Positions 1 to 64,000 of a stretch of DNA of 64,000 nucleotides are shown here, piece after piece. The translations under genes and the position numbers were made by a program. Under the pieces are notes generated by a model that saw nothing but the letters and a program-made list of their open reading frames with translations, did not search any database and was not told the DNA's origin. Source of the DNA: Desulfofundulus salinus (GTDB taxonomy: Bacteria > Bacillota > Desulfotomaculia > Desulfotomaculales > Desulfovirgulaceae); NCBI RefSeq assembly GCF_003627965.1, contig NZ_RBWE01000001.1, positions 2,024,312 through 2,088,311 of the forward strand, in the 5' to 3' direction. The first letter of the stretch is position 1. Each line of letters begins with the position of its first letter.

Positions 1-24
1 GCTTAAAAGACGGCACCGGAGCAT

Positions 25-576
<552 letters not shown>

Positions 577-585
577 TCATGCCCA

Positions 586-619
586 TAAAAATGCCTGCTT
601 GCCACCGGCAAGCAGGCAT
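586..619 (-). terminator. Rho-independent terminator of the pyr leader attenuator
   Basis: On the minus strand a 13-bp perfect stem (arms 591-603 and 607-619, loop of 3) is followed by a run of T just before the pyrR ribosome site. With the PyrR-binding loop upstream this forms a classic pyr attenuator: UMP-bound PyrR would favour this terminator. Confidence 0.9.
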
Positions 620-649
620 AGTCAACGCTTTAATCCTACGTCCTATGTT

Positions 650-680
650 CCTTGCCGGCCTCACGGGACCGACTTCAAGG
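650..680 (-). promoter_or_regulatory. PyrR-binding loop (anti-antiterminator) in pyr leader
   Basis: The minus strand reads GTCGGTCCCGTGAGGCCGGC, which matches the conserved PyrR-binding hairpin (a GTCCNGNGAGGC-type apical loop). It lies between the promoter and the terminator of the pyrR leader, as in other Firmicute pyr operons. Confidence 0.82.
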
Positions 681-702
681 GCTTTTATTTTCATTCCCTA
701 AA

Positions 703-731
703 AGAATACAAAAATCCACGCCAAATGTCAA
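703..731 (-). promoter_or_regulatory. Sigma-A promoter of the pyr operon
   Basis: Minus-strand TTGACA (726-731) and TATTCT (703-708) are separated by 17 bp, a near-consensus vegetative promoter placed just upstream of the PyrR-binding loop. Confidence 0.8.
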
Positions 732-750
732 GTGATGAACGTACGCTTTT

Positions 751-795
751 GTGATCCGTCTGTGATATTGTCAGGGTAAAATCCGTCAGTGAAAA
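751..795 (+). repeat. Solo IS-end repeat, copy 1 (exact inverse match to 55132-55176)
   Basis: These 45 bp are the exact reverse complement of 55132-55176. The element holds two related subrepeats that begin CCGTCTGTGA and CCGTCAGTGA. A diverged version sits directly upstream of the transposase remnant at 14256-14310, so I read it as the terminus of an ISNCY-type insertion sequence. No transposase lies beside this copy; it sits between the pyr promoter and the end of the YqhV-like gene. Confidence 0.7.
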
Positions 796-798
796 CTG

Positions 799-1074
799 CT
801 ACATCCGGTTAATGCCGATAAAAATCAGGGCGACCCCCAGCAGGATAATGGCCATGCTGGAAGGGGAAACTTTACCCGCCAGGCCCACCAGTCCCAGGCT
901 GGTAGTCGTAAGCAGTACCGTTGGACCCACCAGGGCCAAAAGACTATTTATTTTAAAAGCCGTTTCCACCCGGTTAAAGTACAGCATTAACATGGCCGCG
1001 CTAAATTCAACGGATGAAGAGAGCAGCCGCAAAAGAGCCATACCTAAAACGATGCGGTCCAGGAACAGAAACAT
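799..1074 (-). CDS. YqhV-like DUF2619 membrane protein
   Basis: A 91-residue protein with about three hydrophobic segments. The sequence pattern (short N-terminus MFLFLDRIVLGMALLR, then AAMLMLYFNRVE and IGINRM at the end) resembles the DUF2619 / YqhV family found next to sporulation genes in Bacilli and Clostridia; its function is unknown. I chose the internal ATG at 1074 because GGAGGG lies just upstream; a longer frame to 1197 has no such site. The 3' end almost touches the IS-end repeat at 751-795. Confidence 0.75.
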   Translation of the reverse strand: MFLFLDRIVLGMALLRLLSSSVEFSAAMLMLYFNRVETAFKINSLLALVGPTVLLTTTSLGLVGLAGKVSPSSMAIILLGVALIFIGINRM

Positions 1075-1185
1075 AAAATCCCTCCTGCCGGTTTTTACTA
1101 AAATTTCATATGCCCCGCGGCATAGATAAATGCATAGGCGAGGTTGGAGACAGGGAAAACTTTTGGCGAAAGGATGGGATAGCCG

Positions 1186-2493
1186 ATGAAGCCGCAAAAA
1201 AGCACCCTGGTGCTGGCTGCCTTAAGTGGGGTGCCCTTTATTATGGTTTTGGGCAATTCCATGCTCATCCCGGTACTGCCCGCCATCAAGGAAGCACTGC
1301 ACCTCACCCAGTTTAAGGTCAGCCTGTTGATCACCCTCTTTTCCATCCCTGCCGGAATTATCATTCCGCTGGCCGGTTTTTTGTCCGACCGCTTTGGCCG
1401 CAAAAAAGTAATTGCGCCGGCGCTAATCCTTTACGGTCTGGGCGGTATAGTGGCCGGCCTGGCGGCTATTTTATTGAAAAGCCTGGCTTATCCGGCCATT
1501 CTCGGGGGACGCATTTTGCAGGGCATTGGCGCGGCCGGGACTGCACCCATTGCCATGGCCCTTACCGGGGACCTTTTCACCGGTAAGCAGCGGGGCACTG
1601 CTCTGGGCATCATCGAAGCCGCCAACGGTCTGGGCAAGGTGGTAAGCCCCATTTTAGGGGCCTTGTTGGGCCTCATCACCTGGTATGCCACATTTCTTTT
1701 TTTTCCCCTGGTGGTTATTCCAGTGGTACTGGGGCTATGGTTCCTGGTCAAAGAGCCGGAAGGCAACCGGCAGGCACAAAGTGTAAACCAGTATCTGAAA
1801 TCCATCGCCCGGATTTTTGAGAAAAAATCCGCCATGCTGCTTACTTCTTTTCTTGGTGGGGCCGTAGCATTACTTATTCTTTTCGGGGTGTTATTTTTTC
1901 TATCCGAACACCTGGAAACGGTTTTCCGGCTAAACGGAGTGCGCAAAGGCGGAGCGTTGGCCATACCGGTTTTATTTATGAGTACAACTTCTTACCTCAC
2001 CGGCCGGATAATCAAAAAGCGCCTGGCATTAATGAAATGGCTGGTGGTGGGAGGTCTGGCCTTGATTGGCGGGGCTTTAACCATGATAGGTTTTTATCGC
2101 ACAACCTATCTATTTTTTATCGCCATTTCCCTGGCCGGCATCGGTACCGGCCTGACCCTTCCCTGCCTGAACACCATTATTACTAGCTCCACAGCCACGG
2201 AAAGGCGGGGTCTGGTCACCTCCCTGTATGGCGGTGTACGGTTTATGGGTGTAGCCCTGGGCCCTCCCCTTTTCGGCCTGTTAATGGGCTACGGCCTGCC
2301 CCTCATGTTTTGGAGCACGGCAGCCCTGGCGGGGGTTACTGCCCTGCTGGCCGCCTTTTTAATCCGGGTGAAAGACATGAAAGCCCCCACCACGCCGGAA
2401 GAAATAAATCGCCCCGCCCCTTATACCCCCCAGCCGGCTTTCGGACTGGCCGCGCGCAAGCCCTGGAATCCCCCGGATGAACAGGGACTATGA
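1186..2493 (+). CDS. Major facilitator superfamily transporter
   Basis: This 435-residue membrane protein has about twelve hydrophobic segments. The MFS motif between helices 2 and 3 is clear (GFLSDRFGRKKV at about residues 64-75), and RGTALGIIEAANGLGKVVSP fits helix 5 of drug/proton antiporters. The tail is short, charged and proline-rich. An AAAGGATGGG site precedes the ATG. The substrate cannot be read from sequence. It is followed 163 bp downstream by the phosphosulfolactate synthase gene on the same strand, so export of a sulfonate is conceivable, but this rests on proximity only. Confidence 0.88.
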   Translation: MKPQKSTLVLAALSGVPFIMVLGNSMLIPVLPAIKEALHLTQFKVSLLITLFSIPAGIIIPLAGFLSDRFGRKKVIAPALILYGLGGIVAGLAAILLKSLAYPAILGGRILQGIGAAGTAPIAMALTGDLFTGKQRGTALGIIEAANGLGKVVSPILGALLGLITWYATFLFFPLVVIPVVLGLWFLVKEPEGNRQAQSVNQYLKSIARIFEKKSAMLLTSFLGGAVALLILFGVLFFLSEHLETVFRLNGVRKGGALAIPVLFMSTTSYLTGRIIKKRLALMKWLVVGGLALIGGALTMIGFYRTTYLFFIAISLAGIGTGLTLPCLNTIITSSTATERRGLVTSLYGGVRFMGVALGPPLFGLLMGYGLPLMFWSTAALAGVTALLAAFLIRVKDMKAPTTPEEINRPAPYTPQPAFGLAARKPWNPPDEQGL

Positions 2494-2656
2494 CCTCTGG
2501 TGGCTACTATTCCCAGTTTTACCAGGGTAACCTTTCCCTCCCCGCGGTAATATTTCTATGAATGGCTAACTTTTGCGGAAGGCCCGGGAAGGGGGTGTCC
2601 GACAAAGCGCCTGCAAAAACAGGTGCATTGCCATTCCGCGAAAGGAGCTTGAGAGC

Positions 2657-3454
2657 ATGAGCGAACAGGAGGGTACCCGGACATGGCAGGCATTCCTAAG
2701 CTTTCCCCTGGGTAAGAGACTGGAAAAACCGCGGCAGCAGGGCTTGACCATGATCATTGACAAGGGCCTGGGCCTGGTGGAAACAAAGGATATCTTGCAT
2801 GTATGCGGCCAATACATTGATTTTTTTAAGCTGGGATTCGGTACTCCCGCTTTATATGCTCCGGAGGTGTTAGAGGAAAAAGTTCATCTCGTCAAGTCCT
2901 TCGGCATAGATATCTACCCCGGGGGAACATTCTTTGAGGTGGCCATACTGCAGGAAAAAATTGAGGAGTACCTGTACCTGGCCAAGACCATTGGCTTTAC
3001 AGCCATCGAAGTATCCGACGGCACAATCACCCTGCTCCCCGAGATCAGGGAAAAAGCCATTGCCCGGGCCGCCGATCTGGGTTTCAAGGTATTAACGGAA
3101 GTTGGCAAAAAAAATGGGGAACACCACTCAGTCCAACATTTAGTAGAGCAGATCCACCGGGATCTCCAACACGGGGCTTACCGGGTCATTCTGGAAGGCC
3201 GGGAGTCAGGTGTCAACGTGGGTCTTTATGATGACCAGGGGCGGTTCATCCAGGAGGAACTGGAGGAACTGCTTTGCGGCATCGGCGATCCCCGCGTGCT
3301 AATCTGGGAAGCGCCGCGCAAGAACCAGCAGGAAGAATTGATCCTGCGCTTTGGCCCCAACGTCAACCTGGGCAATATCCCTCCCCACGAAGTCCTGGCC
3401 CTGGAAGCCCTGCGGGTTGGTCTCCGGGCCGACACCCTCAAAACCACGTTATAA
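2657..3454 (+). CDS. comA: Phosphosulfolactate synthase (ComA family)
   Basis: ComA adds sulfite to phosphoenolpyruvate to give (R)-2-phospho-3-sulfolactate. In methanogens this opens coenzyme M synthesis; in Bacillus subtilis the homologue YitD is linked to the sulfolactate stored in spores. The 265-residue protein has the expected TIM-barrel landmarks: KLGFGTPALY, IDIYPGGTFFEVA, AIEVSDGTI, LTEVGKKNGEH and VILEGRESGVNVGLYD. The ATG at 2657 follows AAAGGAG; an upstream extension to 2573 lacks a site. No ComB phosphatase is adjacent, so the product's fate here is unclear. Confidence 0.9.
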   Translation: MSEQEGTRTWQAFLSFPLGKRLEKPRQQGLTMIIDKGLGLVETKDILHVCGQYIDFFKLGFGTPALYAPEVLEEKVHLVKSFGIDIYPGGTFFEVAILQEKIEEYLYLAKTIGFTAIEVSDGTITLLPEIREKAIARAADLGFKVLTEVGKKNGEHHSVQHLVEQIHRDLQHGAYRVILEGRESGVNVGLYDDQGRFIQEELEELLCGIGDPRVLIWEAPRKNQQEELILRFGPNVNLGNIPPHEVLALEALRVGLRADTLKTTL

Positions 3455-3536
3455 CGTATATTATTTAGATAACCAGCTAATTTACAAGGGCTCCAAACGG
3501 GCATCCCCGGGCTGTTCCGGGAAACGCGCAGGACGG

Positions 3537-3576
3537 GTAAGAAGCAAAGCGCCTTTAAGGCGGCTTTGCTTCTTAC
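3537..3576. other. Long intergenic hairpin (17-18 bp stem)
   Basis: GTAAGAAGCAAAGC at 3537 onward pairs with GCTTTGCTTCTTAC ending at 3576, with GCC/GGC continuing the stem and a single bulge near a TTTAA loop. It lies 82 bp after comA and 64 bp before the DUF441 gene. It has no T-run, so it may be a transcript-stabilising or factor-assisted termination hairpin. Confidence 0.7.
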
Positions 3577-3639
3577 TGGTAATATTGCCCATGGCTCGTA
3601 CATATTTTAAACCAAAGAAACTTAGAGAAGGGGAAGGCC

Positions 3640-4095
3640 ATGCCCGGAGTCACCCTATTGGTCGCGTTGTTGTTGATCGGCATTGTCGCTCGCTCCAATC
3701 TTATTGCCATGGCAGCCTGTGTCTTGCTCATCATCAAGCTCGCCAACCTGAATTTTATCTTTTCCCTGCTGGAAAAGCGCGGTTTGGAGCTGGGCCTGTT
3801 GTTTCTTTTACTCTCCATCCTGGTACCCGTAGCTACGGGCAAGATCAGCGAGCGGGAAATGCTTTACAACCTTACCTCCCTGCCCGGGTTGCTGGCTCTA
3901 TTTGGCGGGGCACTGGCCACCCATCTCAATGGGGAGGGATTGAAGCTCCTGCAATTGCAGCCGGAAATTATCTTTGGCCTGATGATTGGATCGATCTTTG
4001 GCATTGTCTTTTTAGGCGGGGTGCCTGTAGGTCCCCTTATGGCTGCCGGTATTACCGCCCTTTTCATAGAGCTGGTTGCCTGGTTAAAGCACTAG
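3640..4095 (+). CDS. DUF441 family membrane protein
   Basis: A 151-residue, very hydrophobic protein with four to five predicted membrane segments. The order of landmarks (VTLLVALLLIGIVARSN, LLFLLLSILVPVATGKI, GGVPVGPLMAAGI) matches the DUF441 / YtwI-YeaL family of small inner-membrane proteins, whose role is not established. The start follows AGAAGGGGAAGG. The 3' end overlaps the end of the convergent rluD gene by four bases. Confidence 0.85.
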   Translation: MPGVTLLVALLLIGIVARSNLIAMAACVLLIIKLANLNFIFSLLEKRGLELGLLFLLLSILVPVATGKISEREMLYNLTSLPGLLALFGGALATHLNGEGLKLLQLQPEIIFGLMIGSIFGIVFLGGVPVGPLMAAGITALFIELVAWLKH

Positions 4096-5009
4096 CCCTG
4101 ACGCAACCGGGCAAGGATATCCGTTAGTTCCCCGGGCAATGGGGCGGTAAACTCCAGATATTCTCCCCGCCTGGGGTGGTAAAAGCCCAGCGTTGCCGCG
4201 TGCAAAAACTGGCCCTGCAGGCCGAAGTGAGGCCGGGCTGGCCCGTATTTTAAATCACCCACCAGGGGATGTCCCAGGTGGGCCATATGGACCCGAATCT
4301 GGTGAGTCCGGCCGGTTTCCAGCTTTAGCTCTAGCAAAGTGTACTGGCCGAAACGCTCCAGGACCGCATAATGGGTTACGGCGTGGCGTCCACCCCGGCT
4401 TACTACGGCCATGCGCTGCCGGTCCCGGGGGTGGCGGCCAATGGGAGCATCCACCGTACCCCTGTCCTCTTTGAAGTTGCCATGGGCCATGGCAATGTAA
4501 CGCCTGGTGACCCGGCGGTCTTTCAGTTGCCGGGCCAGTTCCAGGTGGGCAAAATCGTTTTTAGCCACCATAATCAGACCAGACGTATCTTTATCCAGCC
4601 GGTGTACGATACCGGGTCGCATTACTCCGTTCACCCCGGACAGGTCCCGGCAATGATATAAAAGGGCGTTTACCAGGGTTCCACTGTAGTTCCCTTCCGC
4701 CGGGTGCACCACCATACCGCGGGGTTTATTTACCACCACCACATCACCATCTTCATAATAGATGTCCAGGGGAATGTTTTCCGGAACCACTTCCAGTTCC
4801 CGGGGCAACGGTATTTTTAGCACCACCTCATCCCCCGGCTTCACCCGGTAACTGGAGCGCACGTGCTCACCGTTTACTGTTACCTGCTGCTCGGTTATTA
4901 ATCTCTGGATATGAGAACGGGAAATATCCGGATTTTCTTTAACCAAAAAAACATCCAGGCGTTCCCCAGCATTTTCCTCCTTCACCCGATGACAACTAAT
5001 TTTTTGCAC
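4092..5009 (-). CDS. Ribosomal large subunit pseudouridine synthase, RluA/RluD family
   Basis: Isomerises specific uridines in 23S rRNA. The 305-residue protein has an N-terminal S4 RNA-binding domain (residues about 10-65, GERLDVFLVKENPDISRSHI) and a catalytic domain with the diagnostic HRLDKDTSGLIM, whose aspartate is the nucleophile, and GRTHQIRVHMAHLGHPLVGD. I prefer the GTG at 5009, giving a 14-base overlap with the end of lspA; a start at 5060 would sit deeper within lspA. The lspA-rluD pair is a usual Firmicute arrangement. Confidence 0.93.
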   Translation of the reverse strand: MQKISCHRVKEENAGERLDVFLVKENPDISRSHIQRLITEQQVTVNGEHVRSSYRVKPGDEVVLKIPLPRELEVVPENIPLDIYYEDGDVVVVNKPRGMVVHPAEGNYSGTLVNALLYHCRDLSGVNGVMRPGIVHRLDKDTSGLIMVAKNDFAHLELARQLKDRRVTRRYIAMAHGNFKEDRGTVDAPIGRHPRDRQRMAVVSRGGRHAVTHYAVLERFGQYTLLELKLETGRTHQIRVHMAHLGHPLVGDLKYGPARPHFGLQGQFLHAATLGFYHPRRGEYLEFTAPLPGELTDILARLRQG

Positions 5010-5469
5010 CGGGCCCCACCCTTTCAGGTCCCCTTTCCCGGTCCTCCCGCCAGAACGCAAAGACCAGCAAAAAGGCGCCGATAACTATGGCCGTATCCGC
5101 CAGATTAAAAACCGGCCATATCCGAAAGTCCAGAAAATCCACCACCAGCCCGAAACGGACCCGATCTATGAGGTTGCCCAGGGCACCCCCCATGACCAAT
5201 CCCAGGGATAAACGAAGCATGTGCCGCCCGGGGGAAAGACGCAGCGCGGCAACCAGCGCCCCGAACACGACAAGCAGGGTGACCGCGATAAAAAAGCCGG
5301 TGCGGTAGGCAAATAGACCAAAGGCCGCCCCCGGATTGCGTATGTACGTTAAATGAAAAATGTGCGGTATTACCGGAATGGATTGACCCTCCCACATCAG
5401 GCGCTGAACCAGTTCCTTGGAAGCCTGATCCAACACAAGAGTAACCAGGGCGGTTAACCAGAAAAGCAA
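4996..5469 (-). CDS. lspA: Lipoprotein signal peptidase II
   Basis: LspA cleaves the signal peptide from diacylated prolipoproteins in the cytoplasmic membrane. The 157-residue product has four membrane segments and both catalytic aspartate motifs: GNLIDRVRFGLVVDFLDF and FNLADTAI. The TTG at 5469 is chosen because GGGGGAG lies seven bases upstream and it gives the normal family length with the first helix near the start; an ATG at 5532 would add 21 atypical residues. It overlaps and is co-transcribed with rluD. Confidence 0.93.
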   Translation of the reverse strand: MLFWLTALVTLVLDQASKELVQRLMWEGQSIPVIPHIFHLTYIRNPGAAFGLFAYRTGFFIAVTLLVVFGALVAALRLSPGRHMLRLSLGLVMGGALGNLIDRVRFGLVVDFLDFRIWPVFNLADTAIVIGAFLLVFAFWREDRERGPERVGPGAKN

Positions 5470-5532
5470 CGTTTCTCCCCCTTTACAATCTATATCTATA
5501 GCCCATGTCGGGCCTTTTAAACATTTAATCAC

Positions 5533-5847
5533 AGGGCCTTAACCCGCTCGGCCAGGCACTTCCCCCCCTGTGCCCCAGCATATAATACCATGAAAACGGG
5601 TTGGGGGGCAAAACCCAGCCTTATTTCCATTAATGCAAACACCAGGCACCCAGGGCAGCAAGGGGCAACCGCCAAAGTGTAGCCGCAACGGCACCCTGAC
5701 ATTTACTCCCGTTACAACCCTCCAAAACGGGAAAGGGGGTTTCCGGACGGAACGGCCTGGCAAAACTTAACTAATTCAAAGGAGGATCAAAGCGATTTTT
5801 CGCGAATTTTCAGTATATAGGGATATACGTCAAGAGGGAGTGGTTGC
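5533..5847. other. Intergenic region without a convincing gene
   Basis: The divergent spacer between lspA and the AMP-binding C-domain gene. A strong AAAGGAGG site near 5780 is followed by no ATG, GTG or TTG at normal distance. The next usable start is the ATG at 5848, which has its own GAGGGAG site. I see no stable RNA or other feature here. Confidence 0.5.
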
Positions 5848-6225
5848 ATGCTTAAGGTGGTTAAAAACAGTCCCACTCCCCGGGAAATAACCCGGGAGCA
5901 GTTCCTTTTCCGCTCAATTGAAGCAGCACTGTTCCAGCACCCGGCCGTAAAAGATGCAGCCGTGGATTTGGTATGGGACAAAAAAGGCCGGCAGCTACTG
6001 GTGGCTTATGTGGTACCGTCTACCCCTGAACTGTCACCGACCGCGCTCAAGAATTTTATCTGCCGCAACCCGGAAATCCCCTGGAACGAGCAGCCCAGGC
6101 GCTATCTTCTGGTGCCTGCCATCCCCCGCACTCCCAGCGGCAAATTGCAGCGGCAAAAGTTAATTAATTACTATCTCCAGGCTATTGACTCGAGCAATAG
6201 AAAAAAACTTTTTAGTTCAAAATAA
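5848..6225 (+). CDS. Stand-alone AMP-binding enzyme C-terminal domain
   Basis: A 125-residue protein equivalent to only the mobile C-terminal subdomain of ANL adenylating enzymes (acyl-CoA synthetases, NRPS adenylation domains). HPAVKDAAVDLVWD and PRTPSGKLQRQK are the family landmarks, and the lysine of SGK is the A10 residue that contacts the acyl-adenylate. The roughly 400-residue N-terminal core is absent and nothing upstream resembles it. The gene has its own ATG with GAGGGAG, so it may be expressed as a separate protein acting in trans, or be the surviving tail of a lost synthetase. It is followed 19 bp later by the protease gene. Confidence 0.75.
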   Translation: MLKVVKNSPTPREITREQFLFRSIEAALFQHPAVKDAAVDLVWDKKGRQLLVAYVVPSTPELSPTALKNFICRNPEIPWNEQPRRYLLVPAIPRTPSGKLQRQKLINYYLQAIDSSNRKKLFSSK

Positions 6226-6244
6226 AAATGGGGTGAAAAAGAGC

Positions 6245-7084
6245 ATGAACTTTTCCTTTGGAGACCTGTTGTGGATTTTTTTTATTCTATTGGCCTTTTT
6301 ACCCGCCTCCCGGCAATACCGCCTGGAAACCATGCGGCTGCGCCTGATCCGGAGCCTGGAAAAAAAGAGGGGTAGTCGGGTAATCACCTTGATACACCGC
6401 CAGGAGTCGCTTAGTTTATTAGGTTTTCCCATATCCCGCTACATAAATGTGGAAGATTCGGAGGCAGTTCTGCGCGCCATTCGCCTGACCCCGGACGACA
6501 TGCCCATCGACTTAGTCCTGCATACGCCGGGCGGATTGGTGCTGGCGGCAGAACAAATTGCCCGGGCGCTGCAAAAGCATAAAGCCAAAGTGACGGTATT
6601 TGTCCCCCACTATGCCATGAGCGGAGGGACCATGATTGCCCTAGCTGCCGATGAGATTATGATGGACGAAAACGCCGTTCTCGGTCCGGTGGACCCGCAA
6701 CTGGGCGATATGCCGGCGGCATCCATTCTGGAAGCGGTACAGATCAAAGGCCGGGAACGGGTGGATGACCGCACCCTGATGCTGGCCGACATTGCTTCCA
6801 AGGCCCTGAATCAGGTAGAGGCATTTGTTTACCGTTTGCTGGTGGAAAAAATGTCCCCAGAAAAAGCCCGCCAGATCAGCCACCTGCTTACCAGCGGCCA
6901 ATGGACACACGATTACCCCCTTAGCTGTGAGCAGCTGCGGGAACTGGGCTTCCCGGTTTGCGCCGAGCTACCGCCGGAAATCTATGCCCTGATGGACCTT
7001 TATCCCCAGCCGGCCCAGCGCCGCCCATCTGTACAATATATCCCCTTGCCCTATACCCGGGAGAATCAGGGCAACGACCGGTAG
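6245..7084 (+). CDS. Membrane-anchored SDH family Clp-class serine proteinase
   Basis: The 279-residue protein starts with a single hydrophobic anchor (LLWIFFILLAFLP, residues about 8-20). A ClpP/crotonase-fold domain follows. DLVLHTPGGLVLAAEQIA and YAMSGGTMIALAADEI, with the likely nucleophile serine in MSGG, match the SDH / SppA-like proteinase family (Pfam SDH_sah). Such proteins are thought to degrade membrane-associated substrates. The ATG at 6245 follows GGGGTGAAAAAGAG; an in-frame start at 6185 overlaps the preceding gene. A terminator follows at 7148-7177. Confidence 0.87.
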   Translation: MNFSFGDLLWIFFILLAFLPASRQYRLETMRLRLIRSLEKKRGSRVITLIHRQESLSLLGFPISRYINVEDSEAVLRAIRLTPDDMPIDLVLHTPGGLVLAAEQIARALQKHKAKVTVFVPHYAMSGGTMIALAADEIMMDENAVLGPVDPQLGDMPAASILEAVQIKGRERVDDRTLMLADIASKALNQVEAFVYRLLVEKMSPEKARQISHLLTSGQWTHDYPLSCEQLRELGFPVCAELPPEIYALMDLYPQPAQRRPSVQYIPLPYTRENQGNDR

Positions 7085-7147
7085 TTACTCTTCTTATAAC
7101 TCCCTGCCCCCAGCAAGAAGTTTATCAAACCTTCCAACACTTACCAT

Positions 7148-7177
7148 AGCCGGTATCTCCCGGCTTATTTTTCTTTT
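7148..7177 (+). terminator. Terminator after the SDH proteinase gene
   Basis: AGCCGG (7148-7153) pairs with CCGGCT (7160-7165) and is followed by TATTTTTCTTTT. It overlaps the 3' end of the convergent transporter pseudogene. Confidence 0.8.
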
Positions 7178-7488
7178 AGCGCAGGTACAACAGCCACAGG
7201 TAAAGGGTGGAGATGATGATGGACATAATCATCAATGGAAAAGCAGACCTTAATAAAATCCACAAAGGTCATAAGGGTACCCCTTTTCTCAGCCATACCG
7301 GCCACCACCACACTGGCCGAAGCGCCAATGAGGATGCCGTTTCCTCTCAGGCAGGCCCCCAGTCGGTACGGTGTATTTTTTAGGAAATAATTAAACCGTA
7401 ACTGAGCAGGAACACACTGATGGACAAAATAACCTTCAAGTTCCAGATCAACAGCACTGCCCCCGCTTACCGTTAGTGTAACCTCCAA
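7176..7488 (-). pseudogene. Internally deleted, frameshifted ArsB/SLC13-type transporter remnant
   Basis: The minus strand keeps fragments of an arsenite/anion permease in several frames. ILSISVFLLSYGLIIS followed by a stop and KIHRT resembles the first helix of ArsB-like proteins. Joined to it is a C-terminal piece, LGACLRGNGILIGASASVVV, which corresponds to the last third of the family. After a further frameshift the C-terminal helix appears as SIIISTLYLWLLYLR and ends at 7176. About 300 central codons are missing. I infer a deletion between an N-terminal and a C-terminal segment, followed by point decay. No functional product is expected. Confidence 0.75.
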
Positions 7489-7579
7489 ATCCCAGATGAA
7501 CGTCCGGGATTAGCTTGGCCTGCCAATGTAGAAACCTTGCCGGCTAAAACTAAGTGGTTTGTAGCAGCCCCAAAGGGGA

Positions 7580-7603
7580 TAAAAAGACCCGGCGGGGCCG
7601 GGT
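7580..7603 (-). terminator. Terminator of adhE
   Basis: On the minus strand ACCCGGC (7597-7603) pairs with GCCGGGT (7587-7593) and is followed by CTTTTTATC, eight bases past the adhE stop codon. Confidence 0.88.
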
Positions 7604-7610
7604 GGAATAA

Positions 7611-10316
7611 TCATTGCAACGGGTTTTCCGGCCTTATTTCCGGAGGACCCTCTTGCCAGAAGAGCTGCAAGCGTTCATCCTTCCCGCTCCCCTGGAGCAG
7701 GGAAAAATTCAGCAACCCCTCACCCACTTCTCGGGACAACGGGGGACCGTAGGCCAAACGGTAAAGATCGGCCAGTTCGGCCACCAGGGGAAAACGGGGG
7801 TTGGTGGTGGTGGTCTGATCGGCAAAGGCCCGGTCGGCCATTTCGGTGATTTTGCGCTCATATACTGAACGTTCAATACCCAGATCAGCCACGGTGAGGG
7901 GCATATCCAGTTCCCTTAACAGTTGGAAGATAGCTCCAATGAGGCTCCTCACTCCCTCTTCCACCGTACCTGCGGGCAAATCCAGCAGGCGGGCCAGCTG
8001 CCAGTATTTTTCCGGAGCGTGGAAGTACTCGTACTGGGGAAAAGAAACAAATTTGGTCGGCCGGCTGGCATTGTAAGCCACCACGTAGGGTAAAAGGACG
8101 GCATTGGCGCGGCCGTGGGGAATGTGAAAAGCAGCCCCCAGCTGGTGGGCCATGGCGTGATTAATGCCTAAAAAGGCATTGGTAAAGGCCATACCGGCAA
8201 TACAGGAGGCGTTGTGCATTTTTTCCCGGGCCTTGTGGTCCTGGGCGCTCCGGTAAGACCGGGGGAGGTATTGGAAAACCAGTTCCACGGCCTTGGCCGC
8301 CATGGCATCGGTGTAATCCGAGGCCATTACCGAAACATAGGCTTCGAGGGCGTGGGTAAGCACATCCATACCCGTGTCGGCCGCCACCTTGCTGGGCATG
8401 GTGCGGGCAAAATCCGGGTCAATAATGGCCACGTCGGGTGTGAGTTCGTAGTCGGCCAGGGGATATTTCACCTGCTCGCCCTTGTTGGTAATGACGGCAA
8501 AGGCAGTTACTTCCGAACCTGTGCCACTGGTAGTGGGTATGGCCACCAGTTGCGCCTTACGCCCCAGTTTGGGGTACTTGTAAGTGCGCTTGCGAATATC
8601 CATAAATTTGAGTTTGAGAAACTCAAATTCTACTTCCGGGTGTTCGTAAAAAAGCCACATGGCCTTGGCGGCGTCAATGACTGAACCCCCTCCTACGGCA
8701 ATAATGGTATCGGGACGGAACTGATTCATCACCGCACAGCCCCGGCGTACCGTTTCCACCGAGGGATCGGGTTCTACCTCGTAGAAGATCTCGGTAACCA
8801 CCCTGTTATTACGGTGGTTAAGGTGATAAAGCACCTTGTCCACAAAACCCAGGCGCTTAATCTCCGGATCGGTTACGATAAAGCCCCTCTTAACTCCGGG
8901 GAGTTTGCGCAAATATTGTATGGAACCGGGTTCAAAATAGACCCGTTCGGGAACCCGAAACCATTGTAATTTCGCCCGGCGCTTGGCCACCCGCTTAATG
9001 TTGATCAGGTTTTCCACACTGACATTGGAGGTGGTGGAATTGCTGCCCATGGAACCGCACCCCAGGGTAAAGGAAGGCACGTTCACGTTGTATATATCCC
9101 CGATGGCACCGTGGGTAGCCGGCGAATTGACAATAATCCGCCCGGTACGAATGCGGCGGGAGAACTCTTCAATGGCTTTTTGATCTTCGGAATGAATGAC
9201 CGCCGTATGACCCAGTCCGCCAAATTCCACCACTTTTTCACATAATTCTACTCCTTGGGCAAAACCTTCCACGATGTAACAGGATAGAATGGGGCTTAAC
9301 TTTTCCATGGACAGGGGGTATTCCGGCCCCACCCCGGCCAGGCGGACTACCAGGACCCTTGTGTTCGGCGGCACGGAAAAACCGGCCATCTCCGCAATCC
9401 TCCGGGCCGATTGCCCGGCCACCCGGGGATTCAAAGTGCAACTCCCCTGTTCCACGGCTACGGCTTCCAGCAGGCGGGTTTCCTCTTCATTCAGGAAATA
9501 GCAGCCATTTTCCTTCATCAGGGTAATAACCTGGTCGGCCACTTCCCGGTCAATGATGACACTTTGTTCGGAAGCACAAATTAAACCGTTGTCAAAGGTC
9601 TTGCTCATGATCAGATCGGTTACCGCCCGCCTCAAATTAGCGCTTTTTTCAATGTAGCAGGGCACGTTTCCCGGCCCCACGCCCAGGGCCGGCTTCCCGG
9701 TACTGTAGGCCGCCCGTACCAGCCCGGCCCCGCCGGTAGCAACAATTAAGGCCACGCCGGGGTGCCGCATTAAATAGCCCGTGGTGTCGTAGTTGGGGTT
9801 TTCCAGCCAGGATATGCAGTTTTCGGGGGCCCCGACAGCTACCGCTGCTTCCAGCAAGATCTTCGCCGCCGCAGCGCTGCACTGCTGGGCTCCTGGATGG
9901 AAGCTAAAGATCACCGGGTTCCGGGTTTTAGCGCAAATCAGGCATTTAAACATGGTGGTGGAAGTGGGATTGGTTACGGGCACCACGGCAGCCACCACTC
10001 CCACGGGCTCGGCCACTTCCAGGTACCCCTCTTCCTCGTTATCTTTTATGATACCCACGGTTTTGGCGTATTTAATGCTGTGATAAACCGCCTCCGTGGC
10101 AAAAATGTTTTTGATCGCCTTGTCTTCATAAACACCACGGCCCGTTTCTTCCACGGCCATGCGGGCCAGTTCCATATGTTTGTCCAGCCCGGCCAGGGCC
10201 ATATTGAGCACAATGCGGTCCACCGCCTCCTGATCCAGGCGGGCAAATTCCCGGGCCGCCTGGTTGGCCCTTTCCACCAGGGCGTCAATTTCAGGAAAAT
10301 TTCCCTGCTCACCCAC
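7611..10316 (-). CDS. adhE: Bifunctional acetaldehyde-CoA / alcohol dehydrogenase AdhE
   Basis: AdhE interconverts acetyl-CoA, acetaldehyde and ethanol with NADH and forms spirosomes. The 901-residue protein has the family length. The N-terminal CoA-acylating aldehyde dehydrogenase half (residues about 1-440) carries the catalytic cysteine in NGLICASEQSVI. The C-terminal iron-dependent alcohol dehydrogenase half has GGGSVIDAAKAMW and the metal-binding histidines of NHAMAHQLGAAFHIPHGRAN. The start follows GGGGAGGTG. It appears monocistronic with its own terminator. In this type of anaerobe it could work in ethanol oxidation or formation; the sequence does not decide the direction. Confidence 0.97.
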   Translation of the reverse strand: MGEQGNFPEIDALVERANQAAREFARLDQEAVDRIVLNMALAGLDKHMELARMAVEETGRGVYEDKAIKNIFATEAVYHSIKYAKTVGIIKDNEEEGYLEVAEPVGVVAAVVPVTNPTSTTMFKCLICAKTRNPVIFSFHPGAQQCSAAAAKILLEAAVAVGAPENCISWLENPNYDTTGYLMRHPGVALIVATGGAGLVRAAYSTGKPALGVGPGNVPCYIEKSANLRRAVTDLIMSKTFDNGLICASEQSVIIDREVADQVITLMKENGCYFLNEEETRLLEAVAVEQGSCTLNPRVAGQSARRIAEMAGFSVPPNTRVLVVRLAGVGPEYPLSMEKLSPILSCYIVEGFAQGVELCEKVVEFGGLGHTAVIHSEDQKAIEEFSRRIRTGRIIVNSPATHGAIGDIYNVNVPSFTLGCGSMGSNSTTSNVSVENLINIKRVAKRRAKLQWFRVPERVYFEPGSIQYLRKLPGVKRGFIVTDPEIKRLGFVDKVLYHLNHRNNRVVTEIFYEVEPDPSVETVRRGCAVMNQFRPDTIIAVGGGSVIDAAKAMWLFYEHPEVEFEFLKLKFMDIRKRTYKYPKLGRKAQLVAIPTTSGTGSEVTAFAVITNKGEQVKYPLADYELTPDVAIIDPDFARTMPSKVAADTGMDVLTHALEAYVSVMASDYTDAMAAKAVELVFQYLPRSYRSAQDHKAREKMHNASCIAGMAFTNAFLGINHAMAHQLGAAFHIPHGRANAVLLPYVVAYNASRPTKFVSFPQYEYFHAPEKYWQLARLLDLPAGTVEEGVRSLIGAIFQLLRELDMPLTVADLGIERSVYERKITEMADRAFADQTTTTNPRFPLVAELADLYRLAYGPPLSREVGEGLLNFSLLQGSGKDERLQLFWQEGPPEIRPENPLQ

Positions 10317-10414
10317 TTGCGGACACCTCCCCTCTCATTATTTCCAGTAAAAGAGGGAATATGCCCGCCCAGGCGGGCTAAAATAAAACTTCAAAAGAGA
10401 GGGGATGCTCCCAG

Positions 10415-10630
10415 ATGACCTGCCCGCTCTGCAACGGTATTTATACCGGCCGGCATATTTGCACCTGCGGAACTGCCATGGAGGATACCGGACCGGTGAA
10501 CGATTATTATGGGCCCTACAGCCCTTACTTTAACCTGTCCTTTGAGGCGTCCGCCTGCGTGCATCTCTTTTCCTGCCCGGCTTGCGGCCGGGAACGGCAC
10601 GTGGCCGTACCCGTCGACAATGGGGACTAA
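10415..10630 (+). CDS. Small zinc-ribbon-like hypothetical protein
   Basis: A 71-residue protein with cysteine pairs MTCPLCNG, HICTCG and FSCPACGRER, which suggest a treble-clef or rubredoxin-like zinc site. GAGAGGGG lies upstream of the ATG. No specific family is recognised. It is transcribed divergently from adhE. A GC-rich inverted repeat at 10363-10378 lies in the shared spacer. Confidence 0.6.
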   Translation: MTCPLCNGIYTGRHICTCGTAMEDTGPVNDYYGPYSPYFNLSFEASACVHLFSCPACGRERHVAVPVDNGD

Positions 10631-11032
10631 AAAGTTAATTTCCCCCTGCTGGGCTATCTGGAACAGGCTCTGGAAGAGGATACAGTTTTATACGTTAAAC
10701 AGGTAACCAGTGTAGGTAGAAAAATTTTTACCCATTGTGGTTTTGCCCGGGATTGTAGAATTATTTAAAATGTTAAATCAAAGTATCGTATATTCAAAGA
10801 AAGAATTACCTTGACACCACCCGTGCTCACAAAAGATGTGTGGAGCCAGGTGTCCACGGGCATAATGGAGACGCCAAGACTAGAAAGCAGGATTATGCTG
10901 TTATTGTTCTCGGTATTCTGTTGCTGATAGCAGCTAAGATTTTCGCTTAAATGTTTTTAAGGTATTGTTAGTTCGCCAGGACAGGGGGGAAATCCCTGTC
11001 CTGAACCAGTTTTTGGATTCGTGGAATAACAC
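10631..11032. other. 400-bp spacer with a 9-bp hairpin and one possible tiny reading frame
   Basis: No convincing gene. A plus-strand frame from GTG 10840 to TAA 10950 would give 36 residues ending in a membrane-like segment (YAVIVLGILLLIAAKIF), but it lacks a ribosome site. A stable hairpin follows: AGGACAGGG (10978-10986) with CCCTGTCCT (10994-11002) and a weak T-rich tail. TTGACA occurs at 10811 with no good -10 element. Confidence 0.4.
10978..11002. terminator. 9-bp hairpin between the convergent zinc-ribbon and tusA units
   Basis: A perfect 9-bp stem with a 7-base loop. On the plus strand GTTTTT follows after 7 bases; there is no T-run on the minus strand. It could separate the convergent transcripts. 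Confidence 0.5.
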
Positions 11033-11260
11033 CTAGCCAGTCTTGGTAACGGTAATTTCCCAGGTGCCCGAACCTGTCTTTTTGATCTCACAGGGGTACC
11101 CAACATTTTTTGCCCAAAGCGGGATGTTTTCCGTGGCCGAGACGCAGTCGGTCACCACCCGCAGTACATCGCCCACCTTCAGTTCTTGCATTTTTTTCTG
11201 TGCCTTAATGAGGGGAAATGGACAAGCAAGCCCCAGAGCATCTAAATCGATCACCGCCAT
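11033..11260 (-). CDS. TusA family sulfurtransferase
   Basis: A 75-residue sulfur carrier. The signature LDALGLACPFPLIKAQK places the persulfide-forming cysteine at residue 13, next to the conserved proline. Proteins of this family linked to YeeE-type permeases (YeeD/TsuB) take sulfur from imported thiosulfate. It is the last gene of a three-gene minus-strand unit after the two permease halves, with AGGAGAGG at its start. The context makes thiosulfate uptake or sulfur relay the best guess. Confidence 0.9.
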   Translation of the reverse strand: MAVIDLDALGLACPFPLIKAQKKMQELKVGDVLRVVTDCVSATENIPLWAKNVGYPCEIKKTGSGTWEITVTKTG

Positions 11261-11287
11261 TGTTTTACCTCTCCTTTCCTTAATATC

Positions 11288-11812
11288 CTAGGAAAAGTAC
11301 TTCCAAAGCAGCCAGCTACCCAGGCCAGCCCCCAGCCCTACAAAGGCAAGGAACACCCACCCGGAAAGGCTTTGCGAGGGAAGGAGACCAAAGTAGGCCC
11401 CCAAATTACAAGTACCAGCTATACGCCCCCCGTAACCCATTAAAAAACCACCCAGGATAGCAGCCAGAAGCTGCTTGCGAGAAGCTATCTTGCGTAGCCG
11501 GAACTCCGAAGCCGAAAGGGCGGCCAGCAGAGAACCGGCCACCACGCCTAAAGTAAGAAGGCTACCAGCGTCCCGCCAGAACCCTCCCGCCAGGGCTTTG
11601 GCCTGACTTCCCCGAAAGAAACTCCAGGAAGCAGGTTCAAGACCAAGATATTCCCCTACCCATGCTCCCCAATAAAGCAGAGAAGTTTGTACTCCAACCG
11701 TTTTACCAAAGGCAAAATACAAGCACGCTAGCAAACCTAGGATACTCCCGCCTAGCCAGATAGGCCAGGGCTTCTCTAGAGCTCTCCATAAACTACTACG
11801 CTTGGTGGACAT
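11288..11812 (-). CDS. YeeE/YedE (TsuA-type) permease, C-terminal half
   Basis: A 174-residue membrane protein with the second YeeE/YedE signature, GFLMGYGGRIAGTCNLGAYF, whose cysteine is of the kind implicated in thiosulfate transfer in TsuA. In single-chain TsuA this follows the segment encoded here by the upstream gene. The start ATG has its own GGGAGGTG site and the two genes overlap by 17 bases in different frames, so the split looks like a translated two-gene form and not a recent frameshift. Confidence 0.86.
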   Translation of the reverse strand: MSTKRSSLWRALEKPWPIWLGGSILGLLACLYFAFGKTVGVQTSLLYWGAWVGEYLGLEPASWSFFRGSQAKALAGGFWRDAGSLLTLGVVAGSLLAALSASEFRLRKIASRKQLLAAILGGFLMGYGGRIAGTCNLGAYFGLLPSQSLSGWVFLAFVGLGAGLGSWLLWKYFS

Positions 11813-12443
11813 TGCGGCTCAACACCTCCCGCACCTTACGCCAGTGAACCAGTAAGTAAATAAACACGAGCAGGCCCAGCTGGAGCAAAAGCGCTAGTCC
11901 CCATCCCAGGGCCTTGGGGAAGAATACTTTCACTGCTCCCGGGAAAGCAGCTTCCCACCAATCGATGGTACGCGCCCCACCTAAAGCCCCGATTATAAAG
12001 CAAATGAATACTACTAGGTGAGATAACGACCCTTCACCCAGCCGTACCAGCATGCCTGAGGCGCAGCCGCTGGCCAGAACCATCCCCACGCCAAAGAGGA
12101 AGGCGCCAATGGCTACGTAACCACCGGCGGGAGAAACCTTCAATGGGACTTCTTTACCGGCCAGGAAAGCACTGTACTGGAGGGCAAAAAAACCAATGCT
12201 GGCAACCAGTAAGATATACCACAGGCCCCGAAATTGTGCAGCATCACGCAGTAGCCACAGGTCCCGGAAGGCCGACGCCAGACAAAGTCTTGAGCGCTGC
12301 AGCACAAACCCCAGGATCAGACCCACCAACCAGGAAACAGCTAAGAGCGAGGATTGCGATTTAAGCGCAAGGCCAAATACTATGACGCCAGCGAAAACAG
12401 AGATAGCCCAGGGCCATTGCTTCCTGGATGGTTCTTTGGGCAT
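11796..12443 (-). CDS. YeeE/YedE (TsuA-type) permease, N-terminal half
   Basis: A 215-residue membrane protein with RSRLCLASAFRD and GMVLASGCASGMLVRLGEG, both typical of the first YeeE/YedE repeat, including conserved cysteines. Together with the next gene it totals about 389 residues, close to a one-piece TsuA. The ATG at 12443 follows AGGAGGG; an upstream ATG at 12479 is poorer. First gene of the permease-permease-TusA unit. AT-rich DNA upstream (12480-12596) probably holds the promoter. Confidence 0.86.
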   Translation of the reverse strand: MPKEPSRKQWPWAISVFAGVIVFGLALKSQSSLLAVSWLVGLILGFVLQRSRLCLASAFRDLWLLRDAAQFRGLWYILLVASIGFFALQYSAFLAGKEVPLKVSPAGGYVAIGAFLFGVGMVLASGCASGMLVRLGEGSLSHLVVFICFIIGALGGARTIDWWEAAFPGAVKVFFPKALGWGLALLLQLGLLVFIYLLVHWRKVREVLSRNVHQA

Positions 12444-12596
12444 AAAAAAAGTCCCTCCTTTCCTGTTGATCATGGGCAAGATGAAAAAACGAGTTCGCTT
12501 TTTATGTATAAATCCCTTCTATGGGGTCGATAAAATATTTATAACCTGAATCCCGGGAGAATTAAAAATGTTTATAACCATAAATTCTTAGCTGGC

Positions 12597-12902
12597 TTGA
12601 ACAAAACAAAAAAGTCTTCATTGAAACTCACGTTTGTATATCCTGCAGGGGAAAATTCAAGTAACGGTACTCGCCGTAAAAGCGGTAAAGTTGTCGGCAG
12701 CCAGGAGGGTTCGTTTACCGTTCGGAGCGAAGGTCTGGTTTATTGGCTGCGTCTTCTTTCCGGTACAAATGACCCGGTTTACGGGGGACTCGCGGTGATA
12801 ATTGCGCTTTTCGCCGGAGTAGCAATTGGGATGGTTTTTAGCTGGATTGACTGCATACTCGGAAAAGGAGCGACCGGTGGCGTCGAAACGCATGCACATT
12901 AA
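12597..12902 (+). CDS. Hypothetical single-pass membrane protein
   Basis: A 101-residue frame from TTG. The first half is polar and basic (TRRKSGKVVGSQEGS). The second half has one clear membrane segment, YGGLAVIIALFAGVAIGMVF, then a short tail rich in G and H. No good ribosome site is seen at the TTG and no family is recognised. The hydrophobic segment argues for real coding. It lies 131 bp before the catalase gene on the same strand. Confidence 0.4.
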   Translation: MNKTKKSSLKLTFVYPAGENSSNGTRRKSGKVVGSQEGSFTVRSEGLVYWLRLLSGTNDPVYGGLAVIIALFAGVAIGMVFSWIDCILGKGATGGVETHAH

Positions 12903-12975
12903 ACTTCTCGGGGTACCGGCTGCTAAAAGGTGTGCGGCAAGGGGTGGTAAGGACCTCGAGAGATCGCTTTGTTGC

Positions 12976-13031
12976 ATAACAGCCTCCTTTGCGAAAAAGA
13001 ATAATAAAAACAGTACCAAGGAGGCTGTTAT
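12976..13031 (+). promoter_or_regulatory. Stem-loop sequestering the ribosome site of the CotJC-type gene
   Basis: ATAACAGCCTCCTT (12976-12989) is the exact reverse complement of AAGGAGGCTGTTAT (13018-13031), which contains the Shine-Dalgarno sequence of the gene starting at 13034. The 14-bp stem with a 28-base A-rich loop should block initiation when folded, which suggests translational control. An antisense or opening factor is not visible. Confidence 0.75.
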
Positions 13032-13033
13032 CA

Positions 13034-13666
13034 ATGTTTTATCATCGAAAAAACGAATTTTTATATCCATTGAGGGTAGCAGGTCCAGACCCAAAGTTTG
13101 CCAGCATGTTGATGGAACAGTTGGCGGGTCAAAACGGCGAGTTGGCTGCCGGGATGCAGTATATCATTCAGGGTCTTAAATGTAAAAATGCAAAGATAAA
13201 GGATCTCCTTTTAGACATTGGTACTGAGGAATTGAACCACATGGAAATGGTAGCTCATATGATAGGGCTCCTTGTAGGGGAACAAACCAGCACTGCTTCG
13301 CCTGAGGAGTTTGCCTTCCAACTCCTCGGTGGAGGTGGACCTTTGTGGATCAATTCCATGGGTTCACCCTTCTCCAGCACTTATGTTGACGCTGTTGGTG
13401 ATATAGCTGCTGACCTGCAATCCAATATTGCGGCTGAATTCCGGGCCAAGGCTGTATACGAACGACTGTATCGCCAGACTAAAGACCCGGCAGTTCAGGA
13501 TTTTCTCAAGTTCCTAATTAGCCGGGAAGAAGCTCATGCCAATTTGTTCCGTCAAGCATTGGATGAGGTTCAGGGCCAGGGTGTCCTGAAGGACTTTGTT
13601 GATACCAGCTACTCCAGGCAATATTACGATCTTTCACAACCAGGACAATCCTACCGGCTTACTTGA
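13034..13666 (+). CDS. Manganese catalase family protein, CotJC-like spore coat component
   Basis: A 210-residue ferritin-like di-manganese catalase homologue. Metal-ligand motifs are visible: GTEELNHMEMV (E..H) and SREEAHANLFRQA, plus QNGELAAGMQYI. Bacillus CotJC has the same size and is a spore-coat protein. The ATG at 13034 follows AAGGAGG; the longer frame from 12989 runs back into the hairpin. The unusual 14-bp stem over its ribosome site is described separately. No cotJA or cotJB homologue is adjacent. Confidence 0.9.
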   Translation: MFYHRKNEFLYPLRVAGPDPKFASMLMEQLAGQNGELAAGMQYIIQGLKCKNAKIKDLLLDIGTEELNHMEMVAHMIGLLVGEQTSTASPEEFAFQLLGGGGPLWINSMGSPFSSTYVDAVGDIAADLQSNIAAEFRAKAVYERLYRQTKDPAVQDFLKFLISREEAHANLFRQALDEVQGQGVLKDFVDTSYSRQYYDLSQPGQSYRLT

Positions 13667-13699
13667 TCATCTTATGGATCTTTGCAGAAGGAACATTAC

Positions 13700-14255
13700 G
13701 GTTTAGACAGCCGCTGGGGGAATTTCACGACCTTTAATTGCTGGTATAATTTCATCGGGTGGGTTTTTTCTCCTCTCTTTACATGTAACTGCCGGGTGGG
13801 TAGGAGGGAAGGAATGCCCACCCTTTCTAATGCGGGCAACCGTGGGGTCCGCCGCCACGGGTGGTCTGGAGCAGGTTTCTTCGTACCATGCAGAGGTTTG
13901 GGCTGAGATTTGGATTGCCCTTGTTCCTGCTCTGTATTTGCATCTTTGATAGCTACGTCTGCCGTATGAGATGGTGGAACTGTTGGAAGCCTCACACTCT
14001 TCTTTCAAGCAAATAATCCGCTTTGTCGCATACTGACTTGGGCACAGCATGGCCAGGCTTACGGCCGCGGTTTTTGTGAGCCAGGAACGCCACACCCTCT
14101 TTTTGCATGCCTCCTTTAAGGCGTTTTACCTGACGTTCACTGAGACCGAGAAGCTGTGCTGCCTGTCGGACTGTTAATTTACCGCTAAGAACCTGCTCCA
14201 TAACGAACACCCGTTTTACTTCCTTTGCACTCAAGAAAATGTCTCCTCTCTCCAT
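13700..14255 (-). mobile_element. ISNCY-type transposase remnant (core deleted)
   Basis: The minus strand from 14255 encodes the N-terminal 87 residues of an ISNCY / IS1202-like transposase: MERGDIFLSAKEVKRVFVM, then the helix-turn-helix TVRQAAQLLGLSERQVKRL and HKNRGRKPGHAVP. The frame stops at 13992. In an adjacent frame (ending near 13700) the typical C-terminal tail of this family appears, with KKPAPDHPWRR. The DDE catalytic core, about 250 residues, is missing. This is a deletion derivative and cannot move by itself. Confidence 0.8.
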
Positions 14256-14310
14256 GGTGACATTTTCTCAGACCGCTTACAGGGTGACAATATCACAGTC
14301 CGACGACACA
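14256..14310 (-). repeat. Diverged IS-end repeat upstream of the transposase remnant
   Basis: On the minus strand two direct subrepeats, CGGACTGTGATATTGTCA and GCGGTCTGAGAAAATGTCA, lie just before the transposase start. They share TGTGATATTGTCA and AAAATGTCA with the 45-bp element at 55132-55176, with copy 751-795 containing the first subrepeat and most of the second. The pattern of tandem subrepeats at one end fits transposase-binding sites. Confidence 0.65.
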
Positions 14311-14326
14311 AAAATTAATTTCCCCC

Positions 14327-14356
14327 TTGACAGACACAAAGAGGGCCAGCTAAAAT
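14327..14356 (+). promoter_or_regulatory. Promoter of the Rrf2 gene with adjacent palindromic sequence
   Basis: TTGACA (14327-14332) and TAAAAT (14351-14356) are 18 bp apart. Just downstream, AAAGTTAACCAGTTAAGTAT contains inverted TTAA-type half-sites in front of the Rrf2 start, a plausible autoregulatory operator. Confidence 0.6.
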
Positions 14357-14406
14357 ATACCTAAAAGTTAACCAGTTAAGTATACTTTAAGAATGAGGGG
14401 CAATGG

Positions 14407-14823
14407 ATGAGGCTTAATCAGGCTACAGATTACGCTTTACGGGCAGTGCTTTACCTGGCCCAATTACCTCCCGGAGAGGTGGTAGAGGCACAGGCTATCG
14501 CCACGCAGGAATGCATACCCATGCGTTTCTTGCTGAAGATTTTACGCCTGCTTACCAAGGCGGGCATCGTAGATTCCTACCGCGGCGTGGGTGGAGGCTA
14601 CGCCCTGGCCCGGCCGCCCGCGGAAATCACCCTGTTGGACGTGTTGGTGGCCGTGGAGGGACCGGTACAAATAAACCGTTGCCTGGTGGACGCAGAATTT
14701 TGCAGCAAGCAGGGGCCACCCCACTGTCCCGTGCACCGGGCCCTGTCATCCATTCAAGAAACCCTCATCCGGGAATTTAAGCGCTATAATTTTGCCCAGC
14801 TTGCCGGCAAAATTCCCCCGTAA
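14407..14823 (+). CDS. Rrf2 family transcriptional regulator with three-cysteine cluster
   Basis: A 138-residue winged-helix regulator. The N-terminus MRLNQATDYALRAVLYLA and the wing GVGGGYALARPPAEI are typical of Rrf2/IscR/NsrR. Cysteines 92, 99 and 107 (RCLVDAEFCSKQG, HCPVH) can bind an iron-sulfur cluster, so it probably senses Fe-S status, nitric oxide or redox. The ATG follows GAGGGG. A small thioredoxin-like frame follows 40 bp later. The targets are unknown. Confidence 0.9.
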   Translation: MRLNQATDYALRAVLYLAQLPPGEVVEAQAIATQECIPMRFLLKILRLLTKAGIVDSYRGVGGGYALARPPAEITLLDVLVAVEGPVQINRCLVDAEFCSKQGPPHCPVHRALSSIQETLIREFKRYNFAQLAGKIPP

Positions 14824-14863
14824 CCGGGGCAAAATAGGGTAAAAATCAAAGATGGAGGTATCG

Positions 14864-15022
14864 GTGTTGGGGGATTATCATGTGACCCTTTACGTATCGC
14901 CCCACTGTAACGATTGCCGGAAGGCAAGGCAGTTTGCGGATGACTTAGGAAAGCGCTCTATGAAAGGGATGGGGTTTTATTTCCAGGCCCCATTCTTTTT
15001 TTGCGCTAGAGCCTTCCATTAG
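14864..15022 (+). CDS. Short glutaredoxin/thioredoxin-like fragment with CxxC
   Basis: A 52-residue frame starting at GTG behind GATGGAGG. It begins like a glutaredoxin: VTLYVSPHCNDCRKARQFA, with the CNDC redox pair at residues 15-18. After residue 30 the similarity ends and the frame runs through a rho-independent terminator (14969-15002). A normal glutaredoxin has 75 or more residues, so this looks like a gene truncated at its 3' end. It may be translated behind the Rrf2 gene but is probably not a complete fold. Confidence 0.5.
   Translation: MLGDYHVTLYVSPHCNDCRKARQFADDLGKRSMKGMGFYFQAPFFFCARAFH
14969..15002 (+). terminator. Terminator of the Rrf2 transcript
   Basis: ATGGGG (14969-14974) pairs with CCCCAT (14988-14993), followed by TCTTTTTTT. 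It lies inside the 3' part of the truncated glutaredoxin frame. Confidence 0.8.
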
Positions 15023-15656
15023 CTTTGTGTAGAAATGACTTTAAATCCGCCCAGGATTCCAGTAGCCCGTCGGGTTGATAACGTTCCAATTCCTCCCGGG
15101 GGGTTATACCCCAGGTGACGCCCAGGGTTACCGTTCCGGCCGCCCGGCCGGCCTGGATATCAAAATGACTGTCTCCCACATAGACGGTCCGGTGCGGTTG
15201 GGCATGAAGTATTTCCATGGCTTTGAGGATTGGATCGGGCAGAGGCTTATGCTTCTCCACGTCATGGGCCGTAATCATTACATCAATATAGCGGTCCAGG
15301 CCGGTAAAGTTAACAGTCCGCCACGCACCTGTTTTTCCTTTGGACGTGACGATACCTAACTGGATGCCCTTAGTACGCAAGCTCTGGAGCATTTCCAGCG
15401 TACCTGGAAAAAGCCGCGTATAAAGGTCGTGATCACGGTGGTAGTGGTACTGATAACGCTGGATAAACTCTTCCGCCCTTTCCCCAGCAAAATGCCGCGC
15501 AATATCCACGATGGGACGACCAATCCAGCGCATGACATCTTCACTGCCCCAGGGAATGCCCATTTCGGTAAACACCCGCCGGTAGGTATGTTTAATCAGG
15601 GGTAAGGAGTCGGCCAGGGTGCCGTCCAGATCAAATAAAGCCACCTGTAAGCACAT
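15006..15656 (-). CDS. HAD family hydrolase, PpaX / phosphoglycolate phosphatase-like
   Basis: A 216-residue HAD phosphatase. Motif I is FDLDGTLADS at residues about 9-18, motif II is GIVTSKGKTG, and motif III/IV is KPLPDPILKAM then VGDSHFDIQAGRAAG. The cap domain is the small helical C1 type. PpaX, which hydrolyses the pyrophosphate released by HPr(Ser-P) dephosphorylation, has the same size, but phosphoglycolate phosphatases are equally close and no hprK gene is nearby. The 3' end overlaps the plus-strand glutaredoxin fragment by 17 bases. Confidence 0.88.
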   Translation of the reverse strand: MCLQVALFDLDGTLADSLPLIKHTYRRVFTEMGIPWGSEDVMRWIGRPIVDIARHFAGERAEEFIQRYQYHYHRDHDLYTRLFPGTLEMLQSLRTKGIQLGIVTSKGKTGAWRTVNFTGLDRYIDVMITAHDVEKHKPLPDPILKAMEILHAQPHRTVYVGDSHFDIQAGRAAGTVTLGVTWGITPREELERYQPDGLLESWADLKSFLHKANGRL

Positions 15657-15760
15657 GTTTCATTCCTGCCTTTCCTTCAACATTATAGCATAACCGCCGG
15701 TTGATAAGCAGGTGTTTTTTACTCTACGGCGAATTTCAAAACCCAAAGGAGGGTTTAATT

Positions 15761-16948
15761 GTGACTATCAGCAAAAAAATTGCCGGATTTCTTTCCCAAG
15801 CCTCTTGGATCCGCAAAATGTTTGAAGAAGGAGAGCGGTTGCGCGCCATTTACGGTGCCGACAAGGTGTATGATTTTACCCTGGGCAATCCCGACGTGGA
15901 ACCTCCGGCGGCCTTTAAAGAGGAATTACGTAAACTGGCCGCAAACCCCATCCCGGGTATGCACCGGTACATGAGCAACGCCGGCTACGAGGAAACCCGC
16001 CGGGCTGTTGCCGAAGTGCTGGCCGAAGACACGGGACTGCCCTTCAGCGCCCGGCATGTGGTGATGACGGTGGGTGCCGGAGGGGGATTAAACGTAGTAT
16101 TAAAAACCCTGCTGGATCAGGGGGACGAGGTTATTGTACTCACCCCTTATTTCGTCGAGTACCGCTTTTATGCGGATAACCACGGCGGAGTAATTAAAGA
16201 GGTGCCCACGGGCCCCGACTTTCAGCCGGATTTGACGGCCCTGGAAAAAGCCATTACCCCCGCGACAAAGGCAGTGATCATCAATTCACCCAATAACCCA
16301 ACGGGGGTAATATACGGGGCCGGGTGCCTGGCGGAACTGGGAAAGCTTCTGGATAAAAAAGGGGAAGAACTGGGCACTACCATTTATTTAATTTCCGATG
16401 AACCCTACGCCAAAATAGTTTACGATGGCATAGAAGTACCCAGCGTCTTTCAGTTCACCCGGAACAGCATCGTGATCACCTCCCACAGCAAGGACCTGGC
16501 CCTGCCAGGCGAGCGCATTGGTTATATTGCCGTTCACCCGGAGATTGACGAAAGCGACCTGCTGCTGGAAGGGCTGGTTTTCTGCAACCGCACCCTGGGA
16601 TTTGTCAATGCCCCCGCGCTGATGCAACGGCTGGTGGCCAAATTGCAGCGGGAAAAGGTGGATATTGCCGCTTACCAGGAAAAGCGTGACCTGTTGTATA
16701 ATCACCTGGTTTCCCTGGGCTTTGAGGTGGTCAAACCCCAGGGGGCCTTTTACCTGTTCCCCCGCTCCCCCCTGCCTGACGACCTGGAATTTGCCCGGTT
16801 GGCTCAAAAATATAATATCCTGGTGGTACCTGGAAGCGGTTTTGGTTTGCCGGGATACTTCCGCATCTCCTATTGTATAAGCAAACAAATCATCCTCAAT
16901 TCTTTGCCCGCCTGGACAAAACTGGCCCAGGAACTCGGCCTCAAGTAA
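15761..16948 (+). CDS. Pyridoxal-phosphate-dependent aminotransferase, class I/II
   Basis: A 395-residue fold-type I aminotransferase. Visible landmarks: NSPNNPTGVIYGAG, SDEPYAKIVYDG, and SHSKDLALPGERIGYIA, whose lysine binds PLP. The substrate-binding arginine lies in PGYFRISYCISK. The GTG at 15761 is chosen because AAAGGAGGG lies at normal spacing; the frame is open to 15701. Family members include aspartate and aromatic aminotransferases; substrate specificity cannot be read here. It stands alone, ahead of a GC-rich hairpin. Confidence 0.92.
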   Translation: MTISKKIAGFLSQASWIRKMFEEGERLRAIYGADKVYDFTLGNPDVEPPAAFKEELRKLAANPIPGMHRYMSNAGYEETRRAVAEVLAEDTGLPFSARHVVMTVGAGGGLNVVLKTLLDQGDEVIVLTPYFVEYRFYADNHGGVIKEVPTGPDFQPDLTALEKAITPATKAVIINSPNNPTGVIYGAGCLAELGKLLDKKGEELGTTIYLISDEPYAKIVYDGIEVPSVFQFTRNSIVITSHSKDLALPGERIGYIAVHPEIDESDLLLEGLVFCNRTLGFVNAPALMQRLVAKLQREKVDIAAYQEKRDLLYNHLVSLGFEVVKPQGAFYLFPRSPLPDDLEFARLAQKYNILVVPGSGFGLPGYFRISYCISKQIILNSLPAWTKLAQELGLK

Positions 16949-16983
16949 ACCAGGGGGCGTACAAGACCTGCATTAAATATTTA

Positions 16984-17015
16984 GGGCGGCGGCCGTCCGG
17001 AACGGCCGACCGCCC
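16984..17015. terminator. GC-rich hairpin between convergent genes
   Basis: GGGCGG (16984-16989) pairs with CCGCCC (17010-17015) and GGCCGT with ACGGCC inside it. No clear T-run follows on either strand. It probably helps end the aminotransferase transcript and the convergent one. Confidence 0.5.
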
Positions 17016-17079
17016 AGGCAAAAAATCAAAAGCCCTGCTGCACAAGCAGAGCTCCTCGAGGCAAATTTTCCAACCCGTT

Positions 17080-17403
17080 TTACTCCTCAACCAGCATCAA
17101 CAATTTTTCATGCATATGCAGGTTCAACTGACGCATGACACTGCGCAGGGTTTCAGGATCCCTTAAGACCAGTCCATCTGCCCACCGTTCCAGGAGGTAC
17201 TGCACAAACTCCATAAACCCGCTGGCCAGGGTTAGCGTATACAATTCCCGGTAACGGTTATTATCCGGCTGGCAACCAGTACCGAGGCTTTCTTTGTGGG
17301 TAAGCTTGAAATTGCGTAGCTCCTGTTCTTCCCTGGTCCAGGAGACCACACCATCAATGACCTGCACTTCCTTACCGCAGGTGTCACAAATAAATTTAGC
17401 CAA
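17080..17403 (-). CDS. Hypothetical protein with an N-terminal CxxC motif
   Basis: A 107-residue protein of unknown function. It starts MAKFICDTCGKEV, a possible half zinc site; a single further cysteine (TGCQPD) occurs near residue 44. The C-terminal half is helical and leucine-rich (FVQYLLERWADGLVLRDPE). AGGGAGGGG lies upstream of the ATG. No family is recognised. It is transcribed alone, convergent with the aminotransferase gene. Confidence 0.65.
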   Translation of the reverse strand: MAKFICDTCGKEVQVIDGVVSWTREEQELRNFKLTHKESLGTGCQPDNNRYRELYTLTLASGFMEFVQYLLERWADGLVLRDPETLRSVMRQLNLHMHEKLLMLVEE

Positions 17404-17570
17404 ATATAACCCCTCCCTTATTCTACCCCCATAAAAACACTTCCCTATTTCCCCTCACTCAGGTCTTTAAAAACTTTTCTTTTCAGTTTATATTTAGATA
17501 TAAAAGATTAAACTCCTGCTCCCCTTTTAAAATGGAATTTTTCCCTTAAAGGCAAAAAATAATTTTTCTT

Positions 17571-18308
17571 TTAAGAAGGAGGCCAATTCATAATCAGGCG
17601 CGGCGTGAAAGATAAATAGTCGGCGCTGGTGAGATAAAAGTTGATGCCCCAGGCCTGATCGGGCAAACGGTAACGGCAGGCCCGGGCATGCAGGTGGCCG
17701 TAAACCACATGTTTTACGCCGTACTCTTGAAAAATTTCGATAAATCCGCTGTATTCGTGTTTTTCATTAGTCGGCATATAATGCATAATGACAATGATTT
17801 CCTCCGCTGGCCTTTGCACGCTTTCCAGGGAGTTCCTCAACCGGATGAGTTCGCGCTTGTAAATTTTCATATCTTCATCCTTGAAAAAGGCGCCGTTGGG
17901 GCACAGCCATCCCCGGGTACCGCAGATGACCAGATCACCCAGCCGTATGTGGTCGTTCTGGATCAGGCGCATATTGGGAGGAGCCAGCGCCCGCACCCGG
18001 GAGATACTCTGCCACCAGTAATCATGGTTGCCCTGTACGGCTATAATAAGCCCCGGCAGCAAACCGAGAAAATGTAAGTCCGGCCGGGCTTCCTCCAAAC
18101 GCATGGCCCAGGAAATGTCCCCGCCCACCAGCACCACATCGTCGTCAGTAACGATCCGCGTCCAGTTTTCGTAGATGCGAGATGCATGAGCGGCCCACGA
18201 CTCATCTACCTCGGCCATGGGCTTATACTCCGGACTGTCCCCCCAGTTTGCCGGATCCGGTGTCCTGGAAAAGGATAAATGTAAGTCGCTGATAGCATAT
18301 ATTTTCAT
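17571..18308 (-). CDS. Metallophosphoesterase
   Basis: A 245-residue calcineurin-like phosphoesterase with the complete di-metal motif series: MKIYAISDLHLS, VLVGGDISWAM, VQGNHDYWW, VIMHYMPT and VYGHLHARACRY. No signal peptide or anchor. It belongs to a conserved Firmicute group of uncharacterised cytosolic phosphoesterases. The substrate (phosphodiester or phosphomonoester) is not deducible. Confidence 0.9.
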   Translation of the reverse strand: MKIYAISDLHLSFSRTPDPANWGDSPEYKPMAEVDESWAAHASRIYENWTRIVTDDDVVLVGGDISWAMRLEEARPDLHFLGLLPGLIIAVQGNHDYWWQSISRVRALAPPNMRLIQNDHIRLGDLVICGTRGWLCPNGAFFKDEDMKIYKRELIRLRNSLESVQRPAEEIIVIMHYMPTNEKHEYSGFIEIFQEYGVKHVVYGHLHARACRYRLPDQAWGINFYLTSADYLSFTPRLIMNWPPS

Positions 18309-18396
18309 CTTAGTCTCACTCTCCCACCCAGCGTGCCCTGGCCTGGGGCCGGGCGCGGAAAAGGGGGGAACTTAAAGAACAAAGGGGTGTAACCCG

Positions 18397-18591
18397 ATGA
18401 ATGAGTACAAACTCGTGGTGGTGGTCGAAACCCAGGAACACGTTTACATTCGCCTGTTTGTCAACAATGTCCTTGCCAATCCCGAAGGCTTGATTCGCCT
18501 GAAGCATGCAGAACTGGACCAGCTATTTCGTGACCTGTTCAAGGGTTCCAGGGGTAAATGCATTAAATGCTACTGTCAATACTCCCGTTAA
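18397..18591 (+). CDS. Small hypothetical protein
   Basis: A 64-residue protein, MNEYKLVVVVETQEHVYIRL at the start, predicted as mixed beta/alpha, with a short CIKCYC tail. AAAGGGGTG precedes the ATG. Composition and codon use look genuine, but no family is recognised. It is followed by a strong bidirectional terminator. Confidence 0.6.
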   Translation: MNEYKLVVVVETQEHVYIRLFVNNVLANPEGLIRLKHAELDQLFRDLFKGSRGKCIKCYCQYSR

Positions 18592-18649
18592 CCCGGCCCC
18601 AGCATTCCTCTTCGACACATCTGTCCGGACTCCTGCTCCTGGTACGGGG

Positions 18650-18690
18650 AAAAAAAGACGCGACTTGCGGCAGAAGTCGCATCTTTTTTT
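18650..18690. terminator. Bidirectional rho-independent terminator
   Basis: GCGACTT (18660-18666) pairs with AAGTCGC (18674-18680). T-runs follow on both strands (ATCTTTTTTT on plus; GTCTTTTTTT on minus). It serves the convergent small gene and ferredoxin gene. Confidence 0.9.
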
Positions 18691-18708
18691 CGGGAACCGT
18701 CGAAGAGG

Positions 18709-19086
18709 TTAACCGTGAATAAGCGGCGGCAGGCAGCGGGTGCACACCCAGAGGCTTTCGCCGCGGTGCCGGCAAGGGAGCAGCGGAATACGGTCCTCGG
18801 TGTTACCACAGCGGAAACAGGTTTGGGTAATGTAGGTTTTTTCCTTACCCTTTAAGTGCTCGTGGACTGCCTCTTCGGAAAAGGCCGGCGCTTCCCGTTC
18901 TTCAATGGAAAGGGCGCCCACCGGACAAACGCCGATACAAAAACCAGCACCATCGCATAGTTCCTCCCGAACTACCCGGGCCTTACCATCCACAATCTGG
19001 ATAGCCCCTTCGGCACAAGGGGTCACACACAGACCGCAACCGGTACATTTTTCCTCGTCTATGCGCACGATCTGACGCTTAGGCAT
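18709..19086 (-). CDS. Ferredoxin-like 4Fe-4S protein with C-terminal zinc ribbon
   Basis: A 125-residue protein. The first cluster motif is complete (CTGCGLCVTPCAEGA, with its fourth cysteine in the second half as CPVGAL). The second motif reads CDGAGFCIGVCPVG, lacking the middle cysteine of a normal CxxCxxC, so one cluster may be absent or have three ligands. The C-terminal third has CFRCGN and CRHRGESLWVCTRCL, a likely zinc ribbon. Probably an electron-transfer or sensor protein. It has its own promoter region and terminator. Confidence 0.85.
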   Translation of the reverse strand: MPKRQIVRIDEEKCTGCGLCVTPCAEGAIQIVDGKARVVREELCDGAGFCIGVCPVGALSIEEREAPAFSEEAVHEHLKGKEKTYITQTCFRCGNTEDRIPLLPCRHRGESLWVCTRCLPPLIHG

Positions 19087-19307
19087 GAAAAAACCCCCTC
19101 TTGCTAGATTACATTACTTCCTGCCATTAAAATAACCGATCCTGCCCGCAAACGCTGTGCGCTTCTTCCCCCACCGGCTGTGACTATTCTCACATTGCTG
19201 AAAAAGTGGTCTATCGGTTAGCAGAGTCCCATATATATCAAAAGGGTCGCCAAATCCCACGTGCACGGACGGCAGTAATCAATGCGGTGCGAAGCGGGTG
19301 ACCAAAA

Positions 19308-20546
19308 ATGCAAAAACACCGGGAAACCATGCGTCTGTTCTGGACGGCCTGTGCCATCCTGTTTGTTTTGGGCATGATTACGCAGCCCCAAACCGTCTAT
19401 GAGGGGGCCGTCTACGGCCTTGGTGCCTGGTGGAATATAGTATTCCCTTCCCTTTTACCTTTTTTCATCGTTTCCGAACTGCTCATGAATTTTGGGGTCG
19501 TGCATTTTATGGGTGTTCTTCTGGAACCGGTTATGCGCCCCCTTTTTAACGTCCCCGGTGCGGGATCCTTTGTCCTGGCTATTGGTTATACCAGCGGCTA
19601 CCCCATTGGAGCCATGGTTACCGCCCGCCTGCGGGCCCAAAAGCTATGCACCAGAATCGAAGCGGAACGGTTAATGTCTTTTACAAACAACTCCAGCCCC
19701 CTATTCATGCTGGTGGCGGTAGCCGTAGGTATGTTTCACAACGCCTCCCTCGGTCCCCTCATTGCCGGAGCCCATTACCTGGCCAACCTTACCCTTGGCC
19801 TGGCTTTGCGTTTTTACGGCCGTCGCGACCCGGAGGTGATCCCCCGGCCTATGGCCGACAGGAATACCTGGATTTTAAAACGGGCCCTGGCCGAAATGGT
19901 CACCCGACAGCGCCAGGATAAACGTACTTCGGGCCAGATTATTGGCGATGCCGTAAAAAATGCCATCAATAATCTTTTAAACATCGGCGGTTTTATCATT
20001 CTCTTCGCCGTTATTATTCGCCTGCTTACTCAAGCGGGTTTCATTGACTTAGTGGCCCGGGCATTAGGGCTGGTGTTGGTGCCTCTCGGCCTCTCGCCGG
20101 CAGTGCTCCCGGCCCTGGCCAGCGGGCTGTTTGAAATGACCACGGGTACCAAGCTGGCTTCGGAAGCGGCTGCCCCTTTGCTTCACCAGTTGATTGCCGT
20201 AGCCATGATCCTGGCCTGGAGCGGCCTGTCCATCCAGGCCCAGGCGGCCAACATGATCGCCGGAACCGATATTCGCATGGGCCCTTTTATACTGGTACGG
20301 GTAGCACATGCCATCCTGGCCGCCTTTTATACCTGCCTGATGTTTGGCCCGGCCGCAACTTTAAACCAGTCTCTGATCCAGCCTGTTTTTACACCACTTC
20401 TCACCACGGTTCAACCCGTTTCCCTTTGGAGCGCGAGTCTTATTTCCCTGTTCCTGCTCCTTCTATCCCTGGGTATCATGATTATGCTGGCTGTGGTGCT
20501 GGTCATACTAACCCATATACGCGTCATTGTACTCCGTCCTAGATAA
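19308..20546 (+). CDS. ylbJ: Sporulation integral membrane protein YlbJ
   Basis: A 412-residue polytopic protein with about eight membrane segments and two Gate-type repeats. In Bacillus subtilis ylbJ is a sigma-E gene needed for spore cortex formation. Landmarks: WWNIVFPSLLPFFIVSELL, GYTSGYPIGAMVTARL, TNNSSPLFMLVAVAVG and ASGLFEMTTGTKLAS. The length fits the family. A CATATATAT stretch near 19229 could be a sigma-E -10 element, though the -35 match is weak. Confidence 0.93.
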   Translation: MQKHRETMRLFWTACAILFVLGMITQPQTVYEGAVYGLGAWWNIVFPSLLPFFIVSELLMNFGVVHFMGVLLEPVMRPLFNVPGAGSFVLAIGYTSGYPIGAMVTARLRAQKLCTRIEAERLMSFTNNSSPLFMLVAVAVGMFHNASLGPLIAGAHYLANLTLGLALRFYGRRDPEVIPRPMADRNTWILKRALAEMVTRQRQDKRTSGQIIGDAVKNAINNLLNIGGFIILFAVIIRLLTQAGFIDLVARALGLVLVPLGLSPAVLPALASGLFEMTTGTKLASEAAAPLLHQLIAVAMILAWSGLSIQAQAANMIAGTDIRMGPFILVRVAHAILAAFYTCLMFGPAATLNQSLIQPVFTPLLTTVQPVSLWSASLISLFLLLLSLGIMIMLAVVLVILTHIRVIVLRPR

Positions 20547-20548
20547 TC

Positions 20549-20578
20549 TTGACAGTTTTTCTGGCAATTGCTTATAAT
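20549..20578 (+). promoter_or_regulatory. Strong sigma-A promoter for the GT4-debranching-otsAB operon
   Basis: TTGACA (20549-20554) and TATAAT (20573-20578) are both perfect, with an 18-bp spacer. No other promoter of this quality is seen before 26.4 kb, so it probably drives all four genes. Confidence 0.85.
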
Positions 20579-20702
20579 AGTCTTAAAATAAGATAGAAAA
20601 TTATGGTTTTGGGGGTTTTCTCCTGGCCGGATGAAGTTTTGCATTGAACATACCCGGCAGCAGAAAACCAGCCGGGACTACTATTTTTTGGGAGGTGTCA
20701 GT

Positions 20703-21908
20703 GTGAGAGTTGCTATGTTACACTGGGCTTTTCCACCGATTATCGGCGGGGTGGAAAGCCATCTGGCCATGTTGTGTCCAGAGCTTGCCCGCTACGGTTG
20801 CCAGGTAAGCCTGCTCACCGGGTCCACCCTGGAAGAGGAAGTGGATTACACCTGGCGGGGATTAAGGATCTTACGCCACAGGCTAATGGATCTGAACAGC
20901 CTGGATGCAAAACAAATCATGGACAGAAGAAATGATATTCGCCGGTTGATTGGCGATTTTATCCAACAAGTTCACCCTGACATTATCCACGCCCATAACA
21001 TGCATTACTTCAGTCCGGTCCATCTTGAGGCTCTGCTGGAAGCAAAGAAGCGCTGGGGAATCCCCCTGGTACTAACGGCCCACAACGTCTGGTCTGACTC
21101 AGTCTGGGAAAAAATGTGCCGTCATGCCGCCGAATGGGATGCGGTAATTGCGGTGAGCCATTACATCAAGAAAGAACTGGTTAAAGCCGGTTTTCCTGAA
21201 GACAGGATTACCGTGGTGCACCACGGCATCGATCTGGAAAGATTTAGACCCCCTACCGAAGAGGATCTGCAAAAGGCGTGGGAAACCTATCCAGAACTAA
21301 AAGGGAAAAGGGTCATCTTCCACCCGGCACGCATGAGTTACGATAAGGGCTGCCATATCAGCATCAAGGCCTTCAAACTCATCAAGGAACAATTTCCGGA
21401 TGCCCTGCTGGTGCTGGCCGGTACGGAAAAAACCGTGGACTGGGGCAGCCGGCAGCCCGAACACGTATCCAGGATCAAACGCCTGATTACGGAACTGGAG
21501 CTGGAACGGGATATTTTTATCCGTTTCTTCTCCTGGGATGAAATACCGTTGATGTACCAGGCCGCAGAAGTTAGCATCTACCCCTCCTGTTTTGAGGAAC
21601 CCTTTGGCCTGGCCTTGCTGGAATCCCTGGCCACGGGTCGTCCCATGGTAGTCAGCCGGGCCGGCGGTATGCCCGAGGTAATCCAGGACGATATCAACGG
21701 CTACGTGGTGCCGATGCACGATCACGAGGCTTTAGCCGAAAGGTGCTGCCATTTGCTGGCCAATCCCCAGAAGGCCCGGCAAATGGGTGAAACAGGGCGG
21801 CAAATGGTAGAAAAAAACTTTACCCGCGAAGTCATGACAGCCCGTACACTCCAGGTTTACGGTAAAACACTGGCCTCTTACCTGCGCAAGCAAAAACAAA
21901 TTGCCTAG
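20703..21908 (+). CDS. Glycosyltransferase family 4
   Basis: A 401-residue GT-B enzyme. The N-terminus VRVAMLHWAFPPIIGGVESH holds the glycine-rich acceptor loop. HPARMSYDKGCHISIKAF and EPFGLALLESLATGRPMV (the E-x7-E motif) are the donor-site signatures of retaining GT4 enzymes. The GTG at 20703 follows GGAGGTG. It is the first gene of a unit with a glucan-processing enzyme and OtsAB, so a role in glucosyl-polymer or trehalose-type solute metabolism is likely, but donor and acceptor are unknown. Confidence 0.9.
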   Translation: MRVAMLHWAFPPIIGGVESHLAMLCPELARYGCQVSLLTGSTLEEEVDYTWRGLRILRHRLMDLNSLDAKQIMDRRNDIRRLIGDFIQQVHPDIIHAHNMHYFSPVHLEALLEAKKRWGIPLVLTAHNVWSDSVWEKMCRHAAEWDAVIAVSHYIKKELVKAGFPEDRITVVHHGIDLERFRPPTEEDLQKAWETYPELKGKRVIFHPARMSYDKGCHISIKAFKLIKEQFPDALLVLAGTEKTVDWGSRQPEHVSRIKRLITELELERDIFIRFFSWDEIPLMYQAAEVSIYPSCFEEPFGLALLESLATGRPMVVSRAGGMPEVIQDDINGYVVPMHDHEALAERCCHLLANPQKARQMGETGRQMVEKNFTREVMTARTLQVYGKTLASYLRKQKQIA

Positions 21909-21919
21909 GAGGTAATGCG

Positions 21920-24100
21920 GTGCTTGATATCACCCACATACCGGGGTTAGCCACCCGGACGTGCCTTTCCCAGGAAGTGCTTAAAGAAGGAGAACTTTTT
22001 TTCATTTGTGGACCCGAGGGAGAGGTATCCCATGAGCATAACGGGGGCTTTGGACTCTATTACCGGGACACCCGCTTTTTGAGCTGTCTGGAAATGGGGC
22101 TAACGGAAGGGAACCTTCTATTCCTCTCCTCCTCCATTAAGGACAGCCACTTTGCCCAATTCGAACTTACCAACCCGGCCCTGGACCGGGACAATCATGT
22201 TATCCCGGCAAGCACCATTCACATCCGTGCCCTGCGGGTCCTGGATAACGCCCTGTTTCAACGCTTGCGGCTAATCAATTTCAACCCCATGCCCGTAATG
22301 ATCACCCTGCAGATCACCCTGGGAGCCGATTTTCGGGATATTTTTGAGGTGCGGGGCTTTATCCGCGACCAGGAGGGGGAAATTTTTATCCCGGTGTCTA
22401 CCCAGGAGGGAGTCCTCTTTGGGTACCGGGGAAGAGATAGCCTGTGCCGTTATACCAGAGTTTCCTTTTCCCCTTATCCCGACGGTGTGGAGACAAACGA
22501 AGAAAAAAACCTGGCCACCGCCCGGTTCTCCCTCACCTTGCCTCCCGGACGCAAAGTTTACCTCTACATGCAGGTAAAGCCTTTTATTGGCAACAAGCCC
22601 AATCCTGCCTGCACCCGCGGGAGAGGAACCATTGCCGCGGGATTCAGCCGGGCAGTGCGCAAAACCTATTCTCTCTATGAAAAGTGGAAACAGCAGTGTA
22701 CCCAGTTTAAAAGCGATAATGTCTTTTTGAGCAACATGCTCCGGCGCAACGTGACCGACCTGTACGCCCTGTGCACCTGCTATCCCGATCTGGGCACCAT
22801 TGTGCAGGCCGGCATACCCTGGTATGCGGCCCCCTTTGGACGGGACGCCCTGATTACTTCCTGGCAGGCCTTAATTGTCAACTCCGACATTGCGCGGGAA
22901 AGCTTGTACTTCCTGGCCCGCCTGCAGGGGAAAGAGTATAACCCCTGGCGGGATGAAGAACCCGGGAAGATACTCCATGAGCTCCGCCGGGGAGAGCTGG
23001 CCGCCTGCGGGGAAATTCCCCATACTCCCTATTACGGCAGCGTGGACGCCACTCCCTGGTTCATCATCCTGCTTTCCGAAACCTACCACTGGACTGGAAA
23101 CAAACAGCTACTAACCGATCTGGCTCCAAATCTTTTTGCCGCCGTGGAATGGTGCCGGAAATACGGGGATATGGACGGCGACGGGTTTATTGAATATGCC
23201 GTCCGTTCCCCCGGGGGGCTGACAAACCAGGGCTGGAAAGACTCCTGGGACGGGGTTATTGATCCCCGGGGCAGTCTGCCCACCGGTCCCATCGCCCTGG
23301 TGGAAGTACAAGCCTATTATTACCTTGCTTTAAAGCGGGCCGCTGAAATGGGCCGGGTACTGGGAAAGGATGACTGGGCCTGGGAGCTGGAACAGGAGGC
23401 CCTGGTCCTGCAACGCAAGTTTTTAGAGGCTTTCTGGATGGAAGAGGAACAGTACCTGGCCTTTGCCCTTGATGGTGACAAAAAACAGATTAAAACCATT
23501 GTCTCTAACCCGGGCCACTGCCTGTTTACCGGCATTCTACCCGATGAACTGGCCGTGGCCGTAGCCCGGCGGCTGTTAACCAGCGACATGTATTCCGGAT
23601 GGGGTATTCGCACCATGAGCAAATCCATGGGGCCGTATAATCCCATGAGTTATCATAACGGTTCGGTCTGGCCCCATGACAACGCCATCATTGCTTACGG
23701 GTTACGTTGCTACCGCCAGTTTGACCTTCTGGAAAAAGTGGTCACCGGCCTTTTCGAGGCGGCCATGTCCTTTCCCTATCACCGGCTGCCGGAGGTCTTC
23801 TGTGGTTTCACCAGGCGCAGAGACGGCGGCCCCGTACATTACCCCACCGCCTGTGATCCCCAGGCCTGGGCCGTAGGGACCATGCCCCTGCTCATACGTA
23901 CCATGCTGGGCATCTCCTGCTGGGGTAACGAGGTGCGGGTGAGTGCTCCCCAGCTGCCTCCCTGGGTCCAGGAAATCCAGATCTGCAACCTGGCCGCAGG
24001 CTGCGGAACGGTGGATCTGGAATTTACCCGTAAACAGGGCAAAGCCTATTGCGGAGTGCTGCGGGCCACGGGCAACACCCGCGTGATCATTGAAAATTAA
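21920..24100 (+). CDS. Amylo-alpha-1,6-glucosidase (glycogen debranching enzyme family)
   Basis: A 726-residue protein with the N-terminal GDE_N_bis domain (residues about 20-215; HEHNGGFGLYYRDTRFLS) and a C-terminal (alpha/alpha)6 glycoside-hydrolase domain (GIPWYAAPFGRDALITSW, SYHNGSVWPHDNAIIAYGL, FCGFTRRRDGG). Such enzymes remove alpha-1,6-linked glucose from storage glucans; some members act on other glucosides. GGAGGT lies before the GTG-type start, 11 bp after the GT4 gene. It sits in an operon with trehalose-phosphate genes and not with glgBCP. Confidence 0.9.
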   Translation: MLDITHIPGLATRTCLSQEVLKEGELFFICGPEGEVSHEHNGGFGLYYRDTRFLSCLEMGLTEGNLLFLSSSIKDSHFAQFELTNPALDRDNHVIPASTIHIRALRVLDNALFQRLRLINFNPMPVMITLQITLGADFRDIFEVRGFIRDQEGEIFIPVSTQEGVLFGYRGRDSLCRYTRVSFSPYPDGVETNEEKNLATARFSLTLPPGRKVYLYMQVKPFIGNKPNPACTRGRGTIAAGFSRAVRKTYSLYEKWKQQCTQFKSDNVFLSNMLRRNVTDLYALCTCYPDLGTIVQAGIPWYAAPFGRDALITSWQALIVNSDIARESLYFLARLQGKEYNPWRDEEPGKILHELRRGELAACGEIPHTPYYGSVDATPWFIILLSETYHWTGNKQLLTDLAPNLFAAVEWCRKYGDMDGDGFIEYAVRSPGGLTNQGWKDSWDGVIDPRGSLPTGPIALVEVQAYYYLALKRAAEMGRVLGKDDWAWELEQEALVLQRKFLEAFWMEEEQYLAFALDGDKKQIKTIVSNPGHCLFTGILPDELAVAVARRLLTSDMYSGWGIRTMSKSMGPYNPMSYHNGSVWPHDNAIIAYGLRCYRQFDLLEKVVTGLFEAAMSFPYHRLPEVFCGFTRRRDGGPVHYPTACDPQAWAVGTMPLLIRTMLGISCWGNEVRVSAPQLPPWVQEIQICNLAAGCGTVDLEFTRKQGKAYCGVLRATGNTRVIIEN

Positions 24101-24116
24101 AAAGGAGGTGGAAGTT

Positions 24117-25580
24117 GTGTACGGCCATGGACGAAACCCCGCACAGGTGGTTGTAGTTTCCAACCGGGGAGCCTATACCTTCCAGGAGGGTCACGATCAA
24201 TTAATTACCAGGCGCACGGTAGGAGGACTGGCTTCGGCGGTGGAACCGGTTCTGACCGCCCACGGGGGAACCTGGATCTCCTGGTGCGGGCGCATTGATA
24301 ATACGGGCAAGGACCGGGGCGTTAAGCTGGGCATCCCACCGGGAGAACCACGCTACCATATCCAGGAGGTTTTTCTCTCCGCAGAAGAACATGATAACTA
24401 CTACCACGGTTTCTGCAACGCTTGTCTCTGGCCCCTGTGCCACCAGCTGCCCGAACGTTGTTCCTTTAAAAAGGCTTACTGGGATGCTTACCGCCGGGTT
24501 AACCAGAAGTTTGCCCACATCACCCTGGAAGCAAAAAAGGAAATTTACTGGATACACGATTTTCACCTTGCCCTGGTACCACAGCTCTTGCGGCACCAGT
24601 CACCCGGGGCTACCATTGCCTTCTTCTGGCACATTCCCTTTCCCCCGGCAGACCTTTTCCAGATCCTCCCCTGGGGACGGCAGATCATCTACGGTCTTTT
24701 GGGCAGCGACCTGATCGCCTTCCATACCAGCCGGTACGTACAGAATTTTCTCGATACCGTTGCCTGCTATTACCCGGCCAGAATTTACCCAGAACAGGGC
24801 CTGATACGCCTGCGCAACCGCCGCATTTTGGTGCAGGCTTTGCCGGTAGGTATTAACTGCCACCGCTTTGAACAGCTGGCCGCCGATCCCGCCGTGCGGG
24901 CCAGGGCGGAGGAAATACGCAAATCCCTTGGTGCGGAAAAGGTGCTTCTGGGCATAGATCGCATGGACTACACCAAAGGAATTCCCGAGCGGATACGGGC
25001 CATGGCCTACTTTTTGGAAAAGTGTCCTGAATACCGCGGAAGGGTCACCCTGTTACAAATTGCCGTACCCAGCCGCAATGGTATTGGCGAATACGGAGCC
25101 TTAAAGCAGGAAGTGGAACGAATAGTAGGCGAAATCAACGGACGGTACGACCAAATGTATGGAGCCGTACCGGTGCGCTACCGCCATCAATCCCTGGATC
25201 AGGCAGAGCTGGTAGCCCATTACCTGGCTGCCGACGTGCTGCTGGTGACGGCCTTAAGGGACGGCCTTAATCTGGTGGCCAAGGAATTTGTGGCTTCACG
25301 CATTGATGGCAAGGGAGTGCTTATCCTGAGCCCCTTTGCCGGAGCGGCCCAGGAACTTCACGGAGCACTGCTGGCCAATCCCTTTGAACCGGCCCACCTG
25401 GCAGCCAAAATCAAAATAGCCCTGGAGATGCCTTTCCAGGAACAAAAAAGCCGCCTGGAATCTTTGCGCCGCATCGTGAAAAGCCGGGATGTGCGCTGGT
25501 GGTGGCAGAACAACTTGAAACTGGTTAAAAGCCTGGGTTCCGGCCTCACCCCGGCAGCCATCAACGCGGCCAACCTGTAA
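24117..25580 (+). CDS. otsA: Alpha,alpha-trehalose-phosphate synthase (GT20, OtsA)
   Basis: Transfers glucose from a nucleotide sugar to glucose-6-phosphate to make trehalose-6-phosphate. The 487-residue protein shows GT20 landmarks: VVVVSNRGAYTF, GGLASAVEPVL, WIHDFHLALVPQLLR, FFWHIPFPPADLF, GIDRMDYTKGIPERIRA and ALRDGLNLVAKEFVA. The GTG at 24117 follows AAAGGAGG and overlaps nothing essential, as the debranching gene ends at 24100. With otsB directly downstream, trehalose synthesis is the likely role; a related glucosylglycerol-phosphate synthase activity cannot be excluded. Confidence 0.95.
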   Translation: MYGHGRNPAQVVVVSNRGAYTFQEGHDQLITRRTVGGLASAVEPVLTAHGGTWISWCGRIDNTGKDRGVKLGIPPGEPRYHIQEVFLSAEEHDNYYHGFCNACLWPLCHQLPERCSFKKAYWDAYRRVNQKFAHITLEAKKEIYWIHDFHLALVPQLLRHQSPGATIAFFWHIPFPPADLFQILPWGRQIIYGLLGSDLIAFHTSRYVQNFLDTVACYYPARIYPEQGLIRLRNRRILVQALPVGINCHRFEQLAADPAVRARAEEIRKSLGAEKVLLGIDRMDYTKGIPERIRAMAYFLEKCPEYRGRVTLLQIAVPSRNGIGEYGALKQEVERIVGEINGRYDQMYGAVPVRYRHQSLDQAELVAHYLAADVLLVTALRDGLNLVAKEFVASRIDGKGVLILSPFAGAAQELHGALLANPFEPAHLAAKIKIALEMPFQEQKSRLESLRRIVKSRDVRWWWQNNLKLVKSLGSGLTPAAINAANL

Positions 25581-25600
25581 ACCGGGAGGCCGGTTCCCTG

Positions 25601-26389
25601 GTGCGCAAGGAACCGCCCATGACAACCCCGGAAAAACTGGCTGCATGGATGGCTGCGGCATCCCGGTTGCTGCTCATGCTGGATTACGACGGCACTCTGG
25701 TACCTATTGCCCCCACCCCGGATCTGGCCCGGCCGAACCCGGAACTTCTGGCTACTCTGCAAAAGTTAACCCTTTCCCCCGGTCGAGTGGTAGCGGTGAT
25801 CAGCGGTCGTAAACTGGCCGAACTACAAAAACTACTACCCCTGACCGGCCTGTACCTGGCTGGTTCCCACGGGGCGGAAATACAGGAAACCGGGGGCAAA
25901 ACATACCGCCTGTTCGAGAATCGCAAGCTGGAAGAAAACATTTCAAGCCTGGAAAGGGTAGCGAGGGAATGTGTGGCCAACAGCAGGGGCTTTTTAGTGG
26001 AAAATAAAGGCATCTCACTGGCCTTACATTATCGCCTGGCAGATCCCGACCTGGCCCGGGAGGTGCTGGATAGTTTTATCGAAAGAGTTGTCCCCATCAT
26101 GGGCAAAAACCGGTTGGAAATCCTGCCGGGAAAAAAAGTGCTGGAAATACGCCCCCGGGGAGTAAGCAAAGGAAGAGCGGTGCAGTACCTCTGCGGGAAA
26201 TATGGCGGGGCACTACCTGTTTATATTGGAGACGACCGGACCGATGAGGATGCCTTTATGGCCCTCAAAAGAGGCTATGGTATCCTGGTGAGCCCCCAAT
26301 CCCGCGCCAGCGCCGCAACCATTCGTTTGTCCTCACCCCGGGAGGTGTACACATTGCTTCTCCTGCTTGCTAAGGAGGGTTATTTTTAG
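25601..26389 (+). CDS. otsB: Trehalose-6-phosphate phosphatase
   Basis: A 262-residue HAD-family phosphatase that releases trehalose from its phosphate. Motif I is LLMLDYDGTLVPI, motif II AVISGRK, and motif IV YIGDDRTDEDAFMAL; the cap region has GSHGAEIQE and NKGISLALHYR, as in OtsB. The GTG at 25601 follows GGGAGG with 20 bases between otsA and otsB. Last gene of the unit driven from 20549. Confidence 0.95.
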   Translation: MRKEPPMTTPEKLAAWMAAASRLLLMLDYDGTLVPIAPTPDLARPNPELLATLQKLTLSPGRVVAVISGRKLAELQKLLPLTGLYLAGSHGAEIQETGGKTYRLFENRKLEENISSLERVARECVANSRGFLVENKGISLALHYRLADPDLAREVLDSFIERVVPIMGKNRLEILPGKKVLEIRPRGVSKGRAVQYLCGKYGGALPVYIGDDRTDEDAFMALKRGYGILVSPQSRASAATIRLSSPREVYTLLLLLAKEGYF

Positions 26390-26529
26390 CCTTTTGAAGA
26401 CAACTTGAGGCCAACAATAAGTTGCCCCCGCGTAATACAATAGCCGGTAATACAAATGCAGGCCGCCAATGGTATGCTTTTTCCCCTTGCCGGACATGAT
26501 AAACACAACCGACACCAGGTTCAAAGTAG

Positions 26530-28641
26530 GTGAGATACTTGGCGGACCTGCATGCTTTTTTTCGCCCCCAAACGGTAGCCATTGTCGGTGCTTCCAAAAA
26601 ACCGGGTAAAATTGGCAACGTGTTAGTGAAAAATATGATCGCCTGCGGTTACCCGGGCAGGATTTATCCCGTCAATCCCAAAGAGGAAGAAATAGAAGGG
26701 CTTCGCTGTTATCCCAATTTAAGCGCCATCGGAGAAAGCGTGGACCTGGTGGTGGTCGCCGTTCCGGCCAGCCGGGTAATCGCCGTAGCACAGGAATGCG
26801 GCCTTGCGGGGGCCAAAAATCTGGTGGTAATCTCGGCAGGATTTAAGGAAGTGGGCAAGGAAGGACTCATTCTGGAAAAGGAACTCACCCGCATTTGCCG
26901 CAGTTACGGCATGGGCCTTTTAGGGCCCAACTGCGTTGGCATGATGGATACCCACGTACCCATAAACGCCTCCTTTTCTGCCGTTTTTCCGAAGCAGGGG
27001 AACATCGCTTTCATTTCCCAGAGCGGGGCCATGCTGGTGGCCATTTTGGACTGGAGCCTGGCCACCGGACTGGGCTTTTCCCGGATTATCAGCCTGGGAA
27101 ACAAGGCCGATCTTAATGAAGCGGATTTTATAGCCGACGCGGCCAACGACCCCAACACCAGGGTTATCCTCTGTTACATCGAGGACGTGGCCCGGGGCCA
27201 GCAGTTTTTACGGGTGGCCAGGGCGGCCAGCCGCAAAAAGCCGGTGATCATCCTCAAAAGTGGTGCCAGCCAGGCCGGGGCCCAGGCCGCATCCTCCCAC
27301 ACAGGGGCCCTGGCCGGCAGCGACCTGGCCTATGAGACGGCTTTCCGGCAAAGCGGGGTCATCCGTGCCCGGAGCATGGCCGAGCTTTTTGATTTGGCCG
27401 TTGCCTTTGCCCACCAACCCGTGCCCAAAGGAAACCGGGTGGCGGTGGTAACCAATGCCGGCGGACCCGGCATTGTAACCACGGACAGCATCGAAATGAG
27501 CGAACTGACCATGGCCCGCTTCAGCAAGGAAACCAGCCAGGAGTTAAGGGCCAACCTACCGCGGGAAGCGGCCATTTATAACCCGGTGGACGTCCTTGGT
27601 GACGCCGGCGAAAACCGCTACCGCTTTGCCCTGGAAAAGGTGCTCGGTGATCAAAGTGTGGATAGCGCGGTGGTGCTGGTCTGCCCCACGGCAGTCACGG
27701 AACCGGAACAAACCGCCCGGGCCATCATTGAAACTCACCGCATTCACCCGGATAAGCCGGTATTTGCTGCCTATATGGGCGGAAAAACCCTGGCGGCAGG
27801 AGCTAAACTCCTGGCAGAAGAAGGCATACCCTGTTTCACCTTTCCGGAGCCGGCGGTCAGGGCCTTGAGCGGGATGGTGCGCTACGCCCGGGCCAGGGAA
27901 TTGCCGGAAAAAGAAAAGGAGCTCGAGCTGGGTGGTATCCAGCCCGAGCCGGTTAAGGAAATTTTGCAAAAAGTACGCCAGGAAGGCCGGTTAACTCTTG
28001 TCGGCAGTGAAGCCAGCCAGGTGGCCGGCTGCTACGGGATTGCCGTGGCCCCCATTGTCCTGGCCACCAGTCCCGATGAAGCAGCGGCCAGGGCACAGGA
28101 AATTGGTTTCCCAGTGGTCATGAAGGTAGCCTCCCCACAAATTTTACACAAAACCGACATCGGTGGAGTAAAAATAGGGGTGGAAACTCCCCAGGAAGTG
28201 AAAAAAGCCTTTATTGAGATTACCGAAAACGTCCAGCGTTTCCTGCCCAAGGTGGTTATCCACGGCATTGAGATTCAAAAAATGATGCCCAAGGGAACGG
28301 AATTAATCATTGGCATGACCCGGGACGTACAGTTCGGCCCTTTAATAGCCTTTGGACTGGGAGGAATTTACGTCAACCTTTTAAAAGACATCTCCTTCCG
28401 CCTGGCCCATGGCCTGACCAGGCAGGAAATCCAGCACATGCTTACCGAAACCAAGGCCTACACGTTGTTACGGGGTTACCGTGGCGAAAAGCCAAAGGAT
28501 ATCGGGGCAATCGTAGAAATGATTGCCCGGACTGCCAGGTTGGCGCTTGATTTTCCTGAAATTGGAGAAATGGATATTAACCCGGTTTTTGCCTATCCGG
28601 ACGGGGCCTTTGCCCTGGATATAAAAATCACCATATCGTGA
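26530..28641 (+). CDS. Acetate-CoA ligase (ADP-forming), fused alpha and beta subunits
   Basis: Converts acyl-CoA, ADP and phosphate into acid, CoA and ATP, conserving energy as ATP. The 703-residue chain has a CoA-binding domain (residues 8-140, VAIVGASKKPGKIGN), a succinyl-CoA-synthetase-like flavodoxin domain with the phospho-histidine region SSHTGALAGSD, and an ATP-grasp domain at the C-terminus (GFPVVMKVASPQILHKTD, GGVKIGV). GTG 26530 or TTG 26539 could be the start; AGGTGAG favours the TTG. The next gene follows 10 bp later and is probably co-transcribed. Confidence 0.95.
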   Translation: MRYLADLHAFFRPQTVAIVGASKKPGKIGNVLVKNMIACGYPGRIYPVNPKEEEIEGLRCYPNLSAIGESVDLVVVAVPASRVIAVAQECGLAGAKNLVVISAGFKEVGKEGLILEKELTRICRSYGMGLLGPNCVGMMDTHVPINASFSAVFPKQGNIAFISQSGAMLVAILDWSLATGLGFSRIISLGNKADLNEADFIADAANDPNTRVILCYIEDVARGQQFLRVARAASRKKPVIILKSGASQAGAQAASSHTGALAGSDLAYETAFRQSGVIRARSMAELFDLAVAFAHQPVPKGNRVAVVTNAGGPGIVTTDSIEMSELTMARFSKETSQELRANLPREAAIYNPVDVLGDAGENRYRFALEKVLGDQSVDSAVVLVCPTAVTEPEQTARAIIETHRIHPDKPVFAAYMGGKTLAAGAKLLAEEGIPCFTFPEPAVRALSGMVRYARARELPEKEKELELGGIQPEPVKEILQKVRQEGRLTLVGSEASQVAGCYGIAVAPIVLATSPDEAAARAQEIGFPVVMKVASPQILHKTDIGGVKIGVETPQEVKKAFIEITENVQRFLPKVVIHGIEIQKMMPKGTELIIGMTRDVQFGPLIAFGLGGIYVNLLKDISFRLAHGLTRQEIQHMLTETKAYTLLRGYRGEKPKDIGAIVEMIARTARLALDFPEIGEMDINPVFAYPDGAFALDIKITIS

Positions 28642-28651
28642 GGTGTAAGCG

Positions 28652-29704
28652 GTGAAAAACCTTTATATCATTGGTACGGCGGGCAGCGGAAAAACAGCCA
28701 TGGCGGTGGGCCTGGCCCTAAAACTAGTCCAGCATGGATATAAGGTAGCCTATTTTAAGCCGGTGGGCCATCCCACCGGTGTAAGGGAACAGAATGACGA
28801 GGACGCGCGGCTCATGCAGGAGGTGTTAAATTTAAAACAACCTCTGGATGTAATCGCACCCTTTATCGCCGGTCCGTCCTATCTGTCGGGCTACCGGCAA
28901 TGCGAGGCATTAGAACGGATCCTATCCTGCTACCGGCAGGTCAGTGCCGGGGCAGACGTGGTGCTTATCGGGGGAGCCGCCTTCCCCCATATCATGGGGT
29001 GCTGGGGCCTGGATGCCGTCACCCTGGCCAAAAAGTTTGAAGCCCTGGTCTTGTTCACGATCCGCATTGAAAATGATTTCAGTCTGGATGAAGCCATTTT
29101 CGTCAACAGCTACCTGGCAAATCAGGGCATCAAGATGCTGGGGAATGTTTTTAACAACGTCCCCCGCCCGTTACTGGCCAAAACAGAAGGGATTTATAAG
29201 TCCATCCTCACCGAACGGGGATACCGTACCCTGGGTATCATTCCCCAGCGTCCGGAAATATCTTCGCCCACAGTGGCGGAATTTTACGAAACACTGGGCG
29301 GGGAAATCCTGGCCGGCGAAGAAAATATGGACCGGCTGGTAGAGGACGTGATTGTCGGTGCGATGACTATTGAAAGTGCCCTGGGTTATTTGCGTCGGGC
29401 TCCCAATAAGGCGGTGATTACCGGGGGTGACCGGGCTGACCTGGCCCTGGCGGCCCTGGAAACCAGCACGTCAGTGTTAATCCTCACCGGTGGTTTATAT
29501 CCGGACGTAAAGGTTATTGCCCGGGCAGCAGAAAAAAACGTGCCGCTTATTCTGGTGCATTACGACACCTTTACCACTATTGAAAAGCTGGCGGAGATTA
29601 GCCGGCGAATCCGCCCCCGGGACCGCAAACGCATTGCCCTGGCCCGGGAAAACGTGGAAAAATACTGCGATTTTCCCGCCATACTTCACGCCCTGGCGGA
29701 TTAG
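28652..29704 (+). CDS. P-loop protein with DRTGG domain (BioD / phosphotransacetylase N-terminus-like)
   Basis: A 350-residue protein with a Walker A at the N-terminus (GTAGSGKTAMAVGLALKL), a CobB/BioD-like NTPase domain to about residue 200, and a DRTGG domain at about 205-315 (KAVITGGDRADLALAAL). The same architecture forms the N-terminal regulatory part of long phosphotransacetylases, whose catalytic part is absent here. The pairing with an ADP-forming acetyl-CoA synthetase suggests a regulatory role in acetate/acetyl-CoA energy metabolism. The 3' end overlaps the next convergent gene by four bases. Confidence 0.85.
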   Translation: MKNLYIIGTAGSGKTAMAVGLALKLVQHGYKVAYFKPVGHPTGVREQNDEDARLMQEVLNLKQPLDVIAPFIAGPSYLSGYRQCEALERILSCYRQVSAGADVVLIGGAAFPHIMGCWGLDAVTLAKKFEALVLFTIRIENDFSLDEAIFVNSYLANQGIKMLGNVFNNVPRPLLAKTEGIYKSILTERGYRTLGIIPQRPEISSPTVAEFYETLGGEILAGEENMDRLVEDVIVGAMTIESALGYLRRAPNKAVITGGDRADLALAALETSTSVLILTGGLYPDVKVIARAAEKNVPLILVHYDTFTTIEKLAEISRRIRPRDRKRIALARENVEKYCDFPAILHALAD

Positions 29705-30183
29705 CCCTGGGCCGCCCGGGAATTAACACCGTCACTAACCTTAACTCCTCTTAATTCAGCCCGTCCGTTGCGAATCTGGGTCATAATCTTGTCCAGTTCC
29801 TCTTCCAGCTCACCCAGAATCTCATCGGCATATTCCCGGGCCCCCTGTTTGATTTCCCTGGCCACCTGTTCCGCCTTATGGACAATTTCGTCTGCCATGG
29901 CCTGGGCCTTTTTCACCACTTCACTTTCTTCCGCCCGTTTTTCCAGCTGTTTCTGGGCATCCTCCAAAAGACGACCGGCCTCCTTGCGGGTGTCAGCCAG
30001 CACCTTTTCCCGTTCCTGGAGGAGCCAGCGTGCCTGGCGCAATTCTTCGGGCAGGGTGGTGCGAATGCGGTCCAGGTAATCCAGCAGGCGATCCTCGTCC
30101 ACCATCACCCGCCTGGTCATGGGTATACGGGGACTATTTTCAATCATCTCCTCCATCTCATTTAAAATATGGAATAGCTCCAC
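29701..30183 (-). CDS. Coiled-coil protein of the coaD-rsmD cluster
   Basis: A 160-residue, highly charged protein that is almost entirely alpha-helical, with a long coiled coil at about residues 45-140 (ARWLLQEREKVLADTRKEA, AEQVAREIKQGAREYADEI). N-terminal residues 1-35 are separate (ILNEMEEMIENSPRIPM). Genes of this type follow coaD in many Clostridia and are sometimes named ATPase because they resemble stalk subunits; the function is unknown. The start lies three bases after the coaD stop. Confidence 0.75.
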   Translation of the reverse strand: MELFHILNEMEEMIENSPRIPMTRRVMVDEDRLLDYLDRIRTTLPEELRQARWLLQEREKVLADTRKEAGRLLEDAQKQLEKRAEESEVVKKAQAMADEIVHKAEQVAREIKQGAREYADEILGELEEELDKIMTQIRNGRAELRGVKVSDGVNSRAAQG

Positions 30184-30185
30184 TC

Positions 30186-30689
30186 CTACCCCTCCCTAAC
30201 CGGTTGTTGAAGGGTTATAAATTTTTCCCGCAACTTTTGTTCTACCACGGGGGGTACCAGGTCACGCACACAGCCCCCGAAGTAAGCTACTTCCTTTACG
30301 GCACTGGAACTGATGAAGGAATATTCCGCCCTGGTCATGAGGAACAAAGTATCTATTGAAGGAACCAGTTTTTTGTTGGTCAGGGCCATCATAAACTCGT
30401 TTTCAAAATCGGAAATGGCCCGCAGACCCCGGATAATTGCCTGGGCACCCAGGCTTTTCGCGTAATTCACCGTCAGCCCATCAAAGGAATCTACCACCAC
30501 GTTATAATAGGGCTGCAATACCTCCCGCAGCATTTCTAACCTTTCACTAACGGTAAAAAGCGGCTTTTTGCTGGTGTTGCGGGACACCGCCACAACCAGC
30601 TGATCAAACAAACAGGCCGCCCGCTCAATTACATCAAGATGTCCATTGGTTATCGGGTCAAAACTTCCCGGATAAACCGCGATGCGCAA
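30186..30689 (-). CDS. coaD: Phosphopantetheine adenylyltransferase
   Basis: Fourth step of coenzyme A synthesis. The 167-residue protein has the nucleotidyltransferase signature YPGSFDPITNGHLD near the N-terminus, with TNGH in place of the T/HxGH element, and the ISSSAVKEVA motif near residue 125. I choose TTG 30689 because GAGGAGG precedes it and the product then begins directly before the first strand, as in the family; the frame is open upstream into rsmD. rsmD-coaD is a conserved pair. Confidence 0.95.
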   Translation of the reverse strand: MRIAVYPGSFDPITNGHLDVIERAACLFDQLVVAVSRNTSKKPLFTVSERLEMLREVLQPYYNVVVDSFDGLTVNYAKSLGAQAIIRGLRAISDFENEFMMALTNKKLVPSIDTLFLMTRAEYSFISSSAVKEVAYFGGCVRDLVPPVVEQKLREKFITLQQPVREG

Positions 30690-30693
30690 AGAT

Positions 30694-31257
30694 TTAATCC
30701 TCCTCTCCGGCAATTCCGGGCTGATAAAATGAAAGCGTGGTATCTCCCACTTGATGTTGCCGGTATTGTACCAGCCGCCCCACCTGACCGGGCAGTACCT
30801 GCCGCTTGCTGCTTTCGGCCACTACAATGCCACCGCGAGCAACCAGTCCATGACGATCAATGGCCTCCAGAGTGGGCAACTCCAGGTCTTGTCCATAGGG
30901 TGGGTCCAGGAAAACCACATCAAACTGCTGTCCGCTCAATTGCCTCAAAGCCAGGAAAACGTCTTGCGCCAGCACCTCAGCCCCTTCCGCCAACCCCACA
31001 TGAATAAGGTTATCCCGGATGGTTTTGACTGCCCTTTTATCCCTTTCGATAAACACTACCTGAGCAGCACCGCGACTCAAGGCTTCGATCCCCACGTTGC
31101 CTGTACCGGCATAAAGATCGAGGAAGTGAGAACCGGGAATCCGCGGGCCCAGGATATTGAACAGGGATTCTTTAACCCGATCGGCAGTGGGTCGCCCGCT
31201 CCATCCCCGGGGAATTTTCAAGCGGCTTTTTTTGGCAATGCCGGCAATAACTCGCAA
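30694..31257 (-). CDS. rsmD: 16S rRNA (guanine-N2-)-methyltransferase RsmD
   Basis: Methylates G966 of 16S rRNA. The 187-residue Rossmann-fold protein has the SAM-binding motif LDLYAGTGNVGIEALSRGA and the catalytic DPPY motif in FLDPPYGQDL. The length and the N-terminal start MRVIAGIAKKSRLKIPRG are standard. It is followed four bases later by coaD on the minus strand. Confidence 0.95.
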   Translation of the reverse strand: MRVIAGIAKKSRLKIPRGWSGRPTADRVKESLFNILGPRIPGSHFLDLYAGTGNVGIEALSRGAAQVVFIERDKRAVKTIRDNLIHVGLAEGAEVLAQDVFLALRQLSGQQFDVVFLDPPYGQDLELPTLEAIDRHGLVARGGIVVAESSKRQVLPGQVGRLVQYRQHQVGDTTLSFYQPGIAGEED

Positions 31258-31395
31258 GATCGCGATTCCTTTCCTCCCTGTGTCTCAACGCAAATATTAT
31301 AGCACATTATACCAGAAAAATCGATCAGGCAAAATATGTAGTGTATAATCCTCCTCGAGGCGGACAATATATATATGAAACTTGGAGGGATTTTA

Positions 31396-32391
31396 ATGAA
31401 AAGGGGGGCCGACGGTGTGCTCTTTGATCTTTTTCGTTCCTTTGGAGTCAACCTTGATTTAGCGCTGGAAGCCCGGGAAATTGTGCGGGGGGAAACGGGA
31501 CAGGAAATCCCCGGTGTACGGGTGGATCGGGAAAGGTTTGAACATGGGGAAGTAACCATTGTACATATTGTCGAAAAAGCCGCCGAAACCATCATGGGTA
31601 AACCCGTGGGTACATATATTACCATCGAAGCTCCCGTGTTAAGGGAAAATCACCCGGCCGCCCACCATGAAGTAAGCCAGATTCTCGCCCGGCAACTGGA
31701 AAGATTTGTGGCCCATATTCCGGAGTATGGGAATATCTTACTGGTCGGTCTGGGAAACTGGCGCGCAACCCCGGACGCTCTGGGACCAAAGGTTATTGAG
31801 ATGAGTCTTGTAACCAGGCACCTGTATAATTACGCCCCACAGGAGTTAAAAGGCGGCATGCGTTCCGTCAGCGCCCTGGCCCCGGGAGTGCTGGGGTTAA
31901 CCGGTATAGAAACGGCAGAAATAATAAAGGGAGTAGTAGAAAAGATCCGTCCGGAGTTGATCATTGCCATAGATTCCCTGGCGGCCCGCAGTGTAACCCG
32001 TATCTGCACCACCATTCAAATAGCCGACACGGGAATCAGTCCCGGTTCAGGCATTGGCAACCGCCGGGCCGGAATCAACCGGGAAAGCATGGGAGTGCCG
32101 GTAATCGCTATCGGGGTACCCACTGTGGTACATGCCGCCGTCATCAGCCAGGATACCATTAACGCCTATTTGGAACAACTACAAAATACGCCTGTGAATA
32201 CGGGGTTTAACCCCGCCCTGGCCCGGCGGGCCATTGAACAGGTTTTAGAACCTTTTGGCGGCAACCTAACGGTAACTCCCAAGGAAATAGACGCGTTAAT
32301 TGCCACTACGGCCAAAGTTATCGCCGGGGGTATTTCCCTGGCCCTGCACCCAGGTTTAACTGAGGATGACTACAGCTATTATCTGCATTAA
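31396..32391 (+). CDS. gpr: GPR endopeptidase (germination protease)
   Basis: GPR is made as a zymogen in the forespore and, on germination, degrades the small acid-soluble proteins that coat spore DNA. The 331-residue protein shows GLGNWRATPDALGPKVIE, GIETAEIIKGVVEKIRP and IDSLAARSVTRI, all conserved in GPR. The ATG at 31396 follows GGAGGG; a start at 31375 is possible. A TATAAT-like sequence lies at 31343, but a clear forespore sigma-G promoter was not located. Its substrate, an alpha/beta SASP, is encoded 180 bp away. Confidence 0.96.
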   Translation: MKRGADGVLFDLFRSFGVNLDLALEAREIVRGETGQEIPGVRVDRERFEHGEVTIVHIVEKAAETIMGKPVGTYITIEAPVLRENHPAAHHEVSQILARQLERFVAHIPEYGNILLVGLGNWRATPDALGPKVIEMSLVTRHLYNYAPQELKGGMRSVSALAPGVLGLTGIETAEIIKGVVEKIRPELIIAIDSLAARSVTRICTTIQIADTGISPGSGIGNRRAGINRESMGVPVIAIGVPTVVHAAVISQDTINAYLEQLQNTPVNTGFNPALARRAIEQVLEPFGGNLTVTPKEIDALIATTAKVIAGGISLALHPGLTEDDYSYYLH

Positions 32392-32568
32392 AAAATAAAA
32401 CTGAACAAAGTATTTGTGGTTGGGCGTCCCTGCCGGGGGCCCAACCAACAGGGAACCAGATTCGGCCGGTCTTCCTGCTAGTTGGGACCCCCCGAAAGGG
32501 AACTGTACAAATAACCGGTACACCGCACCAGACCTTGTGTACCCAAAAAGCTCATACCTTAACCTCCG
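32392..32568. other. gpr-SASP spacer with a palindromic hairpin
   Basis: GGTTGGGC near 32417 pairs with GCCCAACC ending near 32445. No long T-run follows. It probably ends the convergent gpr and SASP transcripts; nothing else is seen. Confidence 0.5.
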
Positions 32569-32826
32569 TTAAGGAGTGGTGCGAGCGTTGGTTACTTGAG
32601 GAGTCGGAGGCTGGGTACCGTTGGCCAGGCTTTGTTCATAGGCGGCAATCATCTTCCGGACCATGTTACCGCCAATGGCTCCGTTCACCCGGGAAGGCAG
32701 GTCACCCATGTAACCGCTCTGGGGAACCTGGATGCCTAGCTCGGCAGCGGTTTCCCACTTGAACTGTTCCATGGCCGCGGCGGCCTGGGGAAGAATCAGC
32801 TTATTCCGCTTTTGCCCTAACGCCAT
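32569..32826 (-). CDS. Alpha/beta-type small acid-soluble spore protein
   Basis: An 85-residue DNA-binding protein that protects spore DNA. It has the GPR cleavage region KWETAAELGI (residues 23-32) and the DNA-binding block GDLPSRVNGAIGGNMVRKMI. AAGGAGGTG precedes the ATG. The C-terminal 15 residues are proline- and threonine-rich and not conserved. A likely sigma-G promoter lies at 32859-32888, which supports forespore expression. Confidence 0.95.
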   Translation of the reverse strand: MALGQKRNKLILPQAAAAMEQFKWETAAELGIQVPQSGYMGDLPSRVNGAIGGNMVRKMIAAYEQSLANGTQPPTPQVTNARTTP

Positions 32827-32858
32827 CTGTCGTCACCTCCTTGCCTTTAGGCTATTCT

Positions 32859-32888
32859 TATTATGGCCCTGTTGCAATTGATTATGTC
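32859..32888 (-). promoter_or_regulatory. Candidate sigma-G promoter of the SASP gene
   Basis: Minus-strand CATAATA (32859-32865) matches the sigma-G -10 consensus CATnnTA, and ACATA within GACATA (32883-32888) resembles the -35 GMATR, at 17 bp spacing, 33 bp upstream of the start. Confidence 0.6.
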
Positions 32889-33008
32889 TAGAACATTTTA
32901 CCCCGGCATGCCACCACAGCCCCCTTAACATAAGGTTTTAAGAAAAGGGCTTTGCCTTGTTCTGTCTTGGTTTGGCTTTCCTGGCCTGATTTTAATATAT
33001 TTTTGGAA

Positions 33009-33031
33009 GAAAAAAGCCCCTGTGGGCTTTT
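33009..33031 (-). terminator. Terminator of recG
   Basis: On the minus strand AAGCCC pairs with GGGCTT and runs into TTTTTT, about 12 bases past the recG stop. Confidence 0.8.
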
Positions 33032-33042
33032 ACTTTGGACTT

Positions 33043-35115
33043 TTAACCAATATCCAGGTATCCCGCCTTCCCGCCAAACCTCAAGCGCAACTCCCGGGCC
33101 AGGGGGCGGTGTTCGGGAGCTTTTAACTCAGGATCCTTTTTTATTAAAGCCACCGCCTCCTGCCGGGCAAGCTGTAGAGCGCGCCAGTCGCGGACTAGGT
33201 CGGCTATTTTAAGTTCAGGCAGCCCCGATTGTCTGGTGCCCGTAAATTCACCCGGCCCCCTTAACTGCAAATCTTTTTCCGCCAGGGCAAAGCCGTCGGT
33301 GGTGGAAGTCATCGCCTGCAGCCTGAAGCGGGCTTCTTCGGTGGAGCTGTTGGAAACCAGAACGCAGTACGATTGGGCTTTCCCCCGCCCCACCCGCCCC
33401 CGCAACTGGTGTAACTGGGCCAGTCCGAAACGATCGGCGTCCAGGATCACCATTACCGTGGCGTTGGGTACATCCACACCAACCTCCACCACGGTGGTGG
33501 TTACCAGCACCTGGATTTGACCCGTGCGAAAGGCCTCCATCACATCCTCTTTTTCCGCCGGTTTCAAGCGACCGTGGAGCAAACCCAGCCGGTACCCTGC
33601 CAGGGGACCCCGGGAAAGTTCCTCCATTAACTCCACAGCAGCCCGCACATCAATTTTTTCCGATTCCTCCACCAGGGGGCAAACCACATAAGCCTGGTGG
33701 CCTTTTTCCACTTCCCGCCGCACCAGGCCATAAACATCCGACAGGCGTGAAAAAGGAAGGGCATAAGTTTGTACCGGCCGCCGCCCGGGAGGCAGTTCGG
33801 AAATGGTGCTTACCTCCAGATCCCCGTAGAGGGTAAGAGCCAGAGTGCGGGGAATGGGTGTGGCCGTCATGACCAGCACGTCAGGACAGTGTCCTTTATA
33901 TTGTAAAATAGCCCTCTGGCGCACCCCGAAGCGGTGCTGCTCGTCAATAACCACCAGGGCCAGTGACTTAAACTGCACTTCTTCTTGAATTAAGGCATGA
34001 GTACCAACCACCAGAGGTATCTCCCCGGAGGCAAGACCGGATAACAACTGTTCCCTCTTTTTCTTTCTCAAGCTCCCTGATAGCAGACCAACTTTTATTC
34101 CCAGGGGAGCCAGGCTCCGGGAGAGGGTAAGGTGATGCTGCTCCGCCAGGATTTCTGTGGGTACCATCAGCGCTCCCTGCAGTCCACTACCCACTGCCCA
34201 GAGCAGGGCCAGGGTGCTAACCACCGTTTTGCCCGCCCCCACGTCTCCCTGCAACAACCGGTTCATGGGCCAGGGGGCATCCATGTCGGCTTTGATTTCT
34301 TCCCAGGCCCGCTGCTGACCGGGGGTTAGGGTAAAGGGCAAACCGAGAAGAAATCTCTTGACCAGGTTCATGTGATCGTGGTAACGGTGCGGTTTTAACT
34401 TCCGGGTAATTTGCCTGCGCCTTAAGGCCAGGACCAGCTGGAGCAAAAACAGCTCCTCAAAAATAAAGCGTTTTCTCGCCCTGATGGCCTCCTTCTCGGT
34501 GGCCGGAAAGTGGATCTGGCGCAGGGCGCTGGAAAGCTCGGGCAGGAAAAACTTTTGCCGCACCCCCGGGGGGAGGAAGTCGTTGATGCGGGGCGTCCAC
34601 TCGTCCAGGGCGAGGCGCATTAAGGACCGCATGAGACGCTGGGTCAATTGCTCCGTAAGGGGGTAAATAGGTACTATACCCCCCTGCGGTACGGGATCCT
34701 CGTCCTCTAACAATTCATAATCGGCAACCAGCAGCTGGATCTCGCCAAAGCGGCGTTCAATTTTCCCCGTAACCTGCACGCGGCTACCGGCCGTAAACAG
34801 TTTTTTTATGTAGCGCTGGTTAAACCAGACGGCAAAAAAGTGCCCCACCTGTTCCTGCACTTTTACCCTGGTGATCCATAATCCGGATCTGGGGTTAAGC
34901 TCGGTGACTCCTACAACCATTCCCTGCAGGGTAACCTGTTCTCCATGGGCACAGGCGTAAGACAGCCTCACCGTGCGCTCCTGGTATTCCCGGGGAAAGT
35001 GGTAAAGCAAATCCTTTATCGTCCTGATCCCCAATCTCTTTAGCAGGGCAAAACGGCGTGGGCCTACCATTTTCAAATATTGTACGGGATACTGCTCAAA
35101 ATCAACTTCAGCCAT
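33043..35115 (-). CDS. recG: ATP-dependent DNA helicase RecG
   Basis: RecG reverses stalled replication forks and branch-migrates Holliday junctions. The 690-residue chain has the N-terminal wedge/OB domain (residues about 50-150) and helicase motifs: GDVGAGKTVVSTLALLWA (I), PTEILAEQH (Ia), VVIDEQHRFGV (II), VMTATPIPRT (III) and HQLRGRVGRG (VI). The length is normal. It starts 216 bp from the divergent rpmB gene. Confidence 0.97.
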   Translation of the reverse strand: MAEVDFEQYPVQYLKMVGPRRFALLKRLGIRTIKDLLYHFPREYQERTVRLSYACAHGEQVTLQGMVVGVTELNPRSGLWITRVKVQEQVGHFFAVWFNQRYIKKLFTAGSRVQVTGKIERRFGEIQLLVADYELLEDEDPVPQGGIVPIYPLTEQLTQRLMRSLMRLALDEWTPRINDFLPPGVRQKFFLPELSSALRQIHFPATEKEAIRARKRFIFEELFLLQLVLALRRRQITRKLKPHRYHDHMNLVKRFLLGLPFTLTPGQQRAWEEIKADMDAPWPMNRLLQGDVGAGKTVVSTLALLWAVGSGLQGALMVPTEILAEQHHLTLSRSLAPLGIKVGLLSGSLRKKKREQLLSGLASGEIPLVVGTHALIQEEVQFKSLALVVIDEQHRFGVRQRAILQYKGHCPDVLVMTATPIPRTLALTLYGDLEVSTISELPPGRRPVQTYALPFSRLSDVYGLVRREVEKGHQAYVVCPLVEESEKIDVRAAVELMEELSRGPLAGYRLGLLHGRLKPAEKEDVMEAFRTGQIQVLVTTTVVEVGVDVPNATVMVILDADRFGLAQLHQLRGRVGRGKAQSYCVLVSNSSTEEARFRLQAMTSTTDGFALAEKDLQLRGPGEFTGTRQSGLPELKIADLVRDWRALQLARQEAVALIKKDPELKAPEHRPLARELRLRFGGKAGYLDIG

Positions 35116-35331
35116 TGGGTTTGCCTGGAAAGATTTTACCCCCTTTTCAACCTACGGTATCCTACTTTCAACTGCCGCCGCCGGAACAGGCTCCTACCTC
35201 CCCCCCCGGCACGGCAAGCCCGGGAATTATTTATGAGAAAAATATGGGGACACCTTCACCTGTCCACCTTGCACGGCAGTGGTATTTTTGCTAGAATGTA
35301 AGGAGTGGGCTTGCAAAAGGAGGTGGCTCTA

Positions 35332-35523
35332 TTGGCCAGGAAATGTGCTGTTTGCGGTAAAGGTGTGGTGGTTGGGATGCAGGTAAGCCACTCCCACATC
35401 CGGACCAAAAGGACCTGGCAACCCAACTTACAGCGGGTAAGGGCTCTGGTCAACGGTACTCCCAGAAGAATCCTGGTGTGCACCCGCTGCCTGCGCAGTG
35501 GCAAGGTACAAAGGGCTATCTAG
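35332..35523 (+). CDS. rpmB: 50S ribosomal protein bL28, zinc-binding form
   Basis: A 63-residue ribosomal protein. MARKCAVCGKGVVVGMQVSH and LVCTRCLRSGKVQ give two CxxC pairs, so this is the zinc-binding (C+) version. The TTG at 35332 is read as the start because AAAAGGAGGTG precedes it and the product then matches the family N-terminus. A perfect terminator follows. Divergent from recG, a common Firmicute arrangement. Confidence 0.94.
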   Translation: MARKCAVCGKGVVVGMQVSHSHIRTKRTWQPNLQRVRALVNGTPRRILVCTRCLRSGKVQRAI

Positions 35524-35528
35524 AGAAA

Positions 35529-35556
35529 GCGGCTGTCAAGCCGTTTTTTATTTTTT
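35529..35556 (+). terminator. Terminator of rpmB
   Basis: CGGCT (35530-35534) pairs with AGCCG (35539-35543) and is followed by TTTTTTATTTTTT. Confidence 0.9.
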
Positions 35557-35560
35557 GGAG

Positions 35561-35670
35561 AAGGCACGACGTCGTCCTCCGCTCGCTCCCTGGCTTCCGG
35601 CGGCCTCGCTTCACCGGTGATGTTACCGGCGCTTAAGCTGCGTCGCTCGCTTATGACCACGTCGTACCTT
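35561..35670. repeat. Palindromic intergenic element, short copy
   Basis: Starts AAGGCACGACGTCGTCC and ends GACCACGTCGTACCTT, so its ends are inverted repeats of each other. Its ends match those of the larger element at 37263-37487 (AAGGCACG left; GTTACCGGCGCT and TCGCTCGCT near the right). It lies between rpmB and the 3' end of the nicotinate phosphoribosyltransferase gene, with no coding capacity. Confidence 0.7.
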
Positions 35671-35693
35671 ATCGGACGAGCAGTTGGAGAATT

Positions 35694-36737
35694 TTAAAGG
35701 ATCCTTTGCAAACGGGGGTTTGGGGTAATGCCGGGTATGCGCCCCCGCTTGGCAATGGGTTTCCCGTTCACTTCTTTCAAATCCATGGTCATGTCTATTG
35801 GTGAAGCACCGGATATGTAGCTGCCCACCCCGAAGGCATCCGCCCCCGCCTGGTTCAGCAGCTGGATCCGCTCGGGGGTTAAACCGCCGCTGACCACAAT
35901 CTCTACGTGTTTGTATCCCGCCTGATCCAACCGGGCACGCACTTCCCGGACCAGAGCGGGAGTAACCCCTCCCCGCTCGCTGGGGGTATCCAGCCTGATG
36001 GCCGCCAGATCTTTCCCCAGGGCCTGGGCAACCCGCATCGCTTCTTCGGCCTCATCCTTAAAGGTATCCACCAGCACAATCACCGGCGTACCTGCAGGCA
36101 TGGTCCGCTGGTAGGCCAGGGCTACCTCCAGGGTGTCTCCCACAATGAGCATGACGGCGTGGGGCAAGGTGCCCACGGGCTCCTGACCGGCAAGTTTGGC
36201 CCCTAAAATACAGCTGGCACCGTCGGCTCCCCCCACCACCGCCGCCCTTTCCATAACCGGCGCCACTGCCGGGTGAACGTGACGGGCACCAAAGCAAATC
36301 ACCTGCTTGTTGCCCGCGGCTTCCTTACACTGCCTGGCTGCCGTAGCCCAGCCGCTGGAACTGGCCAGAATACCCAATAGGGCCGTTTCATAAATACCAA
36401 ACCGGTCGTAGGGGCCGTGGATACGCAGAACAACTTCCTTTTCCCCAAACCATTCCCCCTCGGGTAAGGCCCAGACTTCAACCCCCGTTCCGGCCAGCAG
36501 ATTTTTTACCTCCGGTACTCCGGCCAGCACACCCCTTTTGCTGGCAAAAACTTCGGCTACTACTTCCGTACCGGCAAGCCCCATGGCCCGCAGGATTTCC
36601 CTGGTTTTGATAAAGTAAATGTCCGTGGTCCAGCCGGCAAGGATTTCATAGCCATCGGCAGAAAAAAGACGCTGTTCGGGAAGTACACGAAAATCAACCA
36701 CTTCCCTTAAGTTCTGGACTGTATGTGGCGCCCGCAC
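35694..36737 (-). CDS. Nicotinate phosphoribosyltransferase
   Basis: Makes nicotinate mononucleotide from nicotinate and PRPP in NAD salvage. The 347-residue protein is of the short NAPRTase type: FSADGYEILAGWTTDIYF near the start, CFGARHVHPAV with the reactive-histidine region, IVLVDTFKDEAEEAM and IVVSGGLTPERIQLLNQAGAD for the phosphate-binding barrel loops. Last gene of the minus-strand rib unit, 17 bp after ribH, so it is probably co-transcribed with flavin synthesis genes. Confidence 0.9.
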   Translation of the reverse strand: MRAPHTVQNLREVVDFRVLPEQRLFSADGYEILAGWTTDIYFIKTREILRAMGLAGTEVVAEVFASKRGVLAGVPEVKNLLAGTGVEVWALPEGEWFGEKEVVLRIHGPYDRFGIYETALLGILASSSGWATAARQCKEAAGNKQVICFGARHVHPAVAPVMERAAVVGGADGASCILGAKLAGQEPVGTLPHAVMLIVGDTLEVALAYQRTMPAGTPVIVLVDTFKDEAEEAMRVAQALGKDLAAIRLDTPSERGGVTPALVREVRARLDQAGYKHVEIVVSGGLTPERIQLLNQAGADAFGVGSYISGASPIDMTMDLKEVNGKPIAKRGRIPGITPNPRLQRIL

Positions 36738-36754
36738 GGTGTGGCCCCCTTTTC

Positions 36755-37222
36755 CTAACCAAGGCTACGCATGAGATTGGCCATTTCAATGGCTCCTACC
36801 GCCGCATCCCAACCCTTGTTGCCGGCTTTGGTTCCCGCCCGTTCAATGGCCTGCTCCAGGGTGTCGGCAGTGATGATACCAAAAATTGTCGGCACACCGG
36901 TATCCAACCCCACTTTGGCCACACCCTTGGCCACCTCGGCAGCAACATAATCGAAATGGGGCGTGGCCCCGCGGATCACCGCTCCCAGGCAAATTACCGC
37001 GTCAAAGCGCTGCATGGCCACCATGCGCCGGGCCACCACGGGAATTTCAAAGGCCCCGGGCACCCAGGCAATCTCAATATCCTGATCGGCAACACCATGC
37101 CGGTGCAGGGCATCCAGTGCCCCCGTCAACAGCTTGTTGGTAATAAACTCGTTAAAACGACCCACCACCAGACCAAAGCGCAACCCTTGACCAACCAGAT
37201 GTCCTTCGTATACCTTCGGCAT
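36755..37222 (-). CDS. ribH: 6,7-dimethyl-8-ribityllumazine synthase
   Basis: Penultimate step of riboflavin synthesis. The 155-residue protein shows [49 protein letters not shown] and [20 protein letters not shown], all conserved. AGAAAGGAG precedes the ATG. It is separated from ribBA by 376 bp that hold the large palindromic element. Confidence 0.96.
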
Positions 37223-37262
37223 TGTGTTTCTCCTTTCTATAAGCGTTCAGCCAACCCACTTT

Positions 37263-37487
37263 AAGGCACGGTGTTGTCCCGCTCACTCATATGCTCCGTG
37301 TAAGATGCGCACCGCGGCTTGCTTCGGGCCGCCCAGCACTCACTGAATAAGCTATACTGCGAAGGCGAAATTTTTCTACTACCTTTTGCACCTTAGGAAT
37401 GAGCATTTCTGCCGGTGAGTGCTGGGTTGCCGGGTGCTGTTACCGGCGCTCCGCAAAATCGCTCGCTCTAGACAACGCCGCGCCCTT
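37263..37487. repeat. Nested palindromic element inside the rib operon, long copy
   Basis: The outer ends AAGGCACGGTGTTGTC (37263-37278) and GACAACGCCGCGCCCTT (37471-37487) are imperfect inverted repeats. Inside, CCCAGCACTCAC (37332-37343) is the exact complement of GTGAGTGCTGGG (37415-37426). The ends match the element at 35561-35670. It fills most of the spacer between ribBA and ribH and could fold in mRNA or be a MITE-like insertion. Confidence 0.7.
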
Positions 37488-37598
37488 GTAGTTAAGAGAG
37501 CGGTTTTACTGAACATTTACTCCTTTCTATATACTGTTGCGTGACCTGACAGGGCGGCGGTCGCCCGACCAATAGCCACCTTTTGGGACACTCTCATT

Positions 37599-38816
37599 TT
37601 AGCTTACCTCATCGGCGATATTGAGCAGGTGGCCTAGTTTCTTTCTTTTCGTCGCCAGGTAAAACCGGTTGTATTTGCTGGGACATACCTCAATGGGTAT
37701 CCGGGCCACAACTTCCAGACCATAACCCTCCAAACCGGCAATTTTCCGGGGGTTGTTGGTCAGCAAACGAATTTTCTTGAGCCCCAGATCAGCCAGGATT
37801 TGGGCCCCAATACCGTAATCCCGCAAATCGGGTGGAAAGCCTAAAGCCTCGTTGGCTTCCACCGTATCCTTGCCCTGATCCTGCAGCTTGTAAGCCCGGA
37901 TCTTGTTTAACAGGCCAATACCCCGGCCTTCCTGCCGCATGTAGAGGAGCACCCCGACCCCTTCCTTGGCAATCATCTGCATGGCCCGGGCAAGCTGGTC
38001 CCCGCAATCACAGCGGGTCGAACCCAAAACATCACCGGTCAGGCACTCGGAGTGAACCCGCACCAGGGGGGCCTCCACCTGGCTTAAATCCCCTTTGACC
38101 AGGGCAAGATGGCCCTTGCCATCCAGCAGGCTCTCATAAGCCACGGCGGTAAAATCACCATATTTGGTGGGCAGGTGGGCGGAATCCACCCGGCGCACCA
38201 GTTTTTCCGTCCGCCGCCGGTACTTGATTAAATCGGCAATGGTAATGATTTTTAGACCGTGTTGCCGGCAAAAGGCCATTAACTCTGGTACCCGGGCCAT
38301 GGTACCATCTTCTTTCATAACTTCACAAATAACCCCAGCCGGGTACAGGCCGGCCAGGCGGGCCAGATCTACCGCTGCCTCGGTATGTCCGGCCCGGCGC
38401 AACACCCCTCCTTCCCGGGCACGCAAGGGGAAAACATGTCCCGGGCGGCGCAAATCTTCGGGGCGGGTAGCCGGATCTAAAATGGCTTTGATGGTCTGCG
38501 CCCGCTCGTAGGCCGAAATACCTGTGCTCGTGTCTTTATGATCCACGGACACGGTAAAGGCGGTACCGTGTTTGTCGGTGTTATGGGTGACCATAAGGGG
38601 CAGATCCAGTTCGTCGGCCCGCTCATTGGTTATGGGCATGCAGATCAACCCCCGGGCATGGGTAGCCATAAAGTTAACCGCCTCGGGAGTGACCTTTTCT
38701 GCTGCCATGATCACATCCCCTTCATTTTCCCGGTCCTCATCATCCACAACCACCACCATTTTGCCCTGGCGAATATCCTCGATGGCTTCTTCTATGGTGT
38801 TGAAACGAAATTCCAT
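37599..38816 (-). CDS. ribBA: Bifunctional DHBP synthase / GTP cyclohydrolase II
   Basis: Supplies both precursors of riboflavin. The N-terminal half (residues 1-200) is 3,4-dihydroxy-2-butanone-4-phosphate synthase with [18 protein letters not shown] and [15 protein letters not shown]. The C-terminal half is GTP cyclohydrolase II with the zinc motif [18 protein letters not shown] and [20 protein letters not shown]. The 405-residue length is usual. Fourteen to twenty bases separate it from ribE upstream. Confidence 0.96.
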
Positions 38817-38833
38817 GTCCCGTCACTCCCCGT

Positions 38834-39499
38834 CTACTTTGATATATAGCCGTACTCAGCAAGAAAATCCAGCGAAATGCCTGATTTTTTACGTTGATCC
38901 CGTTCCTGGCCGGGGAGGGCCAGGAACCTTTCCACATACTTCCCAATAATATCCGTTTCCAGGTTCACCAGTTCCCCCGTTTTTTTATTGCCCAGGATGG
39001 TGAGACAGGCGGTATGGGGAATCAGGGACACTAAAAAATCCCCCTCACCCACCTCCACCACCGTCAAACTGGTACCGTCAACAGCCACCGAACCCTTTTT
39101 CACTATATAACGCAGCACTTCAGGTGCAGCGCCGATGGTGAGCAAAATGGCTATATCATGTTCCTGGCGGCGTAAAATCCGGCCTACGCCGTCAATATGA
39201 CCTGTGACCAGGTGACCACCCAGGCGATCCCCCACGCGCAAAGCACGTTCCAGGTTGACCCGGTCTCCTGGCTCTAAATGGTCAAGATTGGTTCTGGCCA
39301 GGGTTTCGGCCATCACGTCTGCCGTAAAAGAAGAACGGTCAAAGGTCACCACCGTCAGGCATACGCCGTTTACGGCTACACTGTCTCCTAACTGCAAATC
39401 ACCGGCAATTTTGGAGGCCTCTATGGTCAACCGGGCGGAATCCTTTCCCCGGGTTATACGGCGCAAAATACCTATTTCCTCTACCAGTCCGGTAAACAT
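38834..39499 (-). CDS. ribE: Riboflavin synthase alpha chain
   Basis: Dismutates two lumazine molecules to riboflavin. The 221-residue protein has two similar lumazine-binding barrels; it starts [10 protein letters not shown] and contains [14 protein letters not shown] in the first repeat and [15 protein letters not shown] in the second. The ATG at 39499 overlaps the ribD stop (TGATG), showing translational coupling. Confidence 0.95.
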
Positions 39500-40605
39500 C
39501 AATCTTCACCCCCGCCATCCACGTACCCCTCCACACAGAAGTCCTCCCCGTAACGGGTAAAGGAAATATCCTTCAATCGCACTGCTTCCAGCAGACGGGC
39601 CGGCCCATCCCCGCCTACAGGCCCGGGCACCTGCCGTCCGCCAATAATCAGGGGAGCAATGAACCAGATCACCTTGTCTACCAGGCGGGATCCCAGGAAA
39701 GAGGCGTGAATTTCGCCGCCCCCCTCCACCAGCACGCTGGTTATCTCCCGGCGAGCCAATTCCTTCATCAAAACCTCGAGATCCACCCGGGGTCCAGGAC
39801 CGGGTACCACCAGTATTTGCGCCCCGGCTTCCTCCAACCGGCAAAGGTTTTCTTTGGGTGCCCTTTCCGTCACCGCGACAATGGTTGGTGCCGGAGATTG
39901 CTGGGTAATCACCCGGGCGTCTGGAGGAGTACGGGCCAGGCTGTCTACAATGACCCGCACCGGGTCCTTACCATTCTCACCCGGAATACGGGTAGTCAGG
40001 GAAGGGTTGTCCTTCAGCACTGTATTTACACCAACCAGGATGGCGTCATAACGATCCCGGAGGCGGTGTACGGCCAGCCGGGCCCGGGGGCCGGTAATCC
40101 AGCGGGATTCCCCGGTACGGGTGGCTATTTTACCGTCCAGACTCATGGCCGCCTTTAAAACCACGAAGGGGCTACGGGTAGTGATATACTTTACAAAAAC
40201 TTCATTTAATTTCCGCGCCTCTTCCTCCATCACTCCTACGGTTACCTCAACCCCGGCCTGGCGCAACCGCTCCAACCCCCGTCCGGCAACGAGGGGGTTG
40301 GGATCGGTCATGGCAGCCACCACCCGCTTGACGCCGGCGTCCAGAATCGCCTCGGTGCAGGGACCTGTGCGTCCCCGGTGGCAACACGGTTCCAGAGTAA
40401 CATAAAGGGTAGCTCCCACGGCCTGTTCACCGGCTTCATTTAACGCGTGAATCTCTGCATGGGGGGTACCGGCCCGGGCATGATAGCCCCGGCCAATCAC
40501 CTGGCCGTCTTTTACCAGCACCGCCCCCACCATGGGGTTGGGACTGGTTCTGCCCAGGGCCCGCCGGGCCAGGTCCAAGGCCATTTGCATGTAGTATTCG
40601 TCCAA
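39499..40605 (-). CDS. ribD: Bifunctional deaminase/reductase RibD
   Basis: Deaminates and then reduces the pyrimidine intermediate of riboflavin synthesis. The N-terminal deaminase has the zinc motifs GTPHAEIHAL and PCCHRGRTGPC; the C-terminal reductase has KAAMSLDGKIATRTGESRWI and VLVEGGGEIHASFL. I prefer the TTG at 40605, giving 368 residues and a start like Bacillus RibD (M-DEYYMQMALDLA), with AGGTG upstream; GTG 40614 is the alternative. First gene behind the FMN riboswitch. Confidence 0.94.
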   Translation of the reverse strand: MDEYYMQMALDLARRALGRTSPNPMVGAVLVKDGQVIGRGYHARAGTPHAEIHALNEAGEQAVGATLYVTLEPCCHRGRTGPCTEAILDAGVKRVVAAMTDPNPLVAGRGLERLRQAGVEVTVGVMEEEARKLNEVFVKYITTRSPFVVLKAAMSLDGKIATRTGESRWITGPRARLAVHRLRDRYDAILVGVNTVLKDNPSLTTRIPGENGKDPVRVIVDSLARTPPDARVITQQSPAPTIVAVTERAPKENLCRLEEAGAQILVVPGPGPRVDLEVLMKELARREITSVLVEGGGEIHASFLGSRLVDKVIWFIAPLIIGGRQVPGPVGGDGPARLLEAVRLKDISFTRYGEDFCVEGYVDGGGED

Positions 40606-40624
40606 CGCCCTCACCTGCAAAACA

Positions 40625-40664
40625 AAATAGAAAAGCCCCGATTTGACGAGCAACCTTCAGGGCT
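40625..40664 (-). terminator. Expression-platform terminator of the FMN riboswitch
   Basis: On the minus strand AGCCCT (40659-40664) pairs with GGGGCT (40634-40639), followed by TTTCTATTTTG. It lies between the RFN element and ribD, as expected for transcriptional control by FMN. Confidence 0.8.
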
Positions 40665-40710
40665 AATGGGCATAATGGGGCATGATCCTGCTTTTTTTGT
40701 AAAAACAGTG

Positions 40711-40866
40711 CCTTCACGCCTTCTCCCATCCAGACTTTTACTGTCGGCTCTGGCTTCTCACCAGATCAACCCTGCAATCACCCACATGAGTACAGGGCTC
40801 GCGGGCTCGGAAGGTCACAACTTCCATACCGCCGGTAGGGAATTCCACCCGTCCCCGAAGGCTCTT
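40711..40866 (-). ncRNA. FMN riboswitch (RFN element)
   Basis: The minus strand contains the conserved RFN blocks in order: GGGGACGGGTGGAATTCCC, ACCGGCGGTATGG, GAGCCCGCGAGC, GATCTGGTGAGAAGCCAGAG and CCGACAGTAAAAGTCTGGAT, closing with GGGAGAAGG. It directly precedes the ribD-ribE-ribBA-ribH unit and should shut it off when FMN is abundant. Confidence 0.96.
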
Positions 40867-40933
40867 TAATTTTTAGAACCACTAAGGTTATTATAGGCCC
40901 GTTCACGACCGGTGTCAATATTGGCGCCGCCAG

Positions 40934-41608
40934 CTAAAAGTCCAGCTCCTGTTTACTTAACCGGCTGCGCAGGCGGTTTAGTTCCGCCATTACGTCGGGA
41001 ATGCGTTCCAGTGTGGCACGGCGGTTCTGGAAATCTGACCACGAGCTGCATTCCCCCAAACAGGCATAGAGCACACTCAAGCGCATGTGCAGACGTCGTG
41101 GCAAAAGAGCCACATCAGCCCCCAACCGTTCCCAGGCCCCCACGGAAAAGGTTATTTTCCCTCCGTGTAAAGAACAACTGGAATGTTTGCTGAGCTCGTC
41201 CAGAACACGCCTGTTTCTTTTTAATTCTTCCAGCAATTCCTCGATAATAAATAACCTTTTTTCTGCTACTTCCTGCTGCCTGGTTGTATGATAGTACCAT
41301 ACAGTGACAATTACTCCGTATAGGGTGAGCAACCCTCCGAGAACTGCCTGGTTAAAACCCATGGTAAACCAGTTGCTGCTTACATCTTTCCAAATGGTGG
41401 ACGCTGCCGCGGGAAATAAAGCCGTCAGCCAGTAGGCCCGGGCCAGGTAATGGATTATTTCCCGGTTAATCACCAGAGTTAAAAAAACGATAAAGGGACT
41501 GAAAAAAATGGCCAGCACCAGCAATAGCTTGCGCAACATCCGCAAGCAGCGGCGAAAGCTACGGCCGGAAAGGAAGCACAGGCGAAAAAACAGTCTAGCC
41601 AATTTCAC
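40934..41608 (-). CDS. Hypothetical membrane protein with cytoplasmic helical domain
   Basis: A 224-residue protein of unknown function. The N-terminus is strongly basic (FRLCFLSGRSFRRCLRMLRK), then come two or three membrane segments (LLLVLAIFFSPFIVFLTLVI; GGLLTLYGVIVTVWYY) and a charged, helical C-terminal half (EKRLFIIEELLEELKRNRRV). The GTG at 41608 is chosen for its AAAGGAGG site; the frame extends upstream to 41755 through a terminator hairpin. No family is recognised. Confidence 0.65.
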   Translation of the reverse strand: MKLARLFFRLCFLSGRSFRRCLRMLRKLLLVLAIFFSPFIVFLTLVINREIIHYLARAYWLTALFPAAASTIWKDVSSNWFTMGFNQAVLGGLLTLYGVIVTVWYYHTTRQQEVAEKRLFIIEELLEELKRNRRVLDELSKHSSCSLHGGKITFSVGAWERLGADVALLPRRLHMRLSVLYACLGECSSWSDFQNRRATLERIPDVMAELNRLRSRLSKQELDF

Positions 41609-41633
41609 ACATACCTCCTTTTGGCCCACCATT

Positions 41634-41657
41634 AAAAAAAGCCACCGGAAGGTGGCC
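41634..41657 (-). terminator. Terminator-like hairpin in the leader of the membrane protein gene
   Basis: GCCACC (41641-41646) pairs with GGTGGC (41651-41656); on the minus strand seven T follow. It sits 26 bases upstream of the GTG start, so it looks like an attenuator in a leader transcript. The signal that would control it is not visible. Confidence 0.6.
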
Positions 41658-41883
41658 TCTTCTATATTTTTTGGCTGTGAGGATTGCTTTATTCTTGCAC
41701 CGGCAACTGTTCTCCACAAAACGTACAATAGCTTCCATTTCACTGGCCAGTCCATTCGCTCCTGCTATAAATCCACTCGGACTCAAAAAAATACATTACG
41801 CCGAAATTTTCTTAATCTTTGTCATATTTTCAATTTATATTTAAGTGTAGAGGTTTTGACTTTTGAAGGGGAGGTAATGTCGA

Positions 41884-43830
41884 ATGACTGAAAAAATGGG
41901 TACCGGGATGGTTCCCCCGCAGGTAAAAGCTTTCATTGACTGGGCGGCCGAGGACCCGGAAGGTTTTTGGGCGGAAGCTGCCAATAAAGCGGCCCACGAT
42001 ATTCACTGGTTTAAAAAGTGGGATAAAGTATTTACCTGGAACTATCCCACTTTCCAGTGGTTTTCTGGAGGCCTGACCAACATTTGCTATAACTGCATTG
42101 ACTACAAAGTTAAAAGAGGGAAGGCGGGCCGGGCGGCATTTGTTGCCGAATCGGGAGAAACCGGTGAGGTAAGGGTGGTAACCTACGGCCAGCTCCTTTC
42201 CCTGGTAAAACAATATGCAGCTGCATTAAGGGGTTTAGGTGTAAAAAAGGGTGACCGGGTGGCCATCTACATGCCCACGGGCATTGAATCCGTTACCGCC
42301 ATGCTGGCCTGCGCCCGTATTGGAGCCATCCACGTGGTTATTTTTGCCGGTTTTTCCGCCGGGGCGGTGGCGGATCGCCTGCAAATCACCGGTGCCAGGT
42401 ACCTCCTTACCCAGGACGAGGGCCTGCGGCGGGGCAAACCAGTACCCTTAAAGAAAATGATTGACGACGCCCTGGCCCTGTGCCCCGAGGATTTAATTGC
42501 CAAAGTGGTGGTTTTACAGAAAAATAAAGAGCAAGCACCGCCAATGAAAGCCGGACGGGACATTTTCTGGGACGAGTTCCTGGCCCTGGGCGAAGGGCAG
42601 AGTTCAGAAGTGGAACTCATGGAAGCAAACGAGCCCCTCTTCCTCCTGCCCACTTCCGGCACTACGGCCAAGCCCAAGGTCACCGTGCAAAAACACGGCG
42701 GCTACCAGATTTACATCTACTCCATGGCCAAGTGGATTTACGCCTTACAGGAAGACGACGTGTGGTTCTGCACTTCGGACATTGGCTGGATTGTGGGGCA
42801 CAGTTACAACGTTTACGGACCCCTCCTGGTCGGGGCCACCAGCGTCCTTTACGAAGGCACTCCCGACTATCCGCGGCCGGACATGTGGTGGGATATCGTG
42901 GAGCGGAACAAGGTTACCGCCATATGGACATCCCCCACCGGTGTGCGGGGCTTGATGAGACTGGGCATTGAGCACGCCAAAAAACACGATTTGACCACGG
43001 TCAAAAGAGCCTTCTGTGCCGGAGAAGTATTAAACCCTGCCGCCTGGAGCTGGCTGCAGGAACAGGTATTTGAGAACAAAATTCCCGTCATGGACCACAT
43101 GTGGCAGACCGAAACATCCGGCCCCATCTTTGCCAACCCGTACGGTCTGGGCATGATTCCCATTAAACCCGGCTCCGCGGGCATTCCGGTACCCGGCATC
43201 ATCGCTGAAATTGTGGATGACAGGGAAGGCAAGCCCACAGCTCCCGGCGAGAAAGGAATTGTCACCATCCTGAGACCGTTCCCGGGGCTGACCTCCACCC
43301 TGTGGAACAACGAGGAAGGTTACCAGAAGGAATACTGGGAGCGGCTACCCTTTACCCAGGGCAGGTATTACTGTGGAGACGCCGCTTCCTTTGATGAGGA
43401 CGGGTACATCTGGTTTGCCGGCCGCTCCGACGAGGTAATTAAGATTGCCGCCCACAGAATTGGCACCATTGAAATTGAAAACGCCCTCATCTCCCACCCG
43501 GCAGTGGTGGAAGCGGGTGTTTCAGGCGTACCCGACGAACTGAAAGGTGAAGTGGCCTGCGCCTTTGTAGTGTTAAAGCAGGGTTACCAGCCCGGCGAAG
43601 AAATGAAAAAGGATTTAATTGCCCACGTACGCAACACCATGGGGCCAATTGTCATCATCCGGGACATTCAATTTGTGAGCTCCCTGCCCAAGACCCGCAG
43701 CGGTAAAATCATGCGCCGGGTGATGAAATCCCTGTGGGTCGGCAAGGAACTGGGCGACCTCTCGACCATTGAAGAAGAAGCCTCCGTCGACGAAATCCGC
43801 GAGGCCATCAAGAAAATGCAACAGAGTTAA
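41884..43830 (+). CDS. acs: Acetyl-CoA synthetase family, AMP-forming
   Basis: Activates a short-chain acid (probably acetate) to its CoA ester through an acyl-adenylate. The 648-residue chain has the full Acs length. Landmarks: FAGFSAGAVADRLQITGAR, the P-loop LPTSGTTAKPKVTVQKHGGY (TAKPKVT in place of the usual TGKPKGV), DHMWQTETSGPIFA, YCGDAASFDEDGYIWFAGRS, DEVIKIAAHRIGTIEIE and the C-terminal SGKIMRRVMK lysine. GGGGAGG lies upstream. The neighbours, a BusR-like regulator and an AcuB-like protein on the opposite strand, recall the acsA-acu locus of Bacillus. Substrate breadth (acetate or propionate) is unresolved. Confidence 0.93.
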   Translation: MTEKMGTGMVPPQVKAFIDWAAEDPEGFWAEAANKAAHDIHWFKKWDKVFTWNYPTFQWFSGGLTNICYNCIDYKVKRGKAGRAAFVAESGETGEVRVVTYGQLLSLVKQYAAALRGLGVKKGDRVAIYMPTGIESVTAMLACARIGAIHVVIFAGFSAGAVADRLQITGARYLLTQDEGLRRGKPVPLKKMIDDALALCPEDLIAKVVVLQKNKEQAPPMKAGRDIFWDEFLALGEGQSSEVELMEANEPLFLLPTSGTTAKPKVTVQKHGGYQIYIYSMAKWIYALQEDDVWFCTSDIGWIVGHSYNVYGPLLVGATSVLYEGTPDYPRPDMWWDIVERNKVTAIWTSPTGVRGLMRLGIEHAKKHDLTTVKRAFCAGEVLNPAAWSWLQEQVFENKIPVMDHMWQTETSGPIFANPYGLGMIPIKPGSAGIPVPGIIAEIVDDREGKPTAPGEKGIVTILRPFPGLTSTLWNNEEGYQKEYWERLPFTQGRYYCGDAASFDEDGYIWFAGRSDEVIKIAAHRIGTIEIENALISHPAVVEAGVSGVPDELKGEVACAFVVLKQGYQPGEEMKKDLIAHVRNTMGPIVIIRDIQFVSSLPKTRSGKIMRRVMKSLWVGKELGDLSTIEEEASVDEIREAIKKMQQS

Positions 43831-43840
43831 AGAGTTAAAA

Positions 43841-43873
43841 AGAAAGCCTCTCCCACCACGGGAGGGGCTTTCT
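43841..43873. terminator. Bidirectional terminator between acs and the GntR-RCK_C gene
   Basis: AGAAAGCCTCTCCC pairs with GGGAGGGGCTTTCT around a CACCAC loop. T-rich on the plus strand after the stem, with a matching A-run on the left arm for the minus strand. Confidence 0.85.
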
Positions 43874-44511
43874 TACTGTTTGGCCTCCGTACCGTTCACC
43901 AGGTTATAGACCTGTTCCTTTAATTCCGGCGGCGCCAGGACAATCAGGACATCGCCGGCCTGGATTACCGTGTCGGCCTGGGGTGAGAGAATTTCCTCTC
44001 CTCCGCGGTAAATGGCCAGGATGGTTGAACCTGTTTTGGCCCGGAATTCCGCTTCGGCCAGGGATTTACCCACCAGGGGCGAGGTGGGCAGCACCCGGAT
44101 TTCTTCTATCCGCTGCAGGTTGCCGGCCATTTTAAAGGTATAATCCAGCAGCTCATTCATGAGCTTCTCAATTTCGCTGTTAATCCGATCCCTTTCCCGC
44201 AACAAGCGGTGCAACCGTTCCTGCATATCTCTTAATACCTGGCGATGGCCGCATTCAGCCAGAAAGGCCTCCGCCGCCTTCTGGGATTTAACCACAACCC
44301 CTACTCCCGGAGAGACCTGCACAATCCCCGTATCCTGCAGAAGGGTTAAAGCACGGCGGATGGTTTCCGGCGAAACGTTATACTTGCCGGCCAGGGTAGA
44401 ACGGCCAAAAATCTTCTGCCCTTCACGGTATTCCCCCCGCGCGATGCGGGTGGCTATGTCGATAGCAATGGTGGCGTAACGGGATAAAACATGAGAGCCC
44501 AGGGATTCCAT
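43873..44511 (-). CDS. GntR-type regulator with C-terminal RCK_C (TrkA-C) domain, BusR-like
   Basis: A 212-residue protein. A GntR winged helix fills residues 1-78 (GRSTLAGKYNVSPETIRRAL), then a coiled coil at about 95-125 (RLLRERDRINSEIEKLMNEL), then an RCK_C domain at about 130-205 (LPTSPLVGKSLAEAEFRAKT, GDVLIVLAPPEL). BusR of Lactococcus and Streptococcus has this order; it binds cyclic di-AMP through RCK_C and represses osmolyte uptake genes. The same ligand is plausible here. No osmolyte transporter is adjacent; acs is the neighbour. Confidence 0.85.
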   Translation of the reverse strand: MESLGSHVLSRYATIAIDIATRIARGEYREGQKIFGRSTLAGKYNVSPETIRRALTLLQDTGIVQVSPGVGVVVKSQKAAEAFLAECGHRQVLRDMQERLHRLLRERDRINSEIEKLMNELLDYTFKMAGNLQRIEEIRVLPTSPLVGKSLAEAEFRAKTGSTILAIYRGGEEILSPQADTVIQAGDVLIVLAPPELKEQVYNLVNGTEAKQ

Positions 44512-44564
44512 GGAGATCTTCTCCTTTACCTAATCCAAATATAGTGTAACCACCGGCAAAAAAT

Positions 44565-44603
44565 TAAATCAAAATCAATCCGGCCCCATCAGGGAGCCGG
44601 ATT
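44565..44603 (-). terminator. Terminator of the AcuB-like gene
   Basis: On the minus strand AATCCGGC (44596-44603) pairs with GCCGGATT (44577-44584) and is followed by a T-rich tail (GATTTTGATTTAATTTTTT). Confidence 0.75.
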
Positions 44604-44633
44604 TACAGGATCTATAATCATTCCCCAAACTGG

Positions 44634-45266
44634 TTAACTAACAGACTTCACTTCGAAGCCCTGTTTTTGTAAATCCTGCACCAGGGATTCAGGCTCCACC
44701 GTGCTAAGGCGCAGCATAATTTGCACCCGCTGATTTTCTTTTTCCCGGCAGGCCACACCAATGACATTGATCTGGTGCTCCCTGACCACGGCCAGGATAT
44801 CGGCCAGGGCACCAATACGATCGCTAACTTCAAGTACTAAGCGAGTCCCCGCTTTGCGCAGGCCAAAGATGCGGATCAGAGCGTCCAGGATATCGGTCTG
44901 GGTAATAATGCCTACCAGCCCGTCATCCTCAACTACCGGCAGGCTGCCAATCTTATGCTCCCGCATAATCAAGGCCGCTTCTTCAATGGTGCAGTCCGGC
45001 CCCACGGTAATGGGATTGGTTTTCATGACATCCTTTATTACCATTTTGGAAAGCAGGTAATTCATTTCAAAAACACTGAGGGTGGTTGCCGGGGAGGGAG
45101 TAACAGTAAGCAGGTCCCGCTCGGTAATCAATCCAACCAGCCGGCCCTTGTCCACCACCGGCAAATGCCTGATCTTATTTTTCTTCATAATGTTTAGAGC
45201 TTCCAAAATGGGAGTCCCCGAGTGGATGCTGATGGGGGAAGTGCTCATGTAATCCCGTACAAACAT
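44634..45266 (-). CDS. CBS-pair and ACT domain protein, AcuB-like
   Basis: A 210-residue protein with two CBS domains (residues 1-58, VRDYMSTSPISIHSGTPI; and 75-135, VMKTNPITVGPDCTIEEAAL) followed by an ACT domain (residues 140-210, LVLEVSDRIGALADILAVV). This is the AcuB architecture of Bacillus, where acuABC neighbours acsA; CBS pairs usually bind adenosine nucleotides. Here the acs gene is 0.8 kb away, which supports a role in acetate/acetyl-CoA control. AGGAGG is replaced by a GGGAGG-type site at the start. Confidence 0.9.
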   Translation of the reverse strand: MFVRDYMSTSPISIHSGTPILEALNIMKKNKIRHLPVVDKGRLVGLITERDLLTVTPSPATTLSVFEMNYLLSKMVIKDVMKTNPITVGPDCTIEEAALIMREHKIGSLPVVEDDGLVGIITQTDILDALIRIFGLRKAGTRLVLEVSDRIGALADILAVVREHQINVIGVACREKENQRVQIMLRLSTVEPESLVQDLQKQGFEVKSVS

Positions 45267-45366
45267 GCTTAAACCTCCCGCTCAAAGCCTTTCCTTTATT
45301 ATAACATTGCCCCCGGGGAACGCAACGTCAAAAATAACAAAAGTTGGCTTGTACCCCTTTACTTTT

Positions 45367-45540
45367 TTAGCACGAGGTACCCTGTCTCTCCTTCAATGCC
45401 ACAAGAACATGCCGCTGGTACTGTACAATCAACCTGTCCAGGCGCCGGCTTAAAGCCAGGAGCTTATCCTGATCCTCCCTGCCCATGCCGTTTAATCTCC
45501 GGCGCAGGTGCTCAATTTGCACCCTGAGTTTCCGATCCAA
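45367..45540 (-). CDS. Spo0E-like aspartyl-phosphate phosphatase
   Basis: Spo0E-family proteins dephosphorylate Spo0A-P and delay sporulation. The 57-residue product forms two helices: IEHLRRRLNGMGREDQDKLL, then LSRRLDRLIVQYQ, which matches the SQxLDxLIxxY signature. I choose TTG 45540 with GGAGGG upstream, which gives the usual family size; ATG 45564 and a start at 45597 are alternatives. Three ACGTACTTA repeats lie just upstream (45585-45655). Confidence 0.8.
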   Translation of the reverse strand: MDRKLRVQIEHLRRRLNGMGREDQDKLLALSRRLDRLIVQYQRHVLVALKERQGTSC

Positions 45541-45584
45541 GGCTTTCGCTCCCTCCTCAGTCATTGAAACGAGATAAAAAACCC

Positions 45585-45655
45585 ACGTACTTAGCACGTA
45601 CTTATCCTTGGAAACGTTGACAAACCTTCTCGTTTTACTTTAGCTTACGTACTTA
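45585..45655. repeat. Three ACGTACTTA direct repeats upstream of the Spo0E-like gene
   Basis: ACGTACTTA occurs at 45585-45593, 45596-45604 and 45647-45655. The first two are 11 bp apart (one helical turn) and the third lies 51 bp further. The spacing suggests binding sites of an unknown regulator; 0A boxes (TGTCGAA) are not present. Confidence 0.55.
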
Positions 45656-45702
45656 TACGACTGCCGTGTACAATTTTCTTAGAAGGAAGATCCTCTCCCG
45701 AC

Positions 45703-45731
45703 CTGACAGCTATTCCATATCATGGTATAAT
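45703..45731 (+). promoter_or_regulatory. Near-consensus promoter without an obvious downstream gene
   Basis: CTGACA (45703-45708) and TATAAT (45726-45731) are 17 bp apart. The plus strand beyond it carries no credible gene for 500 bp and is antisense to the gene at 45803-46060, so it could make an antisense or leader RNA. Confidence 0.45.
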
Positions 45732-45802
45732 ATCTATTAACCGGTACACTTCCCGGACTTTAACTTTTCATGGTTTTCCCCCTTGCTACCAAATACACGC
45801 CC

Positions 45803-46060
45803 TTACTTTTGAAGGGTAATCTTTTCAGCAGCCGCATTGCGCTTGCCGCTGTCGGAGTCGGGGTCAGGCAGTTTCCAACTCCTGGTAGGGAGGCCGAGTT
45901 TCAGCATCCATACCGAAACCGTTGCCCTGCCCACACCAAACAGTTGGGCCAGCTGGTCCAGGGTATACCCTTTTTCGTAGTAATAGTGCCTGATAAGTGT
46001 TGCTACGGGCTCGCCAAACCTCGCCTCAATTTCGGCCATTTTACTTTTGCGACCGGCCAC
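45803..46060 (-). CDS. Small helix-turn-helix DNA-binding protein
   Basis: An 85-residue protein with a helix-turn-helix at about residues 30-52 (YTLDQLAQLFGVGRATVSVW) between a basic N-terminus (AGRKSKMAEIEARFG) and a charged tail. It resembles small phage or mobile-element regulators and homing-endonuclease-type HTH segments; no specific family is recognised. The GTG at 46060 follows ACGAGGTGATAAC. It is divergent from the LexA-like repressor gene and shares the operator region with it. Confidence 0.7.
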   Translation of the reverse strand: MAGRKSKMAEIEARFGEPVATLIRHYYYEKGYTLDQLAQLFGVGRATVSVWMLKLGLPTRSWKLPDPDSDSGKRNAAAEKITLQK

Positions 46061-46134
46061 GTTATCACCTCGTGCACAACGTTTTCTCAATGATAACTTA
46101 ATGACAAAAATAAAAGTTCCTGCCATTTATTCTA

Positions 46135-46155
46135 AAGTTATCATACTGATAACTT
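46135..46155. promoter_or_regulatory. Perfect palindromic operator AAGTTATCA-TAC-TGATAACTT
   Basis: Nine-base arms flank a 3-base centre. A further half-site TGATAACTT occurs at 46091-46099. Both lie between the divergent HTH gene and the LexA-like repressor gene, so autoregulation by the latter is likely. Confidence 0.75.
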
Positions 46156-46240
46156 GCTGTCAAGAGGTTTTTCCGAAATTTTAAGGAATAATTAAGGAAT
46201 AATATAGTTACACTTCCCTGGTAAAAATTAAGGTGACATT

Positions 46241-47053
46241 ATGAAAAATTATTATGAAGAAATTGGCAAAAGAATAAAGATTGCCCGGGAAGACCGGGGA
46301 CTCACCCAGGAGCAGCTAGGTGAAAAGCTGGGGTTCACTAAAACAGCCATCAACCTTTACGAAAAAGGGAAAAGGCGGATTTCCATAGATGATTTAAAAC
46401 GAATATCAACTATTCTGGGCAAGCCCCTGTCCTTTTTTTTGGGGGAAAGTATTGTCCCAATGGAAACCATCAGTACGCTTATCCAGAAACCCCTGGCCGA
46501 CTTCCTGCCCATCAAACAAGTCCCCCTTTTAGGGACCATACGCGCCGGGGCTTCCCCCTACAGTGAAGCGGATATTCTTGGTTACGTAAGCATCGACAAA
46601 GAGCTTGACGCCGATTTTGCCTTTAAGGTAAGGGATGACAGTATGAGCGGGGCCGGAATCATGCCCGGAGATATAGCCATTTGTAAAAAAGTTGACGCGG
46701 CAGAGCCGGGCCAGCTAGCTGTCGCATTCATAAACGGAGATGAGGTAGCCGTAAGGTATATCATTTCCGAGGATGGTCTTTGGAAGCTACGTGCGGCCAA
46801 CCCCCAATATGAAGATGTTCCTTTTAGCCCCAGCGAAAAAAGGATTCATGGCATCGTAGTGTTAATCCAGAAAAAGCCACCAGCATTGGCAGAGAGAGTT
46901 TATGCCGGCCAAACCGACGACTGGCTGCAAGTCAGGGAAGTGGCGGCCAAATACGGTATCAGCCCGGAAAAGGCCAAACGGCTACTTGAATCGTTTGGCA
47001 GGTTAATGGAAAGTGAACAGGAAGAAGCCGTTAACAACAAAGAAAAGGAGTAA
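46241..47053 (+). CDS. XRE-family repressor with S24 (LexA/CI-like) domain, catalytic lysine replaced
   Basis: A 270-residue repressor. The HTH is at residues 10-62 (LTQEQLGEKLGFTKTAINLY). An S24 domain fills about 95-215, with the Ala-Gly cleavage pair at 102-103 (RAGASPYSE) and the nucleophile serine 134 (VRDDSMSGAGIMPGD). The position of the LexA catalytic lysine reads DEVAVRYI with arginine 172. Self-cleavage may be lost. A C-terminal extension (about 50 residues, VREVAAKYGISPEKAKRLLE) looks like a second helical unit. It probably acts at the palindrome 46135-46155. Confidence 0.88.
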   Translation: MKNYYEEIGKRIKIAREDRGLTQEQLGEKLGFTKTAINLYEKGKRRISIDDLKRISTILGKPLSFFLGESIVPMETISTLIQKPLADFLPIKQVPLLGTIRAGASPYSEADILGYVSIDKELDADFAFKVRDDSMSGAGIMPGDIAICKKVDAAEPGQLAVAFINGDEVAVRYIISEDGLWKLRAANPQYEDVPFSPSEKRIHGIVVLIQKKPPALAERVYAGQTDDWLQVREVAAKYGISPEKAKRLLESFGRLMESEQEEAVNNKEKE

Positions 47054-47054
47054 A

Positions 47055-47099
47055 AAGCCCGACCGACATAAAACCGGCCGGGCTTTTTTGGTTTAATAA
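47055..47099 (+). terminator. Terminator of the LexA-like repressor gene
   Basis: AAGCCCG (47055-47061) pairs with CGGGCTT (47089-47095), extended by CCGG-type pairs within, and ends in TTTTTT. Confidence 0.85.
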
Positions 47100-47369
47100 G
47101 GTTTCCCTTGAGGACGCCAGGCGGAACTGACCGGACACATCGGGCAATTAAAGACACCAAGCAGTAATATTCTTAATGATAGCCCGAAAGATCCCGAGCC
47201 ACCGAAGCAAGTATGGCACCGGCATCGATTGTTTTGGGTAATAACTTTTCCCGATCACGCTGCAGACGAAAATATGTTGCTTGCATTCAATTTTCGATAC
47301 TTTTGTGTCTTTAGCTCATTTAGATATGATAAAATAGCAGGTAGAGATGTGGAAGCGAGGTGAACCTCA
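47100..47369. other. Spacer with a possible 37-codon minus-strand fragment
   Basis: A minus-strand frame (ATG 47286 to stop at 47173) would give 37 residues containing LLPKTIDAGAILASVARDLS, which looks protein-like, but has no ribosome site. It may be the remnant of a lost gene. A TATGATAAAAT stretch near 47327 probably belongs to the promoter of the next gene. Confidence 0.4.
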
Positions 47370-47627
47370 TTGAGTGACCCCAAAGCGCCAGTTCAGGAAA
47401 ATCGCCCCAATTGCCCGCCCTGCTACCACCCGGTACCGGTAGGCTCCCGGGGAGAGATATGCGTACGCTATGGCTGCTCTCCCAGTTGTGCCGTTTGTCC
47501 GCTGGCCAGGGTTAAAAATACACCGGCATGCTTCCAGAGCCTGCCCGGCTTTCCCGAGTATTGTATTTCCGAATATTTTATTCCCGAGTGCAAGCGGTTT
47601 TGCAAGTATGCCGTTACGGAAATATGA
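47370..47627 (+). CDS. Small cysteine-rich hypothetical protein
   Basis: An 85-residue protein with ten cysteines (NCPPCYHP, EICVRYGCSPSCAVCPLA, ACFQ, YCIS, ECKRFCKY). The spacing suggests metal or Fe-S binding but matches no family I know. It starts at TTG behind GCGAGGTGAAC. The cysteines and proline-rich N-terminus argue for a real gene. Confidence 0.6.
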   Translation: MSDPKAPVQENRPNCPPCYHPVPVGSRGEICVRYGCSPSCAVCPLARVKNTPACFQSLPGFPEYCISEYFIPECKRFCKYAVTEI

Positions 47628-47638
47628 TAACTAATCAT

Positions 47639-47830
47639 CTAAAAAAGTCCGGGGAAAGCTGGATGGACGGGATTTAAATAATTAATTAAAGAATAGATGC
47701 CGATTAAAAGAAACAGGCCCGCCACCCAGAAGATCACTATTTTCCGGTGGTTCCAGGTTGTAAAGTCCCACAGGTAAAAATACAAAAGCATATACGGGCA
47801 CAGGAACAGGAAGAGCCAGGTGATATCCAC
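47639..47830 (-). CDS. Small two-helix membrane protein
   Basis: A 63-residue protein with two membrane segments (ITWLFLFLCPYMLLYFYLW and IVIFWVAGLFLLIGIYSLI) joined by the polar turn DFTTWNHRK. The GTG at 47830 has AGGGGGTGGGG upstream. Unknown function; convergent with the cysteine-rich gene and separated from it by 11 bp. Confidence 0.6.
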   Translation of the reverse strand: MDITWLFLFLCPYMLLYFYLWDFTTWNHRKIVIFWVAGLFLLIGIYSLINYLNPVHPAFPGLF

Positions 47831-47963
47831 AAGCCCCACCCCCTATTCTTGCGTTACCAGACTACCCGGGCGCGTTCGTTCACTGCCCCTGTTCGCCAGG
47901 CATGGGTTCAATATACCTAACCCTAATTATACTATATCATTTTCAAAACAGGGGGACGCATGT

Positions 47964-48002
47964 AAAAAAGCAGGCTGTTTTCGGTGGTTACCCAGCCTGC
48001 TT
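47964..48002 (-). terminator. Terminator of the crt-hbd-thl transcript
   Basis: On the minus strand AGCAGGCTG (47993-48001) pairs with CAGCCTGCT (47969-47977) and is followed by TTTTT. Confidence 0.85.
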
Positions 48003-48044
48003 TCCTGCTCTTGCCCACAAGCGAAAAATTGCGCCACCGTATGG

Positions 48045-48827
48045 TTAACGTCCCTGGAATTGCGGCTTGCGCTTGTTTAAAAAGGCCGCAATACCTTCTT
48101 CCCGGTCGGCCGTGGCAAATACCAGCCCGAAAAGATCCGCCTCGTGGGCCAGGGCCTTTTCCAGGTCCATTTCCAGTCCTTCATTCACGGCTTCCTTGGT
48201 CAACCTTACAGCCACCGGTCCCCGGGCGGCAATGCGTTCGGCCATCCCCCGGCAAAAGTTAAGCAGCTCCTCAGCCGGAACCACATGATTCACCAGGCCG
48301 ATGCGCCTGGCGGTTTCGGCATCAAACATGTCCGCCGTAAACAAAATCTCCTTGGCCAGGCCGGGGTTGACCAGTCTGGTTAAACGCTGGGTTCCGCCGA
48401 AACCGGCAATTAAACCAAGATTCACCTCTGGTTGACCGAATTTAGCCTTTTCCGAGGCGATGCGAATATCACAGGCCATGGCCAGTTCGCACCCACCGCC
48501 CAGGGCAAAGCCATTGACGGCAGCAATTACCGGTTTAGGCAGGTTTTCAATCTTGCTCAAAACTTTCTGTCCCAACCGGGCAAAATCCTTAGCCTCCAGG
48601 GGGGTCAGCTTGCTCATAAAGGCAATGTCTGCCCCGGCCACAAAGGCCTTCTCCCCCGCACCGGTAATGATGATCACCCGCACCGCCGGGTCTGCCCCCA
48701 GCCCCTCAATGGCTCCGTCAATTTCGGTAAGCGTCTCGGCATTTAGAGCGTTCAACACCTGCGGCCGGTTGATGGTGAGTATGGCCACCGGGCCATCCTT
48801 TTCCACCAGGATATTATTCCAGGACAT
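48045..48827 (-). CDS. crt: Enoyl-CoA hydratase / crotonase
   Basis: Hydrates crotonyl-CoA to 3-hydroxybutyryl-CoA, or the reverse. The 260-residue protein shows the crotonase landmarks NRPQVLNALNAETL, AGADIAFMSKLTPLEAK, ALGGGCELAMACDIRIA and GLIAGFGGTQRLTRLVN, with the two catalytic glutamates (GGGCELA and the PEVNLGL region). The ATG at 48827 follows GGTAGGAT. Last gene of a minus-strand run with hbd, thl and an acyl-CoA dehydrogenase. Confidence 0.94.
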   Translation of the reverse strand: MSWNNILVEKDGPVAILTINRPQVLNALNAETLTEIDGAIEGLGADPAVRVIIITGAGEKAFVAGADIAFMSKLTPLEAKDFARLGQKVLSKIENLPKPVIAAVNGFALGGGCELAMACDIRIASEKAKFGQPEVNLGLIAGFGGTQRLTRLVNPGLAKEILFTADMFDAETARRIGLVNHVVPAEELLNFCRGMAERIAARGPVAVRLTKEAVNEGLEMDLEKALAHEADLFGLVFATADREEGIAAFLNKRKPQFQGR

Positions 48828-48867
48828 TATCCTACCTCCTCTGTTCCGCAAACCTTCAGGTCAGAAG

Positions 48868-49722
48868 TCACTGGTTGTAAACGTAGAATCCCCGACCGGT
48901 CTTACGGCCCAGCCAGCCGGCGGCTACGTATTTTCTCAGGAGGGGACAGGGACGGTACTTGCTGTCACCCAGCTCCCTGTGCAGCACTTCCAAAATGTAA
49001 AGACAGGTATCCAGCCCAATGAGATCCGCCAGGGCCAGGGGTCCCATGGGATGGTTCATACCCAGTTTCATCACCTGGTCTACTGCTTCGGGAGTGGCTA
49101 TTCCTTCGTAAACGCAGAAAATAGCTTCATTAATCATCGGCAGGAGCACCCGGTTGGATACAAAACCCGGAGCATCGTTGACCTCCACGGGCACCTTGCC
49201 CATGCGTTCACTCATGGCCTTGACCACCGCAAAGGTTTCATCGGAGGTAGCCAGTCCACGGATAACTTCTACCAGCTTCATTACCGGTACCGGGTTCATA
49301 AAGTGCATGCCGATGACCTTTTCCGGCCTTTTCGTTGCCGCGGCAATCTGGGTTATGGGCAGGGACGAGGTGTTGGTGGCCAGGATGGTGTGGGCGGGGC
49401 AAATTTCATCCAGTTGTTTAAAAATGCTGGATTTCACTTCCATATTTTCTATAGCCGCTTCAATGACCAGGTCCACATCTTTAGCATCGGCCAGACTTGT
49501 GGAAGGTGTAATGCGCGCGAGGATTTCTGCCTTTTGATCTTCCTGCAACCTCCCTTTGCTCACATCCCGGCTCAGGTTCTTTTCGATATTGCTCAGGCCC
49601 CGTTGAACAAATTCGTCTTTAATGTCATTTAAAATGACCTGGCAGCCGGCCACTGCCGCCACCTGGGCAATGCCCGAACCCATCTGGCCGGCACCGACAA
49701 CCATTACCTTTTGTACATCCAT
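48868..49722 (-). CDS. hbd: 3-hydroxybutyryl-CoA dehydrogenase
   Basis: Interconverts acetoacetyl-CoA and 3-hydroxybutyryl-CoA with NAD(H). The 284-residue length is standard. The N-terminal Rossmann motif is [35 protein letters not shown] and [19 protein letters not shown] include the catalytic histidine. AGGTTTAGGAG precedes the ATG. It lies between thl and crt with short spacers. Confidence 0.95.
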
Positions 49723-49740
49723 AAATCTCCTAAACCTCCC

Positions 49741-51033
49741 CTAAATATTTTCTACAATCATGGCCATCCCCTGGCCCCCGCCAATGCACATGGTCACCAG
49801 GCCGGTGCTAAGATTTCTTCTCTTCATTTCGTGCATAATGGTGACCACCAGCCTGGCCCCCGTGCAGCCTATGGGATGACCCAGAGAAATGCCGCTGCCC
49901 AACGGGTTGGTTTTTTCCAGGGTGAGGCCAAGTTCCCTCATACAGGCCAGGGCCTGTGCGGCAAAGGCTTCATTCAGTTCCACCACGTCTATATCCTGGA
50001 TGGTAAGTCCCGCCTTTTTCAGGGCTTTTCTGACGGCCGGAACCGGCCCGATGCCCATGTAGGCCGGGTCCACCCCGCCGGAAGCGCAGGCTTTAATCGC
50101 CACCCAGGGCTTTAGCCCCAGCTCCTTCGCCTTCTCCCGGGACATCAGCACCACTGCCGCTGCGGCGTCATTTATGCCCGAGGCGTTGCCCGCGGTCACT
50201 GTTCCATCGGGCCGGAAGACCGGGCGCAATTTAGCCATCTTTTCCATACTGGTATCCATGGGCCGCTCGTCGGTGTCAAAGACTGCCGGCTCGCCTTTCT
50301 TCTGGGGCAGGGGTACGGGCACAATTTCTTCTTTAAAAAGCCCTTCTTTAATGGCTGCCCTGGCCCGCTGGTGGCTGAGCAGGCCCAACTCATCCTGTTC
50401 CTGGCGGGTGATTCCGTATTTAGCGGCGATGTTTTCCGCAGTATTACCCATGTGGTAGCCGTAGAAAATTTCCCACAGCCCATCGTAAACCATCAGGTCA
50501 ATGCATTCGCCTTTGGCGTTGACATCCATCCGGTATCCCCAGCGGGCCCGGGGCAGGATATAAGGCGCCTGGCTCATATTCTCCATACCACCGGCCACCA
50601 CCACCTCCGCCTCGCCGGCCATGATGGCCTGGGCGCCCAGGGCAATGGCTTTTAAGCCCGAACCGCAAACCTTGTTTACCGTAAAGGCGTTGGATTCTTT
50701 GGGAATGCCGGCATAAATGGCGGCCTGGCGGGCGGTGTTTTGGCCGCTGCCACCCTGGAGCACATGCCCCATAATGACTTCGTCAACCTGTACTTCCTGC
50801 AGGGAGTCATCCCAGTCATAGCAGTTTTGCTCCAAATCCGTTACCGGTTCACCTTTCAGGGCGTCGGGGCCATAATTTAAAAGCTCCTGGCTGGAGACGG
50901 GCCTTAAACCGGCCCGTTTTAAGGCTTCTTTAATTACCAGACTGCCCAGCTTGACCACCGGCACATCCTTTAAGGAACCGCCAAAGGCGCCGATGGCCGT
51001 ACGCACCCCGCTAACTATAACCACTTCTTTCAC
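49741..51033 (-). CDS. Acetyl-CoA C-acetyltransferase (thiolase) with an N-terminal insertion
   Basis: Condenses or cleaves acetoacetyl-CoA. The 430-residue protein has the nucleophile cysteine in NKVCGSGLKAIALGAQ, the histidine in GHPIGCTGARLVVTIM and the second cysteine in CIGGGQGMAMIVE. Compared with ordinary 392-residue thiolases it has about 37 extra residues after position 45 (LLNYGPDALKGEP to the DDSLQEVQVDEV region), in a loop before EVIMGHVLQGG. AGGAGATG precedes the start. Between this gene and the acyl-CoA dehydrogenase lies the deleted etfBA scar. Confidence 0.94.
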   Translation of the reverse strand: MKEVVIVSGVRTAIGAFGGSLKDVPVVKLGSLVIKEALKRAGLRPVSSQELLNYGPDALKGEPVTDLEQNCYDWDDSLQEVQVDEVIMGHVLQGGSGQNTARQAAIYAGIPKESNAFTVNKVCGSGLKAIALGAQAIMAGEAEVVVAGGMENMSQAPYILPRARWGYRMDVNAKGECIDLMVYDGLWEIFYGYHMGNTAENIAAKYGITRQEQDELGLLSHQRARAAIKEGLFKEEIVPVPLPQKKGEPAVFDTDERPMDTSMEKMAKLRPVFRPDGTVTAGNASGINDAAAAVVLMSREKAKELGLKPWVAIKACASGGVDPAYMGIGPVPAVRKALKKAGLTIQDIDVVELNEAFAAQALACMRELGLTLEKTNPLGSGISLGHPIGCTGARLVVTIMHEMKRRNLSTGLVTMCIGGGQGMAMIVENI

Positions 51034-51046
51034 CGGTGCTCATCTC

Positions 51047-51276
51047 CTAACATTCTTTTTCTTTCCCGAGGAGCTTTCTGAACTCCCGTGTGAGCAGGGG
51101 TACCACCTCAAAGAGGTCACCCACAATCCCGTAATCGGCCACCTTGAAGATATTGGCTTCCGGGTCCTTGTTTATAGCCACAATCACCTTGGATGAGCCC
51201 ATATTTTGCCCTGCGCGTCGAGGGTGATTTTGGCTTCCGTGTCAAAGGTTTGTTTGGTGAATACTACTACCTTCAT
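51047..51276 (-). pseudogene. Fusion scar of etfB (5' end) and etfA (3' end)
   Basis: From ATG 51276, behind GGAGGGGGAAG, the minus strand reads [19 protein letters not shown], the start of an electron-transfer flavoprotein beta subunit, and soon runs to a stop at 51184. In another frame, 51202 to 51047, it reads [20 protein letters not shown] and then [15 protein letters not shown], the C-terminal FAD-binding end of the alpha subunit. The roughly 1.5 kb between is deleted. It sits exactly where butyryl-CoA clusters carry etfBA. Neither piece can be functional. Confidence 0.85.
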
Positions 51277-51296
51277 CTTCCCCCTCCTTGCATCAG

Positions 51297-52442
51297 CTAT
51301 TTGAGCAGATAGTTAGCAATGACAATGCGCTGTACCTCACTGGTACCTTCATAAATTTCCGTAATCTTGGCATCGCGCATCATGCGCTCCACGGGGTACT
51401 CCCGGGTATAACCGTAACCGCCGTGAATCTGTACCGCCTTAGTGGTCACCCACATGGCCACTTCCGAGGCATAAAGCTTGGCCATGGCCGACTCCTTACC
51501 GTAGGACAGCTTGTTGTCTTTCAAAAAGGCAGCCTGATAAACCAGCAGGCGGGCGGCTTCAATACGGGTGGCCATATCGGCCAGCATCCAGGCAATGCCC
51601 TGATTGGCACAAATGGGCCGGCCAAATTGCTCCCGCACCTTACTGTAAGCCAGGGCCTGCTCGAAGGCCCCCTGGGCAATCCCCAGGGCCTGGGCGGCAA
51701 TACCAATCCGCCCGCCGTCCAAAGTGGCCATGGCAATTTTAAAGCCTTCACCCTCTTTGCCCAGCATATTTTCTTTGGGGATACGGCAATTATCAAAAAC
51801 CAGTTCGTAGGTATAGGAGGCCCGGATACCCATCTTGTGCTCCTTCTTGCCAAAGGCAAATCCCGGCGTACCCTTTTCCACAATAAAAGCGGTTGTACCC
51901 CGGTGTTTCTTGCTCATATCCGGATCCGTGCGGGCAATAACAACGTAAACGTCCGCCCGCCCACCATTGGTAATAAAAATCTTGGTTCCATTGAGCACGT
52001 ACTCATCCCCGTCCCGCACGGCGCTTAATTTTACCGCCCCGGCATCGGAACCCGCAGAGGGCTCGGTCAGACCCAGAGCCCCAATTTTTTTCCCTTCCGC
52101 CAGGGGAACCAGGTATTTACTCTTCTGCTCCTCGGTGCCAAAAGCGTAGATGGGCCAGCTACACAGGGAGGTATGGGCCGAGATCAGCACCCCGGTGGAA
52201 GCACAAACCCGGCTCAATTCCTCCACCGCAATGGCATAACTGAGGTTGTCCATACCCGCTCCACCATACTCTTCGGGAAAGGGAATGCCGGTTAAACCCA
52301 TCTCGGCCATCTTATCCCAAAGGGACCAGTCGTACTCTTCCGTTTCATCCATTTCGGCCGCCTTGGGAGCCACCTCGTTCTCGGCAAAGTCGCGTACGGT
52401 CTGGCGCAGCAATTGTTGTTCTTCCGTAAGCACAAAGTTCAT
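51297..52442 (-). CDS. Acyl-CoA dehydrogenase, short-chain (butyryl-CoA) type
   Basis: FAD enzyme that oxidises or forms the alpha-beta double bond of short acyl-CoAs. The 381-residue protein shows [38 protein letters not shown], and near the C-terminus [17 protein letters not shown], where the glutamate is the catalytic base. GGGGAGAG precedes the ATG at 52442. It needs an electron-transfer flavoprotein, yet the neighbouring etf genes are deleted, so a partner must be encoded elsewhere. Confidence 0.94.
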
Positions 52443-52571
52443 AAATCTCTCCCCTTTTTCTATTCTCAACTTTTAATTTGAACACCTTTCCCCCATAAAA
52501 AACTTTTTGATAACCGCTGGCCCGGTTAAAGAATGTAACCAGTCTCCTTTGCAAGCGCCGTGCCTGACTTT

Positions 52572-52775
52572 TTAGAAAACTCTAACTTGACCTGCAAGGG
52601 CAGCAATTCCAACAACCTGTAAACCTTTCCTCAACAGAAATGAGGGATAAAACGTGCCTTCGCCATAGACATTGGGTGCCGCCTGAAATACCGGGATGGA
52701 TGGAAAAGGTTTACGTAACCGGGCCGCCAAACTGGTGTTTACATAAGTAAACATGACCAGCCCACAGCTAGACAT
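52572..52775 (-). other. Unassigned 67-codon frame, possibly a gene remnant
   Basis: The translated minus strand has a plausible protein stretch (KPFPSIPVFQAAPNVYGEG and YPSFLLRKGLQVVGIAALA) but no good ribosome site and no recognised family. It lies in the 458-bp spacer between the acyl-CoA synthetase and the acyl-CoA dehydrogenase. The perfect palindrome GTTTACATAAGTAAAC (52737-52752) overlaps its start. Confidence 0.25.
52737..52752. promoter_or_regulatory. Palindrome GTTTAC-ATAA-GTAAAC upstream of the acyl-CoA dehydrogenase
   Basis: A perfect 16-bp palindrome 295 bp before the dehydrogenase start. The shape fits a dimeric regulator site; the factor is unknown. Confidence 0.4.
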
Positions 52776-52860
52776 CCGGCTTTTGGGTCCGGTCAGGTTT
52801 GTACCATTGTTCTCTTAGTAGCATATTCTTTTTTTCAGCAAGAATCAAGAACACATGGAT

Positions 52861-52888
52861 AAAGGCCGGGCAATTTTTCCCGGCCTTT
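52861..52888 (-). terminator. Terminator-like hairpin after the acyl-CoA synthetase
   Basis: AAAGGCCGGG (52861-52870) pairs with CCCGGCCTTT (52879-52888). A short T-run ends the stem on the minus strand, 12 bases past the stop. Confidence 0.7.
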
Positions 52889-52900
52889 GCTTTCTCGTAA

Positions 52901-54535
52901 TTACCTGTGCTTACCGGCCCACTCCCGTTCCCGCAACTCCACCCGCCGAATCTTACCGCTGATAGTTTTAGGCAGTGATTCCACAAATTCAACCTTCCGC
53001 GGGTACTTATAAGGTGCGGTAATCTTCTTAACATGCTCCTGCAGTTCTTTTACCAGTTTGTCGGAGGGCTGATAACCCGGTGCCAGCACCACAAAAGCCT
53101 TCACTACCTCGCCGCGAATCTCGTCGGGGCTGGATACCACGGCCGATTCGGCCACCGCCGGGTGTTCCAAAAGGGCGCTTTCCACTTCAAAGGGACCAAT
53201 ACGATAACCCGCGGCCAGGATTACGTCATCGGCGCGCCCCACAAACCAGAAGTAGCCATCCTCATCTCTGTATGCCCGGTCACCGGTGATGTACCAGTCA
53301 CCACGGTATACGCTGGCCGTTTTTTCGGGATTCTTCCAGTACTCCTTGAAGAGCCCCACCGGACGTCCGGGTTTTACCCTTACGGCCACATCCCCTTCGG
53401 TGTTGGGCGGCAGGATATTGCCTTCCTCGTCAATAACCTGGACGTCAAAGCCGGGGGAAGGTTTACCCATGGAGCCGAAACGGGGCTCAATACAGGGGAA
53501 GCTGCCACACAGCAGCACCGATTCGGTCTGGCCGTAACCATCACGGATGATTAAACCGGTAGCTTCTTTCCAGATTTCAATAACCTCCGGGTTCAGGGGC
53601 TCACCGGCACCCACACAGTGGCGCAGGGTGGGGAACTTGTACTGGCTCAAATCTTCCAGCACAATCATCCGGTAATTGGTCGGCGCTCCGCAAAGGGTGG
53701 TGATGGGATATTTCTGCAGCAGCTCCAGGGTTTTCTTGGGGCTAAAACGGGAAGTATGGTGGACAAATATGGCCGCTCCCATATTCCAGGGACCATAGAA
53801 GCTGCTCCAGGCCGCCTTGGCCCAACCCGTATCGCTTAAATTCCAGTGCAGATCATCCGGGCGCAGGTCCAGCCAGTATTTTCCGGTAACGATATGCCCA
53901 ATGGGGTAACTGGCATGGGTATGCACTGTCATCTTTGGATAGCCCGTAGTTCCCGAGGTGAAGTACAAAATGGCGTTGTCATCACTCCTGGTATTTACCG
54001 TGGTAAAGTCGTCGCTGGCCCTGGCCACGGCTTCCTTATAATCCAGCCAGCCCTGCCGGGGCTCGCCAACGATAATGCGGGACTTTACCGTGGGGCATTC
54101 CCCAACAACCTCGTCTACCTTGGGAGCATTATCGTTATCGGTGATGACACAAACCGCTTCCGCCGTCTCCAGACGGTACTTGATGTCCTTGGCGGTCAGC
54201 TGGGTGGTGCCGGGGCTAATTACCACACCCAGGCGCAGGCAGGCCAGGTTGATCTCCCACCACTCGATCAAACGGGGCAGGATGACCACCACCACATCGC
54301 CCTGTTTTACCCCCTGTTCCCGGAAGACGTTGGCTGCCCGTTTGGAAGCCCTGGAAAAGTCAAGAAAAGTCTTGCGCACCTCGTTGCCCTCATCGTCAAC
54401 CCACAGCATGGCCAGCTTGCTGGGATCCTGGGCCCACTTATCAATGACATCCCGGGCAAAGTTAAAATACTCGGGCTTTTCCCATTTAAATTCTGCATAG
54501 GTTTTATCATAATCCACCATGTTGTGCTGGCTCAA
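52901..54535 (-). CDS. Acyl-CoA synthetase, AMP-forming (medium-chain ACSM-like)
   Basis: A 544-residue ANL ligase. The P-loop is YFTSGTTGYPKMTVHTHASY, the A5/A7 region DGYGQTESVLLCGSFP and TGDRAYRDEDGYFWFVGRAD, and the C-terminal catalytic lysine lies in PKTISGKIRRVELRERE. The set of motifs is closest to medium-chain and aromatic acyl-CoA synthetases. TTG 54535 is preferred, with AAAGGAGG eight bases upstream; an ATG at 54592 is the long alternative. A sigma-54-type promoter lies 228 bp upstream, and the beta-oxidation genes follow. Confidence 0.92.
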   Translation of the reverse strand: MSQHNMVDYDKTYAEFKWEKPEYFNFARDVIDKWAQDPSKLAMLWVDDEGNEVRKTFLDFSRASKRAANVFREQGVKQGDVVVVILPRLIEWWEINLACLRLGVVISPGTTQLTAKDIKYRLETAEAVCVITDNDNAPKVDEVVGECPTVKSRIIVGEPRQGWLDYKEAVARASDDFTTVNTRSDDNAILYFTSGTTGYPKMTVHTHASYPIGHIVTGKYWLDLRPDDLHWNLSDTGWAKAAWSSFYGPWNMGAAIFVHHTSRFSPKKTLELLQKYPITTLCGAPTNYRMIVLEDLSQYKFPTLRHCVGAGEPLNPEVIEIWKEATGLIIRDGYGQTESVLLCGSFPCIEPRFGSMGKPSPGFDVQVIDEEGNILPPNTEGDVAVRVKPGRPVGLFKEYWKNPEKTASVYRGDWYITGDRAYRDEDGYFWFVGRADDVILAAGYRIGPFEVESALLEHPAVAESAVVSSPDEIRGEVVKAFVVLAPGYQPSDKLVKELQEHVKKITAPYKYPRKVEFVESLPKTISGKIRRVELREREWAGKHR

Positions 54536-54762
54536 CTTTGCTTCCTCCTTTAATGGATTACCGGCCTCGTACCGGGGTATCCCCATTTTCAATTGAGCCG
54601 GGCGCGAGACCGCTCCATTATGGCCGTCCTAACAGGGGCAATCCCGCGACCGTGCTCTTTTGAGGGATTGTGCTACTACAGCTGCTCAAAACCATACCAG
54701 CCCGCGAAGTCGTTTTAGTACCCTTTGTCACCCCCTCCCGCCGATTGCCGAAAATTCTACCA

Positions 54763-54778
54763 TGCAATAATAACACCA
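54763..54778 (-). promoter_or_regulatory. Sigma-54 (-24/-12) promoter candidate
   Basis: The minus strand reads TGGTGTTATTATTGCA, matching TGGCAC-N5-TTGCA with GG and GC at the exact -24/-12 spacing. It points towards the acyl-CoA synthetase gene, whose upstream neighbour is a ruined sigma-54 activator gene. Confidence 0.65.
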
Positions 54779-54876
54779 CAATTCTGACTTTTTACCTGGT
54801 AGTTGGTTAATTAGCGGAAGGGAACTGGTACCCAGGGACACACGCGTGAAAAAATTTGCACGTATATCCAAAAGAG

Positions 54877-54896
54877 TTGGTGGGTTAAACCCCCAA
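54877..54896. promoter_or_regulatory. Near-palindrome, candidate upstream activator site
   Basis: TTGGTGGGTTAAACCCCCAA is almost self-complementary. It lies about 100 bp upstream of the -24 element, the usual distance of enhancer sites for sigma-54 activators. Confidence 0.5.
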
Positions 54897-54958
54897 AATG
54901 AGTTGTCGGTGTGTAAATTTTAATAGACATGTTTTTGAGCGTATCCAAGAAAAAAGAT

Positions 54959-55084
54959 TTACCCCTGTGCCTTTTTGGCCGCCACTATGACCTTTACCTG
55001 CTCCACAGTGCCAACATCTTCAAGACCGGTAATATCTCCCTTTATTTCCCCGCCGACGACAATTTCCTTGAGCAGCCGGCGCAT
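54959..55084 (-). other. Short frame next to the IS end, possible decayed ORF
   Basis: ATG 55084 to the stop at 54959 gives 41 residues (MRRLLKEIVVGGEIKGDITG then LEDVGTVEQVKVIVAAKKAQ). An overlapping frame from the ATG at 55122 (MKEVVTLLQTELD) could join it by a single frameshift. It could be a small accessory gene of the former insertion or an unrelated remnant. No family is recognised. Confidence 0.3.
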
Positions 55085-55131
55085 GATCTAGTTCCGTCTG
55101 CAACAGGGTAACCACCTCCTTCATACTGACA

Positions 55132-55176
55132 TTTTCACTGACGGATTTTACCCTGACAATATCACAGACGGATCAC
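55132..55176 (-). repeat. Solo IS-end repeat, copy 2 (exact inverse match to 751-795)
   Basis: Exact reverse complement of 751-795 over 45 bp; three more bases of the second subrepeat (through TGTCA) continue here. It directly abuts the truncated 3' end of the sigma-54 activator remnant, so insertion or deletion at this IS end probably destroyed that gene. Confidence 0.7.
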
Positions 55177-55550
55177 AGGCCAGGGTTTTCCCCTGCCTGA
55201 AGGCCACCGTCACCTGGGCAAGAAACCCTTTTACATCGGGCAGCTGGTTCTCCCCTGCCAGAGCATGCAGGTGGGCGGGCAAATGGTGCGGTTGAATAAC
55301 CTTTTCTTTATCCACCAGGTTAAAGGCCCGCTCCAAACAGTTCTCCAGCTCACGCACATTTCCCGGCCAGGTCAAGCATTTGAGGGCTCAGGCCGACAAT
55401 ATGATCCGCCGCAAAATGCTCCTTTTGAACCCTGGAGGAAAGTTTTGGGGGGTGATGTCTCACTGATTACCACCGGTCCTTCCTGAATAGAAAAATTAAG
55501 AGGCGCCAGAGCAACTGGTTGGCTTTCGGGAAAGGGAATTTGAATTGATT
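55148..55550 (-). pseudogene. Eroded sigma-54-dependent activator gene
   Basis: Pieces of a NtrC-type activator occur on the minus strand in three frames: PESQPVALAPLNFSIQEGPV, a linker VQKEHFAADHIVGLSPQML of the PAS-to-AAA junction, and WPGNVRELENCLERAFNLVD, the end of the AAA+ domain. The GAFTGA-containing ATPase core is missing, and the 3' end runs into the IS-end repeat. An in-frame product is impossible. Its position upstream of a sigma-54-type promoter suggests it once controlled the acyl-CoA genes. Confidence 0.8.
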
Positions 55551-55590
55551 AACTACTCTTAATATTGTAACACCCCCCTGGTGTAAACTT

Positions 55591-55627
55591 AAAAAGCAAA
55601 GGCCATCCAACGGGGGATGGCCTTTGC
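55591..55627 (-). terminator. Terminator of glgA
   Basis: On the minus strand GCAAAGGCCATCC pairs with GGATGGCCTTTGC and is followed by TTTTT. Confidence 0.92.
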
Positions 55628-55633
55628 GTGCTT

Positions 55634-57127
55634 TCAGGCGATTTTCGCCCTGGCCAGATGCCGGCTCAAAGCTTCCTGGTAGAGCTGTAAATATTCCACT
55701 GCGGAACGGGCCCAGGAAAAGTCCAGCTCCATAGCCCTTTTTATCAGTTGTTTCCACTCGTCCGGCCGCTCCGTGTACAGGGAGAGGGCCCGCTGAATGG
55801 CGTGGTACAGGGCTTCTCCTTCATATTCGGAAAAGACGAAACCATTTCCGGAACCGGTGGCCGGATTGTAATCGTGGACCGTATCGGCCAGCCCACCGGT
55901 AGCCCGGACAATGGGAATAGTCCCGTAACGCATGGCAATCAATTGCCCCAGGCCGCAGGGCTCAAAGCGAGAGGGCATCAAGAACATGTCGGCACCGGCA
56001 TAAATGCGCTGGGCCAGAATTGCGTTAAAACCGATGTAGACACCAGCTCTTTCAGGGTAACGATTGTGGATGTCCCTGAACATATCTTCATAGCGCCTGT
56101 CACCGCTACCCAGAACCACAAATTGCACATCATGGGAAAGCAACCGGTCGGCAATCTGGGCAATTAGGTCGAGCCCTTTTTGATCCACCAGGCGCGAGAT
56201 CATCCCCAGCACCGGGACATCCCTTACGGGCAGATTCATTTCTTTTTGCAGGGCGTATTTGTTTTCCTTTTTATTTTCAATGCTGTTCTGGTCGTAGTTC
56301 CGGTGAATACGGGGATCGGTTTTGGGGTTAAATTCATGGTAATTAATGCCATTAACTATCCCGTATAGATCGTGGGTACGTTTACGCAACAGGCCGTCCA
56401 ACCGCTCCCCCAGCTCCGGTCGCTGGATCTCGGCCGCGTAAGTTTTACTGACCGTGTTAATGACATCGGCATACAATATGCCCATTTTCATGTAACTGAC
56501 CGTGCCGTAAAACTCAAGCAACTCGGGAGTAAAATACTCCTCCCCCACCCCCAAAAGCTTTAGCGTCTCTTTGGGGAAGTTGCCCTGATATTGCAGGTTG
56601 TGGATGGTAAACACCGTAGCTATACGGTTGCAAAACGGGTCCTGGGCGTAGCGAACTTTCAGGAAAAAGGGAATGGGACCGGTCTGCCAGTCGTTGCAGT
56701 GAATAATATCCGGTTGCCAGTTGAGGCGCGGCAACATTTCCAGCACGGCCCGGCAGAAGAAGGTAAAACGTTCGGCCTCGTCGGGAAACATGTACATGCC
56801 GTCCCGGTAAAAGTAATGGTGATTATCCACCAGGTACACCGGGATGATGCGATGCTCCCCCTGGTAATAGGCCTCGATGGTACTCTCCCGGATGATGGCC
56901 GTCTCGGCCCGGTTGTTGAAAAATACCGGAAAATCCATGCGGTAGGTGGCCTTTTCAATTCCCTTGTAATGGGGCATGGCTACCCGCACATCGTTCCCGA
57001 GGTTATCATTACCCACGGTAGCCAGAGCCTTGGGCAGGGAGCCGGCCACATCGGCCAGCCCCCCCGTCTTGGCAAAGGGAACGACTTCGGACGAAACCAG
57101 CAAAATCTTCAGCGGCCGATCAAACAT
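55634..57127 (-). CDS. glgA: Glycogen synthase (GT5)
   Basis: Adds glucose from ADP-glucose to alpha-1,4-glucan. The 497-residue protein has the KxGGL motif near the N-terminus (FAKTGGLADVAGSLPKAL) and the C-terminal site in MPSRFEPCGLGQLIAMRYG. The ATG at 57127 follows AGGGAGG; a much longer frame exists upstream inside galT and is rejected. The start overlaps the galT stop by eight bases, so translation is probably coupled. Confidence 0.95.
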   Translation of the reverse strand: MFDRPLKILLVSSEVVPFAKTGGLADVAGSLPKALATVGNDNLGNDVRVAMPHYKGIEKATYRMDFPVFFNNRAETAIIRESTIEAYYQGEHRIIPVYLVDNHHYFYRDGMYMFPDEAERFTFFCRAVLEMLPRLNWQPDIIHCNDWQTGPIPFFLKVRYAQDPFCNRIATVFTIHNLQYQGNFPKETLKLLGVGEEYFTPELLEFYGTVSYMKMGILYADVINTVSKTYAAEIQRPELGERLDGLLRKRTHDLYGIVNGINYHEFNPKTDPRIHRNYDQNSIENKKENKYALQKEMNLPVRDVPVLGMISRLVDQKGLDLIAQIADRLLSHDVQFVVLGSGDRRYEDMFRDIHNRYPERAGVYIGFNAILAQRIYAGADMFLMPSRFEPCGLGQLIAMRYGTIPIVRATGGLADTVHDYNPATGSGNGFVFSEYEGEALYHAIQRALSLYTERPDEWKQLIKRAMELDFSWARSAVEYLQLYQEALSRHLARAKIA

Positions 57128-58172
57128 ACTGTACTGCCTCCCTTTCTCCCCCGGCATAAACTGGAGGCGGACAGAAGACTTCCTGTTCCCGCAGGACCTC
57201 CGCCGCCATTTCCGGTGGCGTGGGGTTAATATAAAAGCCCGTACCCAATTCAAAGCCGGCCATTATGGTTAGACGGGGCAGGATTTCCAGATGCCAGTGG
57301 TAATGAATCGTATCCGGCTCATTTACCGGTGCGGTGTGCAGGACCATATTGAAGGGCGGGCCACCCACACTTTGCCGCAAGCGCAACAGGGTGCTGCGCA
57401 GTACCCGGGCCAGGTCGCGCACCTGCTCCTCCCGGATGCTGGCAAAGTCATGCTGGTGTTCCCGGGGTACAATCCAGGTTTCAAAAGGAAACCGGGAAGC
57501 AAAAGGGGCAAAACTGATGAATTTATCTGTTTCAAGAACCACCCGCTGCCGCTCGGAAACTTCCTGGGCCAGCACATCGCAAAGGACACACCGGCCGGTA
57601 GACCAGGCGTAATGTTTAAAGCCCTGCATTTCCTCCTGTATATCCACCGGAACCATGGGCGTGGCTAAAATCTGGGAGTGGGTATGCTCCAGGGAAGCTC
57701 CGGCAGTCTGACCAAAGTTTTTAAAGATTTGGATATATTTCAGCCGGGTATCCCGGCGGAGATCCAGGGAGCGCTGCTGCCAGGCCCAGATAACCTCCTC
57801 CAGCTGGCGCTCATCCAGGGCATCCAGGTAAGCTTCATGATCCGGAGCCTCCACCACCACCTCATGGGCACCCAGGCCATCCATTACATCGTAGACCCCA
57901 TGGCGGCGCACGCCGGTTTGAGCCTCGATACGTACCGCCGGAAACTTGTTCGGAACCACCCTTACCCACCAGCCCGGCATATCCGGTGAGGTGCCCCTTT
58001 CCCGGAAGGCCAGGACCTCCGGTGGTGTATCCCCTTCATGTCCCGGACACAAGGGACATCGTCCGCCCTTTTTTTCGTTTTGCGGCACCTTGAAGTCGCA
58101 GGGACGTTTGCCCCTTTCGGTGGCAATGACTACCCAGCGCTTCACCAACGGATCCTTTCTCCATTCGGGCAC
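57120..58172 (-). CDS. galT: Galactose-1-phosphate uridylyltransferase (GalT, HIT superfamily)
   Basis: Exchanges UDP between glucose- and galactose-1-phosphate; some members act as ADP-glucose or related phosphorylases. The 350-residue protein has the zinc pair CPLCPGHE and the active-site motif SLEHTHSQILATP, where the second histidine of HTHSQ is the nucleophile (HPHGQ in classical GalT). ETWIVPREHQHDF and YHWHLEILPRL supply further metal ligands. The pairing with glgA suggests use in nucleotide-sugar supply for glucan synthesis. Confidence 0.9.
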   Translation of the reverse strand: MPEWRKDPLVKRWVVIATERGKRPCDFKVPQNEKKGGRCPLCPGHEGDTPPEVLAFRERGTSPDMPGWWVRVVPNKFPAVRIEAQTGVRRHGVYDVMDGLGAHEVVVEAPDHEAYLDALDERQLEEVIWAWQQRSLDLRRDTRLKYIQIFKNFGQTAGASLEHTHSQILATPMVPVDIQEEMQGFKHYAWSTGRCVLCDVLAQEVSERQRVVLETDKFISFAPFASRFPFETWIVPREHQHDFASIREEQVRDLARVLRSTLLRLRQSVGGPPFNMVLHTAPVNEPDTIHYHWHLEILPRLTIMAGFELGTGFYINPTPPEMAAEVLREQEVFCPPPVYAGGEREAVQYV

Positions 58173-58202
58173 TTCCTTTCCTCCCCTCGCGAAGTATGTC
58201 AG

Positions 58203-58496
58203 TTATTGCAACACGGCTCGAACCATGTCTTCCATGGATTCCTCTTTATCCCGGCGCTCATCGATGGTGATGGATGTCACTACCCGCATGACGCCGTCGT
58301 TAAAGGGAGCACGGTGCATTTTTTTCACCGCATCCAGCACCCGGTCCAGTTCCCCTTCAATAATGGTGGACATGGGTGTTACCTGATGCTTGAGACCCGG
58401 CTCCCCCTTTAGCACCTCGTAGCAATGGCTGATATAACTGCTGACACTGGGATCATCGGTGCCCATGGGCATGACACTTACTTCCACTATAGCCAT
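58203..58496 (-). CDS. Thiamine-binding protein, MTH1187/YkoF-like (DUF77)
   Basis: A 97-residue ferredoxin-fold protein. AIVEVSVMPMGTDDPSVSSY at the start and TPMSTIIEGELDRVLDAVKK are typical of the MTH1187 / YqgV family, which binds thiamine or its pyrimidine part. No membrane segment. The ATG at 58496 has AAGGGAG upstream; a GTG at 58508 is too close to it. It stands alone before galT. Confidence 0.88.
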   Translation of the reverse strand: MAIVEVSVMPMGTDDPSVSSYISHCYEVLKGEPGLKHQVTPMSTIIEGELDRVLDAVKKMHRAPFNDGVMRVVTSITIDERRDKEESMEDMVRAVLQ

Positions 58497-58598
58497 GTTT
58501 TTCTTCACTCCCTTCCGCGATAAATTCTAATGTAAAGTTACCGCAAAGGGTTTCTTTTTATACAATTAGACGGCAATATTTTCGTAAGGAGCAGGAAA

Positions 58599-59273
58599 GT
58601 GACGGCAAAAATCGAAATATGCTTTAGAGCAAGCAAAAAGGGGTTGGGTAAAGTGCCCAGGGAACTGGTAAGCATCAAGGGTACCCGGGAGGGCCTGGTC
58701 ATCCTGCTCGATCCCAACCGGGAATTTGAAGATATCAAATTACACTTGAAACGAAAAATGGAGTCTTCCCGGGGCTTTTTCCGGGGTGCGCGCTTCACCG
58801 TTTACGGGCAAACGATCACTGGTTGCCAGCGCACCGAACTGGAAAATATTTGCCGCCAGTACGGGTTAATTCCCTCGCCGGACATATCCTGGCCCTTTGA
58901 AAAAAAGAAAGCCGCTTTCCCGGGGGAACCGGCCCGGCTGGTGCAGGGTGCTTTACGCTCGGGCCAGGAGATACGCCACCGGGGCAGCGTGGTGATCGTG
59001 GGCAACGTCCACCCCGGAGCCCAGGTGATCGCCGATGGCAGTGTCATCATCATGGGCAGCTGCCGGGGAATAATCCTTGCCGGAGCGGGGGGCAACAATA
59101 CGGCCACCATCACGGCCCTAAAGTTCCAGCCGATCCGTTTATCTATTGCCGGGGTAACCGCAGACCCCGCCACTATCCCGCAAAGCAGCCCTTTCCCTTT
59201 AACTGCTAGACTGGAAAAGGGCAGGATCATTTTTGACTCCTACCGTAGCAAAACTACATGCCTGATTTTTTAA
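58599..59273 (+). CDS. minC: Septum site-determining protein MinC
   Basis: Inhibitor of FtsZ ring assembly. The N-terminal domain (residues 1-100) matches MinC_N loosely (REGLVILLDPNREFEDIKLHL). The C-terminal beta-helix is clear: SGQEIRHRGSVVIVGNVHPG then VIADGSVIIMGSCRG. The 224-residue length is normal. The GTG at 58599 follows AAGGAGCAGG. minD and minE do not follow, so this copy is not in a standard min operon. Confidence 0.9.
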   Translation: MTAKIEICFRASKKGLGKVPRELVSIKGTREGLVILLDPNREFEDIKLHLKRKMESSRGFFRGARFTVYGQTITGCQRTELENICRQYGLIPSPDISWPFEKKKAAFPGEPARLVQGALRSGQEIRHRGSVVIVGNVHPGAQVIADGSVIIMGSCRGIILAGAGGNNTATITALKFQPIRLSIAGVTADPATIPQSSPFPLTARLEKGRIIFDSYRSKTTCLIF

Positions 59274-59818
59274 ACCTTTTCCCGAGCCAAAAGGTAATGT
59301 GTGGCCAGCAAGCCAGCGGTGGACTTGGCGTCACAAATCTCGCCCCGCCAGAGCATGGCCAGGGCTTCGTCCAGGGGTACCTTCACCACCTGGACGAATT
59401 CATCTTCGTCCGGGTGCTGGCCTTCCTGGTTTAAATCCCGCGCCAGGAATAAATACATTTTTTCGCTGGTAAATCCCGGGGTGGAGTAAAAGCTGCACAG
59501 CGGCTGCCAGCGTTCCGCCCTTAGCCCGGTTTCCTCCGCCAGTTCCCTTTGGGCACACTGCAAAGGTTCCTCCCCATTTTCTATTTTACCGGCAGGTATT
59601 TCTAAAAGTTCCTTACCCACGGGATAACGGTACTGCCGGACCAGGAAAACTTCCTTTTTTTCATTCAGGGCCACGATGGCCACGGCCCCGGCATATTCCA
59701 CCACTTCCCGGGTGCCGGTGCGACCGTCGGGCAAGAGCACCGTATCCACCCGCAGATTTAAGATTTTTCCCCGGTAAACCATCCGGGAATCCAGCTTCTT
59801 TTCGGTTAATGCGGACAT
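59270..59818 (-). CDS. NUDIX hydrolase, ADP-ribose pyrophosphatase type
   Basis: Hydrolyses ADP-ribose and similar nucleoside diphosphate sugars. The 182-residue protein has the Nudix box GKIENGEEPLQCAQRELAEE followed by TG, and the ADPRase features LVRQYRYPVGKELLEIPAG. The ATG at 59818 follows GGAAGGGG; a longer start at 59848 is less likely. The stop overlaps the convergent minC end by four bases. Confidence 0.93.
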   Translation of the reverse strand: MSALTEKKLDSRMVYRGKILNLRVDTVLLPDGRTGTREVVEYAGAVAIVALNEKKEVFLVRQYRYPVGKELLEIPAGKIENGEEPLQCAQRELAEETGLRAERWQPLCSFYSTPGFTSEKMYLFLARDLNQEGQHPDEDEFVQVVKVPLDEALAMLWRGEICDAKSTAGLLATHYLLAREKV

Positions 59819-59852
59819 TTTTATCCCCTTCCTGACGGCTTTTTTCATATGG

Positions 59853-60461
59853 CTACACGAGCCTTCTCATTTTCCCCAAAACAAGACCGGGCAAAAGGGC
59901 GTAGTCCTCGGTAGGCAGGTGGCGGGAGGCTGAAGCATCAAAGAGAACATTCCCCGAGGGAGGAAATTCCTCATCTCCCAGCCACAGGACAAAGGTTATG
60001 GGTATTTTTGGCAAAACCGGCACACTTACAGCCACGTCCCCCATTTCCACCCGCCTCCCTCCTAACATTTCCGCAGCACGCACCAAAAGTTCCGGCTTAC
60101 CTCCGAAGATGCCCACCAGAGGGCGCACTGCACGGTTGTTAAAGGGGCCGACATAAATAAATCCGCCGGGCAGCTCCTGGAAGGAAATTAATCGCCCTTC
60201 CACCTGGGCCGGACTGGCCTTGGCGAGATAATGCAACAGGGTAATCTGTACTTCCTTGGGTACTTCTGCCCCGCCAGCTGCATCCATAACCTCACCGCCG
60301 GGATATTTCACCAGGTAGTACGAGCCAAGAAAGGGCACAATGAATTCCGCCGCTTCCGGCCGGTAAGTTACGGCTGCGTTAAAAGCCATGCTTTCCGGCT
60401 CCCGCAGGGCAAATTCCTCCTTTGCCTGCCGATGGGCAGGTTCAAGGTTCATCCAGGCCAA
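59853..60461 (-). CDS. DUF3786 family protein
   Basis: A 202-residue soluble protein. The arrangement (FNAAVTYRPEAAEFIVPFLG, YLVKYPGGEVMD, VLPKIPITFVLWLGDEEFPP, NVLFDASASRHLPTEDYALL) corresponds to DUF3786, found in anaerobes often beside corrinoid or Fe-S proteins; the role is unknown. TTG 60461 is preferred with GGGAGGGG upstream; ATG 60452 is possible. It is followed 34 bases later by the NUDIX gene. Confidence 0.72.
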   Translation of the reverse strand: MAWMNLEPAHRQAKEEFALREPESMAFNAAVTYRPEAAEFIVPFLGSYYLVKYPGGEVMDAAGGAEVPKEVQITLLHYLAKASPAQVEGRLISFQELPGGFIYVGPFNNRAVRPLVGIFGGKPELLVRAAEMLGGRRVEMGDVAVSVPVLPKIPITFVLWLGDEEFPPSGNVLFDASASRHLPTEDYALLPGLVLGKMRRLV

Positions 60462-60642
60462 GATAATCCCCTCCCGAGAAAGTATCACCGCTTTAAACAG
60501 GCTTCGTCGCAAACGGAAGCTTTTCCTCCCCCAAAATGATCGAATCGCTGAAAGCCGGCAGGGTACTGCCGCCTTAATGTATATCTGAAACTATTCTGTA
60601 CAAGATCTAAGTGAGAAACTATTCTTTCGGAGGTGTCCGGCC

Positions 60643-61080
60643 ATGGACCTTGTACACTGGGAACCCTTTCACGAGCTTCGCCACCAAATGAACCGGCTTT
60701 TTAACAGCCCCTGGTTCCGGGGGGTGCCGGGTTTTTTTGGTCCTGAAGGCATCAGCCCCCGGGTGGATATTTACCAAACGGATCAGGAGGTTGTGGCCAC
60801 AGCCGAACTGCCCGGGATAGCTTCCAAAGACGACCTGCAGGTAACCCTTACCGAAAATACCCTGAGCATTAAAGGGGAGTTTAAAAGAGGAACCGAGCAA
60901 AGACAGGAAGGTTACTACCACAGCGAACGCTATTACGGCACTTTCAGCCGCACCCTGCCCCTGCCGGTGGAAGTAAAACCGGAACAGGCGAGGGCCAGCT
61001 ATAAAAACGGTATTCTGGAGGTACGCATTCCGAAAAAAGAACCCGGCAAGAGGAATATTTACCGGGTAGACGTTCAATAG
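60643..61080 (+). CDS. Hsp20 family small heat-shock protein
   Basis: ATP-independent chaperone that holds unfolded proteins. The 145-residue protein has an N-terminal arm (FHELRHQMNRLFNSPWFRG), an alpha-crystallin domain at about 45-130 (PRVDIYQTDQEVVATAELPG, SERYYGTFSRTLPLP) and the C-terminal IxI-type segment LEVRIPKKEP. TCGGAGGTG precedes the ATG. No CIRCE or other heat-shock operator was seen. A hairpin (61134-61162) may end the transcript. Confidence 0.95.
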   Translation: MDLVHWEPFHELRHQMNRLFNSPWFRGVPGFFGPEGISPRVDIYQTDQEVVATAELPGIASKDDLQVTLTENTLSIKGEFKRGTEQRQEGYYHSERYYGTFSRTLPLPVEVKPEQARASYKNGILEVRIPKKEPGKRNIYRVDVQ

Positions 61081-61133
61081 CAAACAAATCTTCCCACGGT
61101 ACTGCGGCAACTAAGCAAAACCCGGCAGACAGT

Positions 61134-61162
61134 AGCCGGAGCCTGAACAGAGGGCTCCGGCT
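61134..61162 (+). terminator. Hairpin downstream of the Hsp20 gene
   Basis: AGCCGGAGCC (61134-61143) pairs with GGCTCCGGCT (61153-61162). A weak TTGCTATTGG tail follows. Confidence 0.6.
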
Positions 61163-61392
61163 TGCTATTGGTATATATTTGAGCGGCCATCTGGCGCCTG
61201 GGAATGGAAGACCCCGACAGCTGGAGAGTTCTTAGCGACAAATTTACCATCGAAAAGTAATTACGACGGCCGGACCCACGAGCCATTTTTTCTTACCAAT
61301 TCAAGAAAGGATTTCCCGTCCTCAAAGAGAAATATTAAACATACCATAAATGAAAAATGTCATTTTTTCCCGCATGAAGGAGAGAGTACGAT
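61163..61392. other. Spacer upstream of the dehydratase-like cluster
   Basis: AT-rich near 61325-61375, probably containing a promoter for the following genes. A -10-like TACCATAAA occurs, but no clear consensus promoter was identified. Confidence 0.4.
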
Positions 61393-62370
61393 TTGACCGC
61401 CCGGGTTGGCATTCCCTGTTCATTGCTGTACTTTCTTTATTATCCGACCTGGAAAACCTTCTTCAACGAACTTGGGGCTCAAGTAATCCCTTCCGGAAAC
61501 ACTACCAGGGAAATGCTTGATCTGGGAGTGAAGGAAGCCCTGGCCGATGCCTGTGTGCCCATTAAACTATACTTCGGTCATGTGCAGGCTCTGATCGGCC
61601 GGGTTGATTATTTATTTATCCCGCGGGTGGTCTGTTTAAACAAGGAAACAACCTACTGCCCTAAATTTCTGGGACTACCCGATATGATCCGGCATTCTTT
61701 TAAAAAAATCCCCCCGCTTATTGACGTACGCATAGACGTACGGGAAGGATGCAACGCCCTGGCAAAAGCTTACCAGCAAGCGGGGCTGGTCCTGGGTGCC
61801 ACCCGGGGAGCCATCGCTCTTGCCTGCCGCAAGGCCATGGCCGTAGAACGCCGGTTTTTCTCCCTGCTGCAGGAAGGCTGGCAACCTCTGGAGGCCATGC
61901 AAATTTTAAATACGGGCATCCGGCCTCAAAAACAAAAAGGCCGGCTGGTTTTTGCCGTACTGGGCTACCCTTATCTCGTTTACGATCAGTACATCAGTGT
62001 GGGCTTGCTGGGCCGGTTAAAAAAAATGGGGGTAGAAGTGATCACTGTAGAAAACCTGCCGCCCCGAGCGCTGTACAGGCAAAATGACCACCTGGACAAA
62101 CGCCTGTTCTGGACCCTGGGGGACCTGGTCCTGCGGGCGGCCCATTATTTTTTCCGGCACACAAGGATCGACGGGATTATACACCTGACGGCCTTTGGCT
62201 GCGGACCCGATTCACTGGTAGGCAAGTTCCTGGAAATGGCTGCCCACGAGCACCAAACCGTCCCTTTTATGAGCCTGTCTATCGATGAACACAGCGGTGA
62301 AGCCGGTATTGCCACCCGGCTGGAAGCCTTTGTAGACATGGTATGCCGCAAAAAAGAGGTGTGTCTTTAG
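61393..62370 (+). CDS. DUF2229 / HgdB-like acyl-CoA dehydratase activase-related protein (first copy)
   Basis: A 325-residue protein related to the component D / DUF2229 part of 2-hydroxyacyl-CoA dehydratase activases. It starts VGIPCSLLYFLYYPTWKTFF and shows DACVPIKLYFGHVQALIGRV, PRVVCLNKETTYCPKFLG, with cysteines that could bind a cluster, and LTAFGCGPDSLVGKFLE. The TTG at 61393 follows AGGAGAGAG. The next gene starts within its stop codon (TAGTG). It is the first of three genes; the substrate is unknown. Confidence 0.85.
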   Translation: MTARVGIPCSLLYFLYYPTWKTFFNELGAQVIPSGNTTREMLDLGVKEALADACVPIKLYFGHVQALIGRVDYLFIPRVVCLNKETTYCPKFLGLPDMIRHSFKKIPPLIDVRIDVREGCNALAKAYQQAGLVLGATRGAIALACRKAMAVERRFFSLLQEGWQPLEAMQILNTGIRPQKQKGRLVFAVLGYPYLVYDQYISVGLLGRLKKMGVEVITVENLPPRALYRQNDHLDKRLFWTLGDLVLRAAHYFFRHTRIDGIIHLTAFGCGPDSLVGKFLEMAAHEHQTVPFMSLSIDEHSGEAGIATRLEAFVDMVCRKKEVCL

Positions 62371-63458
62371 TGCCCAGAGTTACTTTCCCCCATGTGGCGG
62401 AATCCTATCGCAGCTTTAAAATGCTCATGGAAGATCTGGGTAATGAGGTCATCCTCCCTCCCCGCCCCAGCAAGCACACCCTGGACCTCGGGGTACGCTA
62501 CGCCCCGGAATTTGCCTGTTTCCCGGTGAAAATACTCCTGGGCACTTATCTGGAAACCTGCCCGAAAGGGGTGGAGCTTATCGTCACCAGTGGCGGGGTG
62601 GGACCCTGCCGTGCCGGTCATTACGCGCAGCTACACAAAAAAATCCTGCATTCCCTGGGCTACCCCGTTGATATTGTTGTTTTTGAACCGCCACGGCTTT
62701 ATCCCCTGGACTTTTTGCATAACATCCAGCGACTGAATCCCCGGCGCATGTCTTACCGCGCCATTTACGAGTGTATCCGGCGAGCCTGGCGTAAACTCCA
62801 GGCGCTGGACAATGTAGAAAAACTAACCCACAAAGTACGCCCCAGGGAAACCATCCGGGGTGCCACCACCCGTACTTACCGCCGGGTGCTGGAATGGATA
62901 GACAGGGCCTACAGCCTTGTGGAAATTGAGGAAGCCGAACGAAGTGCCCTTGAAGAACTGCAAAAGGTACCCCAGGATCCAAACCGGGATGTCTTAAGGG
63001 TGGGTATTGTAGGTGAAGTATATGTCCTCCTGGAACCGGCCAGCAACCTGGAAATTGAAGAAACCCTGGGGAACCTGGGGGTAGAGGTGGAAAGATCTTT
63101 ATTTTTAACTGGCTGGACCAGGGACAACACCTGGGCAGAAACCACCGAGGGCCTAACGGTGAAAGAGGCCGCCATGCCTTACCTGCCCGAACTGCTGGGG
63201 GGGCACGGCCGGGACTCCATTGGCAACACGGTGCTTTATGCCAAACGGGGTTTTGACGGGGTCATTCAGCTCGCCCCCTTCACCTGTATCCCGGAGATTG
63301 TAGCCCGCACCATTTTGCCCCGGGTAAGCGAAGAACACAATATCCCGGTGCTGACTTTCTTCCTGGATGAACAAACGGGCAAGGCAGGCATGACCACCCG
63401 GCTGGAGGCTTTTGTGGATTTAATGCGGCGCAAAAAAGCCGCCCGCCGCCCGGCATAA
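62370..63458 (+). CDS. DUF2229 / HgdB-like protein (second copy)
   Basis: A 362-residue paralogue of the preceding gene. PRVTFPHVAESYRSFKMLME at the start, APEFACFPVKILLGTYLE, TSGGVGPCRAGHYAQLHKKI, and near the end QLAPFTCIPEIVARTILPRV then DEQTGKAGMTTRLEAFVDL. The GTG at 62370 overlaps the previous stop by one base, so the two are translationally coupled. It lacks the central 40-residue cluster segment of the first copy and has extra helical sequence at about 140-200, so the two probably form a heterodimer. Confidence 0.85.
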   Translation: MPRVTFPHVAESYRSFKMLMEDLGNEVILPPRPSKHTLDLGVRYAPEFACFPVKILLGTYLETCPKGVELIVTSGGVGPCRAGHYAQLHKKILHSLGYPVDIVVFEPPRLYPLDFLHNIQRLNPRRMSYRAIYECIRRAWRKLQALDNVEKLTHKVRPRETIRGATTRTYRRVLEWIDRAYSLVEIEEAERSALEELQKVPQDPNRDVLRVGIVGEVYVLLEPASNLEIEETLGNLGVEVERSLFLTGWTRDNTWAETTEGLTVKEAAMPYLPELLGGHGRDSIGNTVLYAKRGFDGVIQLAPFTCIPEIVARTILPRVSEEHNIPVLTFFLDEQTGKAGMTTRLEAFVDLMRRKKAARRPA

Positions 63459-63575
63459 AAGGGCCGCCGGGAAAAGTGACGTTTACAGTTAGTAAAATGC
63501 ATTAGCTTTCAAGCTCATTTAAGCGGTTTTGAAAAGCATCATCTACAGTCTATTATGCAGCAGGAAGGGAAGGAT

Positions 63576-64000
63576 ATGAAAGCTTACCTGGGTATAGATG
63601 TGGGTTCGGTAAGCACCAACATTGTGATTTTAAGCGAGGCCGGAGAAGTCCTCACCGGCCTTTACTTGCGTACCCGGGGCCGCCCCATTGAAGCCATCCA
63701 GAGCGGTTTAAAGGCAGCCAGGGAGAGCCTCAAACCGGGCGTGGAAATAGCAGGTGTCGGTACCACCGGAAGCGGACGCTACCTGGCCGGCGTCATGGTG
63801 GGAGCAGACGTGATCAAGAACGAAATCACCGCCCATGCCGTGGCCGCCTCAATGCTGGTACCCGATGTACAGACGGTTCTGGAAATAGGCGGACAGGATT
63901 CCAAAATTATCATCCTGCGCAACGGCGTGGTGGTGGACTTTGCCATGAACACCGTCTGCGCTGCCGGTACAGGTTCCTTTTTGGATCAACAGGCTGCCCG
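63576..64000 (+). CDS. BadF/BadG/HgdC-type ATPase, activator of acyl-CoA dehydratase (partial, cut by window end)
   Basis: The first 141 residues are present. The ASKHA phosphate-1 motif is GIDVGSVSTNIVIL, followed by GTTGSGRYLAGVMVGADVIK, NEITAHAVAASMLV, EIGGQDSKIIIL and NTVCAAGTGSFLDQQA. The cysteine in NTVCAAGTG is the ligand for the [4Fe-4S] cluster shared by the activator dimer. AAGGGAAGG precedes the ATG. The gene continues past 64000. With the two DUF2229 genes upstream this forms an activator module for a ketyl-radical type dehydratase. Confidence 0.93.
   Translation, partial: MKAYLGIDVGSVSTNIVILSEAGEVLTGLYLRTRGRPIEAIQSGLKAARESLKPGVEIAGVGTTGSGRYLAGVMVGADVIKNEITAHAVAASMLVPDVQTVLEIGGQDSKIIILRNGVVVDFAMNTVCAAGTGSFLDQQAA

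Follow-up and report, generated by a model that had tools for sequence, protein, structure and literature searches.

Hairpins that hide a Shine-Dalgarno (SD) sequence are a standard output of switches worked by small RNAs, proteins, helicases or temperature. Another arrangement, fold-back inhibition, has been demonstrated experimentally for the IS10 transposase and for early transcripts that carry phage T4 late genes, where the ribosome-binding site (RBS) is hidden in read-through RNA and exposed in RNA from an internal promoter. The catalase gene described here, from the heat-loving sulfate reducer Desulfofundulus salinus, may follow the same logic, but those cases concern mobile-element and phage genes and rest on experiment, whereas ours is predicted only. 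Upstream of sigG in Bacillus subtilis lies a hairpin with over 20 pairs, which earlier work cited in PMC5942855 proposes as a barrier to the translation of read-through RNA; RNA made from the sigG promoter itself cannot form it (PMC5942855). A second, small sigG hairpin at the RBS lowers expression 2-4 fold (PMC5942855). The catalase leader resembles the large sigG hairpin in that, in a spore-forming Firmicute, a complement within the leader would hide the RBS of read-through RNA and, if the start site proposed below is right, in that RNA from the gene's own promoter would lack the hairpin; it differs in that sigG has 20 or more pairs and a studied upstream operon, whereas here the promoter and read-through are putative and the gene is a catalase (PMC5942855). 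With the small sigG hairpin the catalase leader shares an RBS-occluding hairpin in the 5′ leader, but the sigG structure has five pairs (-6 to -9 kcal/mol), is tuned and is conserved in Bacilli, whereas the catalase stem has 14 pairs and is unconserved (PMC5942855). The mechanism considered here is an ordinary one, comparable arrangements being already known.

The window is the whole stretch of 64,000 nucleotides of the D. salinus genome that was analysed. The features that concern the catalase leader are:

12597-12902, plus strand: upstream open reading frame (ORF) whose match to Alph_Pro_TM (PF09608) is confined to the C-terminal end; read-through may come from it
12876-13033, plus strand: leader, common to D. 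thermosubterraneus only, at about 87% identity (coding sequence 97%)
12974-13005, plus strand: candidate promoter from consensus scans, sigma-A-like or sigma-F-/sigma-G-like, with a putative start at about 13010-13014
12976-12989, plus strand: left (anti-SD) arm ATAACAGCCTCCTT
12990-13017, plus strand: A-rich loop of 28 nt, in which CGAAAAAGAATAATAAAAACAGTACC is unchanged in D. thermosubterraneus and the first two bases differ
13018-13031, plus strand: right arm AAGGAGGCTGTTAT, in which 13018-13024 are the catalase SD AAGGAGG, 9 nt 5′ of the ATG at 13034
13034-13666, plus strand: Mn catalase (Mn_catalase, PF05067, by Pfam) of 210 aa, stand-alone, outside any cotJ operon

The arms are complementary at 14 of 14 positions across a gap of 28 nt, and the exact arm pair is unique in the genome, which bears out the initial annotation of a perfect 14-bp stem over the ribosome site of the catalase. 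The same annotation had placed the only complement of the SD region 28 bases upstream; it is indeed a single exact copy in the genome, but 28 is the gap between the arms. Its judgement that such a match is improbable by chance also stands. Perfect inverted repeats of at least 14 bp with a loop of at most 60 number two in the window, against 0.017 per dinucleotide-shuffled window, and the catalase has the longest perfect SD-region complement within 90 nt upstream among 631 gene starts (runner-up 13), these starts having been called by a simple heuristic rule in an 864-kb sample, about 30% of the 2,886,683-base genome. When gene starts are ranked by duplex energy, the catalase SD pairing is fourth among the 48 in the window, and by energy alone it is not unique there. 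Folded locally, the stem has an energy of -25.3 kcal/mol (z = -6.0 against shuffles), and the 101 nt around the stem also fold stably with the SD paired (-26.8 kcal/mol, z = -4.1). A genome-wide set of such hairpins, or a regulon, was considered and set aside, since CCTCCTT-N12-42-AAGGAGG has just three occurrences and its control two, and a search of the genome for a second copy of the leader, as a repeat or mobile element, found none. The leader also holds a possible second hairpin, TCTCGGGGT / ACCTCGAGA (window 12906-12914 / 12953-12961), whose arms are unchanged in D. thermosubterraneus, yet folding there is no better than that of shuffles.

Thermodynamic predictions with standard parameters place a stable helix over the SD in RNAs that carry both arms. 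When the RNA begins at 12960 or 12976, SD pairing is predicted at about 0.97 for 37 °C and 0.96 for 60 °C, and in long RNAs it stays near 1 from 37 to 75 °C (about 1.0 at both 65 and 75 °C); for RNAs starting at 12986-13008 it is about 0.25. The stem would thus probably block translation of any long transcript containing both arms. Translational silencing, as first proposed, holds in these predictions for RNAs with both arms but not for those starting inside the loop, which are predicted to be free. A start within the loop that bypasses the stem, also suggested at the outset, is plausible: a promoter-like site overlaps the left arm, and the loss of that arm would lower the predicted SD pairing from 0.97 to 0.25.

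Our leading explanation, to which we give a probability of roughly 0.38, is that the stem insulates the catalase against read-through. RNA starting upstream of about 12977, whether it is read-through out of the upstream ORF or is made from a distal promoter, would pair its SD in the stem and be closed to ribosomes. The -35 and -10 of a proximal promoter would overlap the left arm and the loop, so that its RNA would start in the loop without the left arm and be freely translated, and the hairpin would shield the catalase from stray transcription in the manner of sigG. The complementarity and the occlusion and release of the SD in predicted folds are computed; the reading adds to them a presumed promoter, start site, read-through and selective maintenance. 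In its favor are the stem over the SD, the extreme case among the gene starts sampled, the predicted fall in SD pairing for starts past the left arm, the overlap of the sigma-A-like candidate with the arm, the retention of GCATA and an A-rich -10-like stretch, unchanged and in the same place, in D. thermosubterraneus, the sigG precedent (PMC5942855), and the presence of a same-strand ORF upstream (12597-12902) with no terminator-like site found between it and the stem. In a stronger form, which we consider unlikely, a promoter embedded in the hairpin would leave translation open only to RNA begun at the catalase's own start, which may be forespore-specific, and closed to all other RNA; the origin of the transcript rather than its amount would then decide expression of an oxidative-stress gene in an anaerobe.

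Several observations count against insulation. The sigma-A-like candidate, ATAACA-N18-AATAAT, agrees with the consensus at 9 of 12 positions across the left arm and loop, and the sigma-F-like (GCATA-N15-AAAAAGAATA) and sigma-G-like (GCATA-N18-AAGAATA) candidates have two mismatches each; sites that pass these criteria occur at that distance in 6-13% of gene starts, and each of these matches, with its two or three mismatches, would be weak evidence taken alone. In D. thermosubterraneus the sigma-A -35 is not kept. The weaker hairpin of that species and the lack of such a leader in D. australicus, described below, also count against insulation. A promoter of the SASP type was also considered for the catalase, inspection by eye of the genus's SASP promoters having given the form GHATR-N17-18-CATNHTA, and was rejected on the poor fit of the candidate site at -10. 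The upstream ORF, for its part, looks like a truncated remnant.

The catalase itself matches its family model above the cut-off (PF05067, E = 3.4e-55, 187.5 bits, cut-off 27), but the identification of its product as the spore-coat catalase was not supported. The likeness to CotJC, the spore-coat Mn catalase, is that of a common Pfam family; the D. salinus genome carries a complete cotJA-cotJB-cotJC operon at a separate locus (L103), and its CotJC is only about 38% identical to the stand-alone enzyme. A spore-coat identity is doubtful because the cotJABC operon is another locus. A search that covered 113 genomes from the order, 398 from the phylum and a contig collection found close relatives of the catalase in only five, three of Desulfofundulus and two of Ammonifex type, and it is absent from the three other Desulfofundulus genomes searched. 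In the window, TusA, two sulphur-transport genes and the Alph_Pro_TM fragment (10631-12902) lie between a small Zn-ribbon-like gene and the catalase, and an N-terminal fragment of an ISNCY-family transposase lies downstream (13992-14255, minus strand). In D. australicus and D. thermosubterraneus the small Zn-ribbon-like gene adjoins the catalase. D. thermosubterraneus may have deleted the segment matching 10631-12902, since the apparent last codons of the Alph_Pro_TM fragment remain there.

The leader is present in only two of the genomes covered by the same search, so that helix conservation and covariation, which support an RBS-sequestering hairpin without strictly defining it, can be sought in one relative. 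The left arm of D. thermosubterraneus, ATAGTATCCTCCTT, keeps the CCTCCTT core and differs at three of the seven other arm bases. Two of the differences give G-U pairs and one a mismatch, and one G-C pair is gained through a change in the flank. Lack of conservation of the left arm, which the initial annotation had named as grounds for refutation, is therefore nearly what is seen, the core being kept in the one relative available. The compensatory changes in relatives that it had suggested looking for do not occur, because the right arm of D. thermosubterraneus is unchanged, and a conserved stem with such changes was rejected across the set, in which five genomes hold a close protein relative and two the leader. 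The D. thermosubterraneus hairpin is weaker (-15.2 kcal/mol, z = -2.3), and when five substitutions are placed at random in this stretch, 45% of the sets, or 68% with the core spared, pair as well or better. The comparison thus lends no support to selection on the stem, which may still act, since the pairing is no better than random substitutions leave. In D. australicus the catalase directly follows the small Zn-ribbon-like gene, with neither the leader nor such a hairpin. The catalase leaders of Ammonifex thiophilus and of a probable A. degensii also pair with their own SDs; they were rejected as covarying homologues, the left arm of A. thiophilus being the tail of an upstream ORF (INPSSRGKLEA*) and the A. 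degensii leader having a similar ORF tail, read by eye. About 90-100 nt 5′ of the catalase, the D. thermosubterraneus leader has a run of 14 G (L002:1399-1412) in place of the GGGGTGG of D. salinus; this may be a tract prone to slippage or an artefact of assembly.

The foremost alternative, which we regard as nearly as likely as insulation, is that the hairpin has no selected function: the CCTCCTT core would be the SD of a decayed divergent frame, facing that of the catalase, and the other bases would have come to match by chance or through a template switch that made the two arms alike. It draws on the minus-strand reading of the left arm:

12968-12989, minus strand: AAGGAGG-CTGTT-ATGCAACAAAG (SD, then ATG), in a frame not conserved in D. 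thermosubterraneus

On that strand D. salinus reads AAGGAGG-CTGTT-ATG and D. thermosubterraneus AAGGAGG-ATACT-ATG, the SD and ATG being kept and three of the five spacer bases differing; the arms may have begun as two facing SDs, because the interspecies differences fall in the minus-strand spacer. All three arm differences lie within 4 nt and all perfect the D. salinus stem, a pattern expected of template switching, which is known to create and repair hairpins (PMC8794818), although in a comparison of two species the changes may have run in either direction. The minus-strand RBS string AAAGGAGGCTGTTATG also starts an unrelated ORF in another genome, and the divergent AdhE and Zn-ribbon SDs in the window likewise pair, over 9 bp. 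However, the 14-bp match exceeds what facing SDs alone would yield. A true divergent minus-strand gene was rejected, the frame having no homologues and no Pfam match and being broken in D. thermosubterraneus, and any anti-SD arm is automatically an SD on the minus strand; for these reasons we list a facing-SD origin among the alternatives and do not claim it as a result. In the window, the pairing divergent SD regions are those of an adhE-like gene (10316, minus strand) and the small Zn-ribbon-like gene (10415, plus strand), with a duplex of -27.9 kcal/mol. The ORF in the other genome, which belongs to the same order (L102:1460-1520), has AAAGGAGGCTGTTATG as its RBS and the complement GCCTCCTTTG upstream.

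It is unlikely that the stem is a permanent damper, such that the normal transcript has both arms and the hairpin keeps translation low, as does the small RBS hairpin of sigG. The near-complete SD pairing predicted for long RNAs at 37-75 °C and the sigG precedent (PMC5942855) would suit this explanation, but a stem this strong would be expected almost to abolish translation and not to tune it, and a promoter-like site lies within it.

We think it very unlikely that the stem is a regulated switch, opened by a small RNA, a protein, a helicase or temperature. Although SD masking is a usual output of such switches, the arm sequence has no other exact occurrence in the genome, and a search of 12400-13900 against Rfam (E up to 5) gave only a chance-level match to snoR9, whose 13.1 bits fall well below the gathering score of 90. 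Opening by temperature, which had been among the triggers first suggested, is improbable, and an RNA thermometer was rejected, because the SD is predicted to be buried even at 75 °C and the helix closed at 65 and 75 °C, above the optimum of 55-60 °C given, within a growth range of 45-70 °C, in the description of D. salinus 435T (PMC11206085). A DNA operator, in which a protein binds the two inverted copies with centres 42 bp apart, is highly improbable: inverted repeats over a promoter-like site are typical of operators and an Rrf2-family regulator gene lies nearby (14407-14823), but the motif has no further exact copy in the genome and the left copy is changed at three of 14 positions in D. 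thermosubterraneus.

The locus illustrates that a striking perfect stem can stand without any support from conservation, and that the sequence of an anti-SD arm fits an SD on the other strand just as well. If insulation against read-through is the true explanation, the catalase would be another gene, beyond sigG, that ignores read-through RNA by means of a hidden ribosome site, and the gene so guarded would be one for an oxidative-stress enzyme in a strict anaerobe.
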